A DNA stretch of 64,000 nt, taken from Gammaproteobacteria bacterium. Its GTDB lineage: Bacteria > Pseudomonadota > Gammaproteobacteria > Eutrophobiales > Eutrophobiaceae. The stretch is taken from the NCBI GenBank assembly GCA_004297165.1, contig SCUJ01000006.1, positions 1,302,464 through 1,366,463 on the forward strand, written 5' to 3'. The translations under genes were made by a program, and so were the position numbers. Numbering within the stretch: the first letter of the stretch is position 1; every line of letters starts with the position of its first letter. Below the pieces are notes generated by a model. The model saw only the letters and a list, made by a program, of their open reading frames with translations. It ran no database searches and was not told the DNA's origin. This document shows, piece after piece, positions 1 through 64,000 of this stretch.

Positions 1-771
1 GCCCCGGTTCATGCCCATGGCCGCGAGTCCCCGCATGTCCGCCGTGCGCGGGCGCTTGAAATGCCAGATCTCGCGGCCGGTGCCGGCATCCAGCGCCCAT
101 ACCTCGTTGGCGTTGGAGACGTACATGACGCCCTCGATCACGAGCGGCGTATTCTCCACCACCTGCGCATTGGCCAGCGGGAAACTCCAGGCCGGCGCAA
201 GCCGGGTGACGTTCTCCCGTGCGATCTGCGTGGCCTCAGTGTAACGGTTGGCGCTGTTGTTGCCGTTGTAGGTGGGCCAGTCCTGCTGCGAGGTCACCTC
301 CCGGTAGCGATCGCCAGACAGGCGGCGCAACAGATGGATGGCCCCGTCATCGCCGCGCAACTGCAAATCGGTGAATCCCTCGTTCAACACGATCCCGGCG
401 AGCGCCGCGCCATCGGCGAGTTTCAATTCGCGCCGATCCACCACCGGCGGGCCCGGCGTCATGACCGGCACCAGCGAACGCAGATACCCGATCAACTGAT
501 TCATCTGGCGTTCTTCGACAGCGATCGGCGGCATGCCCATGTCGGGATTGCCGGTCCTGATGTAAGCGGCGAGATCGGCATCCGGCGTCGCGGAGACCCT
601 GGCGATGATGTTCGGGCCGGTCTCCCCCCCGGTCCCGTCGCCGCCGTGGCAGCGCCCGCAGGTATCCTCGAAGAATCCCCGCCCCGCCTCGGTGGTCTGG
701 GCGATTGCGGGCGATGCGAGGACGAGCGCGGCGCCAGCGAGAAACAGCGCCGGGATGCGGAGATTATTCAT
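1..771 (-). CDS. PQQ-dependent dehydrogenase with N-terminal cytochrome c domain (partial, 3' end outside window)
   Basis: The gene starts at 771 and runs off the left edge, so about 257 N-terminal residues are visible. Residues 1-25 form a signal peptide ending PAIAQ. A cytochrome c domain follows, with haem motif CGRCH at residues 38-42 and a likely Met ligand in the DMGMPP stretch. From about residue 165 the sequence (DWPTYNGNNSANRY, then ALDAGTGREIWHF) is the first blade of a PQQ-type beta-propeller. By family it would oxidise an alcohol or aldehyde in the periplasm and pass electrons to its own haem. The start overlaps the stop of the upstream flavoprotein gene by 4 bases (ATGA), so the two are probably translationally coupled. 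Substrate unknown. Confidence 0.85.
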   Translation of the reverse strand, partial: MNNLRIPALFLAGAALVLASPAIAQTTEAGRGFFEDTCGRCHGGDGTGGETGPNIIARVSATPDADLAAYIRTGNPDMGMPPIAVEERQMNQLIGYLRSLVPVMTPGPPVVDRRELKLADGAALAGIVLNEGFTDLQLRGDDGAIHLLRRLSGDRYREVTSQQDWPTYNGNNSANRYTEATQIARENVTRLAPAWSFPLANAQVVENTPLVIEGVMYVSNANEVWALDAGTGREIWHFKRPRTADMRGLAAMGMNRG

Positions 772-1391
772 AACTTGTATTTCTCCACCACATGCGGGAT
801 CAACCCGCGATTGTATTCGCTGGGGAACCGGAATCCCTGTTTGGCGAGCTGGACCATCTGGAAACCCAGTTCGCGGGCGGTCTTCATGGTCCGGATATTG
901 GCGGCGACGCCGCCTTTCTCGCCCACATGTGCGACCACCTGATCGGCCGCGGGCATGTGATTGTGCGCGAAGTAGAAATAGAGACTGTGCAGGGCATCGA
1001 TGGCGCCCATCATTCCGGCCACAACGATCGCCCCGCCGATCTTGTCGGTAAGGCGCAGCACCGGCGAGCGGAGCGCGAAGCTGCGATCGATGATCGCCTT
1101 GCACTGCGCCGACATGGAATGGAAATAAATCGGCGTGCCGAAGATGATGCCCCGCGCCGCGGTCATTTTTTCGTAGAGGATCTGCATGTCGTCCTGGATA
1201 TGGCAAACGCCGCTCTCGCGACAGGTCCCGCAACCGTCGCAAGGCTGGATGTTTTTGCCGACGACGCTGAAAAACTCCGCGTGCATCCCCGCCTCGAGCG
1301 CCCCTTCCAGGGCCTCACGCACCAGCAATTCGGTATTTCCCCCTTCCCGCGGACTGCAAGCTATGCCCAGAATCATGACGTTTTCCCCCAT
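768..1391 (-). CDS. Iron-sulfur flavoprotein / NADPH-dependent FMN reductase family protein
   Basis: A 207-residue flavodoxin-fold protein. The N-terminus (ILGIACSPREGGNTELLV) is the phosphate-binding loop of FMN reductases. Residues 51-62 carry a compact cysteine motif, CDGCGTCRESGVC (CX2CX2CX5C), like the cluster-binding motif of archaeal iron-sulfur flavoproteins (Isf), followed by the GTPIYFHSMSAQ segment of the fold. It is probably a cytoplasmic one- or two-electron carrier with FMN and a [4Fe-4S] cluster. The stop overlaps the start of the downstream PQQ dehydrogenase gene, so the two are co-expressed, although one product is cytoplasmic and the other periplasmic. The physiological partner cannot be read from sequence. 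Confidence 0.8.
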   Translation of the reverse strand: MGENVMILGIACSPREGGNTELLVREALEGALEAGMHAEFFSVVGKNIQPCDGCGTCRESGVCHIQDDMQILYEKMTAARGIIFGTPIYFHSMSAQCKAIIDRSFALRSPVLRLTDKIGGAIVVAGMMGAIDALHSLYFYFAHNHMPAADQVVAHVGEKGGVAANIRTMKTARELGFQMVQLAKQGFRFPSEYNRGLIPHVVEKYKL

Positions 1392-1462
1392 GATGGAACA
1401 TCCGGATTATCACGGAGAGGGGGCAGGTACTGCAAATATTACTCAGGGAGAAGGGGCGGAAG

Positions 1463-3712
1463 TCATCCCGTCCGGGCCGGCATCCCCGACGGCAGGACGC
1501 GGCTGATCGTGGAGTAGACCGGCTCCTCGCCGTTTGCCGCGGGATGCGCCAGGATGACCTGCCAGAGCAGCAGTTCGCGCCCATCGCGGGTGAGAAATAC
1601 GGTCTCGCCCTCCCAGAAACCTTCCCGCGCGATTTGTTGCGTCCGCTGTTCCCCAAGTTCCCCGAACAACTCCGGCGGATGGAATTCCTTCAGATTCAGA
1701 CAGGTCACGTCCTCATCAAGGCCGATGCCGAGCAGGCGGCGGCCCGCTCGGTTGATGTAATGTATCCGGCCCTGACGGTCGGCAATGCCGATAAAATCGG
1801 TGGCCGCCTCGATGATTTGCGTCAACCGCTCGCGGACGGCCATGCCCCGCTTGCGCGCCGTGATGTCCAGGCTGGTGCTGAGTGAATAGCGCACGCCGCC
1901 GATCTCCACCAGATCCGAGTTGAGCAGGATCGTGCGCCGTTCGCCGGATTTCGTCCGCACGGAGACTTCATGGTCGCGCAACGTGAGATTTACATCCGCT
2001 TCCCGGATCAGGCGCTCCCGCGCTTCCCCCGTAATCATGCCCATCTCCAGGGTGCCTTTACCCAGGATTTCCGCCTTGGTGAACCCGTAGGTCTCTTCGA
2101 AGGCCTGGTTAATCTCCACAAAGACATATTCCGGCAGACGCACCAGCGCCGCGGGATAGGGCGCCTTCTCGAACAGGGTGGAAAACCTTACCTCGCTTTC
2201 CCGTAGTGCGGCGGCCGCGAATTTGCCTGCGGTGATGTCGCGGGCGACGGCGAAGATGAGCCGCTCATCCGGCAACGGGAAGGCATTCCAGGAGACCCAG
2301 CGGTATGAACCGTCGCTACGGCGGTAACGGTTTTCGAAAGCATGAACGGCCTGGCCGTCGATCAGTTGGCCCAGGGCCCGCACGGTTTCCTCGCGATCGT
2401 CCGGGTGCACAAATTCGAGCCATGGACGGCTGTGCAGTTCGGCATCGCTCCAGCCGAGCGTCCGACCCCAAGCCGGATTGAGTTGCTTGAAAAAACCGTC
2501 CATCCCGGCGATACAGAGCATGTCGAGCGAGAGGTTGAACAATCTGTCCCGCTCCGTCTCCGCCCGCTTGCGCGCCGTGATGTCCTGGCAGGTGCCGAGC
2601 ACGTAAACCCGCCCGCCGAATTCGATCCGGTCGAGATTGACCAGGATATTGCGCGGTTCGCCGGACTTCGCGCGCAAGGTCACCTCCCGCGCCCGCGAAA
2701 AACCATAGTTCCGGAATTCGGCGATCATGCGCACCCGCGTCTTCGGGTCGGGTTCGAAACCCAACTCCGTCGTGGTCCGGCCCAGGACTTCCTCCCTCGA
2801 GTATCCGAAGACCTCCGTGAAGGCCTCGTTGGCCTCGACGATGGCCCCTTCCGGCAGCCGGAAGAGCGCGGCGGCAAAAGGCGCCTGATCGAACAGGACG
2901 GAAAACTTCGTCTCACTGTCGCGCATGGCCTCTTCGGCCCGCTTGCGCTCGGTGATGTCCAGGATCACGTTCGTCACGCCCACCCGCTGTCCGGCGGCGT
3001 CACGTATCGGATTTATATTAACAAGGACATTCACCCGCGTTCCGTCTGGCCGTTCGATGATGGCCTCGACGCCGTGGATGGGCCGGTTCTCGCGAAAGGC
3101 GACCGCCGCGGGACAATCGTTGTGGGGCAGGTACCAGCCCTCCGGCGTAAAGAGCTTGTGCGCGCCGCACCAGCGGTCGTTTGGTCCCGGCTGCCGTCCC
3201 CATAACTTGACGGCCGCCTCGTTGTAGAGCGACAGCCGGCCGAAGGCGTCGACGGCATAGGCCGCCACGGGCAGGCTCTCCATGAATTCCCGGTAACGGC
3301 GCTCGCTCTCCGAAAGGCCTTGGGCGCGGGCCCTGATATCCCGCTCCAGGACCAGCGCATGCTGCCGGGCGGACAGGAGGTTATGCAGGCGGAAACGCAG
3401 CTCGCGCGGCTCGATGGGCGTGAAGATCAGATCGTCAATGACGTACCGCATCTGTTCTTCGGGAGGCTCGTGCTCCTCGCGGGCGGTCAGTAACAAAAAC
3501 GGTAGAAAGTCGGGCTGTTCGCGGATCTTGCGCAGGCGCACCTCGCGCCAGAACTGTTCCAGACCCGCTACATCGATGATGCCGAGGTCAAAAGGTTCGG
3601 CGAGTGCTTCCGCCCCGCTTGCCTCGACCACCTCGTGATCGACGCCGAGCAATTCCACCAACTGCCTCCGTGCGGCTGATTCCTTGTGCGACAGAAGCAG
3701 TATGCGGGCCAT
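1463..3712 (-). CDS. Multi-PAS protein with degenerate receiver and no output domain
   Basis: 749 residues from the ATG at 3712 (MARILLLSH). Residues 1-120 resemble a response-regulator receiver, but the acidic pair is missing (LSHKES) and the conserved Lys is Thr (IFTPIEP). Five PAS domains follow at roughly 140-260, 265-385, 390-505, 510-630 and 635-745, joined by the usual DITxRKRxE linkers. PAS2 and PAS4 are of one subtype (LFxxAPxxAALxRLPE). The protein stops right after the last PAS domain; there is no histidine kinase, GGDEF, EAL or HTH domain, and the 70 bases downstream contain none. It may be a truncated sensor or a scaffold that binds other sensors. Longer in-frame extensions upstream of 3712 overlap the neighbouring gene and lack similarity. 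Confidence 0.75.
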   Translation of the reverse strand: MARILLLSHKESAARRQLVELLGVDHEVVEASGAEALAEPFDLGIIDVAGLEQFWREVRLRKIREQPDFLPFLLLTAREEHEPPEEQMRYVIDDLIFTPIEPRELRFRLHNLLSARQHALVLERDIRARAQGLSESERRYREFMESLPVAAYAVDAFGRLSLYNEAAVKLWGRQPGPNDRWCGAHKLFTPEGWYLPHNDCPAAVAFRENRPIHGVEAIIERPDGTRVNVLVNINPIRDAAGQRVGVTNVILDITERKRAEEAMRDSETKFSVLFDQAPFAAALFRLPEGAIVEANEAFTEVFGYSREEVLGRTTTELGFEPDPKTRVRMIAEFRNYGFSRAREVTLRAKSGEPRNILVNLDRIEFGGRVYVLGTCQDITARKRAETERDRLFNLSLDMLCIAGMDGFFKQLNPAWGRTLGWSDAELHSRPWLEFVHPDDREETVRALGQLIDGQAVHAFENRYRRSDGSYRWVSWNAFPLPDERLIFAVARDITAGKFAAAALRESEVRFSTLFEKAPYPAALVRLPEYVFVEINQAFEETYGFTKAEILGKGTLEMGMITGEARERLIREADVNLTLRDHEVSVRTKSGERRTILLNSDLVEIGGVRYSLSTSLDITARKRGMAVRERLTQIIEAATDFIGIADRQGRIHYINRAGRRLLGIGLDEDVTCLNLKEFHPPELFGELGEQRTQQIAREGFWEGETVFLTRDGRELLLWQVILAHPAANGEEPVYSTISRVLPSGMPARTG

Positions 3713-3765
3713 TAATTGGAATAATAGTCTCCACTCCGCGGGAGCGAAAGCGATAACGATTGTTT

Positions 3766-5700
3766 CTACTTCGATCCCTTTTGTCTGAAGGCCAGTAACA
3801 CATTCCCGGCCTGCGAGCCCACCAGGCTGTAACCCGAACCTACGAAGAGCATGCCGTTCCCGGCGGCGATGGAGGCGTTGTCGATGCTGCCGCCATGGCC
3901 CTCGACCCCATTGACGGTTGCGAACGGCGTCGCGGTGTCGAAGCGGAACAGGACCGCGCCGGTCTCCCCGTCGAAGACCCGGAGAAAACCGTCGAGCCCG
4001 CCATGCACGACGGCGGCATCGATCGCGAGCGCGGCGGCGGAGAGCCCCGCGGCCCGGTCGCAGGTGGGCATGTATTCCTTGCGGGGGCCCGTGCAATCCG
4101 GCTCATTGTAATAAGACCAGAGGACCTTGCCGGTATTCACGTCCACGGCATGCATCCCGGTCTTGCGGGTATCCTCGGGGTCCTCACCGGGGCCGTTCAT
4201 CCGGTTCACGGGCACGTACACGCGGTTGCCTGCGAGGGCCATGCCCCAATGGATCCCGCCCAGCGCGCCGCCCGGCCCGACATCCGTGGACCAGAGCAGT
4301 TTCCCGCTGTCATCGGGATCGAGCGCCCAGAGTTTTCCGGATTTCTGCCCGGCGAGCAGGATGTCGCGGCCATCGTTGCGCTGCGCGATGACCACCGAGG
4401 CGCCGAAGTCATGATCGGCCATGAGGCTCCATTCCGGCGGGCAGTTGGGACCATCCCGTTCGAACATGCAGCCGGTGAGAAAGATATCGTTGCGCGTGGC
4501 CTGGAATTTCCAGCGCAGGCTGCCGTCTTCGAGATCGAGGGCGAGGATCGCGTCGCTGGTGTCGGTGGGCGGGATGGAGTTGTTCTGCCCGGTCCCGACA
4601 TAGAGCACCCCGCGTTTTTCGTCGATGGCGGGCGTGGACCAGATCGGCGCGCCGGACGGACCCCATTGCTGCGTGCCGACGCGGCTGATATTCCGGGGCG
4701 TCGCCTCCTCCATGGTGTGCGCGGTCCAGACCTTCTGGCCGGTCATGGCATCCAGCGCCGTTACCGCCCCGTGGCTGCGGCAGCATTCGTAATCGGGATT
4801 CGCCCCGAGGCTCGATTGCTCGAAGGACGAGATCGGCACATAAACCTTGCCGCCGTGGATCACCGGCGTGCCGGTGGTGGCGGACTTGGACTTCTCGTTG
4901 ACCTTGACGTCGGTCAACCACAACAACGCGCCGCTTTGCGCATCCACCATGAGGGTGCGGGCGGCGGTATCTCCCATCGCCAGCACCTTGCGGCCGTCCC
5001 CCCGATCGCCGTAACTCATGCTCGTGCGCAGCGGGATCTCCGCCTGATAAACCCACTCGATACAGGGTTCCCCGGCGATATCCAGGGCATAGAGCCGGCC
5101 GGTGTCGACCGCTGCTATAAATAATGTATCGCCCACGATCACCGGCTGGGAGCGCATCGAGGCATTGCCGGGGAAACCGAAGGCCCAGGCGAGTTCAAGA
5201 CTGGCGAGCCCGGCCCGGTCGAGTCCGGCCTCGGCCGCGGTGAGATGCCGGTGATTCATCCGGTTGATGCCGAAGGTCGCCATGGTCGGTTCGATTGCGG
5301 TATCGATCCCGCGGCGCGCGGACTGGCACATGGATTTCGCGAGCCAGCTATCGTCGATCTCCCGTTCGCCCGCGAGGTGAATGGCGACCGCATCTTGTTC
5401 CTCGCTGGTGAGCAGCGCGCCCTGTTCCCGCATCTTGCCGTCGGTCAGCGAGAGCCGGATGGTGCGGAAACCCAGTTCCTTGAGGGCCGTGGGGGCCGGC
5501 GCCCGGGTGGCCTCGGAAAAGTCGTGACAGGAGGCGCAATTCTTCGCGTAGATCGAGGCGCCCAGTTCCTTGCCGCTCGCCACAGCCGGCACGAGTGCGG
5601 TGGGCGCTTCCGGCGGTCTGGTCGCGGGATTGCATCCCGCGAACGTCAGACAGGCCGATAGATGCAGGCAGATTATTAAGTAATGGTCGAAACGCTTCAT
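3766..5700 (-). CDS. Lipoprotein cytochrome c-PQQ beta-propeller dehydrogenase, PVA-dehydrogenase-like
   Basis: 644 residues from the ATG at 5700, chosen because GGGGGAGG lies just upstream and a signal peptide follows. The lipobox LTFAGC puts the lipidated Cys at 23. A cytochrome c motif CASCH occupies 55-59. The rest is a quinoprotein beta-propeller with repeated blade motifs (YALDIAG, VTALDAMTGQKVW, WALDPDDSGKLLW, HAVDVNTGKVLW). A vicinal Cys pair (YECCRSH) is a feature seen in several PQQ enzymes. Order and architecture resemble polyvinyl-alcohol dehydrogenases and related quinohaemoproteins. It is expected to be membrane-anchored in the periplasm, oxidising an alcohol and reducing its own haem. 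An in-frame extension upstream to 5886 is repeat-derived and unlikely to be translated. Confidence 0.8.
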   Translation of the reverse strand: MKRFDHYLIICLHLSACLTFAGCNPATRPPEAPTALVPAVASGKELGASIYAKNCASCHDFSEATRAPAPTALKELGFRTIRLSLTDGKMREQGALLTSEEQDAVAIHLAGEREIDDSWLAKSMCQSARRGIDTAIEPTMATFGINRMNHRHLTAAEAGLDRAGLASLELAWAFGFPGNASMRSQPVIVGDTLFIAAVDTGRLYALDIAGEPCIEWVYQAEIPLRTSMSYGDRGDGRKVLAMGDTAARTLMVDAQSGALLWLTDVKVNEKSKSATTGTPVIHGGKVYVPISSFEQSSLGANPDYECCRSHGAVTALDAMTGQKVWTAHTMEEATPRNISRVGTQQWGPSGAPIWSTPAIDEKRGVLYVGTGQNNSIPPTDTSDAILALDLEDGSLRWKFQATRNDIFLTGCMFERDGPNCPPEWSLMADHDFGASVVIAQRNDGRDILLAGQKSGKLWALDPDDSGKLLWSTDVGPGGALGGIHWGMALAGNRVYVPVNRMNGPGEDPEDTRKTGMHAVDVNTGKVLWSYYNEPDCTGPRKEYMPTCDRAAGLSAAALAIDAAVVHGGLDGFLRVFDGETGAVLFRFDTATPFATVNGVEGHGGSIDNASIAAGNGMLFVGSGYSLVGSQAGNVLLAFRQKGSK

Positions 5701-5828
5701 AGCCTCCCCCGATAGCTTATGCAGAACATGCGTCATGTTGACGCCATTCATTTTGTTGGTTAATCGGGTCCGGGACAAGCCCCGGCAGGATCTCGCCAAG
5801 GCGCCATGCAGATGGTTCGCCCATGTTT

Positions 5829-5905
5829 GTAGGGGCAGGCCTTGTGCCTGCCCGGAATGGGTGGCCACGCATGATAGAGAGGGCAATCACAAGGATTGCC
5901 CCTAC
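5829..5905. repeat. Paired intergenic palindromic repeat (GATC-type dyad)
   Basis: Two facing copies of a family recurring in this window: a left copy at 5829-5852 (GTAGGGGCAGGC, CTTGTGCCTGCCC) and a right copy at 5880-5905 (GGGCAATC, ACAAG, GATTGCCCCTAC), separated by about 27 bases. Each copy is itself an inverted repeat. The pair lies between the divergent end of the thioesterase gene and the start of the quinoprotein gene. Confidence 0.8.
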
Positions 5906-5944
5906 ATTGGATGGGATAAGTCCTGGATGGGATTGATTGGGGGT

Positions 5945-6364
5945 TTAATCCACAAACCTGTCCCGCAACTCCTGCGGGACCACATCCGCCCGCATCCCCT
6001 TCGGATGAGTCGGGTCGATCACCGCCCAGACGCGGCGCTCGAAGCCTTCGAGCGCGAGGCTACCATCCTTGTGGATGACCTTGTGGCGAACGAGAAAGGT
6101 CTTGCCGGCCCACTCCTCCACCGTCGTGTGCAACTCCACCTTCTCTCCGTGCCGGCAGGGCGTGAAGTACTTCGCGCCGGATTCCACCAGCGGGTAGCCG
6201 ATGACGCCATAGGTCTTCTTCACGTATTCGTAGGAAAATCCGTTCTCGGTGAAAAGGCGCTCGGTGGCCTGATCGAACCAGATGTAATACTGCGGATAGA
6301 ACATGATCCCCGCGGGGTCGCAATAGATCCAGTCGACGTTGCGCTCGAAGATAATCGTTTTCAC
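5945..6364 (-). CDS. Hotdog-fold acyl-CoA thioesterase, 4-hydroxybenzoyl-CoA thioesterase (4HBT) family
   Basis: 139 residues from a GTG start at 6364, preceded by a strong GGAGGAGG site. The segment YCDPAGIMFYPQYYIWFDQA (residues 14-33) is the signature of the 4HBT/YbgC group, with the catalytic Asp at 16. Later strands (FLVRHKVIHKDGSLALEGFERRVW cut into hotdog beta strands) fit the family, and length is normal. It should hydrolyse a cytoplasmic acyl- or aroyl-CoA. It lies alone, divergent from the trpB-like gene, so context does not reveal the substrate. Confidence 0.85.
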   Translation of the reverse strand: MKTIIFERNVDWIYCDPAGIMFYPQYYIWFDQATERLFTENGFSYEYVKKTYGVIGYPLVESGAKYFTPCRHGEKVELHTTVEEWAGKTFLVRHKVIHKDGSLALEGFERRVWAVIDPTHPKGMRADVVPQELRDRFVD

Positions 6365-6567
6365 AGTGCCTCCTCCAAATATTGTCGTTTGTATCGCCCG
6401 CAGTATCGCATGCCAGCAGGCAGTTCAAAAACGTCGCAAGCGCAGAACGAACCGGAAAAGGACTGGCGAGGCCGGGGTAAAATACGACATAATGCCCGGT
6501 ATAAAGCGGGAAAATAACCCGCGTTGTAATCTCAGCCTGGCAAGAAAATCAACACTAGAGCAAACCC

Positions 6568-7926
6568 ATGACAAACTCCCGCATCGTGCTGGATCAATCC
6601 CGGATCCCGACCCACTGGTATAACGTCATCGCCGACATGCCGAATCCCCCCGCGCCCGTGCTGGCGCCGGACGGCAAGCCAATCACGCCGGATCAACTCA
6701 TGATGATCTTCCCCGAGTCCCTCATCATGCAGGAGGTCTCCGGGGAACGCTGGATCCCGATCCCGGAGCCGGTCCGCGAGATCTATAAATTATGGCGGCC
6801 CACGCCGCTGCAACGGGCCTATCGCCTGGAGCAGGCGCTCGGCACGCCCGCGCGGATCTGGTACAAGAACGAAAGCGTGAGCCCCGCCGGTTCGCACAAA
6901 CCCAACTCCGCGGTGCCGCAGGCCTACTACAACAAGCAGGCCGGCATCAAGCGGCTCAGCACCGAGACCGGGGCCGGTCAATGGGGCTCCGCCATCTCGC
7001 TCGCGGGCCAGATGTTCGGCCTGGAGGTCATGGTCTACATGGTCAGGATCTCCTACGATCAAAAACCCTTCCGCCGGTCGATGATGCAGACTTGGGGGGC
7101 GCGGGTGCTGCCGAGCCCGACCAACACCACGCGCTCCGGCAGCAAGATCCTGGCGGCCGATCCGGAATCGCCGGGCTCGCTCGGGATCGCGATCTCGGAG
7201 GCCGTGGAAGTCGCCGCCGAAAATCCCGACACCAATTACACCCTGGGCTCCGTGCTGAATCACGTCCTCCTGCACCAGACGGTGATCGGCCTCGAGGCCA
7301 AGGAGCAGATGCAGATCGCGGGCGATTATCCCGACGTGATCTTCGCCCCCTGCGGCGGCGGCTCCAATTTCGGCGGGATCGCCTTCCCGTTCCTCGCGGA
7401 CAAGGCCGCCGGCAAGAACATCCGGCTGGTTGCGGTGGAGCCCACCTCCTGCCCCACCCTGACCCGCGGGCATTACGCCTACGACTTCGGCGACTCGGTG
7501 GGACTCACGCCCATGCTGCGCATGTACACCCTGGGGCATGATTTCGTTCCGCCCGGCATCCACGCCGGCGGTCTGCGTTATCACGGCGATTCCGCGCTCG
7601 TCTCGCAGCTCTACCACGAGAAGATCATCGAGGCGGTGGCCGTGGATCAGATCGCGACCTTCGAGGCCGGTGTCCTGTTCGCGAAGACGGAAGGGATCAT
7701 CCCGGCCCCGGAATCCAATCACGCGATCCGCGCCTGCATCGACGAGGCCCTGCGCTGCAAGGCGTCCGGCGAACCCAAATGCCTGTTGTTCAACCTTTCG
7801 GGCCACGGCCACTTCGACATGGCCGCTTACGACCGCTTCTTCCGCGGCGAGCTGGAGGATTATGCCTATCCCCAGGAGGCGATCGAGGCGGCCCTGGAAC
7901 ACCTGCCGAAAGTGGCCTTAGGTTAA
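6568..7926 (+). CDS. trpB: TrpB2-type tryptophan synthase beta-like PLP enzyme
   Basis: 452 residues, the length of the TrpB2 subgroup rather than classical TrpB (about 400). The PLP Schiff-base lysine is Lys111 in AGSHKPNSA. The catalytic ETGAGQWG motif follows, then the phosphate-binding CGGGSNFGG, then PAPESNHA near the C-terminus. By family it condenses indole with serine. No trpA, trpC or trpF is visible nearby; TrpB2 proteins are known to occur without TrpA and to work poorly with it, so this may salvage free indole or act on another substrate. The upstream 200 bases divergent from the thioesterase gene show only a small hairpin near 6506-6522; the ribosome site is weak. Confidence 0.9.
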   Translation: MTNSRIVLDQSRIPTHWYNVIADMPNPPAPVLAPDGKPITPDQLMMIFPESLIMQEVSGERWIPIPEPVREIYKLWRPTPLQRAYRLEQALGTPARIWYKNESVSPAGSHKPNSAVPQAYYNKQAGIKRLSTETGAGQWGSAISLAGQMFGLEVMVYMVRISYDQKPFRRSMMQTWGARVLPSPTNTTRSGSKILAADPESPGSLGIAISEAVEVAAENPDTNYTLGSVLNHVLLHQTVIGLEAKEQMQIAGDYPDVIFAPCGGGSNFGGIAFPFLADKAAGKNIRLVAVEPTSCPTLTRGHYAYDFGDSVGLTPMLRMYTLGHDFVPPGIHAGGLRYHGDSALVSQLYHEKIIEAVAVDQIATFEAGVLFAKTEGIIPAPESNHAIRACIDEALRCKASGEPKCLLFNLSGHGHFDMAAYDRFFRGELEDYAYPQEAIEAALEHLPKVALG

Positions 7927-7963
7927 GACTCTCCAATTAATACCCAACAAGAAGAAGACCATC

Positions 7964-10333
7964 ATGAATCCCAATCTTTACCACCGGCCGGCGCTGGCCG
8001 GGACCGCCCTCCTGTTCGCCATCCTTGCAACTTCTGACGCGACCGCGCAAGACACCGCGGCCTCGTCCAGCATCATCGCGGACAATACCCTGGAGGTGAT
8101 CAACATCACCGCGAGAAAACGCGAGGAGGGCCTGCAGGATACGCCCATCTCCGTTTCGGCCTTCACCGGCGAGGGGCTTGAATACCGCGGCGTGACCAAC
8201 ATCGGCGAGATCGCCGGCTTCACGCCCAACCTCAATTTCCAGAACAACCCCAGCTTTGGCGGCGCGAGCAACACGGCCTCGATCTACGTGCGCGGGATCG
8301 GCCAGAAGGAATTCCTGCCGACGGTGGAGCCGGGCGTCGGCCTGTACGTCGATGGCGTCTACATCGCCCGTTCGGTGGGCGCGATCCTCGATCTCGTCGA
8401 GATCGAGCGGGTCGAGGTCCTGCGCGGTCCGCAGGGCACGCTGTTCGGCCGCAACACCATCGGCGGGGCAATCAACATCACCACCCGCAAGCCCGATGAG
8501 GAATTCGCGGGCCGCGGCGAGGTCACCTACGGGACCGACGACCGCATCAACGCCCGCGGCTCGGTCAACATCCCGCTGCCGGAAAATTTCTTCGTCTCGC
8601 TCGCCGGGGCAAGTCTCAATCAGAACGGGTATCTCACCCGGGATGACGGGGTTGATCTGGGCGATGACAGCACCCTGACCGGACGCGCCGCCTTCCGCTG
8701 GCTGGTGAACGACAGTCTGGAGATCCAGGGCGCCCTGGAAGGCACGCAGGATCGCGAGAACGGACCGGCCATGTCGCTGCTCGCCATCAACTATGCCGGC
8801 CCCATCGATCCGGACACCCCGCCGATGGCGACCATCCACAACGTTGGCGCGAGCCTCGCCGCGGGCGGTCCGGCTGCGCCCTGCGCCTTCCCCGGCCAGA
8901 CGCTCAATCCGGCCGTGCCGCTCTGTTACGACGACCGTTACGTCGGCGGCGGCAACGCCGGCACGGCGTCGGCCTACTCCGACAGCGACCTGTGGGCCTT
9001 CAACCTCAACATCGACTGGAGCATCAACGATACGCTGGAGGCGAAATCCATCACCGCCTGGCGCAGCCTCGACAGCCAGTTCGCCCGCGATGGCGATCAC
9101 TCCCCGCACCGGGTCTCACAGTTCGAGGATTTCCTGGATCAGGATCAGTTCACCCAGGAATTGCAGTTGCTGGGCCGGGCCTTCGACAGCCGCCTGAACT
9201 GGATCCTCGGTTTCTACTATTTCCACGAGGAAGGCAACAACGTCAACCTGCTGGACTTCACCGTCTCGCGCTTCCGCAGCGGCGGCGATTACGACAACAC
9301 CAGCGTCGCCTTCTTCGCCCAGGGCACCTACGACATCACCGAGGTCCTGCATCTCACCGCCGGGATGCGTTACACCGACGATGAGAAGAACTTCACGCCG
9401 GATCAGATCATCTTCCAGAACTACTTCGCCGGCAGCGGTCATCCGCAGCTCGACGCGCCCTTCATGCAGGCGGGCCAGCGCATCCTCCCGCTGCTGGAGA
9501 AGACCGAGACCATCGACGAGTTCACGCCTTATGTAAACCTCGCCTATGACTTCACCGACAGCCTGATGGGCTATGTGAGCTACTCGGAAGGCTTCAAGTC
9601 CGGCGGCTTCTCGCAGCGCGTGTTTCCGCCCATCGTGGCGCCTTTCACCGCCCCGCCGGGGACCGCGGACATCGATCTCATCCCGTCCTTCGCCCCGGAA
9701 TTCGTGCAGGTCTACGAAGGCGGCTTCAAGTACACCGGCGCGGACGGCAGGCTCAGGGTGAACGGCGCGGCCTTCTACACCGACTACACGGATTTGCAGG
9801 TGCAGGTCTTCACCAGCGTGGCCCCGGTGACCAAGAATGTGGGCAGCGCCTCGCTTGCGGGCCTGGAACTCGAAATGCAGTTCATCCCCGCCGATGCCTG
9901 GCTCGTCGAGGCCGGACTCGGCTATATCGATGCGGAATACGACGAGATCGACACCGCCACCACCTTCATCCAGAAGGACAACGAATTCGAGCGCGTGCCC
10001 GAATGGTCATTGAACGCGGCGGTCTCGCGGGAATTTCCGGTGTCGGGCGATCGCGGCATGCTGATCCCGCGCTTCGACTGGTCCTACACCTCGGACTTCT
10101 TCAACGATTCCTTCAATACTCCAATCATCGCGACGGATGCCTATCATCTCCTCAATGCGAGCCTCACGTGGCGGAGTCCGTCGGAGAAATATTCCGTGGT
10201 CCTCGGCGGCAAAAACCTGGGAGACGAGCATTACCTGCTCACGGGCGACATCGGCGACGCCTTCCAGTCCGCGGAAGGGGTATTGGATCGGGGCCGGCAG
10301 TTTTATCTCACGGGGCGGATTAGTTTCGACTAG
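7964..10333 (+). CDS. TonB-dependent outer-membrane receptor
   Basis: 789 residues. A signal peptide (residues 1-29, ending DATAQ) is followed by a TonB-box-like stretch (LEVINITARKREE) and the plug domain (VSAFTGEGLEYRGV, ending with the RGPQGTLFGRNTIGGAINI motif). The rest is beta-barrel strands with alternating aromatic residues up to the C-terminal strand (YLTGRISFD). The plug motif VTARKREE/LQDTPISVSA is typical of receptors common in sphingomonads and marine gammaproteobacteria that import organic substrates rather than siderophores alone. It may import the compound oxidised by the nearby quinoproteins, which is inference from context only. Its last codon is followed immediately by an AGG/TAGGGG repeat tract. 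Confidence 0.93.
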   Translation: MNPNLYHRPALAGTALLFAILATSDATAQDTAASSSIIADNTLEVINITARKREEGLQDTPISVSAFTGEGLEYRGVTNIGEIAGFTPNLNFQNNPSFGGASNTASIYVRGIGQKEFLPTVEPGVGLYVDGVYIARSVGAILDLVEIERVEVLRGPQGTLFGRNTIGGAINITTRKPDEEFAGRGEVTYGTDDRINARGSVNIPLPENFFVSLAGASLNQNGYLTRDDGVDLGDDSTLTGRAAFRWLVNDSLEIQGALEGTQDRENGPAMSLLAINYAGPIDPDTPPMATIHNVGASLAAGGPAAPCAFPGQTLNPAVPLCYDDRYVGGGNAGTASAYSDSDLWAFNLNIDWSINDTLEAKSITAWRSLDSQFARDGDHSPHRVSQFEDFLDQDQFTQELQLLGRAFDSRLNWILGFYYFHEEGNNVNLLDFTVSRFRSGGDYDNTSVAFFAQGTYDITEVLHLTAGMRYTDDEKNFTPDQIIFQNYFAGSGHPQLDAPFMQAGQRILPLLEKTETIDEFTPYVNLAYDFTDSLMGYVSYSEGFKSGGFSQRVFPPIVAPFTAPPGTADIDLIPSFAPEFVQVYEGGFKYTGADGRLRVNGAAFYTDYTDLQVQVFTSVAPVTKNVGSASLAGLELEMQFIPADAWLVEAGLGYIDAEYDEIDTATTFIQKDNEFERVPEWSLNAAVSREFPVSGDRGMLIPRFDWSYTSDFFNDSFNTPIIATDAYHLLNASLTWRSPSEKYSVVLGGKNLGDEHYLLTGDIGDAFQSAEGVLDRGRQFYLTGRISFD

Positions 10334-10337
10334 GAAA

Positions 10338-10444
10338 TAGGGGTTAGGGGTTAGGGGTTAGGGGTTAGGGGTTAGGGGTTAGGGGTTAGGGATTTTTAAA
10401 TCCTATTCCCTATTCCCTATTCCCTATCCCCTACCCCCTATCCC
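10338..10444. repeat. Inverted pair of heptanucleotide tandem arrays
   Basis: Seven head-to-tail TAGGGGT units run from 10338 to 10386. They are followed by a central palindrome (GGGATTT/AAATCC around 10389-10403) and then by the complementary-sense array of CCCTATT/CCCCTAT units to 10444. The two halves could pair into a long imperfect hairpin. It sits between two convergent genes and provides the stop codon of the gene at 10445. Confidence 0.85.
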
Positions 10445-11170
10445 CTACTTCGCCTTCTTCCGCTTCGCCGCCTTCCACTTCTTGCCGGTGACCGGATGCC
10501 GGTAATGGAAAGGAATCACCGGGGTCATCGGCCAGCGGCCGGGGGCGGGCGAGATTAACTCATCCGCTCCGGCGGGATCCTCCGGCCAGGTCGTCGTGAT
10601 GCGGCCGATCTCGTGCTTGTCCCAGCCCGCCCAGCCCTTGTCGTATTCGCCCCAATACGTCACGTTGTAGTCCAGCAGGCGGATCTTCCAGATGCCGTCC
10701 TCGCGGACATACTCGTTCTCGTAGACGCCGCCTTCCCACCACTGTTGCAAGCGACCCTCAGGAACCACGCCCTGCGACAGATGTGTGCCCGCCTGCATGA
10801 AACAACGGAAGCGCCCGTGCGCCGAACGGCGATCGTCGGCGACATGGACGATCCCCTGCAACTGGAGATGGTCGAGCAGAAAGCCGTCGATGGGCCCGTT
10901 ATAACCCGCGGTGAAACGCTGCCGGAAGCGATCGAGATACAGGCGCATGACGCCCGGCCTGCCGATGAACCGGCCGCCTCCGAAGCGCACCTCGCAATCC
11001 TCGCAGAACAGTTCGACGACCTCGTTGTAGAGGCATTTGTCCAGGAAATAGCCATAGGCATACTGCAATTCCCGGATGGCCTCCCGGTCCTGCAACAGGT
11101 CCACCGCGTGGCGCAGTTTCTCCAGCTCCGTGTTCAGTTTTTTGGACTTGGATTTCTTTTTTTTCGGCAT
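10445..11170 (-). CDS. NTF2/SnoaL-like protein with lysine-rich ends
   Basis: 241 residues. The core (residues 25-160, beginning LQDREAIRELQYAYGYFLDKC and continuing through WEGGVYENEYVREDGIWKI in shorter blocks) matches the SnoaL-like branch of the NTF2 superfamily, a cone-shaped fold used by ketosteroid isomerases, dehydratases and ring hydroxylase small subunits. Both termini are unusually basic (MPKKKKSKSKK at the start, AAKRKKAK at the end). It is 36 bases downstream of the MFS transporter gene on the same strand and likely co-transcribed with it. The final stop TAG coincides with the edge of the heptamer repeat. Function on a specific substrate is not deducible. Confidence 0.75.
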   Translation of the reverse strand: MPKKKKSKSKKLNTELEKLRHAVDLLQDREAIRELQYAYGYFLDKCLYNEVVELFCEDCEVRFGGGRFIGRPGVMRLYLDRFRQRFTAGYNGPIDGFLLDHLQLQGIVHVADDRRSAHGRFRCFMQAGTHLSQGVVPEGRLQQWWEGGVYENEYVREDGIWKIRLLDYNVTYWGEYDKGWAGWDKHEIGRITTTWPEDPAGADELISPAPGRWPMTPVIPFHYRHPVTGKKWKAAKRKKAK

Positions 11171-11206
11171 GGCGCCCCCCGTTATTGTTAATGGTCTCGT
11201 CCAAGT

Positions 11207-12457
11207 TTAGTTCAGAATCTCCGCCCGGGCCTGTACCGCCTTGACTCGCACGGGGACCGTTTCTTCGAGAAAGAAGCCCAGGAGTCCGCCGCAACAGGCG
11301 CAACCCGCGGCAATCAGAATCGGCGCGGTGAGGTTGGTCTGATCCGCGGCCCAGCCGGCGACCGCCGGCAGCACGAAGCCCCCCGCGATCTCGCCGGTGC
11401 AGACCACCATGCCCATGGCCGTCGCGGCAAGGCCGGGCGACACGGATTCGCCGGGCACCACGCCCATGAACAGGGGGAAGACCCCCGTGCCGCACCAGCC
11501 GACGAACATGATGGCCCCCATCATCCACAGGGGTCCCTGAAAAAAGACCGCCGTAAGCGGGGCGAGCATGCTGACCAGACAAAAAGCGATCATCACCGGC
11601 TTGCGTCCGATCCGATCGGAGAGCGCCGGCACCAGCGAGCCGCCGAGGGCCGAACAGATCCCGAGCGCCGCCATGATGCGGCTCATGTGCAGCGGGCTGA
11701 TATGCCGGTATTCGGTGAAAAAGACCGGCAGGAAGGTGGACCCGAGCAGCAGCCAGCCCACCATGCAGCAACTGATCAGGGCGCAGACCCGCGCGTTACG
11801 CACCCGCAACAGCGTGCGCAATCCGTTGAAAAACCCGGCGGCCGGCGCTCCTCCCGTGGCGGCGGCCTGCGGCGCCTCCGGTTCGCGCACATAACGCCAG
11901 ATCAGCAGCGCGCAGATCAGTCCGGGCAGGCCGGCGATGAAAAAACTGTTGCGCCAGCCAAAGCGCTCCGCCATCAATACCAGAATGACCGATGCGACCG
12001 TGGTGCCGAGCAGGGCGCTGAAGACGTTCTGCATGATCCCGGCGTTGAGTCCGCGCCGCTTCGGCGTGGATACCTGGTTCATGATCGCCAGGCACACCGG
12101 CAGGAACGGCCCTTCCGCCAGCCCCATGACCACGCGCGCCGCAAGCAGCATCAGGAACGACTGGGCGAAACCCGAGAGGATGGAACAGCAGGAAAAGATG
12201 GCGATGAAGGCGAGCAGGAATGGTTTACGGCGGTTGCAGTGATCCGACCAAGCGCTGATGAAATAGGCCGAGAGCGCCCAGGCCAGCGCGAGCCCCGATC
12301 CGAGCAGGCCGATCTGCGTATTGGTCAGCGCCAGATCGTCGAGGATGTACGGCATCAGGTAGTTCAGGGCATTGCGATCGAAAAACACGATCCCGAAGCT
12401 GATGCCCAGTAACAGCAACAGGCCGTTTTCGTAACTGAGCAGGCGCGATTCCCGCAT
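11207..12457 (-). CDS. Major facilitator superfamily transporter
   Basis: 416 residues with about twelve hydrophobic segments in two halves. The first loop shows a DRNALNYLMP segment and the loop 2-3 motif SDHCNRRKP; the second half repeats it as SDRIGRKPV, the conserved MFS cytoplasmic loop. The DRxxLxYxxP pattern resembles the anion:cation symporter family (hexuronate, phthalate, other organic acids), so an organic anion is plausible. It heads a two-gene unit with the NTF2-like gene. The sequence gives no substrate. Confidence 0.88.
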   Translation of the reverse strand: MRESRLLSYENGLLLLLGISFGIVFFDRNALNYLMPYILDDLALTNTQIGLLGSGLALAWALSAYFISAWSDHCNRRKPFLLAFIAIFSCCSILSGFAQSFLMLLAARVVMGLAEGPFLPVCLAIMNQVSTPKRRGLNAGIMQNVFSALLGTTVASVILVLMAERFGWRNSFFIAGLPGLICALLIWRYVREPEAPQAAATGGAPAAGFFNGLRTLLRVRNARVCALISCCMVGWLLLGSTFLPVFFTEYRHISPLHMSRIMAALGICSALGGSLVPALSDRIGRKPVMIAFCLVSMLAPLTAVFFQGPLWMMGAIMFVGWCGTGVFPLFMGVVPGESVSPGLAATAMGMVVCTGEIAGGFVLPAVAGWAADQTNLTAPILIAAGCACCGGLLGFFLEETVPVRVKAVQARAEILN

Positions 12458-12524
12458 GGTCTCCCCTCCAGCGAATTATGTATGACCGTTTAGCCATAAG
12501 GGCTACTTCCGCGGTATTTGCGCA

Positions 12525-12649
12525 AAGGAAACTCTGATATACGTCTTGCCGGCGTAGGCCGGCATCCAGTAATCAATTGTTTTTGACTGGATTCCGGCTT
12601 TCGCCGGAACGACGACCAATAGTATTTAGCGCTTGTTCAGAGTTTCCTT
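12525..12649. mobile_element. MITE-like element with 13-bp terminal inverted repeats
   Basis: Perfect 13-base terminal inverted repeats, AAGGAAACTCTGA at 12525-12537 and TCAGAGTTTCCTT at 12637-12649, enclose about 99 bases. The interior is a second dyad: GCCGGCATCCAGT facing ACTGGATTCCGGC, with a TCGCCGGAACGACG flank. It has no coding capacity, so it would be a non-autonomous element if mobile. It fills most of the 306-base gap between the MFS gene and the lipoprotein gene; I saw no clear target-site duplication. Confidence 0.6.
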
Positions 12650-12805
12650 AACCTAAGGATTCTAAAATTATTACCCGCGGATCCGTATGGCGCCGGAACA
12701 ATGCTAAGATTGCACATCGGCCTGACCAAGACAACCATAACCTGAGATCCGCAACCGGGCGGCATGCAACAGTCCGCCCATGGGTTGCAGCACAGAACGT
12801 TCGTC

Positions 12806-13387
12806 ATGCGCGAAACAATCCACAGCCCTGCCCAGCGCGGGAATTCCATCGCCCTCCCGCTGGCGGCGCTCGCCTTGCATCTGTTACTGTCCGCTTGCGC
12901 CATGGCCCCGCGGCCGGATTCGGAATGGCCGGACGGGATCCCGCCCAGGGATTATTTCATCGAGCGTTACCGCAGTGACGCCGCCAACCATGATCTGCAA
13001 AGCGAACGGGAATACCTGACCTGGGTGCGGCGTTTCTACGAGGGTTGGGAGATCTATCCGTTCGGCTGGCTGGACATGCAGAAGGACGTCATCGGCCTGA
13101 TCGCGGCGGATCAGGCGGATGCGGCGCTCGAAAAGCTGCGCAACGCCGGCCGTATCATCGCGACAGACTGGGCGCGGCACAACACCATCCATCGCATCAC
13201 GACCAAACTGCTGGCCCTCTGGGGCGAAGTCATCGAGGTCGCCCTGGGCGACGGCAAGGCCGATGCCGCCATCGAACTGATCACCGAGGATGCCCAAGAC
13301 TTGGTGGAAGGCGAGACCAAACCGGAGAACTACGACCCGGTCTATTACGAATCGCGCCTCGGCATATACATGGAGGAGTTGTTCTGA
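12806..13387 (+). CDS. Hypothetical lipoprotein
   Basis: 193 residues from the ATG at 12806; an in-frame ATG at 12764 would add 14 polar residues before the signal peptide. The signal peptide ends in the lipobox LLLSAC, giving a lipidated Cys. The mature part is mostly helical and acidic (PRDYFIERYRSD, REYLTWVRRFYEGWEIYPFGW, then DADAALEKLRNAGR-like helices). I recognise no enzymatic motif. The gene is 5 bases upstream of a cytochrome c gene, so the two products may act together at the membrane. Both frame and length look genuine because codon use matches neighbours and the lipobox is well placed. Confidence 0.7.
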   Translation: MRETIHSPAQRGNSIALPLAALALHLLLSACAMAPRPDSEWPDGIPPRDYFIERYRSDAANHDLQSEREYLTWVRRFYEGWEIYPFGWLDMQKDVIGLIAADQADAALEKLRNAGRIIATDWARHNTIHRITTKLLALWGEVIEVALGDGKADAAIELITEDAQDLVEGETKPENYDPVYYESRLGIYMEELF

Positions 13388-13392
13388 CGGCC

Positions 13393-13815
13393 ATGGGCAA
13401 GACCTCCGCCGCACTGGGGCACGGTCCCTGTGTGCTGCTGATCCTCTTGCTGCTCTCCTTGCCCATGTGCGCCCGGATGCCGGAAAAGCCGGGTTACACC
13501 GGCGAACAGGTCGAGCGCGGGCGGAAGATCTACCGCAAATCCTGCGCACAGTGTCACGGCACGACGCTCGCCAACGGCCTCTTCGGCGCGCCGCTCAAGG
13601 GCGAGTACTTCCGGGAGCAATGGCGCGGCCGGCCGGTGGCTGCGCTCCATGCGGTCGCGCAATACACCATGCCGCCGGAGGCCCCGGCCTCGTTGAGCAC
13701 GGCGGAGATTGCGGATGTCCTGGCGCTGATCCTCGCGGAGAACGGTCTCGCGCCCGGAGAGAATGAATTGCCCGCTGAGATCGAGCCGCTAGGGAGAATG
13801 ATCCTTATATGGTAG
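13393..13815 (+). CDS. Small periplasmic c-type cytochrome
   Basis: 140 residues from the ATG at 13393. A signal segment rich in Leu (LLILLLLSLPMCA) may be a lipoprotein or anchor signal, with Cys in the PMCAR stretch. The haem motif CAQCH lies in GRKIYRKSCAQCHGTTLANG, and a Met ligand is likely in YTMPPEAP; the C-terminal helix (TAEIADVLALILAENG) completes a class I cytochrome c. It could accept electrons from the quinoproteins around it, for instance the convergent PQQ dehydrogenase. The stop codon TAG is the first part of a GTAGGGGCGA repeat, so the native C-terminus may have been altered by repeat insertion. Confidence 0.85.
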   Translation: MGKTSAALGHGPCVLLILLLLSLPMCARMPEKPGYTGEQVERGRKIYRKSCAQCHGTTLANGLFGAPLKGEYFREQWRGRPVAALHAVAQYTMPPEAPASLSTAEIADVLALILAENGLAPGENELPAEIEPLGRMILIW

Positions 13816-14030
13816 GGGCGAACCTTGTGTTCGCCCTTAATTTGCATGGGTGGTAACGCACGACAGGGCGATCACAAGGATCGCCCCTACAAATAACCTA
13901 TCCCCTATCCCCTATCCCCTATGACCAATGACAATTGACCATCATGACAGGGCGATCACAAGGATCGCCCCTACAAACAACCTATCCCCTATCCCCTATC
14001 CCCTATCACCAATGACAATTGACCAATGAC
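13812..14030. repeat. Intergenic repeat cluster with an 84-bp tandem duplication
   Basis: A GATC-type dyad pair occupies 13812-13890. A unit of 84 bases starting GACAGGGCGATC at 13862 is then repeated from 13946 to about 14028, each unit containing one dyad, a run of CCCCTAT heptamers and GACCAATGACAATTGACCA. The cluster separates the convergent cytochrome and PQQ dehydrogenase genes and contains no gene. Confidence 0.8.
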
Positions 14031-14042
14031 CAATGACCATTT

Positions 14043-15803
14043 TTATTCCGGTAATGCGAATACAAACAACCTATGCTCATCGCCCGGCTTCACCTCCGGC
14101 GTCAACCGCAACAGACACATCGTGGTCACCGAATAGCCGGTGCTGACGGCGACATACTGGCGGCCGTTCGCGGCGAAGCTGACCGGATAACCCGTCACCG
14201 GCGCGCCGAGGTCGGTCTCCCAGAGCACCGCGCCGCTCGCCGCGTCGAAGGCGCGGAATTTGCCCGCGGCGTCGCCGCCGAAGATCAGACCGCCGCCGGT
14301 CGCCACCACCGAGGTCATCGCCGCGCGCTGGCTGTGGGTCCAGACGGTCTTTCCGGTTTCCAGCGAGAACGCCTGCAAGGTCCCGAGGTCCGTAACGCCA
14401 GGGGCAAGGATCGGGCTGTTCTTCACGCCGTAGAGGGCCTCCTTGTCGCGCTTGCTGATGGTGACCTCGGAATTCATGCACGTGTTCTGCAGCGGGTGGT
14501 ACATCAGATTGGTCGCGGGGCTGTAGCTCCCGGCCAGCCACATCTTGCCGCCGCAGTTGCTGGGGCAGATGAGATGCTTCTGCCCCGCTGCCGTGAAGAG
14601 GGCCTCCGGATTCACCGTGGCCTTGCCGGTCGCGCCGTCGATGCTCCCGACCACATTCTGCCGCACCGTGGGCCGCGCCCAGAGAAACTCGCCGGTCTCC
14701 CGATCCAGGGTGTAGATCACCCCGTTCTTGCCGGGGATGCCGCTCAAGACCTTGCGCCGCTCGCCGGGTTTTATGCGCGGGTTGATCCACGCCACGGCCT
14801 CCGCATCGGGCGCGACGGCGGTGTCCACCAGGATCCGCTCGAAGGGGTGATCGAGGTCCCAGTGATCGATGAGGTGCTGGTAATGCCAGGCCAGCTCGCC
14901 GGTGGCCGGGCGCAACGCGAGCGTGGAGTTGTGATAGAGATGCTCCTGGTCATTGCCGCCCAGCAGGAATTTCGGCCCCGGCGCGCTGACCGAGGTCCCC
15001 ATGTAGATGAGGTCCAGCGCCGGGTCGTAACTCGGCATCATCCAGGCCCCCACATGCCAGCGGTCCTCGTAGGGCACGCCGCCCCAGGTATCCTCGCCCT
15101 CGCCCGGCCGTTGGATATTATGAAAACGCCAGACCTCCTTGCCGGTCTTCGCATCGTGCGCGGTGATGACGCAGGCCGTCGGCCCGCCCGTGGGGAAACA
15201 GCCGCGTCCGGAGACGGCCAGGCCGCGGATGATGATGGGGCCCGAGGATTGCTGGGCCGGCTGTTCCTTGTAGTCGAGGATGCGGGTCTCCCAGGCCGTT
15301 TTGCCGGTGGCGGCGTCCAGGGCGAAGATGAAATCGTCGTTACTGGTGTCGATGATGTAGCGATCGTAGATCGCGAGATTGCGATTGGTGCCGGGCGCCC
15401 CGATGAAATCGGCGAGATCCTCGGGCAAGGCGCGCCGGTGTTCCCACAGGACTTCCCCGGTGGCGGCGTCCAGGGCCTCGATCACGTCGTTGGGATTGGG
15501 CATGAACAACGCCCCCTGGTAGACCAGCGGCGTGCCCTCCTGCATCCCGCCCTCGACCATCTTCCGCGACCAGACCTGTTCGAGCCGCGCCACATTTCCG
15601 GTCGTGATCTGATCGAGCGGGCTGTAGCCCTGGCTGTCGTGGGTGCGTCGCCACATGAGCCAGTCCGAGGGATCCGGCTTCTCCAGCATGGCGTCCGTGA
15701 CCGGCGGCAACGTCGTAAGGTCCGGCGCCGCCGGGACGGCCTGAATCCCCATCAGAAACAGCCAAATGATTCCGGCGCCTGCCGGGCCGATTGCTGGTTT
15801 CAT
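14043..15803 (-). CDS. PQQ-dependent alcohol dehydrogenase-like quinoprotein
   Basis: 586 residues with a signal peptide (residues 1-26, ending VPAAP) and no haem domain. Eight-bladed propeller motifs recur (IEALDAATGEVLWEH, FALDAATGKTAWE, AHDAKTGKEVWRF, YTLDRETGEFLWA, FSLETGKTVWTH, FDAASGAVLWE). The active-site region reads DHWDLDHP, giving the expected catalytic Asp at about 316 and a second Asp at 318. The vicinal Cys pair of methanol dehydrogenase is absent, and the usual metal-binding Glu and Asn positions are not obvious, so it is a divergent member. It should oxidise an alcohol in the periplasm and need a separate electron acceptor such as the convergent cytochrome c. Confidence 0.85.
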   Translation of the reverse strand: MKPAIGPAGAGIIWLFLMGIQAVPAAPDLTTLPPVTDAMLEKPDPSDWLMWRRTHDSQGYSPLDQITTGNVARLEQVWSRKMVEGGMQEGTPLVYQGALFMPNPNDVIEALDAATGEVLWEHRRALPEDLADFIGAPGTNRNLAIYDRYIIDTSNDDFIFALDAATGKTAWETRILDYKEQPAQQSSGPIIIRGLAVSGRGCFPTGGPTACVITAHDAKTGKEVWRFHNIQRPGEGEDTWGGVPYEDRWHVGAWMMPSYDPALDLIYMGTSVSAPGPKFLLGGNDQEHLYHNSTLALRPATGELAWHYQHLIDHWDLDHPFERILVDTAVAPDAEAVAWINPRIKPGERRKVLSGIPGKNGVIYTLDRETGEFLWARPTVRQNVVGSIDGATGKATVNPEALFTAAGQKHLICPSNCGGKMWLAGSYSPATNLMYHPLQNTCMNSEVTISKRDKEALYGVKNSPILAPGVTDLGTLQAFSLETGKTVWTHSQRAAMTSVVATGGGLIFGGDAAGKFRAFDAASGAVLWETDLGAPVTGYPVSFAANGRQYVAVSTGYSVTTMCLLRLTPEVKPGDEHRLFVFALPE

Positions 15804-15865
15804 ATTCCCCCCTTGCGGTTTGAAGCCGGCGTGTCGATGTAGTGCCGGGGTTACTCTACAGGAAT

Positions 15866-16003
15866 GGGGGGGGTAGGGGGTAGGGGGTAGGGGATAGGGG
15901 ATAGGGGGTAGGGGTTAGACTATCCCCTATTCCCTATTCCCTATTCCCTATTCCCTATTCCCTATTCCCTATCCCCTATTCCCTATCCCCTACCCCCTAT
16001 CCC
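15866..16003. repeat. Inverted heptanucleotide arrays reaching into the EAL gene
   Basis: GGGGGTA/GGGGATA units on the + strand (15866-15917) are followed by about ten CCCTATT/CCCCTAT units to about 16003, again an inverted arrangement around 15917-15923. The array covers the last codons and the stop codon (TAG at 15983-15985) of the EAL-domain gene. Confidence 0.8.
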
Positions 16004-18817
16004 CAACTGCCCGCCGCCGCGGATCAACGCCAATATGGCATCCGCCGGCACCGGCCGGCTGAAGAGGAAACCCTGCATCTCGTCGCAACGCATCGATTGG
16101 AGCAACTTCGACTGCTCCTCCGTCTCCACGCCCTCGGCGACGACCTGGAGCCGCAACGAATGCGCCAGGGCGATAATCGTGGAGACGATGGTCAGACCAT
16201 CCGCCTCCTTCAGCATGTCGTCGATGAAGGAACGATCGATCTTCAAGGAATTGATGGGCAGCTTCGCGACATAACTCAACGAGGAATAGCCCGTGCCGAA
16301 ATCGTCCACGGCGATGTCGATCCCCGCCGCCTGCAAGGCCCGCAGCTTGACGATATTCTGCTCCACGTCCGTCATGATCAGGCTTTCGGTGATCTCGATA
16401 TCCATGGGCACGGGCTTCCCGCCCTTGCGGATCGCCTTTTCCACCACCGTCACAAAATTATTCTGCCGGAGCTGGATGGCGGAGACGTTCACCGCGATCC
16501 GGGGCGCCGTCTTGCATTTCCGCCGCCAGTGCCGGTAATCCCTGGCCGCCTGTTCCAGCGCCCACTGGCCCACCTCCAGGATCATGCCGCTCTCCTCCAG
16601 GATCGGGATGAATTTTCCCGGCGGCACGAGGCCGTTCTCGGGGTCGTTCCAGCGGATCAGCGCCTCCACCCCGACGATGCGGCCGCTGCGCGTTTCGATC
16701 CGGGGTTGATAATGCAGGACGAACTGCTCCTCCTTGAGGGCCCGGCGCAGCTTGTGCTCAATCTGCATGGTCTCGGCGATGCGCGCCGTCATCTCCGGCT
16801 GATAGAACAGATAAGGCTCGTTCAACCGCTTCGCCTTGCGCAGCGCCGCCTCCGCGTTGCGATAGAGGGTCTCCGCGTCGGCGCCGTCGTTGGGAAAGAC
16901 CGCGACGCCGCCGCCGCATGGGGCAAGGATCGTCTGTCCGTCCAGGACATATGGCCGGTTCATGGCGGGGAAGAAGACGTTCTCCAGCATGTAGGCCGCG
17001 CCGGTGGCGTCGCCCACGTCATGGAGGATCATCGCGAAATAGTCGCTGGCGATCCGGGCGATGTTCACGGGATCCGATGTCAGTTCGTGCAGGCGTAGCG
17101 CGGCCTCTTGCAGGATCCGATCGCCGTGCCGGCGACCGTAAACGCTGTTGATGTTGCGGAATTGCCTGAGATCGCAGACCAGCAGCCCGACCTGGCGGTT
17201 GTTATGCCGGGCCCGCTCGAGCACCGAATTCAGATGCTCGTTGAACAAGGTCCCGTTGGCGAGCCCGGTGAGGGCGTCATAGGAGGCTAGATAGGCCAGG
17301 GCCTTATCCTTGTGGATGTTCTGCATCGCAAAGGAGATGTCGCCCCCAAGTTCTTCGAGCAGTTGCACCTCGTCGTCGTCGAAGAACCCCGCGGTCTCGG
17401 AATACAGGACCAGCACGCCGGCCAGCCGGTCTTCCGCGACGATCGGCAGCGCCGCGATCGAGCGCAGGCCCCGCGCCCGCGACTCCTCGCGCCAGGGGAC
17501 GTCATGTCCGAACTTATCCGGATGATTGAGAACCGCCAGTTTCCTCGTGCGCAGCGCCAGACTGCTTACGCTCATGCCGCCGGGGGCGTCTGCCGCCAGG
17601 GGGACCAGCACGTGTGCGAGAAAGCCTTCATCGCGTCCGGCTCCGAACTGTGGCCGCAGGGCCGTATCGCCGGGCGCGAGCAGGCCGGCCCAGGCGAGGC
17701 GGAACTCACCCTCCTCCACGGCGATCCGGCACGCCTCCTGGAGGAGTTCCTGCGGGTCCTGCACATGGACGATCAGGGTGTTGATCGCGCTCATCATCCG
17801 GCGGACGCGGTTCAGGCGCGTGACTCTCTCCTCCGTCCGCAGGCGCAACAGGGCCCCCGCCAGGACATTGGCCAGGGCCTGCAGGAAATCGAGATCCTTC
17901 AGCGCGAAGGCGCGCGGCTGCCGGCTGTAGACCCCGAGCAGGCCGAGCGGATGTTCCCAACTCCCGATGACCAGGCACGCCCCGCTGACCACGTCGTGGT
18001 TCCTGAGCAGAGCCGGGACCTCGAAACGCACCTCCGCTTCCAGGTCGGCGATGACCACGGGTCCTCCGGCGAGCAAAGCAAAGGCCACGAGGGTATCGCG
18101 CCCCGCCGGCATACCGGCGGGACCGATCGAATCCGATAGCCATCCGGCGCCTGCCCGGTGTAACAACTCTCCGGCGCTGCCTTCCGGGTATTCCAGCAGA
18201 TGACAGAACTCGACTCCGAGGGTATGGACGCAGAGCTCAACCGCCAGCCGCATGACGGCGTCCGCATCCTGGTTGCGCAGGGCATAGGCGCTGAAATGGG
18301 TGATCGCCGATTGCTGTTCGAGCTTGAGTTGCAGGTTTTCCTCCGCCTGTTTGCGCGCGGTGATGTCCTGGTTGACGCCATGGGTCATGATGGTGCGGTT
18401 CTGGCTGTCCTTCTCCACAAATACGCGGATGGCGAGGTAACCCGTGGTCCCGTCGCCGAAGATGACGCCATGCTCCAGTTGCCGGCTGAAATCAGGGTCA
18501 TCCGTCTCCAGGGCCAACTGGATCTCCTGCGCGACATGGGCCTGATCGTTGAGGGGAAGAAAGCGCTCCGCGTAACGTGCCGAGGACATCGTGTAGCCCC
18601 CCTCCCGCGCCGCCGTCGTGCGCAGCAGGGCGTACATGAAGTCGTTGAACCGGAAGGTGTCCGTGGCAACGTCGTAATCCCAGTAACCGAGCTGCGCCAT
18701 CCGCAGGGCATTGGCGAGTTGTCCCTCGCGGGTGCGCAAGGCGGCATCGGCGCGGCGTTTTTCCTCGCGCAGGCGTTTTATCTCCCGCGCCGTAACCGTG
18801 CGTTTTTCCGGCGTCAT
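15983..18817 (-). CDS. PAS-GAF-GAF-GGDEF(degenerate)-EAL protein, probable c-di-GMP phosphodiesterase
   Basis: 944 residues, no membrane segment. An N-terminal coiled segment (residues 5-30) precedes a PAS domain (35-155), two GAF-like domains (170-325 and 340-500), a GGDEF domain (505-670) and an EAL domain (680-930). The GGDEF signature is ASDYF at 590-594, so cyclase activity is unlikely. The EAL domain keeps HYQP (702-705), EAL (718-720) and DDFGTGYSS (838-846), so it should hydrolyse c-di-GMP. The start overlaps the stop of the membrane GGDEF gene by 4 bases, coupling an enzyme that makes c-di-GMP to one that breaks it. The last residues (GIGGRG) and the stop are encoded by the heptamer repeat. 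Confidence 0.88.
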   Translation of the reverse strand: MTPEKRTVTAREIKRLREEKRRADAALRTREGQLANALRMAQLGYWDYDVATDTFRFNDFMYALLRTTAAREGGYTMSSARYAERFLPLNDQAHVAQEIQLALETDDPDFSRQLEHGVIFGDGTTGYLAIRVFVEKDSQNRTIMTHGVNQDITARKQAEENLQLKLEQQSAITHFSAYALRNQDADAVMRLAVELCVHTLGVEFCHLLEYPEGSAGELLHRAGAGWLSDSIGPAGMPAGRDTLVAFALLAGGPVVIADLEAEVRFEVPALLRNHDVVSGACLVIGSWEHPLGLLGVYSRQPRAFALKDLDFLQALANVLAGALLRLRTEERVTRLNRVRRMMSAINTLIVHVQDPQELLQEACRIAVEEGEFRLAWAGLLAPGDTALRPQFGAGRDEGFLAHVLVPLAADAPGGMSVSSLALRTRKLAVLNHPDKFGHDVPWREESRARGLRSIAALPIVAEDRLAGVLVLYSETAGFFDDDEVQLLEELGGDISFAMQNIHKDKALAYLASYDALTGLANGTLFNEHLNSVLERARHNNRQVGLLVCDLRQFRNINSVYGRRHGDRILQEAALRLHELTSDPVNIARIASDYFAMILHDVGDATGAAYMLENVFFPAMNRPYVLDGQTILAPCGGGVAVFPNDGADAETLYRNAEAALRKAKRLNEPYLFYQPEMTARIAETMQIEHKLRRALKEEQFVLHYQPRIETRSGRIVGVEALIRWNDPENGLVPPGKFIPILEESGMILEVGQWALEQAARDYRHWRRKCKTAPRIAVNVSAIQLRQNNFVTVVEKAIRKGGKPVPMDIEITESLIMTDVEQNIVKLRALQAAGIDIAVDDFGTGYSSLSYVAKLPINSLKIDRSFIDDMLKEADGLTIVSTIIALAHSLRLQVVAEGVETEEQSKLLQSMRCDEMQGFLFSRPVPADAILALIRGGGQLGIGGRG

Positions 18818-21561
18818 GCCGCGGATTCCCGCAAAGCCGGTCCGCTCTCGACTTTATTGCGGCCATTCTGCTTGGCCCGGTAGAGCGCGCGATCGGCGAG
18901 CCCGATAATATCCTCCACCGAAACCTCGGCGCAGTCCTCTGCCACGGCGACCCCGGCGCTGATGGTGACGGGGAGTTGCAGGCCCTCGCAGGCGATGGCC
19001 TCGCGCCCGACCGCGTGATGCAGCCGGCGGGCGGCCTCAAGGACGTCTGGCAGATTGGCATCCGCGACCACGGCGAGAAACTCCTCGCCGCCAAAACGCC
19101 CGAGATAGTCGTACTCGCGCAGACAGTCCTTCATCCGCGCGGCCACGCCCCGGAGCGTCGCGTCCCCGATAAGGTGGCCGTGCCGGTCATTGATCTCCTT
19201 GAAGCGATCCACATCGAGCATGACAACGCCCAACGATCGCCCCAGACGCCGGGCGCGTGCGAGTTGCGCCTCCAGGTGTTCGAGGATCGCCCGGCGGTTG
19301 AAAAGTCCGGTGAGCACATCGTGCCGCGCCTGATGCTCGAGCTCGCCGCGCGCCGCGAGCAGGTTCTGGTTGAGCTCGAAGACCTGCTGATAGAGCCGGG
19401 TCTTCTCGATCAGGATCGATATCTGCCCCGCGATTTGCTGAAAGACGTCCTGATGGGCGATGCGATAGGCATATTTCTGCCGGCTGGAGAAGAACAGGAA
19501 CCCCACCGGCTTGCCCTGGGCAATGAGCGGGCAGGTGAGGCTGGAGCGGATCCCTTCCCTGAGGATCAGTTGCGTGGACTGCGATTCCGGGCGCAGTTCG
19601 AGATAGGCCTCGAGGTCGTTGATGATGCGTGGCTGTCCCGTTTGCAGGATCTCGCGCAGGCTGCTGCCCGCGAGCGACGCCGTGTATCCGGCATCCAGCG
19701 CGATGGGCGGGCCTTCGCTGCGCACCCATCTGGCCGTCACGTACTGTTCGTCCGCGCTCAACAGGGAGCAGCCCATCCGGTCGTAGGGGATCACCGTGTG
19801 AAAGCTGTCGTAGGCCCGGTTCAACACGTCATCGAGGAAGGCGCCCGCGGCGATTACCCCGGCGCCCGCATCGGCATCCCGTGAAAAGTGCAAATCCCGG
19901 AGGACGCCATTGGCATTGCCGGTCAGTTCATTGACCGCGATCGCTGCCAGGGCGGTGCGTTCCGTGATGCGCTGGTCGAGCAGGGCATTGGCCACATGCA
20001 ATACCTCCTGCGCGCGCTTGCGCTGGACGATCTCGCCAATAAGGCGCGCGGCGCTGTGGAGGCGCGCCTTGGCCAGTTCGATGATGTAGTGCGGGCGGTG
20101 CTCATAGGCGGCGGCGTTGCGTTGCAGTTCTTCCAGCGGGAGGCCGTATTTTTGCGCCAGTCCCCGCAGCCGGTCCGAGTCCCGCGGCGGGTCGCCGTAA
20201 CCGAAATTGATGCTGCCGACGATCTCCTCGCCGGCCAGGATCGGGACCGCGTAGAGGCGGATGCCGCCCTGGCACTCGATATCGTGCGCCTGACGCAGTT
20301 GCATGGATTTGCGCGAGGCCCCGTTCCAGCAGGATTCGTGACAGTGCCATTTGCCGCAAGCGAGCGCCGTCGGGATATCGGCCGTACCGCAGCCACGAAA
20401 CGAGGCTAAATCCAAAGCCTGGCACCAGCCTGAGCTGAAGACGCCATGAGCATAATCGCCGTTCTTCTCGTACACGGCGGAGGAGGTCCCCAGCAGATTC
20501 AGGAAATCGGCAACGATATCGTGGAGCAGGTCCTTGCCGACCGCGTCCAGGATCGTACGGTCCGTATTCAACGCGGCCAGATCGCCATAGGGCTGGTCGG
20601 CGCGACCCGTCGAATTCACTGTTGCATCAGCCGGTTTCTTGCTCAGCATCCACTCCAGCTTTTTCAGCGCGCCTTCGGATTGCCGGCGCCGGGCCTCCGT
20701 GCGGTTCAGCGAGACGCTCGTCCAGAGCACCAGCGCAGTCAGAACAACGACGTTCGAGACGGCGAAAATGGCGAGGCCGAACTCCAGGCCATAGAGGCCC
20801 GCGTACTCGCCCTGGAGCCGCAACCAACCCAGGGCCAGCGGCAGCATGAAGACGGCCGGCAGCAAACGCCGGGATACGCGGCTGCCGAGCTGGGCGCTGC
20901 TGACTATCCCGATCAGCCCGCGATCCGGGCGCAGCAGGAGCAGTCCGGCGCTAAGGACAATGAAGGTCAACGCGGTGTGCAGCGCCATACCTGTGTAGAT
21001 GGAGATCTTGTAGAGCGGTGATGCCCCGTAGACATACCCGACGACGGCCAGCAGGCTGATGAAACCGGCGAACAGCGCGGGCCACTGCGCGAGATCGCGT
21101 CGGTGATCCGCGGCGGCGGCGCAGAGCAGCAGGCTCGAACCGATCAGGATGAAATTCACCGCTGTGGCCGGCGCCATGCGCCCCGGAGTCCCCGCACCGC
21201 CCTCCGGAAGGATCTCCGTGAACAACCACTGATCGATGCCGAAATCGAGACTCAGCAGGTCCTGGGTCAGGGTCAGTGCGCCGACGGCGACGATGATGCA
21301 GGCACAGATGCGGGCGATGTTAAATCGTTGTGGATTGGCCGGGGCCGTGGCGAGGAGGTCGAGCGCACCCCCGGCGAGGATAAAGCCGATCGCCGTATTG
21401 ACCTTCATGGTGACCATGCCGGGCAGGACGCTCTTGAACGCGGCGATATCCAGCGCCCAGCCGAGCAGCGCGAGCGCGCCCACGAGGACGGCGAACAACC
21501 CCGCCAGGACTGCTGCGGTGTGGTGCGCGGGGCCGGCGAACAGTTTAGATGAGCGGGTCAT
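18814..21561 (-). CDS. Membrane diguanylate cyclase with PocR-like and GAF sensory domains
   Basis: 915 residues. About eight hydrophobic segments fill residues 10-290. A soluble region (about 335-520) with a Cys-rich patch (CGKWHCHESCW) and GGIRLYAVPILAGEEIVGS resembles the PocR sensory domain. A GAF domain (about 555-720) precedes the GGDEF domain, where the active site is GGEEF (824-828) and an inhibitory RxxD site (REYD) lies five residues upstream. It should make c-di-GMP under product inhibition. It is first of a coupled pair with the EAL gene at 15983. PocR assignment is by pattern only; ligand unknown. Confidence 0.85.
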   Translation of the reverse strand: MTRSSKLFAGPAHHTAAVLAGLFAVLVGALALLGWALDIAAFKSVLPGMVTMKVNTAIGFILAGGALDLLATAPANPQRFNIARICACIIVAVGALTLTQDLLSLDFGIDQWLFTEILPEGGAGTPGRMAPATAVNFILIGSSLLLCAAAADHRRDLAQWPALFAGFISLLAVVGYVYGASPLYKISIYTGMALHTALTFIVLSAGLLLLRPDRGLIGIVSSAQLGSRVSRRLLPAVFMLPLALGWLRLQGEYAGLYGLEFGLAIFAVSNVVVLTALVLWTSVSLNRTEARRRQSEGALKKLEWMLSKKPADATVNSTGRADQPYGDLAALNTDRTILDAVGKDLLHDIVADFLNLLGTSSAVYEKNGDYAHGVFSSGWCQALDLASFRGCGTADIPTALACGKWHCHESCWNGASRKSMQLRQAHDIECQGGIRLYAVPILAGEEIVGSINFGYGDPPRDSDRLRGLAQKYGLPLEELQRNAAAYEHRPHYIIELAKARLHSAARLIGEIVQRKRAQEVLHVANALLDQRITERTALAAIAVNELTGNANGVLRDLHFSRDADAGAGVIAAGAFLDDVLNRAYDSFHTVIPYDRMGCSLLSADEQYVTARWVRSEGPPIALDAGYTASLAGSSLREILQTGQPRIINDLEAYLELRPESQSTQLILREGIRSSLTCPLIAQGKPVGFLFFSSRQKYAYRIAHQDVFQQIAGQISILIEKTRLYQQVFELNQNLLAARGELEHQARHDVLTGLFNRRAILEHLEAQLARARRLGRSLGVVMLDVDRFKEINDRHGHLIGDATLRGVAARMKDCLREYDYLGRFGGEEFLAVVADANLPDVLEAARRLHHAVGREAIACEGLQLPVTISAGVAVAEDCAEVSVEDIIGLADRALYRAKQNGRNKVESGPALRESAA

Positions 21562-21754
21562 GACGACGCATCGACCCGCAAAATACGGCCGCGAGATTGG
21601 GACTGACGCCCGGACAGGTCTCAGCGTTGGCGGCAGGGATTTTCATACGCTAAGTTTCAACGAACGCCACCGCAATGACAATCGGCAAAAGGATGATTTA
21701 TAAGTAGTCTTTTAACCTTAATATCTTGTAGTCCACGTCCTACAAAAACCACCC

Positions 21755-22216
21755 AGACTCCCGCCAAGACACCAAGAGATGTAGGGGTTAGGGGTTAGGG
21801 GTTAGGGGTTAGGGTATAGGGGTTAGGGAATTGGATTTAGTAGGGGCGATCCTTGTGATCGCCCTTTTATCACGGGCGATAAACCCGTTTCGGGATTGTG
21901 GGCGATACCGAATTGGATTAATAACCTCTAATCCCTATCCCCTATCCCCTACATCTCTTGGCGTGCTTCGCGCCTTTGCAAATGAAAATAACGTCCCCTC
22001 CCCCTCGACGGGGGAGGGACAGGGAGAGGGTGTGCAATTTCTTCACCTCCTCTCCCCCAACCCCTCTCCCGCAAGGGGAGAGGGGGATTCGCGAATCAGA
22101 GAAAAGGGCGATCACAAGGATCGCCCCTACGTCGGATTTGGACAGATCGCGTAGGGTGGGCATGTCTTCCATGCCCACGCGGGTGAGAAAAGGGCGATCA
22201 CAAGGATCGCCCCTAC
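21755..22216. repeat. Intergenic repeat cluster between two signalling loci
   Basis: The 659-base gap 21562-22220 has no gene. It contains a CGCCAAGACACCAAGAG motif near 21762, TAGGGGT heptamers (21780-21830), GATC-type dyads at 21840-21864, 22106-22130 and 22192-22216, CCCTCTCCC-type hairpins (21995-22092), and a GTAGGGTGGGCA/TGCCCACGC dyad near 22152-22182. Bases 21562-21754 show nothing I can name, apart from being upstream of the membrane cyclase gene. Confidence 0.75.
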
Positions 22217-22220
22217 GATG

Positions 22221-24575
22221 CTAGACGGACGCCAGTAGCGGAATGCGCAACATTACAGTGACTCCCGCGCCGGGCGTCCCCGTGATGCCCAGCTCGCCTC
22301 CGAAGCTCTGCGCCCGCTCGCGCATCCCCACCAGGCCGATGGAATGGGGATCATGCAACTGCTCCCGCGTGATGCCGCGGCCGTTGTCGCAAACGGTCAA
22401 CAACAGATGGCCGTCCTCTTCACACAGTTTCACCTCGACTTGCGTCGCCTGCGCGTGCCGCGACACATTGGTCAGGCTCTCCTGCAGAATCCGGAAACAG
22501 GCCGTGGCCTGGTCACGATTGAGCGGGGGATCATGCTCGGGCACGGCAACGCGGCAGCGGATGTCCGTGCGTTTTTCGAAATCCTCGACCTGCCACTCGA
22601 TGGCCGCGGCCAGACCCAGGCTGTCCAGCACCACCGGGCGCAGTTCGGTGGCGATCTTCTGCACCGTGCGGATCGCGGCATCCGTCTGCGCGGTCACATC
22701 CTTGAGTTTATCGATTACCCGGTCGCGCGTGGGTTCATCCAGCGGCGCCGCCACACGCTTGCTGACCCAGGCGATATCGATCTTCAGGCGGGTCAGTTCC
22801 TGGGCCAGCACATCGTGGATCTCGCGCGCAATGGCCGTCCGTTCCTCCTCGCGGATCGCCTGCAAACGGCTGGCCAGTGCTTGCAGTTCCTCCGTCCTCG
22901 CGGTCAACGCCGCCTCGGCCTGCTTCCGTTCGGTGATGTCGCGGCTCACGGTCGCCCAACCGACGGGCGTGCCGCTGGCATCGCAGACAGTGAAGAGGTA
23001 GTAGAACATCCAGATCGGCTCGCCATTCTGGAAGTGGCGCAGGCGAATCTCGACGTCGCCGTGACCCTCGCGCATCACACGCGGGAAGAATTCTTTCACG
23101 ATGAACTGCTGGTCCTCCGGGAAGAAATAGTCCTGCACCTTGACCCGGCAGGCGGCTGCCATGTCAGCAAGCCCTACCATGCTAATGCCCGCGGGGTTCA
23201 CATAATGCGGCTTGAGGTCGAGGTCGCACATACCGATGAATTCGCTGCTGCTTTCGGCCAGCAGGAAGAACTTCTGCCTCTCATGCTCAGCCTGTTTGCG
23301 CACGGTGATGTCTTGCATGGTGGTGAGGATGTGTTTCCGCCCGCCAAACTCCACGATATCCGCACTGACTTGCATGATGCGCTCCTCTCCGGATTTCGTG
23401 CGCAAGACGGCTTCCTGCTCGCCCACGCTGCCGCGCGCCTCGAACTCATCTATCAACCGTTCCCTTGTTTCACGGGGATAGATGCCCATCTCGACGGAGG
23501 TCTTACCCACCGCTTCCTGCCGGGTGAAACCAAACACTCGCTCGAAGGCCTGGTTGACTTCCACGATCACGCCATCCGGCAGGCGGGAGAGGCCGGCCGG
23601 GAATGGCGCCTTTTCAAACAAGAGGACAAACTTTTCCTCGCTCTCGCGAAGCGCCGCCTCCGCCCGCTTTTGCCCGGTGATCTCCACGACGGCGATGGAA
23701 ATCCCGCTCACTGAACCACCGGCGGCGGACAGTGGGTGGTAACTCGCCAACCAGTCTCGGGGGACTCCGGGTTCAGCCGGAGTTTCGCCGTGGATTTCCA
23801 CGTTGATAACCGACTCGCCGCAGTCGAGCACACGACGATAGATGGGCATGAGCACCGGGGTTAGTTCGGGCAGGACTTCCTCGATGGTCCTGCCGAGATG
23901 CGCCGCCACCGGCTTGCCATTGATGGCGGCCATTTGCTCGTTGATGCGCACAAACCGGAAGTTGCGATCCATCAGCGCCAAGCCCACCGGAGTTGTCGCA
24001 TACAAGTTCTCCAATTCCTCGTGCTTCGCCTGCAGCGCCGCCTCGGCTCGTCTGCGTTCCGCGACTTCCAATTCAAACGCTCGGTTGGCCTCCACCAGTT
24101 CGATCATCTTTGTCTCAATCTTGCGGACCAGCGTTTCGCTGTATTCCCTGAGTTGTTCCTTCTCTCCGGCCTTCGGCGTGTGCGGCGCGGCAAGTTCGCC
24201 GTGCGCATGGCGTTCGAGGACTGCCTCGATTTGGGCCATGAACGCCGGAGGCTCGGCGGGTTTGATAATGAAGGCATCCGCACCGAGATCGAGCGCGAGC
24301 TGTTCGTCGCGTGGCTCGGTGTAGGTGGCGGTATAGACGACGAAGGGAATGACTTTGAGCCGGTCGTCCGCTTTCCAGTGGCGCAGGAGTGTGTAGCCGT
24401 CCATCGTGGGCATGAGCAGGTCGGAGATGATTAGATGCGGCGGGGACTGGCGCGCCAGGGTGAGCGCCTCAACCCCTTGGCGGGCCTCCATCACCTCGTA
24501 ACCGTGGGCGGTCAGCAGGATGCGCAGGACGTACAGATTCTCCGCCCGGTCATCGACGACGAGGACACGCGTCAT
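22221..24575 (-). CDS. Receiver-multi-PAS histidine kinase, NarX/HisKA_3 type
   Basis: 784 residues. A receiver (1-125) with DD at 8-9 and phospho-acceptor Asp52 (ISDLLMPTMDG) leads into a coiled segment, then PAS domains at about 185-305, 315-435 and 440-565. The kinase core has the HisKA_3 H-box (AIAREIHDVLAQELTRL) and an HATPase with DNGRGI and GLVGMRERA. No membrane segment, so it is cytoplasmic and presumably receives phosphate on its N-terminal receiver. The start overlaps by 4 bases the stop of the single-receiver gene at 24572, so the two form a coupled pair. PAS2 is of the same subtype as two PAS domains in the protein at 1463. Confidence 0.87.
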   Translation of the reverse strand: MTRVLVVDDRAENLYVLRILLTAHGYEVMEARQGVEALTLARQSPPHLIISDLLMPTMDGYTLLRHWKADDRLKVIPFVVYTATYTEPRDEQLALDLGADAFIIKPAEPPAFMAQIEAVLERHAHGELAAPHTPKAGEKEQLREYSETLVRKIETKMIELVEANRAFELEVAERRRAEAALQAKHEELENLYATTPVGLALMDRNFRFVRINEQMAAINGKPVAAHLGRTIEEVLPELTPVLMPIYRRVLDCGESVINVEIHGETPAEPGVPRDWLASYHPLSAAGGSVSGISIAVVEITGQKRAEAALRESEEKFVLLFEKAPFPAGLSRLPDGVIVEVNQAFERVFGFTRQEAVGKTSVEMGIYPRETRERLIDEFEARGSVGEQEAVLRTKSGEERIMQVSADIVEFGGRKHILTTMQDITVRKQAEHERQKFFLLAESSSEFIGMCDLDLKPHYVNPAGISMVGLADMAAACRVKVQDYFFPEDQQFIVKEFFPRVMREGHGDVEIRLRHFQNGEPIWMFYYLFTVCDASGTPVGWATVSRDITERKQAEAALTARTEELQALASRLQAIREEERTAIAREIHDVLAQELTRLKIDIAWVSKRVAAPLDEPTRDRVIDKLKDVTAQTDAAIRTVQKIATELRPVVLDSLGLAAAIEWQVEDFEKRTDIRCRVAVPEHDPPLNRDQATACFRILQESLTNVSRHAQATQVEVKLCEEDGHLLLTVCDNGRGITREQLHDPHSIGLVGMRERAQSFGGELGITGTPGAGVTVMLRIPLLASV

Positions 24576-24961
24576 GACGCGGGTCCGACGACGGACGGGC
24601 GCAGGTGGCGCGCGATATCCGCGACAAAGGTTTCGGGGTTGATGGGTTTCTCCAGGTAGCCGTCGCAGCCCGCCGCGAGGATCTTCTCGCGATCGCCCGC
24701 CATGGCGTAGGAGGTGACGGCGACAATGGGAACGCTGTCGAGATCCGATCTCGCGCGCAGCGCGCGCGCCACGGCATGACCGTCCATGCCGGGCAACTGG
24801 ATGTCGAGCAGGATGAGATCGAAACGCTCCCGCCCGGCGAGGTCGAGGCCGGTGGGGCCGTCGGGCGCGTGGCTGACGACACAGCCGTTCTTTTCCAGAA
24901 GGAACGTGGCGAGGTAGCGGTTCTGCTCGTTGTCTTCAATCAAAAGTATTTTCGCTTTCAT
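24572..24961 (-). CDS. Single-domain response regulator (CheY/DivK-like)
   Basis: 129 residues, one receiver domain only. The acidic pair is EDN (9-11), the phospho-acceptor Asp lies in LILLDIQLPGMDG, and the conserved Thr/Ser and Lys are in VTSYAMAGD and YLEKPINP. It has no DNA-binding output, so it would act by phosphotransfer or protein binding. It precedes the receiver-PAS kinase with a 4-base overlap and follows the hybrid-free kinase at 25065 by about 100 bases, suggesting one signalling operon. Confidence 0.9.
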   Translation of the reverse strand: MKAKILLIEDNEQNRYLATFLLEKNGCVVSHAPDGPTGLDLAGRERFDLILLDIQLPGMDGHAVARALRARSDLDSVPIVAVTSYAMAGDREKILAAGCDGYLEKPINPETFVADIARHLRPSVVGPAS

Positions 24962-25017
24962 GATGTTTTATTCTGCCTTTTGTCTTACAACCGTTACCTT
25001 GTGTGGAGGGCTTGTTA

Positions 25018-25063
25018 ACCCCCTCTCCCCCTACCCCTCCCCAGCGCGAGGGGGAGGGGAAAT
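25018..25063. repeat. CCCTCTCCC-type intergenic hairpin
   Basis: A dyad of CCCCTCTCCCCCTACCCC facing GAGGGGGAGGGG fills most of the gap between the kinase at 25065 and the receiver gene at 24961. It recalls the short hairpins at 21995, 43978 and 45990. It could attenuate transcription between the two genes. Confidence 0.6.
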
Positions 25064-25064
25064 A

Positions 25065-26273
25065 TTATCTCTCTGGAACCGCGGTCAAATCGCCGTGCAG
25101 GAGCGGCAGCATGAATTCAAATGTGCTCCCCTCCCCCCACTCGCTCCGCACGCCGATCTCGCCGCCGAGCAGGATTATAAGCCGTTTGCAGATAGCAAGA
25201 CCGAGGCCGGTGCCTTCGTGGGATCTCGCGAGACCGCTGTTGACCTGTTGAAACGGCTTGAACAACTTGTCCATGTTTTCGGGTTTGATGCCGCTACCGG
25301 TATCGATCACCCGTACGCTCACCGCCGGACCCGACGGCGGCGCGACGACATCGGCACGCAGCGTCACGCCGCCATGATCCGTGAACTTGACCGCGTTGTT
25401 GAGCAGATTGAGCAGCACCTGCTCGACGCGGCGCCGGTCGCTCGTCAGCATGTCGATCTCCGGCGCAACCTCAGTGTTCAACATCAAGCCCTTCTGCTCC
25501 GCCAGCGGCTGCACGATCCCGGCTATTTTTCCAATCGACGCGCGCAGGTCGAAGGGTTCGTGAACCACTTTAATCTCGCCGGCCTCGATCTTGGAGATGT
25601 CGAGGATATCGTTGATGAGCGCGAGCAGATGCCGTGCGCTGTTCTGCACCATGCCGAGCTGTTTCGTCTGCTCCGGATTGAGCGACCCGGCAAGCCCTTG
25701 CAGGAGGATGCCGGTGAAACCGATGATCGAGTTCAGCGGCGTGCGCAGCTCGTGCGACATCACGGCGAGAAACACCGATTTAAGTCGATCGGCGGCTTGC
25801 GCCCGCTCGGTGGCCGCGGTCAGATCCGCGTTGGTCCGACGCAGCAAATCTTCCTCTCGCTTGCGCTCGGTGATGTCGATGATCGAGGCGAGCACAAGCG
25901 TCCCTTCGCCGGTGACGAGCGGATTCAATCCAATCTCGATGGGCACTTCGGATCCGTCCTTGCGCCGGCCGAACAAGTCGCGACCCGCGCCCATCGCCCG
26001 GACGCCTGGATGGGCGACGTAATCGGTGCGCAGACCCGGATGAGCGGCGCGGAAGCGTTCGGGAACCAGTATCTCAAGCGGTTGCGCGAGGAGTTCGGCG
26101 CGCGGATAGCCGAAGAGTTTTTCAGTCTGCGCATTGACCATGGCGATCCGGCCCTCCCGATCCGCCAGGATCAGGGCGTTGGGCGCCGCCTCCACCACCA
26201 GGCGCATCAGCTCATGCTCTGCCTGGGCATGCAGGGCGAAATCTTTACCCTGGAGGTCGGCGGGTTCGGGCAT
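25065..26273 (-). CDS. PAS-domain sensor histidine kinase (HisKA/HATPase)
   Basis: 402 residues, soluble. One PAS domain (about 22-140, with the NAQTEKLFGYPRAELLAQ core typical of FixL-like PAS domains) ends in DITERKRE. The H-box MSHELRTPLNSIIG is near 170; the HATPase carries NNAVKFT, DTGSGI and GTGLGL. All kinase motifs are intact, so it should autophosphorylate. It has no receiver; the likely partner is the single-domain receiver encoded just downstream at 24572. The signal sensed is unknown; no haem-binding His could be assigned with confidence. Confidence 0.88.
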   Translation of the reverse strand: MPEPADLQGKDFALHAQAEHELMRLVVEAAPNALILADREGRIAMVNAQTEKLFGYPRAELLAQPLEILVPERFRAAHPGLRTDYVAHPGVRAMGAGRDLFGRRKDGSEVPIEIGLNPLVTGEGTLVLASIIDITERKREEDLLRRTNADLTAATERAQAADRLKSVFLAVMSHELRTPLNSIIGFTGILLQGLAGSLNPEQTKQLGMVQNSARHLLALINDILDISKIEAGEIKVVHEPFDLRASIGKIAGIVQPLAEQKGLMLNTEVAPEIDMLTSDRRRVEQVLLNLLNNAVKFTDHGGVTLRADVVAPPSGPAVSVRVIDTGSGIKPENMDKLFKPFQQVNSGLARSHEGTGLGLAICKRLIILLGGEIGVRSEWGEGSTFEFMLPLLHGDLTAVPER

Positions 26274-26382
26274 CAGCTTAGGGGCGTTTCAGGCATGATT
26301 CAGATTATAGTCATATCGTGCTTCGCGCGCTTTATGGCGTTGTGAGTGAGCAAGTGACTTTCGCCAAGACGCCAGGATCTCG

Positions 26383-26447
26383 TAGGGTGGGCACGTCGTT
26401 TGTGCCCACGTGGAAAAGAAAAAGGGTGATCACAAGGGTTGCCCCTG
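26383..26447. repeat. Two adjacent intergenic dyads
   Basis: A GTAGGGTGGGCAC/GTGCCCAC dyad (26383-26410) is followed by a diverged GATC-type dyad (AGGGTGATC, ACAAG, GGTTGCCCCTG, 26423-26447). They lie in the 238-base gap between divergent genes (kinase and GST); just upstream, 26365-26375 has the CGCCAAGACGCC motif. Confidence 0.7.
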
Positions 26448-26511
26448 CTTTCCTTACCTGCGTCCCGGTAGTACCATCAGGAACAATAATAACCCAGCAA
26501 AGGAACCCGCC

Positions 26512-27276
26512 ATGGCACTCAAACTCTACCACGCGGAACCCCTCGCGAATTCCCTGAAGTCCCTGATCCCGCTGAAGGAGAAAGGGCTCGAATTCGAGAG
26601 CGTCTACATCGATCTGCACCAATTCGAGCAGCACGAGCCCTGGTTTCTCGCCATCAACCCGGAAGGCCAGGTCCCCGTGCTCGATCATGACGGCGTCATC
26701 GTCACCCACACCACGGTGATCAACGAATACCTGGAAGACGCCTTCCCCGATGCGCCGCCGCTGCGACCCGCGGACCCGGCGGGCAAGGCGCGCATGCGTT
26801 ACTGGAACAAATTCAGCGACGAGCACGTCATGAATTACGTCTCGATCTGGGGCTGGCACCGGATGGTCGGGGTGATCGCGCGCAGCATCGAGGGCGGCAA
26901 GTTCGAACAACTCGTGCAGCGCATCCCGCTGCACGAACAACGCATGAAATGGCGCAGCGCCCGCTCCGGGTTCAGCGAGGAGGAACTCGACGACGCCACC
27001 CGGAAGATCGAGACGGCGGTCGACAAGGTCGAGGCCCAGTTGCGCAAGACGCCGTGGCTCGCCGGCGATGCGTACACCCTGGCCGACATCAATTTCTTCA
27101 GCTATTGCGGGATGCGGCTCGCGAAGATGTTTCCGCATATTGGCACCCGCAAACGCTGTCCGAAATTGCTGGCCTGGGCGGAACGCATCGAGGCCCGGCC
27201 TGCGGTGCAGGCGGCGCTCGCCATGCCGGACCATACAAACCCCGCGCTTCGCACGTTCTCCGGCGATGTTCATTAA
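26512..27276 (+). CDS. Glutathione S-transferase family protein
   Basis: 254 residues from the ATG at 26512, with AAAGGAA upstream. The thioredoxin-like N-terminal domain (LYHAEPLANSLKSLIPLKEK) and the glutathione-binding GQVPVLDHDG and THTTVINEYL segments are intact; the C-terminal helical domain carries the conserved N-capping LAGDAYTLADI. A Ser or Asn in the NSLKS region would activate glutathione. The overall look is like GSTs of catabolic clusters (for example beta-etherase relatives), but the substrate cannot be told. It lies 18 bases upstream of ctaA on the same strand. Confidence 0.88.
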   Translation: MALKLYHAEPLANSLKSLIPLKEKGLEFESVYIDLHQFEQHEPWFLAINPEGQVPVLDHDGVIVTHTTVINEYLEDAFPDAPPLRPADPAGKARMRYWNKFSDEHVMNYVSIWGWHRMVGVIARSIEGGKFEQLVQRIPLHEQRMKWRSARSGFSEEELDDATRKIETAVDKVEAQLRKTPWLAGDAYTLADINFFSYCGMRLAKMFPHIGTRKRCPKLLAWAERIEARPAVQAALAMPDHTNPALRTFSGDVH

Positions 27277-27294
27277 CACATGCTTTGACCAACC

Positions 27295-28356
27295 ATGACC
27301 GTCGCATCGCCATCTCAACGCCGCATCGCCCTCTGGCTCCTGACCTGCTGTGCCCTCGTCTACGCGATGGTGGTGCTCGGCGGCGTCACCCGCCTGACGG
27401 GCTCCGGCCTCTCCATCACGGACTGGAAGCCGATCATGGGCGTGCTGCCGCCGCTCGATGCGGATCAATGGGAGGAGACCTTCGCCCGCTACCAGGAGTC
27501 GCCGGAATTCCAGAAGATCAATTCGCACATGACGGTGGCGGACTTCAAGGGGATCTTCTGGCTGGAATATCTCCATCGCCTGCTGGGCCGGACGATCGGG
27601 ATCGTGTTCCTCGCGCCGTTCCTGTGGTTTCTTGCGCGCGGTGTCATCGGCAGGCGGGAAGTCCCCAAATATCTGCTCATGTTCGCGCTTGGCGGGTTGC
27701 AGGGCGCGCTGGGCTGGTACATGGTGAAGAGCGGCCTCATCGACAATCCCCGCGTGAGTCAATACCGCCTCACGGCGCATCTGCTCGCGGCCCTCGTCAT
27801 CTACGCCTACATGTTCTGGGTGGCGCTGGGGCTGTGGTTCGCGCCCGCCGGGGGCCGGCCGCATACATTATATAGATGGACGCTGGCCCTGACCGCGCTC
27901 GCGACGCTGACGATCGCCTCCGGGGGATTCGTGGCGGGCCTCGACGCCGGGCTCGCGTTCAATACCTTTCCGCTGATGAACGGGCAATGGATACCCGACA
28001 CGATCCTTGGTCTTGCGCCATTCTGGCGGAACCTCTTCGAAAACCTTGCGACCGTCCAGTTCAATCACCGCCTGCTGGCGGTGATTACGCTCCTCGCCGT
28101 CATTGTCTATTGGGCGATGGCGATGCAGCGGCGACTGCCCCGGCGGCTCGCCATCGGCTGCCATCTGCTCCTCGCCTGCACCGGCCTGCAAGTGGCGCTC
28201 GGGATCGCCACGCTCCTGCTGCGGGTCCCGGTTCACCTGGCCGCCACCCATCAGGCCGTGGCCGTGCTGGTATTTACGGCGGGGCTGTATTTGTGCCACG
28301 GGCTGCGCGAGGGTTGGTACGGTCCGGGGAAGTACCGCTCATACCCCAACCTGTAA
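27295..28356 (+). CDS. ctaA: Heme A synthase
   Basis: 353 residues with eight hydrophobic segments in two homologous halves. Diagnostic motifs are GGVTRLTGSGLSI and TDWKPIMG at the first periplasmic loop, the haem-ligand His in EYLHRLLGR, and NTFPLMNG, NHRLLA and THQAVA in the second half. It oxidises the C8 methyl of haem O to make haem A for a cytochrome aa3-type oxidase. The long loop and absence of the Cys pair found in Bacillus proteins fit the type common in Proteobacteria and mitochondria. Its presence implies the organism has an aa3 terminal oxidase and can respire oxygen. No ctaB or cox gene is visible here. Confidence 0.95.
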   Translation: MTVASPSQRRIALWLLTCCALVYAMVVLGGVTRLTGSGLSITDWKPIMGVLPPLDADQWEETFARYQESPEFQKINSHMTVADFKGIFWLEYLHRLLGRTIGIVFLAPFLWFLARGVIGRREVPKYLLMFALGGLQGALGWYMVKSGLIDNPRVSQYRLTAHLLAALVIYAYMFWVALGLWFAPAGGRPHTLYRWTLALTALATLTIASGGFVAGLDAGLAFNTFPLMNGQWIPDTILGLAPFWRNLFENLATVQFNHRLLAVITLLAVIVYWAMAMQRRLPRRLAIGCHLLLACTGLQVALGIATLLLRVPVHLAATHQAVAVLVFTAGLYLCHGLREGWYGPGKYRSYPNL

Positions 28357-28500
28357 AAACCCGGCACCGCGGTATAAGATGAATCCCATGTGCCTCTGGA
28401 GGGAGATCATGTCGTTTTGCGCGCCGCGTCGCGGGGTTGCCTTATCGCACGTGAATCCGGAGCTGACCGAACGTATCATTACCAGGAATTTTTTCCGGCG

Positions 28501-31500
28501 ATGATCATCGCTTTACCGGAACCCATCAGGGATCGCAGCGACGATCTGTTTACCCTGCTTTTCAAGAAGGGCATCGTGGGCATGACCCTGCATTCCCTCG
28601 AGCACGGCTGGCTCGCGATCAACGATATCTTCTGCGACATGCTGGGTTACACCAGGGAGGAACTGGAACGCCTCTCCTTCGGCGACCTCTCGCACCCTGA
28701 TGATCGTGAAGCCGGCAAAATACAATATCAGCGGGTCATCGACGGCGAGATCGAGGGCTACACCCTGGAGAAACGTTACCTGCGCAAAGACGGGGAAACG
28801 GTCCACGCCATCCTGCACCTCTCCTGCATCCGCGCCCCGGATAACCGGCCGGAATTCATCGTCTCCATCGTCCAGGACATCACCCGGCTGAAAACGATCG
28901 AGACGCAGTTGCGGCGGGCGCAGGAGATCATCGATACCTCGGAGGACCTCATCGTCTTCATCGACGGCGATTATCGTTATCTCGCGGCCAATCGCAGTTA
29001 TTTGCGAACCCTGCAAAAGTCCGAGTCCGAGGTCATTGGACGGACCATCGCCGAGATCTATGGTGAGAAATTGTTCGCGGACGCCAAGGACGACTTCGAC
29101 CGCTGCCTGCGCGGGGAGAGCTTCACCACTTACATTTACGGTAAAACCCAGCAACTCGCCCACCGTTACCTGCACGTCTCCTACAGCCCCTTCCAGCCGG
29201 AACCGGGCCGGATCGCCGGCGTCGTGGTGACGGTGCGCGATATCACCGAATTCAAAAAGACCGAAGACGCCTTGCATGAGCACCAGCGGCGGCTCGCGAC
29301 CCTCCTCGACAATCTCCCCGGCCTTGTCTACCGCTGTCATAACGATGCCGACTGGACCATGGAATTCATGAGCCAGAACTCCGTCGGGATCACCGGCTGG
29401 GCCCCCGAGGACTTCATCGCGGGGCGGGTGAAATACGGCGACATGATCCACCCGAAGGATCGCCAGAAGGTCTGGGACGAGGTGCAGGGGGCGCTCGAGC
29501 GGCGCTCGCCCTATCAACTCGAATACCGCATCGTCCGGGCCGATGGCGCGCTGCGCTGGGTCTGGGAACAAGGTTGCGGTGTGTACGATCAGGACGGTGA
29601 ACTCACCGCCCTGGAAGGCTACATCACCGACATCTCCATCCGGAAGACCAGCGAACTCGCGCAGATCTACCGCGCCCATCAGCTCGCGGTGCTGGGGGAG
29701 TTGGGCCGGCTGTCACTGGAGAACGGCCCGCTCGATGAACTCCTGCAAGTGGCCGCGAACGCCCTCGCGGAGGTCCTGGAGGCGGACGCGACCGGCTTTT
29801 TCGAACGGCGGCCGGGATACGAGTCGCTCGTCCTGCGCAGCGGCTCGGGCTGGCCGCGGGGACTCCCCGGCGTCGCCGCGCTGCCCGACACGCCCGGGTC
29901 CCCCGTCCGGCGCGTCCTCGATGACGGGGTACCGGTGCAGAGCGGGGATCTCGCGCGGGAGGAAACCCCCGCAGGTCAGGAATGGCTCGTGGATCTGGGC
30001 ATGGCCAGCGCCATCACGTTGAGGATCCGGGACCGCGCCGGCCCCTGGGGCCTGCTCGGGATCTACAGCCGCCGGGCCGGGGCCTTCGGCGAGGTTGAGC
30101 TTGCCTTCATCCGTTCCGTCGCCAATCTGCTCGGCGAGACCATCACCCGCCAGTCCATCGCCGCGGACCTGCGCCAAAGCGAGGTCAAATATCGCAGCCT
30201 CATGGAGTCCTCCTCGGATGGCATCGTGCTCGTCGATCGCCGTGGGAGGATCGACGCCATCAACCGCAAGGTCGAGATCATGACCGGATTCTCGCGGCCG
30301 CAACTGATCGGCCAGGCGGTCGAGGTCCTTGTGCCGGTGCGCTACACGGAACACAAGGAATTGCGGGAGAACTACCAGGCCGCGCCCGGCGCCAGGCTGA
30401 TGGGTCGCGGCACGGATATCTTCGTCAGGCGCGCGGACGGATCCGAATTCCCCGCGGAGATCACCCTGTCCCCCTTGCAGATCGAGCATGGTCCGGTCGT
30501 TTCCGTGACCATTCGCGACATCACGGCTCGCAAACGCTGGGAGCGGGACATCCGCCGTTACCGCAACATCATGAACGCGACCGACGACGCCATCGCCTTC
30601 CTGGATCGGGACGGCATCTTCCGCGTGGTGAACGACGCCTATCTGCGCGACCTCAGCAAGACCCGCGCGGAGGTCATCGGCCATCATTTCGCCGAGGTCC
30701 GCGGGCGGGAACACTACGAGAGCGCCGTCCGGCAATATTTCGAGCGCTGCCTGCGCGGAGAGTCGGTGCGCATGCAGGGCTGGTTCGAGAGCGACGGCCT
30801 GCCCCGGCGTTTCCGCGATGTCTTATACAACCCCTATCTGGACGAAAGCGGCGCCATCGTCGGCCTCGTGATCAGCCTGCGCGATCTCAGCGCCCGCAAG
30901 AAGATCGAGGATGCCCTGCAACAGACCACACAGCAGTTGCGCCAGGCCCAGCGCATCGCCCGGCTCGGCCTCTGGGAGGCCGATCTGATCACCGGCTGCA
31001 TCGTCTGGCCGGACGAGACCTATGCCGTGCATGGCGTCAACCGGGACCGCTTCGACCCGAGCGGCGGCCTGACGCGGGACCTCATCCACCCCGACGACCG
31101 GGAGGCCTTTGCCGCCGCCCTGCATGATGCCGCAACACGGGGCGCCGACTTTAACCTGATCTACCGCATCGTGCCGCCGGACGGCCGCATCCGCTTCCTC
31201 CAGTCACGCGGCGAGGCGATCCTGGACGAGCGGGGCAAACCCGTGCGGCTGTTCGGGATCTCCATGGACATCACCCGGCGCATGCTGGAGGAACAGGACA
31301 TGCAGAGCTCGCGCGAGCGCCTGCGCAATCTCCTCACCCGCTTGCAGGTGGTGCGGGAGGAGGAACGGACCACGATCGCGCGCGAGATCCACGACGAGCT
31401 GGGGCAGACCCTCACCGCGATGAAGATCGATCTGTCGCTGGTCGTCGATCAGATCCCCGGCCCGCTCGCCAACGTCAAGCGGCAATTGCAGGCGATGATC

Positions 31501-31974
31501 CAGGACATCGACGCGACCATCGTCTACGTCCGCAAACTGTCCTCCTCCCTGCGCCCGCCGCTGCTCGACGACATCGGCCTCGACGCCGCCATCGAGTGGC
31601 AGTTGCAGGGCTTCTCCCGCCGCACGGGCTGCCAGTTCAACCTCGATGCCCCGCTTGAGGAGATCCGTCTCGATCACGACGCCAAGACTGCGATGTTCCG
31701 GATCTTTCAGGAGGCGCTCAACAACATAGCCCGCCACGCCAACGCCGATCGCATCGACATCGCGCTCTCGGCCGACGGCGCCGACCTCATGCTCACGGTC
31801 AGGGATAACGGCATCGGCATCGACGACGCCTTGATCGCCAGCCCGCGTTCCATCGGCCTGATCGGCATGCAGGAGCGCGCCGCGATCCATGGGGGCGAGG
31901 TAACCATCGCCCGCGAGAGCGCCGGAGGCACGCGGGTGACCGTGCGCATGCCCTGCGGGGAGGGCGCCGCATGA
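28501..31974 (+). CDS. Six-PAS, one-GAF sensor histidine kinase, NarX/HisKA_3 type
   Basis: 1157 residues from the ATG at 28501; an in-frame GTG at 28390 would add 37 residues of no clear structure. Domains by pattern: PAS1 12-130, PAS2 135-260, PAS3 265-390, GAF 400-560, PAS4 565-685, PAS5 690-805, PAS6 815-930, then HisKA_3 (TTIAREIHDELGQTLTAMKI) and HATPase (DNGIGI, GLIGMQERA) at the end. No membrane segments. PAS2 and PAS5 are near-duplicates of a subtype also found in the kinase at 39659. It overlaps the NarL-type regulator gene by 4 bases, a classic NarX-NarL-like pair, so that regulator is its cognate partner. Confidence 0.88.
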   Translation: MIIALPEPIRDRSDDLFTLLFKKGIVGMTLHSLEHGWLAINDIFCDMLGYTREELERLSFGDLSHPDDREAGKIQYQRVIDGEIEGYTLEKRYLRKDGETVHAILHLSCIRAPDNRPEFIVSIVQDITRLKTIETQLRRAQEIIDTSEDLIVFIDGDYRYLAANRSYLRTLQKSESEVIGRTIAEIYGEKLFADAKDDFDRCLRGESFTTYIYGKTQQLAHRYLHVSYSPFQPEPGRIAGVVVTVRDITEFKKTEDALHEHQRRLATLLDNLPGLVYRCHNDADWTMEFMSQNSVGITGWAPEDFIAGRVKYGDMIHPKDRQKVWDEVQGALERRSPYQLEYRIVRADGALRWVWEQGCGVYDQDGELTALEGYITDISIRKTSELAQIYRAHQLAVLGELGRLSLENGPLDELLQVAANALAEVLEADATGFFERRPGYESLVLRSGSGWPRGLPGVAALPDTPGSPVRRVLDDGVPVQSGDLAREETPAGQEWLVDLGMASAITLRIRDRAGPWGLLGIYSRRAGAFGEVELAFIRSVANLLGETITRQSIAADLRQSEVKYRSLMESSSDGIVLVDRRGRIDAINRKVEIMTGFSRPQLIGQAVEVLVPVRYTEHKELRENYQAAPGARLMGRGTDIFVRRADGSEFPAEITLSPLQIEHGPVVSVTIRDITARKRWERDIRRYRNIMNATDDAIAFLDRDGIFRVVNDAYLRDLSKTRAEVIGHHFAEVRGREHYESAVRQYFERCLRGESVRMQGWFESDGLPRRFRDVLYNPYLDESGAIVGLVISLRDLSARKKIEDALQQTTQQLRQAQRIARLGLWEADLITGCIVWPDETYAVHGVNRDRFDPSGGLTRDLIHPDDREAFAAALHDAATRGADFNLIYRIVPPDGRIRFLQSRGEAILDERGKPVRLFGISMDITRRMLEEQDMQSSRERLRNLLTRLQVVREEERTTIAREIHDELGQTLTAMKIDLSLVVDQIPGPLANVKRQLQAMIQDIDATIVYVRKLSSSLRPPLLDDIGLDAAIEWQLQGFSRRTGCQFNLDAPLEEIRLDHDAKTAMFRIFQEALNNIARHANADRIDIALSADGADLMLTVRDNGIGIDDALIASPRSIGLIGMQERAAIHGGEVTIARESAGGTRVTVRMPCGEGAA

Positions 31975-32603
31975 TCCGCCTGATCATCGCCGACGATCAT
32001 CCGGTGGTGCGCGAGGGCCTGAAGCGCATCATCGCCAACTACAAGGACATCCAGCTCGTCGGCGAGGCCGTGAACGGCGACGAGGTCCTCGCGCTCTGCG
32101 CGAAGCCGGGGGCCGACGTGCTGTTGCTCGATATCTCCATGCCGGGACTCGGCTTCCTCGAGATACTCCACCGGATCGAGGCGAAACACCCCATGCTGCG
32201 AACCCTGGTGTTGAGCATCCACACCGAGAGCCATTATGTCATTCGGGCGATCAAGGCCGGGGCCGCGGGCTATCTCACCAAGAACCACTCCCCGGAGGAG
32301 CTGGCGCACGCCATCCATCAGGTCCACGCGGGCAACAGCTATGTGTCGCCCTCGCTCGCCGACACCCTCGTCACCGCTTTGCAAACGAACAAGGGCGCAC
32401 AGCCCCACCAGCAGCTCTCGGATCGGGAATATCAGGTCCTCGGCCTGATCGGGTCGGGCAAGGACACCAGCGGGATTGCCGAGGCGCTTTCGCTGAGTCC
32501 AAAAACGATCGGCACCTACCGGGCGCGGATCCAGATGAAGCTCGGACTGAAATCCACGGCGGAGCTGATTCGGTACGCGCTCGACAATAAAATCACCGAA
32601 TAA
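31971..32603 (+). CDS. NarL/FixJ-family response regulator
   Basis: 210 residues. The receiver (1-120) has DDH at 8-10, phospho-acceptor Asp54 (LLLDISMPG) and Lys in YLTKNHSPEE. A LuxR-type helix-turn-helix fills about 145-205 (LSDREYQVLGLIGSGKDTS, then LSLSPKTIGTYRARIQMKL in shorter blocks). It should bind DNA when phosphorylated by the upstream six-PAS kinase, to which it is translationally coupled. Target genes are unknown. Confidence 0.92.
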   Translation: MIRLIIADDHPVVREGLKRIIANYKDIQLVGEAVNGDEVLALCAKPGADVLLLDISMPGLGFLEILHRIEAKHPMLRTLVLSIHTESHYVIRAIKAGAAGYLTKNHSPEELAHAIHQVHAGNSYVSPSLADTLVTALQTNKGAQPHQQLSDREYQVLGLIGSGKDTSGIAEALSLSPKTIGTYRARIQMKLGLKSTAELIRYALDNKITE

Positions 32604-32851
32604 TGTAGGCATTCGCCCTACGTCAAAATCAGCATCCGGCTTATAGCCGGTCGGATTCCGCTGTACTAGTATTATTCCCAGGCAAGGAACTTTGAGCATA
32701 GAGTCGATCCCCCCCCTGTTCATGGAGGCGCACAGGCAGATAACCGATTGCTGCATCAGGCCAACCGTTGGTAGCGGTGAAGCCGATGCCCCAGAAGCGA
32801 TTTCTGACTGGCCCTCCATGACAGGTTTTATATTGGACATGGAGAATATCC

Positions 32852-33256
32852 ATGAATTACGTGGCGCAAAGGTTGAAGTACATGAACCGAATCCTGCTGG
32901 TTGAAGACAATGAGATGAACCGGGACATGCTGTGCCGGCGCCTGGAGCGCAAGGGCTATGAGGTCATAATCGCCGAGAACGGAACCCAGGCGCTCAAGCT
33001 CGCGGAGCAGGAACTGCCCGATCTCATTCTCATGGACCTCAGTCTCCCGGAGATCGACGGTTACGAGGCGACCCGCCGCCTTAAACAAGCGGATGTCACC
33101 AAGGCCATTCCCATCATCATCCTCACCGCCCATGCCCTGAAATCCGATCGCGACAAGGCCTTCGCCTGCGGTTGCGACGACTTCGACGTCAAACCCATCG
33201 ACTTTCCCCGGCTGCTGGAGAAGATTGCCAAATTCAACGGCGCGCCTTCCGTCTGA
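32852..33256 (+). CDS. Single-domain response regulator (DivK-like)
   Basis: 134 residues from the ATG at 32852, preceded by GGAG seven bases upstream; the ATG at 32882 (MNRILLVEDNEMNRDML) is an equally plausible start that gives a standard 124-residue receiver. Motifs: EDN, phospho-acceptor in LILMDLSLPEIDG, and Lys in FDVKPIDF. It leads a same-strand run of five signalling genes and is 22 bases from the PAS-GGDEF-EAL gene. It could carry phosphate between the hybrid kinases downstream. The 248 bases before it (32604-32851) hold no convincing gene. Confidence 0.88.
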   Translation: MNYVAQRLKYMNRILLVEDNEMNRDMLCRRLERKGYEVIIAENGTQALKLAEQELPDLILMDLSLPEIDGYEATRRLKQADVTKAIPIIILTAHALKSDRDKAFACGCDDFDVKPIDFPRLLEKIAKFNGAPSV

Positions 33257-33278
33257 GGCCGCGTCGCGAGCAACCGTC

Positions 33279-34928
33279 ATGATCAGTCCGCCAGGTGAGA
33301 GTCCGGTCGTACTCTACACCAGGGACCTCAGTCCCGAGCGGGGTTGCCTTTCCTTGTGCGGGAATGTCGAGGACCTGACCGGCTATCCGGCCGCGGCCTT
33401 CCTCGACGATCCAAAATTCTGGAACCAGCGCATCCACCCCAACGACAAACCGCAGGCGCTCGACGCCCTGCGCCTGTGCCTGCGCGTAGGCTCCGCCGCG
33501 ATCGATTACCGCTTCCTGCGCCAGGACGGCGTGTATGTCTGGATTCACGACTCCTGCTCGTTAATCAGCAAAGACAACCTGCCCCGCGGGATCGCCGGGA
33601 CCTGGATCGACATCACCCGGCAAAAATACGCCGAACGGCTCACCAGCGAGGACCCCGGAGAAAAGGTGACGGGCCTCGTGAACCGCAAGACCTTCGAGCG
33701 CTCACTCGCCGACCTCATCGCCGATGCCGTTAATTCCAACGACGAACACGTGTTGTGCTACATCGATCTGGATCAGTTCCGGGTCATCAACAACACCTGC
33801 GGCCACACGGCCGGCGACGAACTGCTGCGTCAGCTCGGCTGGTATCTCCAGGGGAAACTCAGGGTCAGGGACACCGTGGCCTATTTAGGAGGGGACGAGT
33901 TCGGCATCCTGCTGGAATCCTGCGTCATCCGCCAGGATCACCGCGTCTTCGCCGGGATTCGCCAGGCCCTCTCCGAGTTCGAATTCGAACTGGCCGGCAG
34001 GAAGATCTCGATCACCGCCAGCATCGGGGTGGTCCCGATCAACAAGGAGAGCGGCTCCCCGGCGCGGGTGCTCGGCATGGCCGACATCGCCTGCTACGCC
34101 GCGAAGGAGCAAGGCCGCGACCGCGTCCACTTCTATACCGAGGAGGACGAGGATTCGGAGCCCCGGATCGAGATGTTCTGGGTGGATCGCATCAATCAGG
34201 CCATGCAGGAGGACCGTTTCTTTCTGTACAGCCAGCCGATCGTCCCCCTGAACGGCGCCGCCGGCCTGGGGGGACACCACGAGCTGCTCCTTCGCATGAA
34301 GGACGAGGCGGGGAAGCTCGTGCCGCCCGGACTCTTTCTGCCCGCGGCGGAACGCTATCACCTGGCCGGACGCATCGACCAGTGGGTGATCCGCACCGCG
34401 CTTTCCTGGCTGGACGCCTATACCGATATGATCGACCCCGCCCAGCGCATCGGGATCAACATCTCCGGCCAGTCGCTCGCCAACGATGACCTGCTGGAAT
34501 TCGTCCTCGGCGAACTGACGCACAAGGGGATCGCCCCGGAGCGGATCTATTTCGAGATCACCGAGACCGCGGCGGTGGCCAATTTCAAGCACGCCATCCG
34601 CTTCATCAACGGCCTGCGGGACAGAGGCTGTCATTTCGCCCTGGACGATTTCGGCAGCGGCGTCTCCTCTTTCGCCTACCTCAAGATGCTGCCGGTGGAT
34701 TACCTCAAGATCGACGGGGCCTTCGTCAAGGAGATCGCCAACAGCCCGGTCGATTACGCCATGGTCAAGGCCATCAACGACGTGGGCAGGACCATGGGCA
34801 AGCAGACCATCGCCGAGTTCGTCGAGAACGATGCCATCGTCGCGATGCTCAAGGAGATCGGCGTCGACTTCGCCCAAGGCTACGGGATCGGCAAACCCCG
34901 TCCCCTGAATGAATTCTTCAACCCCTAA
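33279..34928 (+). CDS. PAS-GGDEF-EAL protein
   Basis: 549 residues from the ATG at 33279. A PAS domain (10-115) ends in WIDITRQKYAE. The GGDEF domain (130-285) has an intact GGDEF motif and an RxxD inhibitory site (RVRD) five residues before it. In the EAL domain (295-545) the signature is ELL (HELLLRM) rather than EAL, but EITE, DDFGSG and LKIDG are present. The cyclase half is probably active; phosphodiesterase activity is uncertain. Its last 20 bases overlap the start of the next kinase gene, so it is coupled to the downstream hybrid kinases. Confidence 0.87.
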   Translation: MISPPGESPVVLYTRDLSPERGCLSLCGNVEDLTGYPAAAFLDDPKFWNQRIHPNDKPQALDALRLCLRVGSAAIDYRFLRQDGVYVWIHDSCSLISKDNLPRGIAGTWIDITRQKYAERLTSEDPGEKVTGLVNRKTFERSLADLIADAVNSNDEHVLCYIDLDQFRVINNTCGHTAGDELLRQLGWYLQGKLRVRDTVAYLGGDEFGILLESCVIRQDHRVFAGIRQALSEFEFELAGRKISITASIGVVPINKESGSPARVLGMADIACYAAKEQGRDRVHFYTEEDEDSEPRIEMFWVDRINQAMQEDRFFLYSQPIVPLNGAAGLGGHHELLLRMKDEAGKLVPPGLFLPAAERYHLAGRIDQWVIRTALSWLDAYTDMIDPAQRIGINISGQSLANDDLLEFVLGELTHKGIAPERIYFEITETAAVANFKHAIRFINGLRDRGCHFALDDFGSGVSSFAYLKMLPVDYLKIDGAFVKEIANSPVDYAMVKAINDVGRTMGKQTIAEFVENDAIVAMLKEIGVDFAQGYGIGKPRPLNEFFNP

Positions 34929-37821
34929 AATTAATTTCTTAACGCGGCACGGCCTGACCCTGAAGCTCACGGCCATGGTCACCCTGCTCGTGATCCTCAC
35001 CGCGCTGGTGGTCGGTTATTTCTATGGCCGGCGCTTCTACGATCGCCTGGTCGAACGGGAACTCACGCAGCTCAATCAAGATGTCGAGTATGCGAGGTTG
35101 AGCCTGCAAGCGGCGATCGACGATCTCGAGAGCGATGTCCTGTTTCTCGCCGCTTCCGGCACGGCGCAGCGGCTGGCCCGCGCCACCGCGGCCGGCGGCA
35201 TCGACCCCGTGCTGGGGCTGGACCGATCCTGGATCCACCGGCAACTGCAAGGGCAGATGCTGGACCTCGCGGCCTCCGAACCGACTTACCAGCAAATCCG
35301 CCTGATCGACGGAGCCGGACTGGGCCGCGAGATCATCCGCGTGGAGCGCGACGAGGCCAGCGGCGCCGTTTTGCTGGCGCCGGATCCACTGCTCCAGGCG
35401 AAGGGCGACCGGCCCTATGTCAAGGAGACGCTCAAGCTCCCCGCGGGCGAGGTCTTTATCTCGGACCTGGACATCAACCAGGAGCGCCCCGGCCTCAAGG
35501 CCCCGCCGGTCCCCGTGCTGCGGGCGGCCACGCCGATCCGCAGCGGGGCGCAGCCGCCCTTCGGGGTCCTGGTCATCAACCGGGACATGCGGCCCATGTT
35601 CGCCGAACTTGCCCGCCTGGTCGAGTCGTCCGGCGAGGTCTATCTCATCGGCGGACAAACCACCTTCGACCTGCATGCCCTGCATGAGGCGCCCGAGGGT
35701 TATGTCTGGTTTCCCGCCGAGATCGAAACCGATTTCCCGCTGCTCGGCGCGGCCCTTGCCCGGGCCACGGCGCCGTCGGGGACCTTCAAGGAATCGATCA
35801 ACGACAGCGAATACGTCATCGCCTACACGACCGTGCTCCCGAATGCGGAAAATCCGGCACAGTCCATCAGGATCGTCCTCGCCGCGCCCTACACGGCCGT
35901 GATCGAGGGCGCCCAGGGGATCCTGCACACCGGGATCCTCATCAGCCTCTTCATGGTGCCCGCCATCGTCTTCTTCAGCCTGTACACCTTTAACAAAATG
36001 ACCCTCCCGCTGCGGCGCATGAAGGAGGCGGTCGAGGCCTATGCCTCCGGACGCGGGGATGTCCAGTTCCCCGTCAACGCCGGCAACGAGTTCGGCGTCC
36101 TCGCCCAGGCCTTCCGCGACATGCAAGGCCGGATCGACCAGCAGACCGCGGAGTTGCGCAATTACGCCGGGCAGCTTCGCGAGGCGCAGCGGCTGGCCAA
36201 GCTGGGCTTCTGGGAGAGCGATATGAAACATCACAAATACTACTGGTCGGAGGAGATCTATACGATCCTCGGCCTCGACCCGGCCACCTATGCCCCGCAA
36301 CCGGACTGGATCCTGAAGATCGTGCATCCGGAGGATCTTGTGGCGGTCAAGGCAACCATCAAGGCAAGTTTCCACAGCCAGAGCTTCATACCTATCGAAC
36401 ATCGCATCATCCGTCCGGATGGCGGGATCCGGCACGTCCTCGTCCAGGGCGAGGCCAAGGAAACGGAGGCCAACCGCGTCACCTGGGCGCTGGGAACGAT
36501 GATGGACATCACCGAGCGCAAGCTGGCTGAACTCGATCTCCAGCGGGCCAAGGAGGCGGCGGAGCTGGCGAACGAGACCAAGTCCCGCTTCCTGGCCAAC
36601 ATGAGCCACGAGTTGCGCACCCCCTTGAACGCCATCATCGGCTACTCCGAGATGCTGCTCGAAGACGCCGAACTGGCCGGAGACCCAACCGCTGTCGCCG
36701 ATCTCCGCAAGATCATCGGCGCCGGGCGCCATCTCCTCGCGGTGATCAGCGATATCCTCGATCTCTCCAAGATCGAGGCCGGCAAGATGGACCTGGTGCT
36801 GGAGTCCTTCGCGGTCGAGGATCTGATTGGCGAGATCGTCGCGGCCTTGAAGCCCCAGATCCAGAAGAAAGGGATTCGACTGCGCGTGGCGGTCGACCCC
36901 ACGTTGACAGACATCACCACGGACCCCGTGCGCCTGCGCCAGTGCCTTCTGAACCTCATGAGCAACGCCGTCAAGTTCACAGAAGACGGCGAGATCGCCC
37001 TCACGGTCGAACGCGATCCGGCGGCCGATCGGGAATGGCTGATCTTCCGGGTCAGCGATACCGGCATCGGTATGAGTCAGGATCAAGTCGCCCGGATCTT
37101 CGATGCCTTCAGCCAGGCGGATGTTCATATCGCTGCGAGATACGGTGGGACCGGTCTCGGGCTCGCCATCGTGCGCGACCTCTGCGCGCTCATGGGCGGC
37201 GAGATTGGCATCGAGAGCGCGCCCGGCAAGGGCAGCGCCTTCACGCTGCGCCTGCCCCGGAACGGCGGACCTAATGAGCCTCTGAATAAACTCGAATCCG
37301 TTCGCCCTGAGCTTGTCGAAGGGCAACGAATTCGAACGGAATCGACGAGTATTCCATTCGTGCTTCGACAGGCTCAGCACGAACGGGAACTTGCGCAGGG
37401 CTTCACTAACAGCGCGCCCAAGGCAACGCCCCGCCGCAACGAGGGTCTGCCTATAGCCCTGATCATCGACGACGAAGCGCCGGCCCGCGAGATCCTCTCG
37501 CATTACCTCATCAAATCCGGTCTGGTGGCAGTGACGGCCAGTAACGGCCGGGAGGGCCTCGCTCAGGCGCGGGAACTGCGGCCGCGCGTGATCCTCCTCG
37601 ATATCATCATGCCGGAGATGGACGGCTGGGAGGTGCTCGCGAAACTCAAGGCGGACCCGGCGCTCGCCCACATCCCGGTGATCATCTGCACCGTGCTGGA
37701 GGATCGGGAGAACAGCCTGGCCCTCGGGGCGGATGAATTCCTGCCCAAACCGATCAAATACGAACGCCTACAGGCCGCCCTGGCGCGGCTGCTACGCCAG
37801 TCACTGGAGATGCGCCCGTGA
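34909..37821 (+). CDS. Membrane hybrid histidine kinase with extracytoplasmic sensor and C-terminal receiver
   Basis: 970 residues. A first membrane helix (about 20-42) and a second (about 342-362) bracket a 300-residue periplasmic sensor of double-Cache-like character. HAMP (365-418), a PAS domain (425-545), the H-box NMSHELRTPLNAIIGYSEM (near 565) and an HATPase (NAVKFT, DTGIGM, GTGLGL) follow, then a receiver (845-965, LLDIIMPEMDG). Residues about 797-826, between HATPase and receiver, are encoded by an inserted palindromic repeat and look unlike the rest of the protein. Kinase motifs are intact. It overlaps the preceding PAS-GGDEF-EAL gene by 20 bases and the next kinase gene by 4. Confidence 0.9.
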   Translation: MNSSTPKINFLTRHGLTLKLTAMVTLLVILTALVVGYFYGRRFYDRLVERELTQLNQDVEYARLSLQAAIDDLESDVLFLAASGTAQRLARATAAGGIDPVLGLDRSWIHRQLQGQMLDLAASEPTYQQIRLIDGAGLGREIIRVERDEASGAVLLAPDPLLQAKGDRPYVKETLKLPAGEVFISDLDINQERPGLKAPPVPVLRAATPIRSGAQPPFGVLVINRDMRPMFAELARLVESSGEVYLIGGQTTFDLHALHEAPEGYVWFPAEIETDFPLLGAALARATAPSGTFKESINDSEYVIAYTTVLPNAENPAQSIRIVLAAPYTAVIEGAQGILHTGILISLFMVPAIVFFSLYTFNKMTLPLRRMKEAVEAYASGRGDVQFPVNAGNEFGVLAQAFRDMQGRIDQQTAELRNYAGQLREAQRLAKLGFWESDMKHHKYYWSEEIYTILGLDPATYAPQPDWILKIVHPEDLVAVKATIKASFHSQSFIPIEHRIIRPDGGIRHVLVQGEAKETEANRVTWALGTMMDITERKLAELDLQRAKEAAELANETKSRFLANMSHELRTPLNAIIGYSEMLLEDAELAGDPTAVADLRKIIGAGRHLLAVISDILDLSKIEAGKMDLVLESFAVEDLIGEIVAALKPQIQKKGIRLRVAVDPTLTDITTDPVRLRQCLLNLMSNAVKFTEDGEIALTVERDPAADREWLIFRVSDTGIGMSQDQVARIFDAFSQADVHIAARYGGTGLGLAIVRDLCALMGGEIGIESAPGKGSAFTLRLPRNGGPNEPLNKLESVRPELVEGQRIRTESTSIPFVLRQAQHERELAQGFTNSAPKATPRRNEGLPIALIIDDEAPAREILSHYLIKSGLVAVTASNGREGLAQARELRPRVILLDIIMPEMDGWEVLAKLKADPALAHIPVIICTVLEDRENSLALGADEFLPKPIKYERLQAALARLLRQSLEMRP
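37298..37386. repeat. Palindromic repeat inserted in frame in a kinase gene
   Basis: Two facing arms, CCGTTCGCCCTGAGCTTG plus TCGAAGGGC at 37298-37324 and GTGCTTCGACAGGCTCAG plus CACGAACGG at 37360-37386, flank a 35-base centre. Arms are inverted copies with few mismatches. The 30 codons it contributes keep the reading frame (peptide SVRPELVEG and VLRQAQHER). This dyad is of a type usually found between genes. Confidence 0.85.
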
Positions 37822-39659
37822 AATACCTCTTACACATCGGCATCGCTCTCCTGATGGCGGGGATATTCCTCATCGACAGGCACACTCCGCTCGGCATCGC
37901 CATCGGTGTGTTGTACGTCGTCCCGGTGCTGCTCTCGCTCGGGGCGCGCAACGAGCGGTTCTGCCTCGGGATCACCCTGGCCTGCACCCTCCTCATCTTC
38001 TTCGGCATGTACAAGATAGCCCCGGAAACCGTGGAGACCTGGAGTATCGCCGCCAACCGCGCGCTCTCCTGTCTGGTCGTCTGGGTCACCGCAATACTCG
38101 GACTGCTGCGCCTGCGCGGCGAACAGGCCCTGCGCCGGGCGCGGGACGCCGCCGAGGCGGCCACCCGCAGCAAGGCGCAGTTCCTCGCCCACATGAGCCA
38201 CGAATTGCGCACCCCGTTGACCGCCATCATCGGTTACAGCGAGATGCTGGAAGAGGACGCCGAACACTACGGGCACCCGACCATCCGCTCCGATCTGCGG
38301 CGCATCCACACCGCCGGCCGGCACCTGATGGACCTCATCGGCGACATCCTCGACCTCTCCAGGATCGAGGCGGGCAAACTGACCCTGACCCCGCGGACCT
38401 TCACCTTGGGCGAGCTGCTCGAGCCCATCCGCACCACGCTGCTGCCGCTCGCCTCGGTGCATCACAACACCCTGACTATCCAGGCCCCGGAACACGAGAT
38501 CGTGCATGCGGACCCGCTCAGGCTGCGCCAGTGCCTGATGAATCTCTTGAGCAACGCCGCCAAATTCACCGAACGCGGCGAGATCACTCTAAAGGTCGAG
38601 CGCCGCCTCGCGGCCACCGGCATGGATTTCATATTCACAGTCGGCGATACCGGCATCGGGATGTCCCCGGAAACCCTGGACAAGGTCTTCGATGCCTTCG
38701 TCCAGGCGGCGGATGGCCCATCCGCGGGCCATGGCGGGGCCGGGCTCGGCCTCACCATCACCAGGGAGCTGGCGCAGCTCATGGGCGGGGGGCTCCGCGT
38801 CGAGAGCGCGCCGGGGAAGGGATCGTTCTTCACCCTGTGGCTGCCGCAACCGCAACGCAAACTCCTGCCGATCGAACCGACCAAAGAGCAGGCCACGGCC
38901 GGGGACGGCAACCTGCCGCTGGTGCTGGTTATCGATGACGAGACGGAGTCCAGGGAATTGCTGAGCCGCACCTTTGCCGGCAAGGGTTATCGGACAGTCA
39001 CGGCCGCAAGCGGCGAGGAGGGCCTGCGGCTCGCCCGCAGCTTGCGGCCCGCCGCCATCACCCTCGATGTCCTGATGCCGGAGCTCTCCGGGTGGGACAC
39101 GCTCGCGGCGCTCAAGGCCGACCCGGAGGTCTGCGCCATCCCCGTCATCATGGTCACCATCGTGGACGAGGCGAATCACGGTTTCGCGCTCGGGGCCAGC
39201 GATTACCTCGTCAAGCCCATCGACCGCGACCGCCTGCTCGAACTGTTGGAGCATTATTGCCTGAAGGCCGAATGCACCGCGCTGGTGGTGGAGGACGACC
39301 CCATCACCCGCGAGCTGCTGGCGCGGACGCTGGAAAAGGCCGGCTGGTGGGTGCGGGAGGCCGTCAATGGCCGCCAGGCGCTTGCGGTGCTCGCTGAAGA
39401 ACGGCCGGACGTGATCCTGCTCGACCTCGTGATGCCGGAGATGGACGGCTTCGAATTCGTCGAGGCCCTGCAACGGGACGAATCCCGGCGCGACATCCCG
39501 GTGGTGCTGCTGACCGCGAAGGACCTTAACGCCGAGGACCACCGGCGCCTGAACGGGCTCGTCACCTCCATCATCGAAAAGACGCATTATCGGGGCGAGG
39601 ATCTACTGGGCGCGGTGCTGCGGCAGCTCCGCGCGCAGATCCCGCCCGCGTCGAGGTAA
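37818..39659 (+). CDS. Membrane hybrid histidine kinase with two C-terminal receivers
   Basis: 613 residues from a GTG start overlapping the previous stop (GTGA). Four hydrophobic segments (residues 4-100) include the FLIDRHTPLGIAIGVLYVVP stretch and a conserved NR before the last helix. The H-box MSHELRTPLTAIIGYSEM is near 135; the HATPase has NAAKFT, DTGIGM and, atypically, GAGLGL. Two receivers follow (about 372-490 and 495-605), with LDVLMPELSG and LDLVMPEMDG. There is no PAS domain, so the sensing part is the membrane module itself. The same N-terminal module occurs in the kinases at 39659 and 52141. Confidence 0.88.
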   Translation: MKYLLHIGIALLMAGIFLIDRHTPLGIAIGVLYVVPVLLSLGARNERFCLGITLACTLLIFFGMYKIAPETVETWSIAANRALSCLVVWVTAILGLLRLRGEQALRRARDAAEAATRSKAQFLAHMSHELRTPLTAIIGYSEMLEEDAEHYGHPTIRSDLRRIHTAGRHLMDLIGDILDLSRIEAGKLTLTPRTFTLGELLEPIRTTLLPLASVHHNTLTIQAPEHEIVHADPLRLRQCLMNLLSNAAKFTERGEITLKVERRLAATGMDFIFTVGDTGIGMSPETLDKVFDAFVQAADGPSAGHGGAGLGLTITRELAQLMGGGLRVESAPGKGSFFTLWLPQPQRKLLPIEPTKEQATAGDGNLPLVLVIDDETESRELLSRTFAGKGYRTVTAASGEEGLRLARSLRPAAITLDVLMPELSGWDTLAALKADPEVCAIPVIMVTIVDEANHGFALGASDYLVKPIDRDRLLELLEHYCLKAECTALVVEDDPITRELLARTLEKAGWWVREAVNGRQALAVLAEERPDVILLDLVMPEMDGFEFVEALQRDESRRDIPVVLLTAKDLNAEDHRRLNGLVTSIIEKTHYRGEDLLGAVLRQLRAQIPPASR

Positions 39660-41812
39660 TGATGAAAAATCTCTTTCACGTCGGGATCGCCCTTTTCCTC
39701 CTCGGGATCTTCGCCCTCGATCTAAACACCCCGCTCGGCTTCGCCGACGGCGTTCTCTATGTAATCCCCGTCCTGCTCGCCCTGCGCGGTAATGACGAAC
39801 GCCTGACCCTGAACGTCGCCCTCCTCGGCGCCGTACTGGTGCTGGCCGGTCAGTACCTCTCGCCGCCAGGCAACGATCAGATGACCCCGGTGCTGTTCAA
39901 CCGCTCTGTCGCCTTCCTGGCGATTTGGGCCACGGCCTGGCTCGGGATCCTCGGCGCCCGCAAGGATCGGCATTTGCGCAACATGATCGAAACGGTGAAC
40001 GAGGGGGTCATCACCATAAATGACGAAGGCCGGATCCTGGAATTCAACCCCGCCGCCGAGCGAACCTTCGGCTATCGTGCGGCGGAGATTCAGGGGAAAA
40101 ACGTCAAACTGCTGATGCCGGATCCCTACAGCAGCGCACACGACGGCTATCTTAAACGCTACCGGGAGACCGGCGAGGCGCGGGTGATCGGTTTTGTCCG
40201 GGAACTCACGGGCGTGCGGAAAAATGGGGCGATCTTCCCGCTCGAACTGACGCTCAGCGAGATGCGTAGAGGCAGAAAGCGGCTCTTCACGGGCCTCGTG
40301 CGCGACATCGAGGACCGGCGGCGCACGGAGCGGGAGTTGCAACGTAACGCGGCGCGGCTCGAACTCGCCCAGCACATTGCGGGTCTCGGTTTCTATGAAA
40401 CGGATTGGGGGACTGGCGAGACCTATTGGTCCGACGAGATCTACCGGATCTACGACCTGGACAACACCGGCGGCAAACCCGACTTCGAACTCATCGTCGC
40501 CAGGATCCATCCGGAGGATCGCCCCAAGGTCCTGGAGGCGATCGAGCGCTCGCGGAAGACCGGCGGCATTTACGACGACAAGCACCGCCTGATCACCCGC
40601 GCGGGCGAGATTAGACACGTCCATGTGCGCGGCGGTCCGCACCCGGACCCCGCCTCCGGCGAACGCAAGTTGTTCGGCACGATCATGGACATCACCGACC
40701 GGGAACGGCAGATTCAAACCATCGCCCGTTACCACGATATCGTGGACGCCACCGACGAACTGATGATGTTCATCGACTGTGATTACGTCTACCGGGCGGT
40801 GAACACGGCCTTTCTCAAGTCCGCAAAAAAGAGCAGGGAAGAGGTCATCGGCCGCACCGTATGCGAGATCATGGGAAAGGACTTCTTCATGGGTATGGCG
40901 AAGGCGGAGATCGACCGCTGCCTGCAAGGCGAGTCCCTGCATATCCAGCACTGGATGAAGAGCTTCGATGCGGGTGAGATCTTCCTGGATATCCATTTCA
41001 ATCCCTCTATGGGTTCTTCCGGCTCGATCGACGGCGTGGTGATTAACGCGCGCGACGAGACGGAACGGAAGAACTTCGAGGTCGCCCTCGAGAACGCCAA
41101 GGTGCAGGCGGAGACCGCGAACCGGACCAGGGCGCAGTTTCTCGCCAGCATGAGCCACGAACTGCACACCCCTCTCACCGCCATCATCGGCTACAGCGAG
41201 ATGCTGCGGGACCAGGCTGAGGAAGACGGCCGGACGCAGACGATTCCGGATCTGGAAAATATCCGGAAAGCGGGCGTGCATCTGCTCACGCTCATCGACA
41301 ACATCCTCGACACGGCGAGCCTCGAGGCCGGGCAGATCACGCTCTATCCACGGCGCTTCAAACTGCGCGAGATGCTCGATGAGGCAGGCAGCGCGGCGCA
41401 GGCGTCGATTACCGAACACGGCAACAGTTTCGCGCTCGAGATCGCGCCGGATGTCGACACCATGACCACCGATCCATTCCGTCTGCGCCAATGCCTCATC
41501 CATCTCCTGGATAACGCCGCCAAATTCACGAGCAGGGGAGAGATCCGCCTCGGCGTCCGCGCCGTGCAACGGCACGACAAATGGCTGGAGTTCAGCGTGA
41601 GCGATACCGGCAGCGGCATGACGGCGGAGCAATTGCAGGGTCTGTTCAAGGCCGCGCCCCCTCAGAACGGCCAGGCCAATACCGGCGTGAACGGCCCCGG
41701 TCTGGGTCTCGTCATCGTGCACGGGCTGGTGAAACTGATGGGCGGGGAGATCCGCGTGACGAGCGAGGCGGGCAAGGGATCGTGCTTTACCATCTCACTG
41801 CCGGCGTATTGA
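39659..41812 (+). CDS. Membrane multi-PAS histidine kinase
   Basis: 717 residues; the ATG overlaps the previous stop by one base (TAATG). The same four-helix N-terminal module (FALDLNTPLGFADGVLYVIP) is followed by three PAS domains (about 105-230, 235-350, 355-475). The first is FixL-like (NPAAERTFGY). The H-box reads SHELHTPLTAIIG, with His in place of the usual Arg, and the ATP lid is GPGLGL instead of GTGLGL; activity may be altered. No receiver is fused. It ends a run of five same-strand signalling genes starting at 32852 with overlaps, so they likely form one operon. Confidence 0.86.
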   Translation: MMKNLFHVGIALFLLGIFALDLNTPLGFADGVLYVIPVLLALRGNDERLTLNVALLGAVLVLAGQYLSPPGNDQMTPVLFNRSVAFLAIWATAWLGILGARKDRHLRNMIETVNEGVITINDEGRILEFNPAAERTFGYRAAEIQGKNVKLLMPDPYSSAHDGYLKRYRETGEARVIGFVRELTGVRKNGAIFPLELTLSEMRRGRKRLFTGLVRDIEDRRRTERELQRNAARLELAQHIAGLGFYETDWGTGETYWSDEIYRIYDLDNTGGKPDFELIVARIHPEDRPKVLEAIERSRKTGGIYDDKHRLITRAGEIRHVHVRGGPHPDPASGERKLFGTIMDITDRERQIQTIARYHDIVDATDELMMFIDCDYVYRAVNTAFLKSAKKSREEVIGRTVCEIMGKDFFMGMAKAEIDRCLQGESLHIQHWMKSFDAGEIFLDIHFNPSMGSSGSIDGVVINARDETERKNFEVALENAKVQAETANRTRAQFLASMSHELHTPLTAIIGYSEMLRDQAEEDGRTQTIPDLENIRKAGVHLLTLIDNILDTASLEAGQITLYPRRFKLREMLDEAGSAAQASITEHGNSFALEIAPDVDTMTTDPFRLRQCLIHLLDNAAKFTSRGEIRLGVRAVQRHDKWLEFSVSDTGSGMTAEQLQGLFKAAPPQNGQANTGVNGPGLGLVIVHGLVKLMGGEIRVTSEAGKGSCFTISLPAY

Positions 41813-41822
41813 AAATTACATA

Positions 41823-41888
41823 GAGCGATCACAAGGATCGCCCCTACATCATAATGACACGGCCATAATCGCCGTGTTTTCCTGGCGC
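41823..41888. repeat. GATC-type dyad plus TGACAC-GTGTTTTC dyad
   Basis: A GATC-type dyad (41823-41847) is followed by TGACACGG, CCATAATCG, CCGTGTTTTCCTGGCG (41855-41887). The second element recurs at 52035, 54421 and 54484. Both lie between the convergent kinase and S9-like genes. Confidence 0.75.
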
Positions 41889-41908
41889 AGTAGTCTTTCG
41901 ACGACCTG

Positions 41909-43861
41909 TCAGAAATTCGCGTCGAGGAATTCCCCTATCCTGGCCAGCAGATCGATGCGGTAACGCTCCGTCCAGATGGTGTGTTCGGCGTGCTCGTATT
42001 CGGCGGTCTCCACCTTCACGCCGCCGCTCTTCAGGGCCAGGGCGAGATCCTCGAATTGCGCATAAGGCACGGTGTAATCCTTCGCCGCCTGGATCAGCAG
42101 GACCGGGGCCTTGATCGCCCTGGCGCGCTCCTCCGGCGATCCGAACTGCGCCCTGGCCGCGTCGGGACCGCCGGCAAAGCTCAGGAATCTTCGGCCGCTG
42201 ACCATGTTGCGCCCCATCATGCCCAGCTTCTCCGGATTGCCCGGACCGCCGATGCTGACGGTGCATTTATACATCCCGGGGTCCGCGCTACCGCTCATGA
42301 GCGCGGCATAACCGCCGAAGCCCCAACCGACGATACAAACCCCGGCCGGGTCCGCGATCTTCTGATCGATCAGATATTTCGCGCCGGCGCCGATATCGCC
42401 GCTCGCCCGTTCCCAATCACGGAATGCGCCATTGCCTTCCCAGTCCTTGCCGAAGCCCATGGACCCGCGGTAATTCGCCTGGAGCACGGCATAACCGCTC
42501 GCGTTCAGGAACTGCACCAGAAAATCGTGGCCATTGATCCGGCGGTTGCTCGCCGAATCGTAGGGCAGGATCACCGCGGGCAGCCCCGTCCGCGCCGCGC
42601 CTGGAGGCAGGCTCAGATAACCGGGGATTTGGGCGCCGTCCTGTCCCGCGTAAGTGACGGTCTTCACCTCCGCGGGGGGATGTTCCTTCAGGCGCGACCA
42701 GGCCGTGCCGATCTTCGCCAGCTCGTTCTGCTCGCTGTCGAACCGGTAATAACTGCCGGCGTCATTTTTCGTATCGATGCTCACGAGATAATAACGGCCG
42801 CTCCAGTCCTCATCGACGATAACGATCCGATCGTCGGGGTACAGCAACGTCAGGCGATCGTAAACGTCCTTCACCTTCGGGTCGAAATACGCCTGATACT
42901 CGCGCTCCAGGTTGTAGGTCACGCCGACGATGCGATTGTATTTGCCCATCCGGACAGGCTGCCCGACATCCGCCTCGGGATGGCCGAAGACCAGGCGGGT
43001 CGTTGCCCCGGCGGCGAGATTCATGGCGAACAGGGCATAGCGTCCGTTATTGATGTCGGTGTAAAGCAGCTCGTCGAGGTTCGCCCCGAAACCGAGCGGC
43101 ATGAAGCGATCGTCGCCGTCCCGCGCGGCGGCCCGGTGGATCTCCTCCCATTTCCCCTCCTCGCCGGATCGGGCATGCCACGCATTCTCGGTCTGGCTGG
43201 AACTCATGTATGCACGGGCGACGCCGTGACCGTCCGTAATCCAGCTCCGCGCCCCCTTCTTGCGTTTCACGAAGGTCTTGGGATCGCCGCCCTTGGTGAT
43301 GTCGAGGCGGGCGAGCCCCGCGCCATCCATCGCCGATTCGAGGATCGCCACGTGGTCCTTGTCGTCCGGCAACCAGTCGATGACGAAGTCCTGCGCACCC
43401 ATCATGCCAAACGGATTGCCGGCGAATACCTGCATGCCGCTGCCGTCGAGGTTGACCGCCGACACCTGGTTTCGCGCGTAATACTTGCCCTGTCCCTGTT
43501 GCTGTGGCGGCCCGAACGTCGGCCGTCCCTGGACCTTGTCGATCGAGCTGATGCCGCACAGAAAGCGTTCGGTGCTGGCCCAACGGCACCATTTAAGTTC
43601 GACCTCGTCCTTCTTGCCGTAGGCGATCACGCCGCTCACCTTCTTGGAGTCGAAATCGAGCGTCCGCAGAAACTCGAAACCATCGGGATGGGTCTGGAGG
43701 AAGGCCATCAGCGACCCGTCCGGCGAAAGCCGGGGCGACTGGATGTCCGGATGCGAGCCATAGGCCACGGCCAGCGGGCTGGTCTTGAGATCGGCCTCCG
43801 CGGCGGCGGCCGCGGTTGTCAGCATCAGGAAAAAGCAAGCGATCAGACTGGAACGTAACAT
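41909..43861 (-). CDS. S9 prolyl-oligopeptidase-like protein lacking the catalytic serine
   Basis: 650 residues from the ATG at 43861 with a strong GGGGGGAG site. A signal peptide ends TTAAAAA. Residues about 30-380 are beta-propeller, 400-650 an alpha/beta hydrolase. The nucleophile elbow reads GWGFGGY where the family has GWSxGG, so Ser is Gly514 (codon GGC at 42322-42320). The catalytic Asp (AAKDYTVPY, Asp595) and His (EHAEHTIW, His624 or His627) remain. It is exported and probably cannot hydrolyse peptides by the normal mechanism; it may be a binding protein. The reading frame is intact, so this is not ordinary decay. It lies alone between repeats. Confidence 0.88.
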   Translation of the reverse strand: MLRSSLIACFFLMLTTAAAAAEADLKTSPLAVAYGSHPDIQSPRLSPDGSLMAFLQTHPDGFEFLRTLDFDSKKVSGVIAYGKKDEVELKWCRWASTERFLCGISSIDKVQGRPTFGPPQQQGQGKYYARNQVSAVNLDGSGMQVFAGNPFGMMGAQDFVIDWLPDDKDHVAILESAMDGAGLARLDITKGGDPKTFVKRKKGARSWITDGHGVARAYMSSSQTENAWHARSGEEGKWEEIHRAAARDGDDRFMPLGFGANLDELLYTDINNGRYALFAMNLAAGATTRLVFGHPEADVGQPVRMGKYNRIVGVTYNLEREYQAYFDPKVKDVYDRLTLLYPDDRIVIVDEDWSGRYYLVSIDTKNDAGSYYRFDSEQNELAKIGTAWSRLKEHPPAEVKTVTYAGQDGAQIPGYLSLPPGAARTGLPAVILPYDSASNRRINGHDFLVQFLNASGYAVLQANYRGSMGFGKDWEGNGAFRDWERASGDIGAGAKYLIDQKIADPAGVCIVGWGFGGYAALMSGSADPGMYKCTVSIGGPGNPEKLGMMGRNMVSGRRFLSFAGGPDAARAQFGSPEERARAIKAPVLLIQAAKDYTVPYAQFEDLALALKSGGVKVETAEYEHAEHTIWTERYRIDLLARIGEFLDANF

Positions 43862-43974
43862 TGGAACTCCCCCCATTTGATTTGCCGGCGCGCCGATCGT
43901 GTCGATCCGGCATCCGTTGTATTTATGACCTGAAACAGAACTATAGCTCTGATTTTTGCCGGCCTCAATTGCTG

Positions 43975-44105
43975 TGTCCCTCACCCTCTCCCGTCTAGGG
44001 AGAGGGGATCCTGTAGACAATCCTGCCTTCCCCTGATGGATGAGGTGAGGTACGGATAAACAATACTCCCTCCCCCCGCGCGGGGGAGGGTTGGGGAGAG
44101 GGGGA
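43975..44105. repeat. CCCTCTCCC-type hairpins downstream of ccmI
   Basis: The segment holds CCCTCACCCTCTCCCG/GGGAGAGGGG (43978-44008) and a stronger dyad CCCTCCCCC, CGCGCG, GGGGAGGG (44068-44090). They follow the end of the ccm operon on the minus strand and could end its transcription, although there is no U-run. The rest of 43862-44127 has nothing I can name. Confidence 0.6.
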
Positions 44106-44127
44106 AATACGGCTCGCGCTCGACGAA

Positions 44128-45390
44128 TCACGGCCTTTTGCTTGCGATCCGCAACCTCACCGGCTCTTTGGCGGTTGTCTGCGCCCGCACGGACTCCGCC
44201 TCGAAATCGCCGCTGCGCGCCACGGCATCGCCACTGATGGAGACCCGCGCGCCGACGTCCACCTCGGGGAATCCGGACAACCTCGCCTCCGGCGTCATCG
44301 CCATGGAATCATCCAGTCTGACTTCAACCGGTAGATCCGCGACCCGCCGTTGCGCCACCGCGAGCGGCATGGGGGGACCATTCACCGCCCGCGCGAAGAT
44401 GAATACGACCTGATCCGGTTTGGTCTGCGCGGCCATCTCCGGAGTGAGCTCCACGCTCACGGTCAGGGTAGCGCCGCCTTCCGCCACTGCCGCCGCCGCG
44501 GTCGCGGCGACAGGTTTGCCAAGGGCGGCATTGGCCTCGGCGATCAGGCGCTCGATCTCGGCGACATCCGGCGAACCGGCCTCCAGTTTGGGTTGCAACG
44601 TTGTCCAGTAGCCGAGGGCGTCCTCGTAACGCCCCAGTTCGAAGGCCGCGAGGCCGGCGAGCCACAGGCCGGTGACGCTCTCCGGTTCCAGTTTGAGGGC
44701 GCGCTGCACGAGTTCCTCCGGGCGGCCGGCGATCTTCCCCTGGTTCGCCATCGCGAGCGCATCGGCATAGGCAAGCAGCACATCCGCCCGATCGCCGGTG
44801 AGCGCGAGGAGTTTTTCATAGGTCGCGGCGGCCTCGGCGAAACGCTCCAGGGCCAAATAGGATTTGCCAAGCAGGGACAGCCCTTCCTGATCGCGGGGAT
44901 TCTGTTCCAGCCGCCGCGCGAGTGCCGCGACGAGTCCATCGAGCGAGGCCGCGGATGAGCCATGGGCGGCGCCGTCGGCGCTGCCTTCAGCCTCCAGCAC
45001 GCCGAGGACCGGGATCAGGGAAGGCATGCCCAGATATAAATAAACCGGCACGGCAATGGCGGGGATCAGGATGGCGATCGCGCCGAGATGCGCCCAGTCT
45101 CTCCTGCCCACCGGTTGCGCGCCGGCGGATGACGCGGCGGCCTTCTCATTGCCCACCTCATCGAGCAGGGATCGTTCCAACTCGTGCCGGGCTGTCTCCG
45201 CCTCCGCTTCAGTAATCGTCCCGAACCGGCATTCGTTCTCGAGTTCGGCGAGTCGCAGCTTGTGGATGCTCACCGCGTCGGCGACCCGATCGTCGGACTG
45301 CGCCGGGTCGCGCCGGCGCAGCAGGGTCAGCGCCGGACCGGCGATCGCGATCAAGGTCAGGACGACTGCCAGGCCGTAGAACAGCGCCAT
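44128..45390 (-). CDS. ccmI: Cytochrome c maturation protein CcmI (apocytochrome chaperone)
   Basis: 420 residues from the ATG at 45390, which shares one base with the ccmH stop (TGATG). Two membrane helices (residues 3-23 and about 100-118) flank a cytoplasmic coiled stretch (RLAELENECRFGTITEAE). The periplasmic part has TPR repeats (LEQNPRDQEGLSLLGKSYL, RPEELVQRALKLEPES) and a C-terminal domain (LTVSVELTPEMAAQ) like E. coli CcmH C-terminal part and Pseudomonas CycH. It binds apocytochrome c and presents it to the haem lyase CcmF/CcmH. It is the last gene of the ccm operon. Confidence 0.93.
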   Translation of the reverse strand: MALFYGLAVVLTLIAIAGPALTLLRRRDPAQSDDRVADAVSIHKLRLAELENECRFGTITEAEAETARHELERSLLDEVGNEKAAASSAGAQPVGRRDWAHLGAIAILIPAIAVPVYLYLGMPSLIPVLGVLEAEGSADGAAHGSSAASLDGLVAALARRLEQNPRDQEGLSLLGKSYLALERFAEAAATYEKLLALTGDRADVLLAYADALAMANQGKIAGRPEELVQRALKLEPESVTGLWLAGLAAFELGRYEDALGYWTTLQPKLEAGSPDVAEIERLIAEANAALGKPVAATAAAAVAEGGATLTVSVELTPEMAAQTKPDQVVFIFARAVNGPPMPLAVAQRRVADLPVEVRLDDSMAMTPEARLSGFPEVDVGARVSISGDAVARSGDFEAESVRAQTTAKEPVRLRIASKRP

Positions 45391-45899
45391 CAGGATTCCC
45401 CGTCCCGGCGATTGAGCAGTTCCCGCAATTTCCCTTGTTCCGCCTCCGTGAGGACAGGCGCGCTCGCGCGCCGGCGGCGGGCGATATATCCCACAATGAT
45501 CACCGCTCCGGCAAACAGTACGAAGGGACCGAACCACAACAGCCAGGTGGACGATTTCAAGGGCGGACGATAGAGCACGAAATCACCGTAACGATCCACC
45601 AGGAAGCGGACGATGGCGGCGTCATCCATACCCTCTTCCATCATCCGGTAGATCTCATCCCGGAGGTCCGCGGCAATCCCCGCAGTCGAATCCTTGAGAT
45701 TCTGGTTCTGGCACTTGACGCAGCGCAGTTCCTCGATCAGGGCGAGATAACGCGCCTCGTCGCCGGCGCGGCTGAATTCCCGCGGCGCATCATCGGCCAG
45801 CGCCGGCATGGAGTGCAGGCAGAGCAGCAGGATGGCCTGCGAAACGATACGAAAGAAGGTATGAGTATGTAAGCCTCTCCCGCCGGGAGACGCCTGCAT
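45390..45899 (-). CDS. ccmH: Cytochrome c maturation protein CcmH (apocytochrome thiol reductase)
   Basis: 169 residues from the ATG at 45899, the only upstream ATG that keeps the signal peptide (FFRIVSQAILLLCLHSMPALA). The redox motif is RCVKCQNQN with Cys60 and Cys63. A membrane helix (about 125-145) and a basic tail end the protein. It keeps apocytochrome cysteines reduced for haem attachment. The start codon and the first ten residues (MQASPGGRGL) lie inside a palindromic repeat and no ribosome site is seen, so either the start has been taken over from the repeat or translation begins at a non-ATG codon downstream. Confidence 0.9.
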   Translation of the reverse strand: MQASPGGRGLHTHTFFRIVSQAILLLCLHSMPALADDAPREFSRAGDEARYLALIEELRCVKCQNQNLKDSTAGIAADLRDEIYRMMEEGMDDAAIVRFLVDRYGDFVLYRPPLKSSTWLLWFGPFVLFAGAVIIVGYIARRRRASAPVLTEAEQGKLRELLNRRDGES

Positions 45900-46030
45900 G
45901 GACGCAGGCGGTTGAAAATGTTGGGAACGAATTTTCCAGGCCGCCGCGGAGCGGCGGGTGAGGGAGTGCGATAATTCATTTATTGAATTTCCCTCATCCC
46001 CGGCCCTTCTCCCGGAGGGAGAAGGGAGAT
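45885..46030. repeat. Palindromic repeat cluster inside the ccm operon
   Basis: Read on the minus strand: a hairpin of the CCCTTCTCC family (46030-45990), CCGCCGC/GCGGCGG (45957-45941), then CGCCTGC, GTCCAT, GCAGGCG (45910-45891) and CCCGGCGGGAG. It fills the 148-base gap ccmG-ccmH; every other ccm junction overlaps or has one base between. The ATG of ccmH is in the loop and arm of the third hairpin. Confidence 0.75.
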
Positions 46031-46047
46031 TATTAGGCTGTCCAGAA

Positions 46048-46575
46048 TTACGACCCACGCAGGCGCTCCAACAGCGGACGGATCTCCTCCGTGAGGGTAG
46101 TCGCATCGATCGGACCGATGTGTTTGTAGCGGATGACGCCGTCCCGGTCGATGATGAAGGTCTCCGGCACGCCGTAGACGCCGTAATCCATTCCCGCGCG
46201 CCCGGCCTCGTCGAAGGCGCTCGTGGAGTAAGGATCGCCATTGCTCTTAAGCCAGGCGAGGGCCTCCGCCCGGTCGTCCTTGTAGTTCAGGCCGATCAGA
46301 CGGATCCCCTGGTCTTTTGCGAGTTCGAGCAACTGCGGATGTTCGTGGCGGCATTCCACGCACCAGGAGGCCCAGACATTCAAGACGCTCACCCCGCCCC
46401 GCAGGTCCTGCAACCCGATCGTTTTATCCGGGGCGTGCAGGGTGGGCAACGTGAACGCGGGAGCCGGCTTGTCGATCAGGGGCGAAGGGATCACGCTGGG
46501 GTCATGGCGCAGCCCCACAACCAGCAAGACCACCAGTCCGAGAAAGATCGCGAGCGGAAGAAGGTAGCGGATCAT
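46048..46575 (-). CDS. ccmG: Thiol:disulfide interchange protein CcmG/DsbE
   Basis: 175 residues from the ATG at 46575, overlapping the ccmF stop by 4 bases. An N-terminal membrane anchor (3-21) is followed by a thioredoxin fold with active site WCVEC (Cys72, Cys75) and the cis-Pro loop GVPETF. It resolves the disulfide between apocytochrome and CcmH in the periplasm. Length and all motifs are normal. It is separated from ccmH by repeats, which may lower expression of the last two genes of the operon. Confidence 0.95.
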   Translation of the reverse strand: MIRYLLPLAIFLGLVVLLVVGLRHDPSVIPSPLIDKPAPAFTLPTLHAPDKTIGLQDLRGGVSVLNVWASWCVECRHEHPQLLELAKDQGIRLIGLNYKDDRAEALAWLKSNGDPYSTSAFDEAGRAGMDYGVYGVPETFIIDRDGVIRYKHIGPIDATTLTEEIRPLLERLRGS

Positions 46576-48545
46576 GCGCGGCCCGGCGCGGCGGCGCGCG
46601 ACGCCTCCGTTGCGGCGTGTTTTACCTGGACGCGATAGCGGCGGTCGCAGGCCGCAAGCAGCCCGCCCGCCGCCATGAAGATGGCCCCGAGCCAGATCCA
46701 GCGCACCAGGGGACGATAGTAGAGCCTGATGCTCCAATCGCCCGCTCCCGTTCCCTCGTCCAACGGCTCGCCGAGCGAGATATAGAGATCGCGGAACAAC
46801 CCGGCGTCGATGCCCGCCTCGGTCATCGGCATGTTGCGCACGGTGTACACGCGCTTCTCGGAGTGCAGGTCCGCGACCGAGCGACCGCCGCGCGTGACCC
46901 CGGCCGTGGCGCGATAGCCGTGATAGTTCGGCCCTTCGATCTCGTCGATGGCGTCCAGCCGGTATTGATAGCCCGCGAGCTCGACCACATCGCCAGCGCC
47001 CATGCGCTCGTGCAGCTCCCGGCTGTAGTGACTGGTGATGCAGATCCCGACGATGCTGATGGCAAATCCGAGGTGCGCGAGGGTCATGCCGAGATAGCCG
47101 GCGGGCGTTTCCCAACCATCCCGGCGCAGGCGCTGCCAGAGCGAAGAGAGCGCGGCCCCGGCGATCCAGAGGGCGAGGATCAGGGCGAGGATCGTCTGGA
47201 GTTTCACGGCCTCCGCGAGCATCACGATCAACGCCACGCCGAGAACCCCGCTGCCGAGGGCGATGGGCCAGATCCGGGGCCACAACCGCCCCCAGTCATC
47301 CGCGCGCCAGGCGGTAAGCACGCCCAGACCGAGGAGGATGGCGACCGGGATCATCAACGGCACGAACACGCTGTTGAAATAAGGCGCCCCCACCGAGAGC
47401 TTGCTGAATCCGAAGGCCTCCACGATCAACGGATACACCGTGCCCAGCAGCACCGACGCCATGGCCACCGTCAGGAGGACGCTGCTTCCGAGCAACAGGG
47501 TCTCCCGCGAGATAAATTCGAAAGCGCCGCCGCCCGCGATCCCCGGCGCGCGCAGGGCGTAGAGCAGCAGGGATCCGCCGATCACGATCCCGAGCAGGAT
47601 GAGGATGAACAGACCGCGGGTCGGGTCGGCGGCGAAGGCATGCACGGAGGTCAGCACGCCCGAACGCACCAGGAAGGTCCCGAGCAGGCTGAGCGAGAAG
47701 GCGCAGATGGCGAGCAATACCGTCCAGTGTTTGAAGACGCCGCGCTTCTCCGTAGCGGCCAGCGTATGGATCAGCGCCGTGCCCGCGAGCCACGGCATGA
47801 ACGAGGCGTTCTCGACCGGATCCCAGAACCACCAGCCGCCCCAACCCAGTTCGTAGTAGGCCCACCAGCTCCCGAGCGCAATGCCGAGCGTCAGGAACAA
47901 CCAGGCGACGGTTGTCCAGGGCCGCGACCAGCGCGCCCAGGCGGCGTCCAGCCGGCCGCCGAGCAGGGCGGCGATGGCAAAACCGAAGACCACCGCGAAA
48001 CCCACATAGCCGGTGTACAACATCGGCGGATGCACGACGAGGCCGGGGTCCTGCAACAACGGATTCAGATCCGCGCCATCCGGCGGGGCCGGGAAATAGC
48101 GCCGGAAGGGGTTGGAGGTGAACAGCAGAAAGAGCAGAAAACCCGTGCTGACGAGACCCATCACGCCGATGACCCGCGCGGTGAAGACCTCCGCCAGATT
48201 GCGGCTGAATATGGTCACGGCGAAGGTCCAGATCCCGAGGATCAGCACCCACAACAGGAGCGAGCCCTCATGCGCGCCCCAGACCGCGGAGATCCGGTAG
48301 ATCGCCGGCAACTGGCTGTTGGAGTTTTCCGCCACGTAGGCGACCGTGAAGTCATTGACGATGAAGCTGTAGGTCAGGGCCACGAAGGCGAGCGCGAGAA
48401 AGCCGAGCTGACCGCGCGCCGCGGGTCGGGCCAGCGCGATCCAGGCTGGGTTGTCGCGGGCGGCGCCGAGGAGCGGATAGATCGACTGGATCAACGCGAG
48501 ACAAAGCGCGAGGATCAGACAGAAGTGGCCGAGTTCGGGGATCAA
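46572..48545 (-). CDS. ccmF: Cytochrome c haem lyase subunit CcmF
   Basis: 657 residues, normal length. About fifteen membrane segments. The tryptophan-rich WWD domain is GWGGWWFWDPVENASFMPWL near residues 228-247, and conserved His residues (HPPMLYTGY, LIHTLAATEK) serve as haem ligands. It receives haem from CcmE and attaches it to the apocytochrome with CcmH and CcmI. Start and stop overlap ccmE and ccmG by 4 bases each. Confidence 0.97.
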   Translation of the reverse strand: MIPELGHFCLILALCLALIQSIYPLLGAARDNPAWIALARPAARGQLGFLALAFVALTYSFIVNDFTVAYVAENSNSQLPAIYRISAVWGAHEGSLLLWVLILGIWTFAVTIFSRNLAEVFTARVIGVMGLVSTGFLLFLLFTSNPFRRYFPAPPDGADLNPLLQDPGLVVHPPMLYTGYVGFAVVFGFAIAALLGGRLDAAWARWSRPWTTVAWLFLTLGIALGSWWAYYELGWGGWWFWDPVENASFMPWLAGTALIHTLAATEKRGVFKHWTVLLAICAFSLSLLGTFLVRSGVLTSVHAFAADPTRGLFILILLGIVIGGSLLLYALRAPGIAGGGAFEFISRETLLLGSSVLLTVAMASVLLGTVYPLIVEAFGFSKLSVGAPYFNSVFVPLMIPVAILLGLGVLTAWRADDWGRLWPRIWPIALGSGVLGVALIVMLAEAVKLQTILALILALWIAGAALSSLWQRLRRDGWETPAGYLGMTLAHLGFAISIVGICITSHYSRELHERMGAGDVVELAGYQYRLDAIDEIEGPNYHGYRATAGVTRGGRSVADLHSEKRVYTVRNMPMTEAGIDAGLFRDLYISLGEPLDEGTGAGDWSIRLYYRPLVRWIWLGAIFMAAGGLLAACDRRYRVQVKHAATEASRAAAPGRA

Positions 48546-49003
48546 TTCTGCCTCTCGCGAAGATGTGTCGTCGGCACCGCGCCGCCAGCCGCCTTGATCG
48601 CATCCGCGACCTCCGGCGGCATGTAGTTTTCATCGTGTTTGGCCAGCACCTCGGAGGCCACGAAGACGCCATCGGTCAGGCTGCCGTTCGCGACGATGCC
48701 CTGCCCCTCGCGGAAGAGGTCGGGCAGGATGCCATCATAACGCACTCCAATCTTTTCCACCGTATCGGTCAATTCGAAGGCCACGGCGAGGCTGTGAGGG
48801 TCGCGCTTGACGCTGCCATGCACCACCAGACCGCCCAGACGGAACGGCCTGCTCACTGGCGCCTCGCCCTTCGCCACCTGCAACGGGCTGTAGAAATAGA
48901 GAAGGTTCTCCTGGAAGGCCATCAGCGCGAACGCCGCGGCCGCCCCGGCGCCCAAGACGATAAAGATCGTGGTGATCAGCAGTTTGCGCCGTTTGGGATT
49001 CAT
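48542..49003 (-). CDS. ccmE: Periplasmic haem chaperone CcmE
   Basis: 153 residues. A basic start and one membrane anchor (residues 8-28) are followed by an OB-fold. The haem-binding His123 and Tyr127 lie in AKHDENYMPPEV, the covalent haem-attachment motif of the His-type CcmE. It carries haem b from CcmC to CcmF. Overlaps its neighbours by 4 bases on both sides. Confidence 0.97.
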   Translation of the reverse strand: MNPKRRKLLITTIFIVLGAGAAAAFALMAFQENLLYFYSPLQVAKGEAPVSRPFRLGGLVVHGSVKRDPHSLAVAFELTDTVEKIGVRYDGILPDLFREGQGIVANGSLTDGVFVASEVLAKHDENYMPPEVADAIKAAGGAVPTTHLRERQN

Positions 49004-49179
49004 GCGCGCCCCGCCTCCCGCCGCATCCGGTTGCGGATCTCGCCGAGGATCCGCCGCTCCCGCCGCCGGGGCAGGATCAGATGTGCAATCATGAGGCCCA
49101 TGCAGAGGCCGAAGGAGGTCCAGACGTAAAAGGCGTAACCGCCCATATCGAGATATTCCACGATCCCCTCCATCTTCAT
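49000..49179 (-). CDS. ccmD: Haem exporter subunit CcmD
   Basis: 59 residues from the ATG at 49179, overlapping the ccmC stop and the ccmE start. One membrane helix (YAFYVWTSFGLCMGLMIAHL, about 15-34) followed by a basic tail (PRRRERRILGEIRNRMRRE) is the standard CcmD pattern. It releases haem-loaded CcmE from the CcmABC complex. Too short for automatic gene finding, but position and pattern leave little doubt. Confidence 0.92.
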   Translation of the reverse strand: MKMEGIVEYLDMGGYAFYVWTSFGLCMGLMIAHLILPRRRERRILGEIRNRMRREAGRA

Positions 49180-49919
49180 TTGCCTCCCGCCGCCAGCGCC
49201 CGCACCCAACTGGAGTTTTTTTCCTGCTCCAGGATCTCGCAACGCACCTGCTGCATGAGCACGGCCAGATAATACGTGGTGAAACCTATCGCCATGACGA
49301 GCAGCGGGATCAGCATGGAGATGTGGATGGCGGGGCCCTCGGCGCGGACAATCGTCGGCCCCTGGTGCAAAGTGTTCCACCACATGACCGAGTAATGGAT
49401 GATCGGGATGTTCACCACGCCGACGAGGGCGAGCACCGCGCCGGCCCGCGCCGCGGTGCGCCGGTCGTCGATGGCCGCCTGCAGGGCGATGTACCCCAGG
49501 TACAGGAACAGGAGTATCAGCTCGGAGGTCAGCCGCGCGTCCCACACCCACCACGTCCCCCACATGGGTTTGCCCCAGAGCATCCCGGTGATGAGCGTCA
49601 GAAAGGTGAAGATCGCGCCGGTCGGGGCGGAGGCCCGGGCCACGGCATCCATCAGCTTGACCTTCCAGACCAGACCCACGGCGCCCGCTCCGGCCATGAC
49701 CACATACACGAACATGGACATCCAGGCGGCGGGGACGTGCAGAAAGATGATCCGGTAACTCTCGCCCTGTTCCTCGTCCGCCGGGGCGAGGAACAGGCTG
49801 TCCCAGAGACCGGCGAGCAACAAAAACATTGTCACCCAGCCAAACCAGGGCGCGAGCCGGCCCGCCAGGGTGTAGGCGTTCTCCGGGGCGGCGTATTTGT
49901 CGATGGCCTGGCCAAACAT
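49176..49919 (-). CDS. ccmC: Haem exporter subunit CcmC
   Basis: 247 residues with six membrane helices. The WWD signature is WGTWWVWDARLTSE, and two conserved His residues flank it (FLHVPAAW and IPIIHYSVMWWNTLHQ). It loads haem onto CcmE at the periplasmic face. Length typical. One base separates it from the ccmB stop. Confidence 0.97.
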   Translation of the reverse strand: MFGQAIDKYAAPENAYTLAGRLAPWFGWVTMFLLLAGLWDSLFLAPADEEQGESYRIIFLHVPAAWMSMFVYVVMAGAGAVGLVWKVKLMDAVARASAPTGAIFTFLTLITGMLWGKPMWGTWWVWDARLTSELILLFLYLGYIALQAAIDDRRTAARAGAVLALVGVVNIPIIHYSVMWWNTLHQGPTIVRAEGPAIHISMLIPLLVMAIGFTTYYLAVLMQQVRCEILEQEKNSSWVRALAAGGK

Positions 49920-49920
49920 A

Positions 49921-50604
49921 TCAACCCATCCGGATGCGCAGCGAGGCAGCGGTGGCGAAGGGACACAGGGTGGCGGCGAGGATCAACATGGCGGCGAGTA
50001 TATATATCTCTCCAAATACGGATAAGCCTTTCAGGGTATTGTTCACCCCGGCGACGGCGAAGATCAGGACCGGCATGTAGAGCGGCAGGACCAGCAGGGC
50101 CAGCAACATACCGCCGCCGCGCAGACCGACCGTAAGCGCCACGCCGACAGAGCCTACCAGACTCAGGACCGGGGTGCCAAGGAGGAGCGTCATGAGCAGC
50201 GGAAATACCGCGGCGCCCGGCAGATAGAGAAACACGCTCAGCAGCATGGCGAACGCGGTCAGCGGGGCCCCGGTCAGCAGCCAGTGCGCCAGGATCTTGG
50301 CGAAGACGAGGATCACATCCGGGCAGGGCGAGAGCAGGAGTTGTTCGAGCGAACCGTCGTCGAAATCGGAGCGGAACATCATATCGAGCGAGATGCTGGA
50401 GGCCAGCACCGCCGCGACCCAGATTACGGCGGGGGCGTGGGCTTGGAGGGTGAGCTTGTCTGGACCGAGCGCGAGCGGGAACATCGTGACGACGATGAGG
50501 AAAAACAGCAGGGGATTCAGCAGCTCGCCCTGATGGCGCAGCGCGAGCCGGACATCCCGCAACAGGACCGCGACAAAGGCGCGAAGGATAGGCGTCATTT
50601 CCAT
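49921..50604 (-). CDS. ccmB: Haem ABC exporter permease CcmB
   Basis: 227 residues with six membrane helices and the conserved FDDGSLEQLLLSP loop. Starts MEMTPILRAF, within the last codons of ccmA (10-base overlap). With CcmA and CcmC it forms the transporter that frees CcmE with bound haem. No unusual features. Confidence 0.95.
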   Translation of the reverse strand: MEMTPILRAFVAVLLRDVRLALRHQGELLNPLLFFLIVVTMFPLALGPDKLTLQAHAPAVIWVAAVLASSISLDMMFRSDFDDGSLEQLLLSPCPDVILVFAKILAHWLLTGAPLTAFAMLLSVFLYLPGAAVFPLLMTLLLGTPVLSLVGSVGVALTVGLRGGGMLLALLVLPLYMPVLIFAVAGVNNTLKGLSVFGEIYILAAMLILAATLCPFATAASLRIRMG

Positions 50605-51239
50605 TCGTTCAGCAACAGCCTGGTGAATTTTCCGGTGGTTATGTTAATCGGCTCATGGGTCGCGAGGATCAGCATGCCCCCATTGGCGACATGCCTTTCG
50701 ATGACCTTCTCGATGAGCTTCCGGCCTGCGTCATCAACAGACGTGAACGGCTCATCCAGGATCCAGAGCGCGGCATCGTGAAGCAGCAACCGGGCCAGCG
50801 CCGCCCGCCGCCGTTGCCCCGAGGACAGCATGCGCGCTGGCGTATCCTCATATCCCGCGAGCCCGAAAGTCTCCAGCGCCGCGAGCATCTGTACCCCGCC
50901 GTTCGCCGAAAAGGCCAGACGGCAGGCGACTTCGAGATTTTCGCGCGGGGTCAGTTCCAGTTTGAGCCCGTTCTGATGGCCGATGTAATTGACCGCGGCG
51001 AGATAGCCGGGGGCATCCTCGCCGATCTCCCGCCCCTGCCACAGCACCCGGCCTGTCTCCGCCAGGGCCAACCCGCAGAGGATCCGCAGGAGGCTGGTCT
51101 TGCCACAGCCGTTCGGCCCGTCGATCTGGATCGTCTCACCCGGTTGCAGGCTGCAACTGAAACCCCGGAACAACGCCAGGTCGTTGCGGGTACAGGAGAG
51201 ATTCTCCGCCTGCAACGGCGGGCAGGCGGCATCACTCAT
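50595..51239 (-). CDS. ccmA: Haem ABC exporter ATP-binding protein CcmA
   Basis: 214 residues. Walker A is GPNGCGKTS, signature motif LSSGQRRRAALARL, Walker B LWILDEP, and the switch His is in ATHEP. Length and motifs are those of CcmA. Its start overlaps by 8 bases the end of the response-regulator gene upstream, an uncommon head for a ccm operon, and its end overlaps ccmB. Confidence 0.96.
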   Translation of the reverse strand: MSDAACPPLQAENLSCTRNDLALFRGFSCSLQPGETIQIDGPNGCGKTSLLRILCGLALAETGRVLWQGREIGEDAPGYLAAVNYIGHQNGLKLELTPRENLEVACRLAFSANGGVQMLAALETFGLAGYEDTPARMLSSGQRRRAALARLLLHDAALWILDEPFTSVDDAGRKLIEKVIERHVANGGMLILATHEPINITTGKFTRLLLNEWK

Positions 51240-51978
51240 CAGGCTCGACGTTTCTGCGGTTCTCGATCCGGGCGGTAAACAGATACCCTTCGCCGCGCAC
51301 CGTCTTTATGAAATCGTCCGCCTCCGCCACATCCCGGATCTTCCGGCGCAGCTTGCCGATCAGGACATCCAGGCTGCGATCGATCGGGCTCCACTCCCGC
51401 TCGGACAACTGTTCCATGAGGCGGTCCCGGCTCAAGACCCGGTTGCCGTGCTTGACGAGGAGCGACAGCAGCCGGAATTCCTTCGCGGTCAGAAACACCT
51501 TCTCGCCGTCGGGGGCGTACAGATCGTGCGCCGCGAAATCGAGGGTCCAGCCGGAAAAATGGACCGTCTCGGGCCCGGTCTCGGGCGTCGCCGGGGCATC
51601 GCCAGGGGCATGCAATCGTCTCAGCACGCTGCGGACCCGCGCCAGGAGTTCCCTGTTCTGAAAGGGCTTGGCGATGTAATCGTCCGCGCCGACCTCAAGG
51701 CCGATGATCTTGTCCACGGTATCGTCCTTCCCGGTGATGATGATGATGCCGAGCCCCGGATGCTTGCGCAGTTCCTGCGCGAGTTGCAGTCCGTCCGCAT
51801 CCCCCAGCATGAGATCCAGCAGGACGAGGTTCGGCAGGTCCAGTTCGATGTGCCGGCGCATCTGCTCCCCGCTCAGCACGGTGCTGACGCGAAAGCCCTC
51901 CCTGGTCAGATAACGGCGCAGGAGATCGCATAACCTCTGGTCGTCATCAACCACCAGGATGGATGCGGCTTTGTTCAT
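51232..51978 (-). CDS. OmpR-family response regulator at the head of the ccm operon
   Basis: 248 residues. The receiver has DDD at 11-13, phospho-acceptor Asp55 (LLDLMLGDADG), Thr in IITGKDD and Lys in YIAKPFQ. A winged-helix DNA-binding domain (about 150-235) has FLTAKEFRLLSLLVKHGNRV and the recognition-helix SLDVLIGKLRRKI, cut at family positions. It overlaps ccmA by 8 bases, so it is the first gene of the ccm transcript and would be made with the maturation machinery. It may regulate its own operon. The divergent hybrid kinase at 52141 is the nearest possible partner. Confidence 0.92.
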   Translation of the reverse strand: MNKAASILVVDDDQRLCDLLRRYLTREGFRVSTVLSGEQMRRHIELDLPNLVLLDLMLGDADGLQLAQELRKHPGLGIIIITGKDDTVDKIIGLEVGADDYIAKPFQNRELLARVRSVLRRLHAPGDAPATPETGPETVHFSGWTLDFAAHDLYAPDGEKVFLTAKEFRLLSLLVKHGNRVLSRDRLMEQLSEREWSPIDRSLDVLIGKLRRKIRDVAEADDFIKTVRGEGYLFTARIENRRNVEPDE

Positions 51979-52033
51979 CGGGTCTTGGTTTCGTCATCAG
52001 GGATTGAATGAGCGGGATGATACAAAATCCGCG

Positions 52034-52088
52034 TTGACACGGGTATCATTTCCGTGTTTTCTGTAATGACTTGCTGGGGGCAAGTCAT
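52034..52088. promoter_or_regulatory. Candidate regulatory dyads between a response regulator and a divergent kinase
   Basis: A TTGACA at 52034-52039 starts a dyad CACGG, 9 bases, CCGTG (52038-52056) belonging to the TGACAC-GTGTTTTC family. A perfect 9-base hairpin follows, ATGACTTGC, TGGGG, GCAAGTCAT (52066-52088). The region lies between two divergent genes. I saw no -10 box with good spacing, so promoter assignment is weak. Confidence 0.35.
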
Positions 52089-52140
52089 CTGTCTGCTAGT
52101 TCGCAGCGATCCGGATCCGCAAAAGAGACGCTTCCCGTTT

Positions 52141-54351
52141 ATGAATATGGATTGGGCCAAGAAATCTCCCGCTGCACTGGTCGGTGCCTGCCTGGTGTTG
52201 GCCACGCTCATCTTCCTCTTCGACCTGACCACGCCGCGCGGGGTCGCGGGCGCCGCCCCCTATATCGCGCTGGTCCTCCTCGGCTTCTGGGCGCCGTGGT
52301 GGCACTTCGTCTATCTGCTGGCGGGGCTGGCCAGTCTCTTTACGGTGGTGGATTACTACGCCTCGGCGGATGTGGGGATCCCGACCTGGATGGTGTTGTT
52401 CAATCGCGGCCTCGCCCTGCTCACTGTCTGGCTCGCGGCCATGTTTTGCAGCCTGATTAAAAAGAACGAGGGGAAATTCCGCGCCGCCATCGATCACGCC
52501 TCCGACGGGATCGTCAATTTCGACCCGGAGGGGATTATCGAGTCCTTTAACCAGGGCGCCGAAAGGATCTTCGGCTACGCGCAGGGCGAGATCGTGGGCC
52601 AATCGGTCGGTTTGTTGATCCCGATCGCGCACAATGCCGTGCATGAACACCTCATCGCAAATTTTCCGGACCGCGGCATCGCCGGGATGATCAACAAGGT
52701 GAGCCTGTTTCAGGCCCGGCACAAGAACGGCAAGGTCTTTCCCATCGAGGTCTCCGTCAGCCCCGTGCGCCAGGGCGCGCACCTCTCCTACATCGGGATC
52801 CTGCGGGACATCTCGGAGCGGGCAGAGGCCGAGGAGCGGATCCAAATCCTCTCCCGCGCGATCGAGCAAAGCCCGGTCTCCGTCGTCATCACGGACCCGC
52901 AGGGGATCATCGAATACGTGAACGCGAAATTCACCGAGACCTCCGGCTATGCCCCGGTGGAGGTCATCGGGAAAAACACGAATATCCTGAAATCCCTGGA
53001 GGCGCAGCCGAATCAATACCAGGCCCTCTGGGAGACCATCAGCTCCGGCAAAGAATGGCGGGGGACCTTCCAGAACGTCAACAAACGCGGGGATCCGTAT
53101 TGGGAATCGGCGGTCGTTTCCCCCATCCGGAACGCGGCGGGGGCGATCACGCACTACCTTTCCGTCAAGGAGGACATCACGGAGCGGCTCGCCACGGAGA
53201 AACAACTGGCGCACGCGCTCAAGCTGGAGGCCACCGGCCAGTTGACCAGCGGCATCGCGCATGACTTCAACAACATCCTCACCATCATCTCTGGCAACCT
53301 GCAACTCCTCATGGACGAGGATGCCATCAGGGAAAACGCCGAGTTGAAGGAGATCCTCGCTGACGTGCTCTCCGCCGCCAACGACGGCGCGGAGCTCGTG
53401 AACCGGCTGCTGCTGCTGTTGCGCAAGAGCAAGCCCACCGCGAGTCATGTGTATGTCAACCGGCTGCTGACGAACTTGCGGAATCTCCTGGCGCGCATGC
53501 TGGACAAGACCATCGAGGTCACGGTCGAGGTCGGGAAGGATGTTCATACGACGTTTGTCGATCCCTATCAGCTTGAAAGCGCCATTTTGAACCTGGCGGT
53601 GAATGCCCGCGACGCCATGCCGGCGGGCGGGACCCTACGGATCGAGTCGTCGCTGAAAACAGTTGATGCGCATACACCGACCGGGAATCCCGTGCTGCGG
53701 CCTGGCAGTTACCTCGCCATCAAGGTCAGCGACACCGGCGCGGGCATGGATGCCGAGGTCTTGAGCCATGTCCTGGAACCTTTCTACACCACCAAGGCCG
53801 AGGGCAAGGGTACCGGCCTGGGGCTCAGCATGGTACATGCCTTCGCCAAACGATCCGGCGGCGATGTGCACATCGAGAGTAGCCCCGGCGCCGGCACGGC
53901 CATCACCTTGTATCTGCCGGAATCGACGCCCCATGGCGAGGAACAGAAGGGCCGGCCCGCGCCCGATTACCTGCCCACGGGCAACGAGACCATCCTGGTC
54001 GTCGAGGACAATCCCAATGTGCGCCGCTTCGCGGTGCGCACCTTGAAGAATCTCGGTTATCAGGTGGTGGAAACGGATAACTCGGATGCGGCGGTCGAGG
54101 TCATGACCCGCGGGAACCCCGCCATCGACCTGCTCTTCAGCGACATCGTCATCCCCGGCAAGAACAACGGATTTTCGCTGGCCTCCTGGGTCAAGGCGCG
54201 GGACCCGAACATCCGGGTCCTGCTGACCACCGGCATCACCCCGGGGTTGCTCGACGCGCAGATCGATCACGATGAAAACTTCATCCTGCTCCGCAAACCC
54301 TACACCCTGGAACGGCTGGCCTTCGCCGTGCGCGAGCGCCTAAATAGCTGA
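52141..54351 (+). CDS. Membrane PAS-PAS hybrid histidine kinase with C-terminal receiver
   Basis: 736 residues from the ATG at 52141. Four N-terminal hydrophobic segments (residues 8-105; FLFDLTTPRGVAGAAPYIAL) match the module of the kinases at 37818 and 39659. Two PAS domains (about 115-235 and 240-360) precede the H-box GIAHDFNNILTIISGN and an HATPase (VNARDAM, DTGAGM, GTGLGLSM). A receiver (615-735) has SDIVIPGKNNG; its acceptor Asp is followed by an atypical loop, as in the family of HDFNN-type hybrid kinases. It is divergent from the ccm-linked regulator. Confidence 0.88.
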   Translation: MNMDWAKKSPAALVGACLVLATLIFLFDLTTPRGVAGAAPYIALVLLGFWAPWWHFVYLLAGLASLFTVVDYYASADVGIPTWMVLFNRGLALLTVWLAAMFCSLIKKNEGKFRAAIDHASDGIVNFDPEGIIESFNQGAERIFGYAQGEIVGQSVGLLIPIAHNAVHEHLIANFPDRGIAGMINKVSLFQARHKNGKVFPIEVSVSPVRQGAHLSYIGILRDISERAEAEERIQILSRAIEQSPVSVVITDPQGIIEYVNAKFTETSGYAPVEVIGKNTNILKSLEAQPNQYQALWETISSGKEWRGTFQNVNKRGDPYWESAVVSPIRNAAGAITHYLSVKEDITERLATEKQLAHALKLEATGQLTSGIAHDFNNILTIISGNLQLLMDEDAIRENAELKEILADVLSAANDGAELVNRLLLLLRKSKPTASHVYVNRLLTNLRNLLARMLDKTIEVTVEVGKDVHTTFVDPYQLESAILNLAVNARDAMPAGGTLRIESSLKTVDAHTPTGNPVLRPGSYLAIKVSDTGAGMDAEVLSHVLEPFYTTKAEGKGTGLGLSMVHAFAKRSGGDVHIESSPGAGTAITLYLPESTPHGEEQKGRPAPDYLPTGNETILVVEDNPNVRRFAVRTLKNLGYQVVETDNSDAAVEVMTRGNPAIDLLFSDIVIPGKNNGFSLASWVKARDPNIRVLLTTGITPGLLDAQIDHDENFILLRKPYTLERLAFAVRERLNS

Positions 54352-54388
54352 ATATCTCCCCCATACACCATCGTCGTCATCCCAGAAA

Positions 54389-54540
54389 GGGCAATCACAA
54401 GGATTGCCCCTACATAAAAATGACACACCTATAATCACTGTGTTTCCTTGGCGGGCTTTGCGCCTTGGCGAGATCCATCCAAATGACACACCTATAATCA
54501 CGGTGTTTTCTTGGCGGGCTTTGCGTCTTGGCGAGATCCG
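54389..54540. repeat. GATC-type dyad and 63-bp tandem repeat
   Basis: The 351-base gap 54352-54702 has a GATC-type dyad (54389-54413) and two near-identical units of 63 bases starting AAATGACACACC at 54418 and 54481 and ending GAGATCC. Each unit contains TATAATCAC, GTGTTT and CTTGGCGGGCTTTGCG. Bases 54541-54702 upstream of the receiver-like gene show nothing I can name. Confidence 0.8.
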
Positions 54541-54702
54541 CCCCTGTCTTACATTTCTTTACAATGCTTTACCTCCGGTTAACACGCCCGTACCACGGGT
54601 GTTACGTCCGCTTGTTATAAAGACCACATGGTTGCGGCAACAAATAAAACTCGGTGCGAATACACAACAGATGCCAACAGCAAAAATGGACACCATCAGA
54701 AT

Positions 54703-55197
54703 ATGAGTAAACCGATGAGCCGCTACCGGATCCTGATCGTAGAACGCGATGCGCGGGTCTCCCGGGTGCTCAGCCGGATCGCCACCAAAATGGGGCACGA
54801 TCCGTACACCGCCGGCGATTACGAACACTTCAAGCGCCTGTATATGCAGACCGGACCGGACCTTATTCTGTTGAGTCTGGACAGTAACGACAGCGACGCC
54901 GCGAACGCGGAGTTTCTGCGCTTTCTCGTCCGCGAGAAGGCGGAGGCAACCATCTGTCTCCTGGGCAACGCGGATGACGACCACTTCGCGAGTCTGGCGC
55001 AACTCGGACAATCGGCCCTCCTGAAAATGGGCGGGATCATCGAGAAACCCCTGGACGTGGATTCCCTTAAGTCCCGCCTGAACGAGCTGATGCTCACGAG
55101 CACAAACGGCGCACAAAAAAAAAGTATAGCGGCGGGGAGGCGACGGAAAGTGGGGAGCGCCAGGAAACTGATTGCAAATGAGTGTGTTTATGTTTAG
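54703..55197 (+). CDS. Pseudo-receiver protein upstream of the electron-conduit cluster
   Basis: 164 residues from the ATG at 54703 (alternative at 54715). The fold looks like a receiver (YRILIVERDARVSRVLSRI, then GGIIEKPLDVDSL). The acceptor Asp is replaced by Ser (LILLSLDSN) and the acidic pair is reduced (ERD), so phosphorylation at the usual site is impossible; the Lys of EKP remains. A basic tail (KKSIAAGRRRKVGSARK) follows, which could bind nucleic acid or membrane. It ends 30 bases before the dihaem cytochrome gene and may be co-transcribed with it. Role unknown. Confidence 0.7.
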   Translation: MSKPMSRYRILIVERDARVSRVLSRIATKMGHDPYTAGDYEHFKRLYMQTGPDLILLSLDSNDSDAANAEFLRFLVREKAEATICLLGNADDDHFASLAQLGQSALLKMGGIIEKPLDVDSLKSRLNELMLTSTNGAQKKSIAAGRRRKVGSARKLIANECVYV

Positions 55198-55227
55198 TAC
55201 AGACATTCCGTATACAGGAGAAAAGTC

Positions 55228-56232
55228 ATGAAAACTACTGTAGTGAATATCAACCGTCTGACTTTGGCGGCGGCGATGGCTGAAATGGGTTATCTGCTGG
55301 TGGCGTTGGTGTGCATCCTCTGTATCAGCACCGCCCTTTCCGCCGCGGAGATCGACTGGACCAAGGTCGAGACCAAGACCATCAAGACCTTCTACCCCGG
55401 CGTCGCCTCCTGGGATTTCATGCGCGAGCAGGACCACGGCACCGGCGCCGCCCCGGTCAAGACGATGAAAAAGGGCTGCGTGGACTGCCATGTCGGCGAG
55501 AACGACGCCTATGATATCAAGGCGGACGAGATCATTTCAGGCGCACACCAAATGTCCAAGTCCAAGACCCCGCTTGAACCCGAACCAATCGCTGGGGCCA
55601 AGGGCTTCATCGAGGTGAAGGCCCAGGTGGCCTATGACGCCGAGCAGATCCACATACGTTTCCAGTGGGCGGGTTCCGGGGCCAGCGTGGCCGACCCCGC
55701 CCTCGCGGCGAACGAACAAATCGACCGGATCTCGGTGCAGTTCGCCAACAAGATCCAGTCGTTCAACAACTACGGCTGCTACATCACCTGCCATAACGAC
55801 CAGGAAGGCATGCCGGACGACCGCGGCGGCAAGACCAAACTCTACACCTACTACTCCAGAGGCAAAGACGGTCTGCAGGCCAAGGACAAACTCGATGGTT
55901 ACAAGGCCAACGGCCAGTTCATCGATTTGTGGGAGGCCGGCTTTGTTGGCAAGGAGGTGAAGGCGGAGGACATGTACATCCTGGAGGATCGGATCGAGGA
56001 CAACAATGACCTCACCGCCACGGGCAGTTTCGAAAACGGCGTCTACACCGTGGTCATCAGCCGGAAGCTCGCGAGCGGGGATGCCGGCGATATCGCGCTT
56101 GCGGACGGCGCGGCCTTCACCATCGGCATCGCCATTCACGACAACAAAAATTCGGGCCGGAAGCATTACACCTCCTTCCCGCACGCCGTCGGTCTGGGGG
56201 CCGCGGCGGAAATCAACGCCCAGAAATTCTAG
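55228..56232 (+). CDS. EB_dh-like cytochrome c with CX2CH and CX3CH haem motifs
   Basis: 334 residues; AGGAGA lies upstream of the ATG. A signal or anchor helix (residues 20-39) ends TALSA. Haem motifs are CVDCH (84-88) and CYITCH (184-189), the latter with three residues between cysteines. The region from about 120 (GFIEVKAQVAYDAEQIHIRFQW) to the end (FTIGIAIHDNKNSGRKHY) resembles the haem-binding domain of ethylbenzene dehydrogenase gamma subunits and cytochrome c-552-like relatives. It probably passes electrons in the periplasm. It opens the conduit cluster, 12 bases before the decahaem gene. Confidence 0.82.
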   Translation: MKTTVVNINRLTLAAAMAEMGYLLVALVCILCISTALSAAEIDWTKVETKTIKTFYPGVASWDFMREQDHGTGAAPVKTMKKGCVDCHVGENDAYDIKADEIISGAHQMSKSKTPLEPEPIAGAKGFIEVKAQVAYDAEQIHIRFQWAGSGASVADPALAANEQIDRISVQFANKIQSFNNYGCYITCHNDQEGMPDDRGGKTKLYTYYSRGKDGLQAKDKLDGYKANGQFIDLWEAGFVGKEVKAEDMYILEDRIEDNNDLTATGSFENGVYTVVISRKLASGDAGDIALADGAAFTIGIAIHDNKNSGRKHYTSFPHAVGLGAAAEINAQKF

Positions 56233-56244
56233 GGGGAAACCGTC

Positions 56245-57195
56245 ATGCACAGTAGATCTTTCAGATTGACACTCGCGGTCGCGGGCATCTTGCTCGGTCA
56301 GTTCGCTGTCCCGGCCGGGGCCGGGGAACCCGTTGACTGGGCCAGTTATAATCCCGAGGTTCAGGGGGCAACCTACACCAACAGCAGCAGCGAATGCATC
56401 GAATGTCACGAGGAATTCATGCAGAAGTTCGCGTACAGCATCCATGGCCGCGCCCTGCCCGGCGGCGGCTGCGAATCCTGCCACGGCCCGATGAGCAAGC
56501 ACATGGAGGCCCCGCGCCAGAAACCGGCGCTGGTGGTGTCCATGCGGGATCTCTCCGCGGAACAGAGCGCCGGGGTGTGTCTCTCCTGTCACGAGGGCGG
56601 CAAGGCCGGTGGCCCCAAGGGCAACATCAAGATGAACTGGCATGTCAGCAGTCACTCCTCCGCCGGCAATGCCTGCATCGATTGCCATACCCCCATCGGC
56701 GTGGACGACCCGGTCCTGGCCAAGGCGACGCAGACCGACGTCTGCTTCACCTGCCATCAGGACAAGCGGGCGGCGAGTTTCAAGCGCTCGCGGCATCCAG
56801 TGCGCGAGGCCAAGGTGGTCTGCTCCGATTGCCATAATCCGCATGGTTCGGCCGCGACCTCGCAACTGGTGAAGAACACAGTCAACGAGACCTGCTATCA
56901 ATGTCATGCCGAGAAACGCGGCCCGTTCCTGTGGGAGCATGCCCCGGTACGCGAGGATTGCTCCATCTGTCACGACCCGCACGGCACGACCGAGGATCGC
57001 ATGCTCAAGGTGCGCGGTCCGTTCCTTTGCCAGCAATGCCATAACGAGGCGCAGCACCCGAGCAGCCTCTATTCGGCGGCCGGAATACCGGAATTCGACG
57101 GCGCCGCCCAGCAAGTGCTCGGCAAGAACTGCCGCAACTGCCATAACGTGATCCACGGATCCAACCATCCGTCCGGATCCAGGTTCACGAGGTAG
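56245..57195 (+). CDS. Decahaem c-type cytochrome, DmsE/MtrA family
   Basis: 316 residues with a signal peptide (ending PAGAG). There are ten CXXCH motifs (CIECH, CESCH, CLSCH, CIDCH, CFTCH, CSDCH, CYQCH, CSICH, CQQCH, CRNCH) and many distal His residues, as in Shewanella MtrA and DmsE. Length matches (MtrA about 330). By family it sits inside an MtrB-type porin and carries electrons across the outer membrane. The next gene encodes such a porin. No third, cell-surface decahaem (MtrC/OmcA type) is found in this window. Confidence 0.93.
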   Translation: MHSRSFRLTLAVAGILLGQFAVPAGAGEPVDWASYNPEVQGATYTNSSSECIECHEEFMQKFAYSIHGRALPGGGCESCHGPMSKHMEAPRQKPALVVSMRDLSAEQSAGVCLSCHEGGKAGGPKGNIKMNWHVSSHSSAGNACIDCHTPIGVDDPVLAKATQTDVCFTCHQDKRAASFKRSRHPVREAKVVCSDCHNPHGSAATSQLVKNTVNETCYQCHAEKRGPFLWEHAPVREDCSICHDPHGTTEDRMLKVRGPFLCQQCHNEAQHPSSLYSAAGIPEFDGAAQQVLGKNCRNCHNVIHGSNHPSGSRFTR

Positions 57196-57264
57196 ACGGC
57201 CATGAACGCGCAAAATCTCACAACTAATGAACTGCCCATCGGACAAATCGAAGGAGGTGCAACG

Positions 57265-59724
57265 ATGACCTCGTACAAACATATCCTGTATGCCGCAATC
57301 GCCTCGGCAAGTCTGTCGATGCCTGGCGCCTATGCCCAGGACCTGCTGGAAGAAGAGGTTGAGGAACTTCCGCCATTGTATGTGAGCGAGGTGGAGATCG
57401 GCGTCGGTTACAACTCCGACGATTCCTACAAGTTCGGGAAATTCAACGGACTGGACGAGGAAGGGGCCTTTTTCATCGGCAACTTCGATGTCCGCAAAAA
57501 CCGGACTGCCGGCGACAGCAGCGCCGATTATTGGGAACTGGCCGGTCAAAACCTGGGGCTCGATGGCCGTTCGGTCTTCGCGCAATATTCCCGGGCCGGC
57601 GTATTCAGCGTCTATGTGGATTACGACGAACGCATGAATAACCTCATCGATGACGGCCTTACGCCTTACAGCGGGGCCGGTACGGAGAGATTGACGCTGC
57701 CTTCCACCTGGATCCCCGCCAACAGCGTCGATGCGCTGACAAACAATGGTTCGCTGTTCCCCAATCTGCGGAGCGTGACCATGGAAAAAGATCGCCAGAA
57801 GGTGGGCGGCGGCATCACCTATGACATCAGCGACATCTGGCAGGCCGTGGGCAACTACCACCATGAGGACAAGGATGGAACTGACGATTTCGGCGCCATC
57901 TTCGGCTCCAGCGGCGGCAACCCGAGGGGCGCCGTCGTCCCCATCCCGCATGAATTCACATTCGACGAATTCGATGTGGGGGTCGTCTACAAGGGCGAGA
58001 AAGCGCAGTTCACCCTGACGTATAACCTGTCATTGTTCGAGAACCAGATCACCTCGCTGGTATTCGATAATGCCTTTGCCAACACCCAATGGCCCGCCGC
58101 CGCGCGCAGCGCGACCGGGGCGCTGATCCAGGGTCAGATCGGCAACCTCTTCCCGGACAACGAGGCTTGGTCGGTCAATTTTTCCGGGGGCTACAACTTC
58201 GCTCCCGCGACCCGGCTGACACTCAACGCCACCTACGGCGAAATGACCCAGGATGAGGCCTTCCTCCCCTACAGCATCATCTCCGCGTTGTACAATGTCC
58301 CTGGGCTCGAAGCCTTGCCCCGGGATAATCTCGATGGCGAGATCGCCAACACCTATGTCAATCTGAACCTGACCCACCGCTATAACAGCGAGATCGACGT
58401 CAAGGCCCGGTTCACTTACGACGATCGCGACAACAGCACGCCCAGGGATGTTTATGCCCGGATCGCCGGCGACTCGCAGCTCCAGTCCACGGGCACGCAC
58501 CGGTATAACCGTCCCTACAGCCTTGAACGCATGAAGTTCGAGGCCGAAGGCGGGTATCGGCTGCCACGCATGTCCAGACTCACGGCCGGCTATACCTACG
58601 AGACCAAAGACCGTGATTATCAGGAGGTGGAAACGACCGAGGAACATGCCTTCCAGGTCAAACTGAACTCCATGCCGGCGGAGTGGATCGGCGGCTGGGC
58701 CAGGTACCGGTACTCCACTCTGGACGGTGATAACGACATTCCCGATTTCTATCAGGAGGTCATGGATGCCGCCCTCGCCGCCGGTTTGAATGTGGATCCG
58801 AATGTGCGTGACATCGGTAATTACTTCGGCAACCGGCCGTTTCTGGAGGGCGAGGACCCCGAGGAGATCGAGACGATGGTGGCTGCCTTTCTGGCCGCTC
58901 CCACCGCCGCGGGCTTCAATGCGTTCTTCGAAAATGACCCGCTCATGCGCAAGTATTACATGGCCAATCGCGACCAGCATCAGTTCAACCTGAACGTCAA
59001 CCTCTATCCGACGCAGGAATGGACCATGACCGCACTGGGCAAATACACCCATAACGACTTCGAGGATTCGCCCCTCGGGATGCAGAACAGCACCCTGGAA
59101 AGCCTGACCTTCGATGTGGTGTACGCGCCCTCCGACCGGTTCAGCGCCAATGCCTTCTTCACCGTGGAAAAGAACGACTACTATCAGCGGGCCTGGAGGC
59201 ATGCAGGCGGGCAATATCTGTTCCTGTCAGAAGCCGCCCGGTCGGCTGGCAAAGTCTCCCCCTTAACCGGCGCGAACGGATACCGTTACTACACCGAGGA
59301 CAGCATTTACACCACGGGCATGAACTTCGCCTGGGAGGTGATTGAGGACAAATTCAATCTGGATCTGGACATGACCTACTCCGACGCGACCACGGACATA
59401 GAACCGCGGGCCGAGAATTACGCCGCATCGTCCGGTCTGGGCAGCGTTGCCCCCATACCTTTCCCTGATGTCGAGACGCGTATCTACCGGCTGATGCTGA
59501 CTGGCGACTACAAGCTCAAGGATAATTGGGGCACGCGCGTGTATTACTGGTATGAACGCTTCAACAGCACTGACTTCGAGTTGGACGATGTCGGCGTCAA
59601 CGCCCTGGATCTGATAGGCGTGGTGACCGGCAGCACCAGCGGCGGCTCTGTCATCCTGCTGGGCAATCAAGCGCCGACTTACAACAATCATGTCATCGGC
59701 TTCACCATCTACCGCAAGTTTTAG
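57265..59724 (+). CDS. MtrB/PioB-family outer-membrane beta-barrel porin
   Basis: 819 residues from the ATG at 57265, chosen for the perfect AAGGAGGT site six bases upstream; an ATG at 57202 would add 21 residues that do not look like a signal peptide start. A signal peptide ends GAYAQ. The rest is strands with alternating aromatic and polar residues, ending with a C-terminal Phe (GFTIYRKF). I see no cysteine at all, so it lacks the N-terminal CXXC found in Shewanella MtrB and is more like PioB in this. It would hold the decahaem cytochrome of the previous gene in the outer membrane. Confidence 0.88.
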   Translation: MTSYKHILYAAIASASLSMPGAYAQDLLEEEVEELPPLYVSEVEIGVGYNSDDSYKFGKFNGLDEEGAFFIGNFDVRKNRTAGDSSADYWELAGQNLGLDGRSVFAQYSRAGVFSVYVDYDERMNNLIDDGLTPYSGAGTERLTLPSTWIPANSVDALTNNGSLFPNLRSVTMEKDRQKVGGGITYDISDIWQAVGNYHHEDKDGTDDFGAIFGSSGGNPRGAVVPIPHEFTFDEFDVGVVYKGEKAQFTLTYNLSLFENQITSLVFDNAFANTQWPAAARSATGALIQGQIGNLFPDNEAWSVNFSGGYNFAPATRLTLNATYGEMTQDEAFLPYSIISALYNVPGLEALPRDNLDGEIANTYVNLNLTHRYNSEIDVKARFTYDDRDNSTPRDVYARIAGDSQLQSTGTHRYNRPYSLERMKFEAEGGYRLPRMSRLTAGYTYETKDRDYQEVETTEEHAFQVKLNSMPAEWIGGWARYRYSTLDGDNDIPDFYQEVMDAALAAGLNVDPNVRDIGNYFGNRPFLEGEDPEEIETMVAAFLAAPTAAGFNAFFENDPLMRKYYMANRDQHQFNLNVNLYPTQEWTMTALGKYTHNDFEDSPLGMQNSTLESLTFDVVYAPSDRFSANAFFTVEKNDYYQRAWRHAGGQYLFLSEAARSAGKVSPLTGANGYRYYTEDSIYTTGMNFAWEVIEDKFNLDLDMTYSDATTDIEPRAENYAASSGLGSVAPIPFPDVETRIYRLMLTGDYKLKDNWGTRVYYWYERFNSTDFELDDVGVNALDLIGVVTGSTSGGSVILLGNQAPTYNNHVIGFTIYRKF

Positions 59725-59789
59725 GGCAATAGTAACGAAAGCGCAATAGAAGGGGTCCTTCGGCTTAACGAACCATAAAAGAGCAGAAT

Positions 59790-60500
59790 GTGACCCCTTC
59801 CGTTTTAATCCGCATCGCGCTGGCCGTCGCCGTCATCATCCTGATCGGCGCCGGCCTTGCCTGGGAACCCGTAAGCCGCGCCTACGTCGCCTCCGACTCG
59901 GTCTGCGCCTGGTGCCATGTGGAGCGGGAATACAATCACGATGTCCGGATGTCCTTCACCCGCGTCCACCCCCCGATCGAACGGCAGGAGAAAGGCGTAC
60001 CGGATAATCTGAAGGATCGCATCCCCGCCCGTTGTGTCGATTGCCATCTGCCGGAAGGTTTCGTGAACACCGTTTATCTCTATTCCCATCTGGTCAGCAT
60101 CACCGATCTCTTCGGGCATTTCCGCGATCGCGAAGGCGAGCGCTCAGGCGACTGGATCCCCTTGAGCGCCGCGCGCGCCTATCGGGTCCGCGACAAATTG
60201 CTGGAACATGACAGCGCGACCTGCCGCTCGTGCCATATCGAGACGGAGATCGTCCCCGAGAGCATGCGGGGTAAAAATGCCCACAAGGACGCCCTCGCCA
60301 ATCATGAGACCTGCATCGAATGCCACGCCAACCTCGTGCATCGTTTTGTCGAAGTCCAGGAGACGGAGGTCGCCGCCGAGGAGACGGAGGGCGAGGACGC
60401 GGAAGGCGTGAATGAATTCGACGAATTTGCAGAGCCTGATAACGGCGGTGAAGCGGAAGAAGCGCCCGTGGTGGAAGAATCCGGAGAGGAGGTATTGTGA
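59790..60500 (+). CDS. Tetrahaem NapC/NirT-family cytochrome with acidic C-terminal tail
   Basis: 236 residues from a GTG start. One N-terminal membrane anchor (6-25) and four haem motifs: CAWCH (39-43), CVDCH (82-86), CRSCH (145-149), CIECH (175-179). This is the NapC/NrfH/CymA plan, a quinol dehydrogenase that hands electrons to periplasmic partners. Residues 189-236 form an extra tail with about half Glu or Asp (ETEGEDAEGVNEFDEFAEP), not part of the family domain. The tail could bind a basic partner or metal. The stop overlaps the next GTG by 4 bases. Confidence 0.88.
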   Translation: MTPSVLIRIALAVAVIILIGAGLAWEPVSRAYVASDSVCAWCHVEREYNHDVRMSFTRVHPPIERQEKGVPDNLKDRIPARCVDCHLPEGFVNTVYLYSHLVSITDLFGHFRDREGERSGDWIPLSAARAYRVRDKLLEHDSATCRSCHIETEIVPESMRGKNAHKDALANHETCIECHANLVHRFVEVQETEVAAEETEGEDAEGVNEFDEFAEPDNGGEAEEAPVVEESGEEVL

Positions 60501-61333
60501 ACCTCGCTACGCTGAGCGTGAAATTTCGGGAGGGCCTTGAAAGGGCATTGCGCTCAAGGCGTGCCAACGATCAAACTGAGCAGGAAACCCGGCCCGGCCG
60601 GCGCAACCTGATCGCGGGCGCCGCCGCGGGCGTGGCGACCATTATCGGGACGCTCGCCACATCGCTGTTGAAACCCGCCTCCGCCAAGACGGAAAACGGC
60701 CGAAAGATCCAATATGGCATGGTGATCGACATCCGCCGCTGCATCGGCTGCCACGCCTGCACCGTCGCCTGCAAAAGCGAGTTCAATGTCGCGCTCGGCG
60801 TCAACCGGTCCTGGGTGGAATATGTCGAGAAAGGCACTTATCCAAACGTGGGACGCAGTTTCCTGCCGCGCCTCTGCAATCACTGCTCGGAGCCATCCTG
60901 CGTCTATGTCTGCCCCACCAACGCCACCTACAAGCGCGAGCAGGACGGCATCGTGGTGGTCGATCAGGGGCTCTGCATCGGGTGCAAGTATTGCATACAG
61001 GCATGCCCCTACGACGCGCGTTTCATGGACCCGCACACCGGCTGGATCGAAAAGTGCGATTTCTGCATCCACCGGGTCAGCAAGGGACTGGATCCGGCCT
61101 GCGTCAACACCTGTGTTGGCGGGGCGCGGATCTTCGGCGATCTCGGCGACCCGGAGAGCCTTGTATCTAGGTTGATAGCGCAGAATCGCGTGACGGTCCT
61201 GCGCGGCGAGATGGGCACCTTCCCCAATGTCTATTACATCGCCGCGGATCACACGGACGAAGTCGATGGTAGGCGACCCGAGGCGCGCAACGTGCGTGTG
61301 CTGACCCATCGGCGCGAAGCACAGAGGAGATAG
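60497..61333 (+). CDS. Tat-exported four-cluster ferredoxin subunit (PsrB/PhsB/DmsB-like)
   Basis: 278 residues from a GTG. A twin-arginine signal is internal-looking (GRRNLIAGAAAGVATIIG, Arg35-Arg36), with a 30-residue n-region. Four cysteine groups follow: CIGCHACTVAC, CNHCSEPSCVYVCP, CIGCKYCIQACP and CDFCIHRVSKGLDPACVNTC, each typical for [4Fe-4S]. This is the electron-transfer subunit of complex iron-sulfur molybdoenzymes. It lies between the tetrahaem and NrfD-type genes with 4-base overlap and 2-base gap, and should carry electrons between membrane and molybdenum subunits. Confidence 0.93.
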   Translation: MNLATLSVKFREGLERALRSRRANDQTEQETRPGRRNLIAGAAAGVATIIGTLATSLLKPASAKTENGRKIQYGMVIDIRRCIGCHACTVACKSEFNVALGVNRSWVEYVEKGTYPNVGRSFLPRLCNHCSEPSCVYVCPTNATYKREQDGIVVVDQGLCIGCKYCIQACPYDARFMDPHTGWIEKCDFCIHRVSKGLDPACVNTCVGGARIFGDLGDPESLVSRLIAQNRVTVLRGEMGTFPNVYYIAADHTDEVDGRRPEARNVRVLTHRREAQRR

Positions 61334-61335
61334 CT

Positions 61336-62349
61336 ATGGAACATGAAGTAGCCTGGCATTTCCCCGTTATCTGGTATCTCTACCTGGCCGGCCTCGGCGC
61401 CGGAGCCGTGGTGGTGGCGGCTTTCGCCTTCCTCGGCAACATGAAACAGACCAGCGAGCACTACCACTATTCGCGCATGGCCCGCTATGGCGCCGTGCTT
61501 GGTCCCATCCCGCTGATTGTCGGCGTCTCGTTGTTGATCTTCGAACTGGGACAGCCTTCGCGCCCCTTGAATCTGTATAAGGTGATCAACCTCTCCCCCA
61601 TGAGCATCGGGTCATGGTTCCTGCTGTTCTTCATCATCACCAGCATAATCTACGCGATCACCTTCATGCTGCCCGCGTTCACCGGCCATGAGCGGCTCAG
61701 GAAGACCATAGGCAACTTGCAGCATGCGTTGTCTCTTCTCAACATCCCATTGGGTCTCGGTGTCGCGATTTACACCGGCGTTTTGCTGGGGGCCATGCCG
61801 TCCCGGCCATTGTGGAATTCTCCCATCCTGGCCCTGCTGTTCATGATCTCCGCGTTATCGACCGGTATCGCCGCGATCATCATCACCCGCGTCGTCTGCC
61901 ATCGCAAGGCGGCAGACGCGTTGCCGGATCGGCGGCTGCGGCCCCACGGGCGCCGGATGAGTTCCAAACGGCCGGGACGCCGCTATCACGAGACCGGCTA
62001 TCTGCTCGCCACCACGGACCTGATCCTGATCTGTCTCGAACTGATTGCGATCTTCCTCTTCATCATGTTTGCCCATCTGACTGTGGGCAACCTCAAATAT
62101 GCAATAGCCGTGATCCTGCCGGGCGGCGCCATGGCGGACACCTTCTGGATCGGGGTTATTCTTATAGGTCTGGTCCTGCCGGCGATAGTGGAGTTATATG
62201 CGGTATTCCCCCGCCTGATCTACAACGTCCCCTTCGTTGCCCACCGCAGCGTCGAGTTCCTGGTCGCGCTCGCGGTCCTCATCGGCGGCTTCATGTTGCG
62301 CTACGTGATCGTCATTGCGGGTCAGATCACCGGGCCGATGGGCATCTAA
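61336..62349 (+). CDS. NrfD/PsrC-family membrane quinone-interacting subunit
   Basis: 337 residues with about eight membrane helices (first at 10-33; last near 310-330). The start WHFPVIWYLYLAGLGAGAVV is the NrfD/PsrC signature; ELGQPSRPLNLYKV is the quinone-site loop of the family. A cytoplasmic or periplasmic basic loop (RRLRPHGRRMSSKRPGRR) interrupts helices 5 and 6 and is longer than usual. It anchors the iron-sulfur and molybdenum subunits and exchanges electrons with quinone. Located between their genes. Confidence 0.92.
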   Translation: MEHEVAWHFPVIWYLYLAGLGAGAVVVAAFAFLGNMKQTSEHYHYSRMARYGAVLGPIPLIVGVSLLIFELGQPSRPLNLYKVINLSPMSIGSWFLLFFIITSIIYAITFMLPAFTGHERLRKTIGNLQHALSLLNIPLGLGVAIYTGVLLGAMPSRPLWNSPILALLFMISALSTGIAAIIITRVVCHRKAADALPDRRLRPHGRRMSSKRPGRRYHETGYLLATTDLILICLELIAIFLFIMFAHLTVGNLKYAIAVILPGGAMADTFWIGVILIGLVLPAIVELYAVFPRLIYNVPFVAHRSVEFLVALAVLIGGFMLRYVIVIAGQITGPMGI

Positions 62350-62363
62350 GCGCGGGAGGCTCC

Positions 62364-64000
62364 ATGCTGAACAGACGAAAATTCCTGAAACTCGGCGGTC
62401 TCGGCGCCCTCGGGGCGCAGGCCCTGCCAAGCCCCGAGGCGCGGGCGGATTCGGCGCAACTAAAATCGGGCGGAGAGGCCTATAACTATCTCAGCGGCAC
62501 AGCCCTTGAAGGCGTGCCCACCGCGTGTTGCCAGTGTGCGAGCCGCTGCGCCGCCATCGCCTACCGGGACAGCGGCTTCGTGGTCAAGGTGGAGGGGCAG
62601 CCGGAATCGCCCAGGACGCAGGGCAAAGTGTGCGCAAAAGGCCAGGCATCCCATACCCAGGTCTACGATCCGGATCGCATACTCAAACCGCTCAAACGCA
62701 GCGGTCCGCGCGGGTCCGGACAATGGGAGCAAATCGCATGGGACAGCGCGCTTGCGGACCTGACTACACGCCTGAAGCAGTTGCGTGACGCGGGCACGCC
62801 GGAAAAGTTAATGTTCCATCACGGCTGGATCTCCGCAGGCGCGGATGCCTTGATCAACAAGACCTTCCTGCCGCTCTTCGGCACAGCCACCATCGCCGAC
62901 AACTCCTGTCTGGGCCAGAGCGCGCGGATCACCGCCCACGACCTGACTTGGGGTGGATTCGAGGACAGTTGGGATTTTGACAATACGCGCTATGTGCTCA
63001 ATTTCGGCAGCAATGTCATGGAGGCCCACACCAATCACGTCGCCCTCTCCCGCCGCCTGTCCTTCGCCCTGACAGACCGCAACGTGAAAATGGTGACCTT
63101 CGATGTGCGCCTGTCCAACACGGCGGCCAAGTCCAACGTCTGGTTCCAGATCCGGCCGGGCGCGGACGCGGCCGTGGTGCTGGCGATGTGTCATGTGGTC
63201 ATCGCCGAGGGACTTTACCGCGGCGCCGGCGAGGAATTTCTGGCCTATTGTCTCACCAGCCCCGATTACCGGGCGACGACGGAACAGAAGGTCGCGGACC
63301 TCACCGCGCACCTCGCGGACTTCACCCCGGAATGGGCGGAGGAGATCAGCGGGGTCGCCGCCGCCGATATCCGCAATGTCGCAATCGAATTCGCCAACGC
63401 CCGTCCCGGTTGCATCATCAGCTCGCGCGGCGCCACCGCGCACTACAACGGCGTGGACACGGAACGGGCGATCCAGATGCTGGCGGCGCTTACGGGCAAT
63501 ATCGATATACCGGGTGGACGCTGTCCGGGCGTGAAACCTGACTGGCAATTTCCGCAGCCGGAATCCGTCCCTCCCTCGGCAAAGGCTCTGAACATACTCA
63601 GTGGCGTCCCCGGTCAGGTCGCGCTTCCCATTCACGGCGTGGGGCAGCAGGTGCTGCGGATGATCCGCGAGACTGACTCGTCAGGTCGCCCGGAGATTTA
63701 TCTCTGGTACAACTACAACCCGGTCTTCTCGAACGGCAATTGCCGGGAAAACAGCGAGATCCTCAAGGATGAATCGCTCATCCCCTTCACCGTCGCCGTA
63801 ACGCCCTTCTATGACGAATCCGCGGCGCTCGCCGATCTCATCCTCCCGGATGCGACCTGGCTGGAGACCTTCGATTTCGAGACCGGCATTTCGCCGACCC
63901 AGGTCCCGGAATATTACATCCGCCAGCCGGTTGTCCCACCGCAAGGCGAGTCGCGAGACTTCAAGGATGTCTGTTGCGACCTGGCCGCGCGTCTGGATTT
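62364..64000 (+). CDS. Tat-exported molybdopterin oxidoreductase catalytic subunit (partial, 3' end outside window)
   Basis: About 545 residues visible from the ATG at 62364, with GGGAGG upstream. A twin-arginine signal (NRRKFLKLGG) is followed by the [4Fe-4S] motif with Cys55, Cys58, Cys62 and Cys90 (CX2CX3CX27C). The probable molybdenum ligand is Cys182 in ADNSCLGQSAR, as in the Psr/Phs/Arr/Nap groups and not Ser (DmsA) or Asp (NarG). Other family landmarks are YNYNPVFSNGN and the LILPDATWLE segment. It is the active subunit of the cluster; polysulfide, thiosulfate, arsenic species or an organic compound are all possible. The direction of electron flow cannot be told. Confidence 0.9.
   Translation, partial: MLNRRKFLKLGGLGALGAQALPSPEARADSAQLKSGGEAYNYLSGTALEGVPTACCQCASRCAAIAYRDSGFVVKVEGQPESPRTQGKVCAKGQASHTQVYDPDRILKPLKRSGPRGSGQWEQIAWDSALADLTTRLKQLRDAGTPEKLMFHHGWISAGADALINKTFLPLFGTATIADNSCLGQSARITAHDLTWGGFEDSWDFDNTRYVLNFGSNVMEAHTNHVALSRRLSFALTDRNVKMVTFDVRLSNTAAKSNVWFQIRPGADAAVVLAMCHVVIAEGLYRGAGEEFLAYCLTSPDYRATTEQKVADLTAHLADFTPEWAEEISGVAAADIRNVAIEFANARPGCIISSRGATAHYNGVDTERAIQMLAALTGNIDIPGGRCPGVKPDWQFPQPESVPPSAKALNILSGVPGQVALPIHGVGQQVLRMIRETDSSGRPEIYLWYNYNPVFSNGNCRENSEILKDESLIPFTVAVTPFYDESAALADLILPDATWLETFDFETGISPTQVPEYYIRQPVVPPQGESRDFKDVCCDLAARLD

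Follow-up and report, generated by a model that had tools for sequence, protein, structure and literature searches.

Human DPP10 (DPPY) is a dead S9B peptidase turned channel subunit: it is anchored in the membrane as part of an ion channel, and its elbow reads GKGYGG. DPP4 carries a Tyr where DPP10 has Asp568. In PMC4350108, the catalytic Ser of DPP10 is described as replaced by Gly with the triad Asp and His kept, Asp568 and Tyr652 are named at the oxyanion positions, and putting the Ser back is said not to have regained activity. PMC4873792 states that the inactivity of mammalian DPP6 and DPP10 does not come simply from the Ser position, and that fly DPP10, which is DPP4-like around the Ser, is a peptidase. 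Our search of open-licence papers found none on a bacterial S9 pseudopeptidase. Among solved structures, the best sequence match to the protein described below is 2qzp_A (51.9 bits), one of the Aeropyrum pernix acylaminoacyl peptidases (1ve6/2qzp/3o4h), which belong to S9C; the aligned acylaminoacyl peptidase differs in having Ser, in GYSYGGY, together with HGG, and identity over the fold is about 16%.

The window, which is the whole 64,000-nucleotide stretch of DNA that was analysed, contains a gene whose product, P0001, is, as judged from its sequence, a bacterial S9 homologue of the non-peptidase sort, which animals are known to have in DPP6 and DPP10. Its features are as follows:

41909..43861, minus strand: gene of the putative S9 pseudopeptidase P0001, 650 amino acids, ATG at 43861, stop included (translation, PF00326, AF2 model)
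43796..43861, minus strand: probable cleavable signal peptide, about residues 1-22 (judged by eye from the translation)
42551..42562, minus strand: oxyanion motif HGGP changed to Y434-D-S-A437 (alignment, codons, column counts)
42308..42328, minus strand: nucleophile elbow G512-W-G514-F515-G-G-Y518 (sequence, alignment, codons)
42077..42079, minus strand: Asp595, the triad Asp, kept (alignment to the conserved Asp)
41981..41983, minus strand: His627, the triad His, kept (alignment to the conserved His)

The first-pass annotation had called an exported protein of S9 fold that lacked its nucleophile and had a frame intact over 650 residues. The fold and the frame hold up: PF00326 (Peptidase_S9) matches residues 449-649 at 99.9 bits against a curated cut-off of 22.6, which makes P0001 an S9 homologue, and translation of 41909-43861 gives 650 codons free of stops and frameshifts, with a purine run, GGGGGGAG, preceding the ATG. 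The loss of the nucleophile also stands, and export stands as apparent only; where proteins of the DPP6/DPP10 type carry a type II membrane anchor, the N-terminus of P0001 looks by eye like a cleavable signal. Going by the Pfam match and nothing else, the label 'S9 peptidase' would mislead for this protein. Two narrower assignments were tried and rejected, namely lasso peptide isopeptidase (NF033523, 35.6 bits against a curated NCBIfam score of 400) and Dpp5 (NF053518, 22.6 bits against 900), and no lasso genes were recognised by eye among the neighbouring reading frames viewed.

An AF2 model of P0001 (mean pLDDT 82.8, pTM 0.85, N-terminal part strand-rich) aligns with solved S9 peptidases over residues 27-650, nearly its full length, and the predicted architecture is that of an N-terminal beta-propeller followed by a C-terminal alpha/beta-hydrolase. 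The best VIA-align row for the model is the acylaminoacyl peptidase 3o4h_A (Z 32.9, 536 residues, 4.3 A rmsd), and the first Foldseek row is the S9 carboxypeptidase 8wt1_D. Within the altered oxyanion loop, residues 437-439 have pLDDT below 50, which we considered as a sign of disorder and set aside: the model of L047, a Ser-bearing relative folded with the same 27 sequences, is equally weak at 421-423, in and just past its own HGGP (419-422), and the low score of the P0001 loop is thus uninformative by itself.

Read on the minus strand, the elbow codons ATC GTC GGT TGG GGC TTC GGC GGT TAT give IVGWGFGGY, and in the assembled sequence Gly514 (GGC at 42320-42322) stands where S9 peptidases have the catalytic Ser. 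This motif and its GGC codon had been noticed in the first reading, which put them at 42310-42330, within 2 bases of where the motif lies, and which was also right that Asp and His are kept. Its suggestion that a single base change would explain the site is too small, and we reject it because the HGGP loop, whose loss it overlooked, and the residue following the nucleophile position have changed as well. The codons are TAC GAT TCG GCG (YDSA) and GGC TTC (Gly-Phe, F515 in place of Tyr) in P0001, and CAT GGC GGA CCG (HGGP) and AGT TAT (Ser-Tyr) in an intact paralogue, L019. Given both changes, restoring the Ser alone would not be expected to yield a normal site. Measured against an active S9 peptidase, P0001 thus lacks the Ser of GxSxGG and the HGGP of the acylaminoacyl peptidase type, but has the Asp and the His. 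The exchange of Ser for Gly with Asp and His retained is what PMC4350108 describes for human DPP10, and, as in DPP6 and DPP10, the Ser is replaced and the fold kept according to the alignment and the AF2 model. We regard the parallel as close in anatomy, likeness of role lying outside it; P0001 differs in its GWGFGGY elbow, its apparent cleavable signal peptide (by eye) and its bacterial origin.

We aligned 126 S9 sequences from the loci gathered here, a sample skewed toward relatives of P0001 and L032 through taking only the best loci per search. A letter is present at the nucleophile column in 117 of them, P0001 included: 113 have Ser, three Gly and one Asn. HGGP is present in 113/113 Ser-bearing relatives and altered in 4/4 Ser-less sequences, among them P0001, and wherever a Ser-bearing row has letters at the triad columns (112 rows), these are D and H. 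The residue next to the nucleophile position on its C-terminal side is Phe in all three Gly rows versus 8 of the 113 Ser rows; the Asn row has Tyr. At the 45 columns shared by at least 90% of Ser-bearing rows (12 at the catalytic site and 33 others), P0001 departs at 10, comprising 6/12 at the site and 4/33 elsewhere (Fisher p 0.013 for the site excess); an earlier count against 65 rows had given 10 of 47. For comparison, among 105 Ser-bearing rows (8 of the 113 being left out as incomplete) the maximum number of on-site breaks is 1, and off-site breaks have a median of 1 and number at least four in 11 rows, which puts the four of P0001 towards the high end of what such rows show. Since the breaks pile up at the site and the off-site tally is not unusual, it appears that the loss was targeted at catalysis, with the fold still constrained. 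The pattern favours a folded, retained protein, and leaves the loss undated.

By its sequence P0001 is very likely a pseudopeptidase, and the two separate losses at its catalytic site probably mark a non-cutting relative rather than a one-letter accident. With the nucleophile and HGGP both lost, and Asp, His, the frame and most other conserved columns retained, it would be unable to form an acyl-enzyme and hence would not cleave peptides. We judge that it is probably being retained rather than decaying, with somewhat better than even confidence. Less surely, it may persist as a non-catalytic protein, periplasmic or secreted, whose propeller-hydrolase cleft could bind peptide, or which could pair with an active S9 paralogue and tune it, on the model of DPP10 with its channel partner; that it was kept as a binder is plausible. 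Taken as a whole, the reading to which we incline by a little is of an apparently exported pseudopeptidase of S9 fold that diverged from an intact S9 paralogue, cleaves nothing and is kept as a non-catalytic binder or partner.

The intact paralogue, L019, lies in the same genome (G000:C11:59518-61401), is 44% identical to P0001 over residues 7-648 and of the same length class, and matches PF00326 at 144.9 bits; it differs in having GWSYGGY and HGGP, and in adjoining two tannase/feruloyl esterase genes. A dead bacterial S9 protein and an intact paralogue in one genome offer a simple system for asking what a dead S9 does. The two esterase genes (PF07519; L110, 177-1772 and 1805-3376) come after the paralogue and hint at a catabolic setting. 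HGGP is also found in the relatives L007/L048 (42% identical to P0001) and L047 (39%).

As to whether homologues share the Ser to Gly change, which the first-pass annotation had raised, we found no such orthologue in the family, class and phylum genomes or the genome collection, and the Gly of two relatives (L064 and L032) counts in the tree as separate losses. Ten of 53 family genomes match at 1e-20, and only the window's genome and G017 hold the subfamily at 42% identity or above; the genus has one other genome, 76% complete, which gave no match to P0001. Elsewhere, the highest identity among the matches listed is 32% in 369 class genomes and 34% in 398 phylum genomes. Scanning the genome collection with the single P0001 sequence found no relative, and with the alignment as query it found at least 30 loci, L048 and L047 being the nearest. 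Plasmid records matched in 37 cases, all below 60% identity (the best 10 of 37 listed), and phage records in one. That one, MT838850.1, is entered as 'Bacteriophage sp.' from human faeces, is 8.6 kb long, carries no annotation and may be misfiled bacterial DNA; its S9 relative (6172-7740) covers about 80% of the query at 25% identity. A 68-row tree clusters P0001, L019 and L048 at 100/99. The pairing of P0001 with L048 has support of 97/46 on a short branch, and the branching order inside the trio is therefore unsure; the L048 contig stops ahead of its elbow and provides no nucleophile letter.

Upstream of P0001 on the same strand is what we read as the ccm cluster for cytochrome c maturation, with ccmI as its last gene. 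Pfam bears out ccmI, and ccmF, ccmG and ccmH are presumed from their sequences. Three histidine kinase genes on the opposite strand head toward the 3' end of P0001. The signals flanking the gene are consensus matches:

44068..44090, minus strand: terminator-like stem-loop between ccmI and P0001
43940..43968, minus strand: sigma-70-like promoter match upstream of P0001 (2 in the region against 0.6 expected from shuffling)
41822..41844, minus strand: terminator-like stem-loop after P0001 (6 in the region against 1.8 expected)

We compared 12 stretches from relatives downstream of ccmF (from the ccmF start in G030). Nine were informative, having ccmI plus about 0.9 kb or more past it; of the others, L097 stops before ccmI, L098 is too short and L099 ends about 0.75 kb past ccmI. 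None of the nine had a match to P0001 beyond ccmI at 1e-4. These results, together with the promoter- and terminator-like signals, lead us to read the P0001 gene as what looks like a separate unit inserted beside ccm in this lineage, outside the ccm machinery. Two minor features were seen nearby. Between ccmI and the S9 gene, positions 43984-44102 contain the nine-base words CCCTCTCCC/GGGAGAGGG, which turn up again near 22022-22084, 25021 and 63043. At 37300-37385 (plus strand) a REP-like inverted repeat with arms TGAGCTTGTCGAAG and CTTCGACAGGCTCA lies in frame inside a hybrid histidine kinase gene at 34909-37821; it falls in the linker that joins HATPase_c, which runs to aa 784, to the receiver domain, which starts at aa 851.

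The alternative that survives best is that P0001 is a gene in early decay, its site lost as unneeded and its stops and deletions yet to come, which we consider possible but rather unlikely. Such a gene could well be confined to one genome, as P0001 is among the 53 of the family, and occupy a spot common to none of the nine informative relatives. Its branch, at 0.78 changes per site, is longer than the 0.47 of the paralogue (the partial L048 sequence has 0.48), and synonymous sites leave room for recent relaxation: P0001 and the paralogue give dN 0.55 and dS 1.50 (NG86), and over six pairs dS is saturated, at 1.5-2.8 with 37-48% identity at fourfold sites, so that dN/dS speaks for the bulk of the branch only and not for the time since the Ser was lost. 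Against decay, the changes cluster at the catalytic site, with off-site columns kept about as in some active relatives. Nor does decay sit easily with the absence of stops and frameshifts, since in a random-mutation control, a simple model, 4% of 300 copies of the 650-codon frame stayed stop-free at 5% divergence and fewer than 1% at 10%, or with a normal third-base composition (GC3 0.808; seven neighbouring genes span 0.79-0.88).

It is improbable that P0001 is still an active hydrolase, working through another nucleophile such as Ser436 or Asp435 of the altered loop, or through changed chemistry. Tyr434 falls at the position of the DPP4 oxyanion Tyr and could serve as an oxyanion residue, so some oxyanion function might remain alongside the retained Asp595 and His627; the elbow GWGFGGY itself has neither Ser nor Cys. 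The altered loop replaces the oxyanion glycines that HGGP holds according to PMC3360023, and human DPP10, which likewise has Gly for Ser, is inactive with or without its Ser restored (PMC4350108). A sequencing or assembly error is highly improbable, for although Ser (AGC) and Gly (GGC) are one base apart, five more catalytic-site residues differ, four of which belong to the HGGP codons some 230 bases off, the frame is intact, and the contig holding the locus is 1.78 Mb long in a genome of 13 contigs.

Three further relatives found here lack the Ser. L064 (Aquabacterium humicola) and L032 (G417) have Gly and L121 (G431) has Asn. Like P0001, all three combine loss of the Ser with damage to HGGP (QGGL, HDGP and HANP, respectively), and in the two Gly rows Phe adjoins the lost nucleophile. 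L032 differs from P0001 in having lost Asp and His too, and L121 in having lost His and in adjoining an intact S9. The tree requires three separate losses for P0001, L032 and L064, L121 being outside it and L032, on the longest branch (1.8), being unsure in placement. We consider it doubtful that bacterial S9 peptidases repeatedly spawn exported pseudopeptidase paralogues which lose nucleophile and oxyanion motif jointly (with Gly for Ser and Phe for Tyr in the three Gly rows) and bind or regulate an intact S9 of the same cell as its partners, which would be a bacterial parallel to DPP6 and DPP10. On G431:C60, L121 (GRNYAG, HANP, His lost) is next to the intact S9 L131 (GGSYGG) on the same strand. 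In A. humicola RJY3, the L064 gene (4782-6887) has QGGL and ASGFGAH instead of HGGP and GGSYGGY, and its nearest row in the tree, L055 from A. terrae, is intact.
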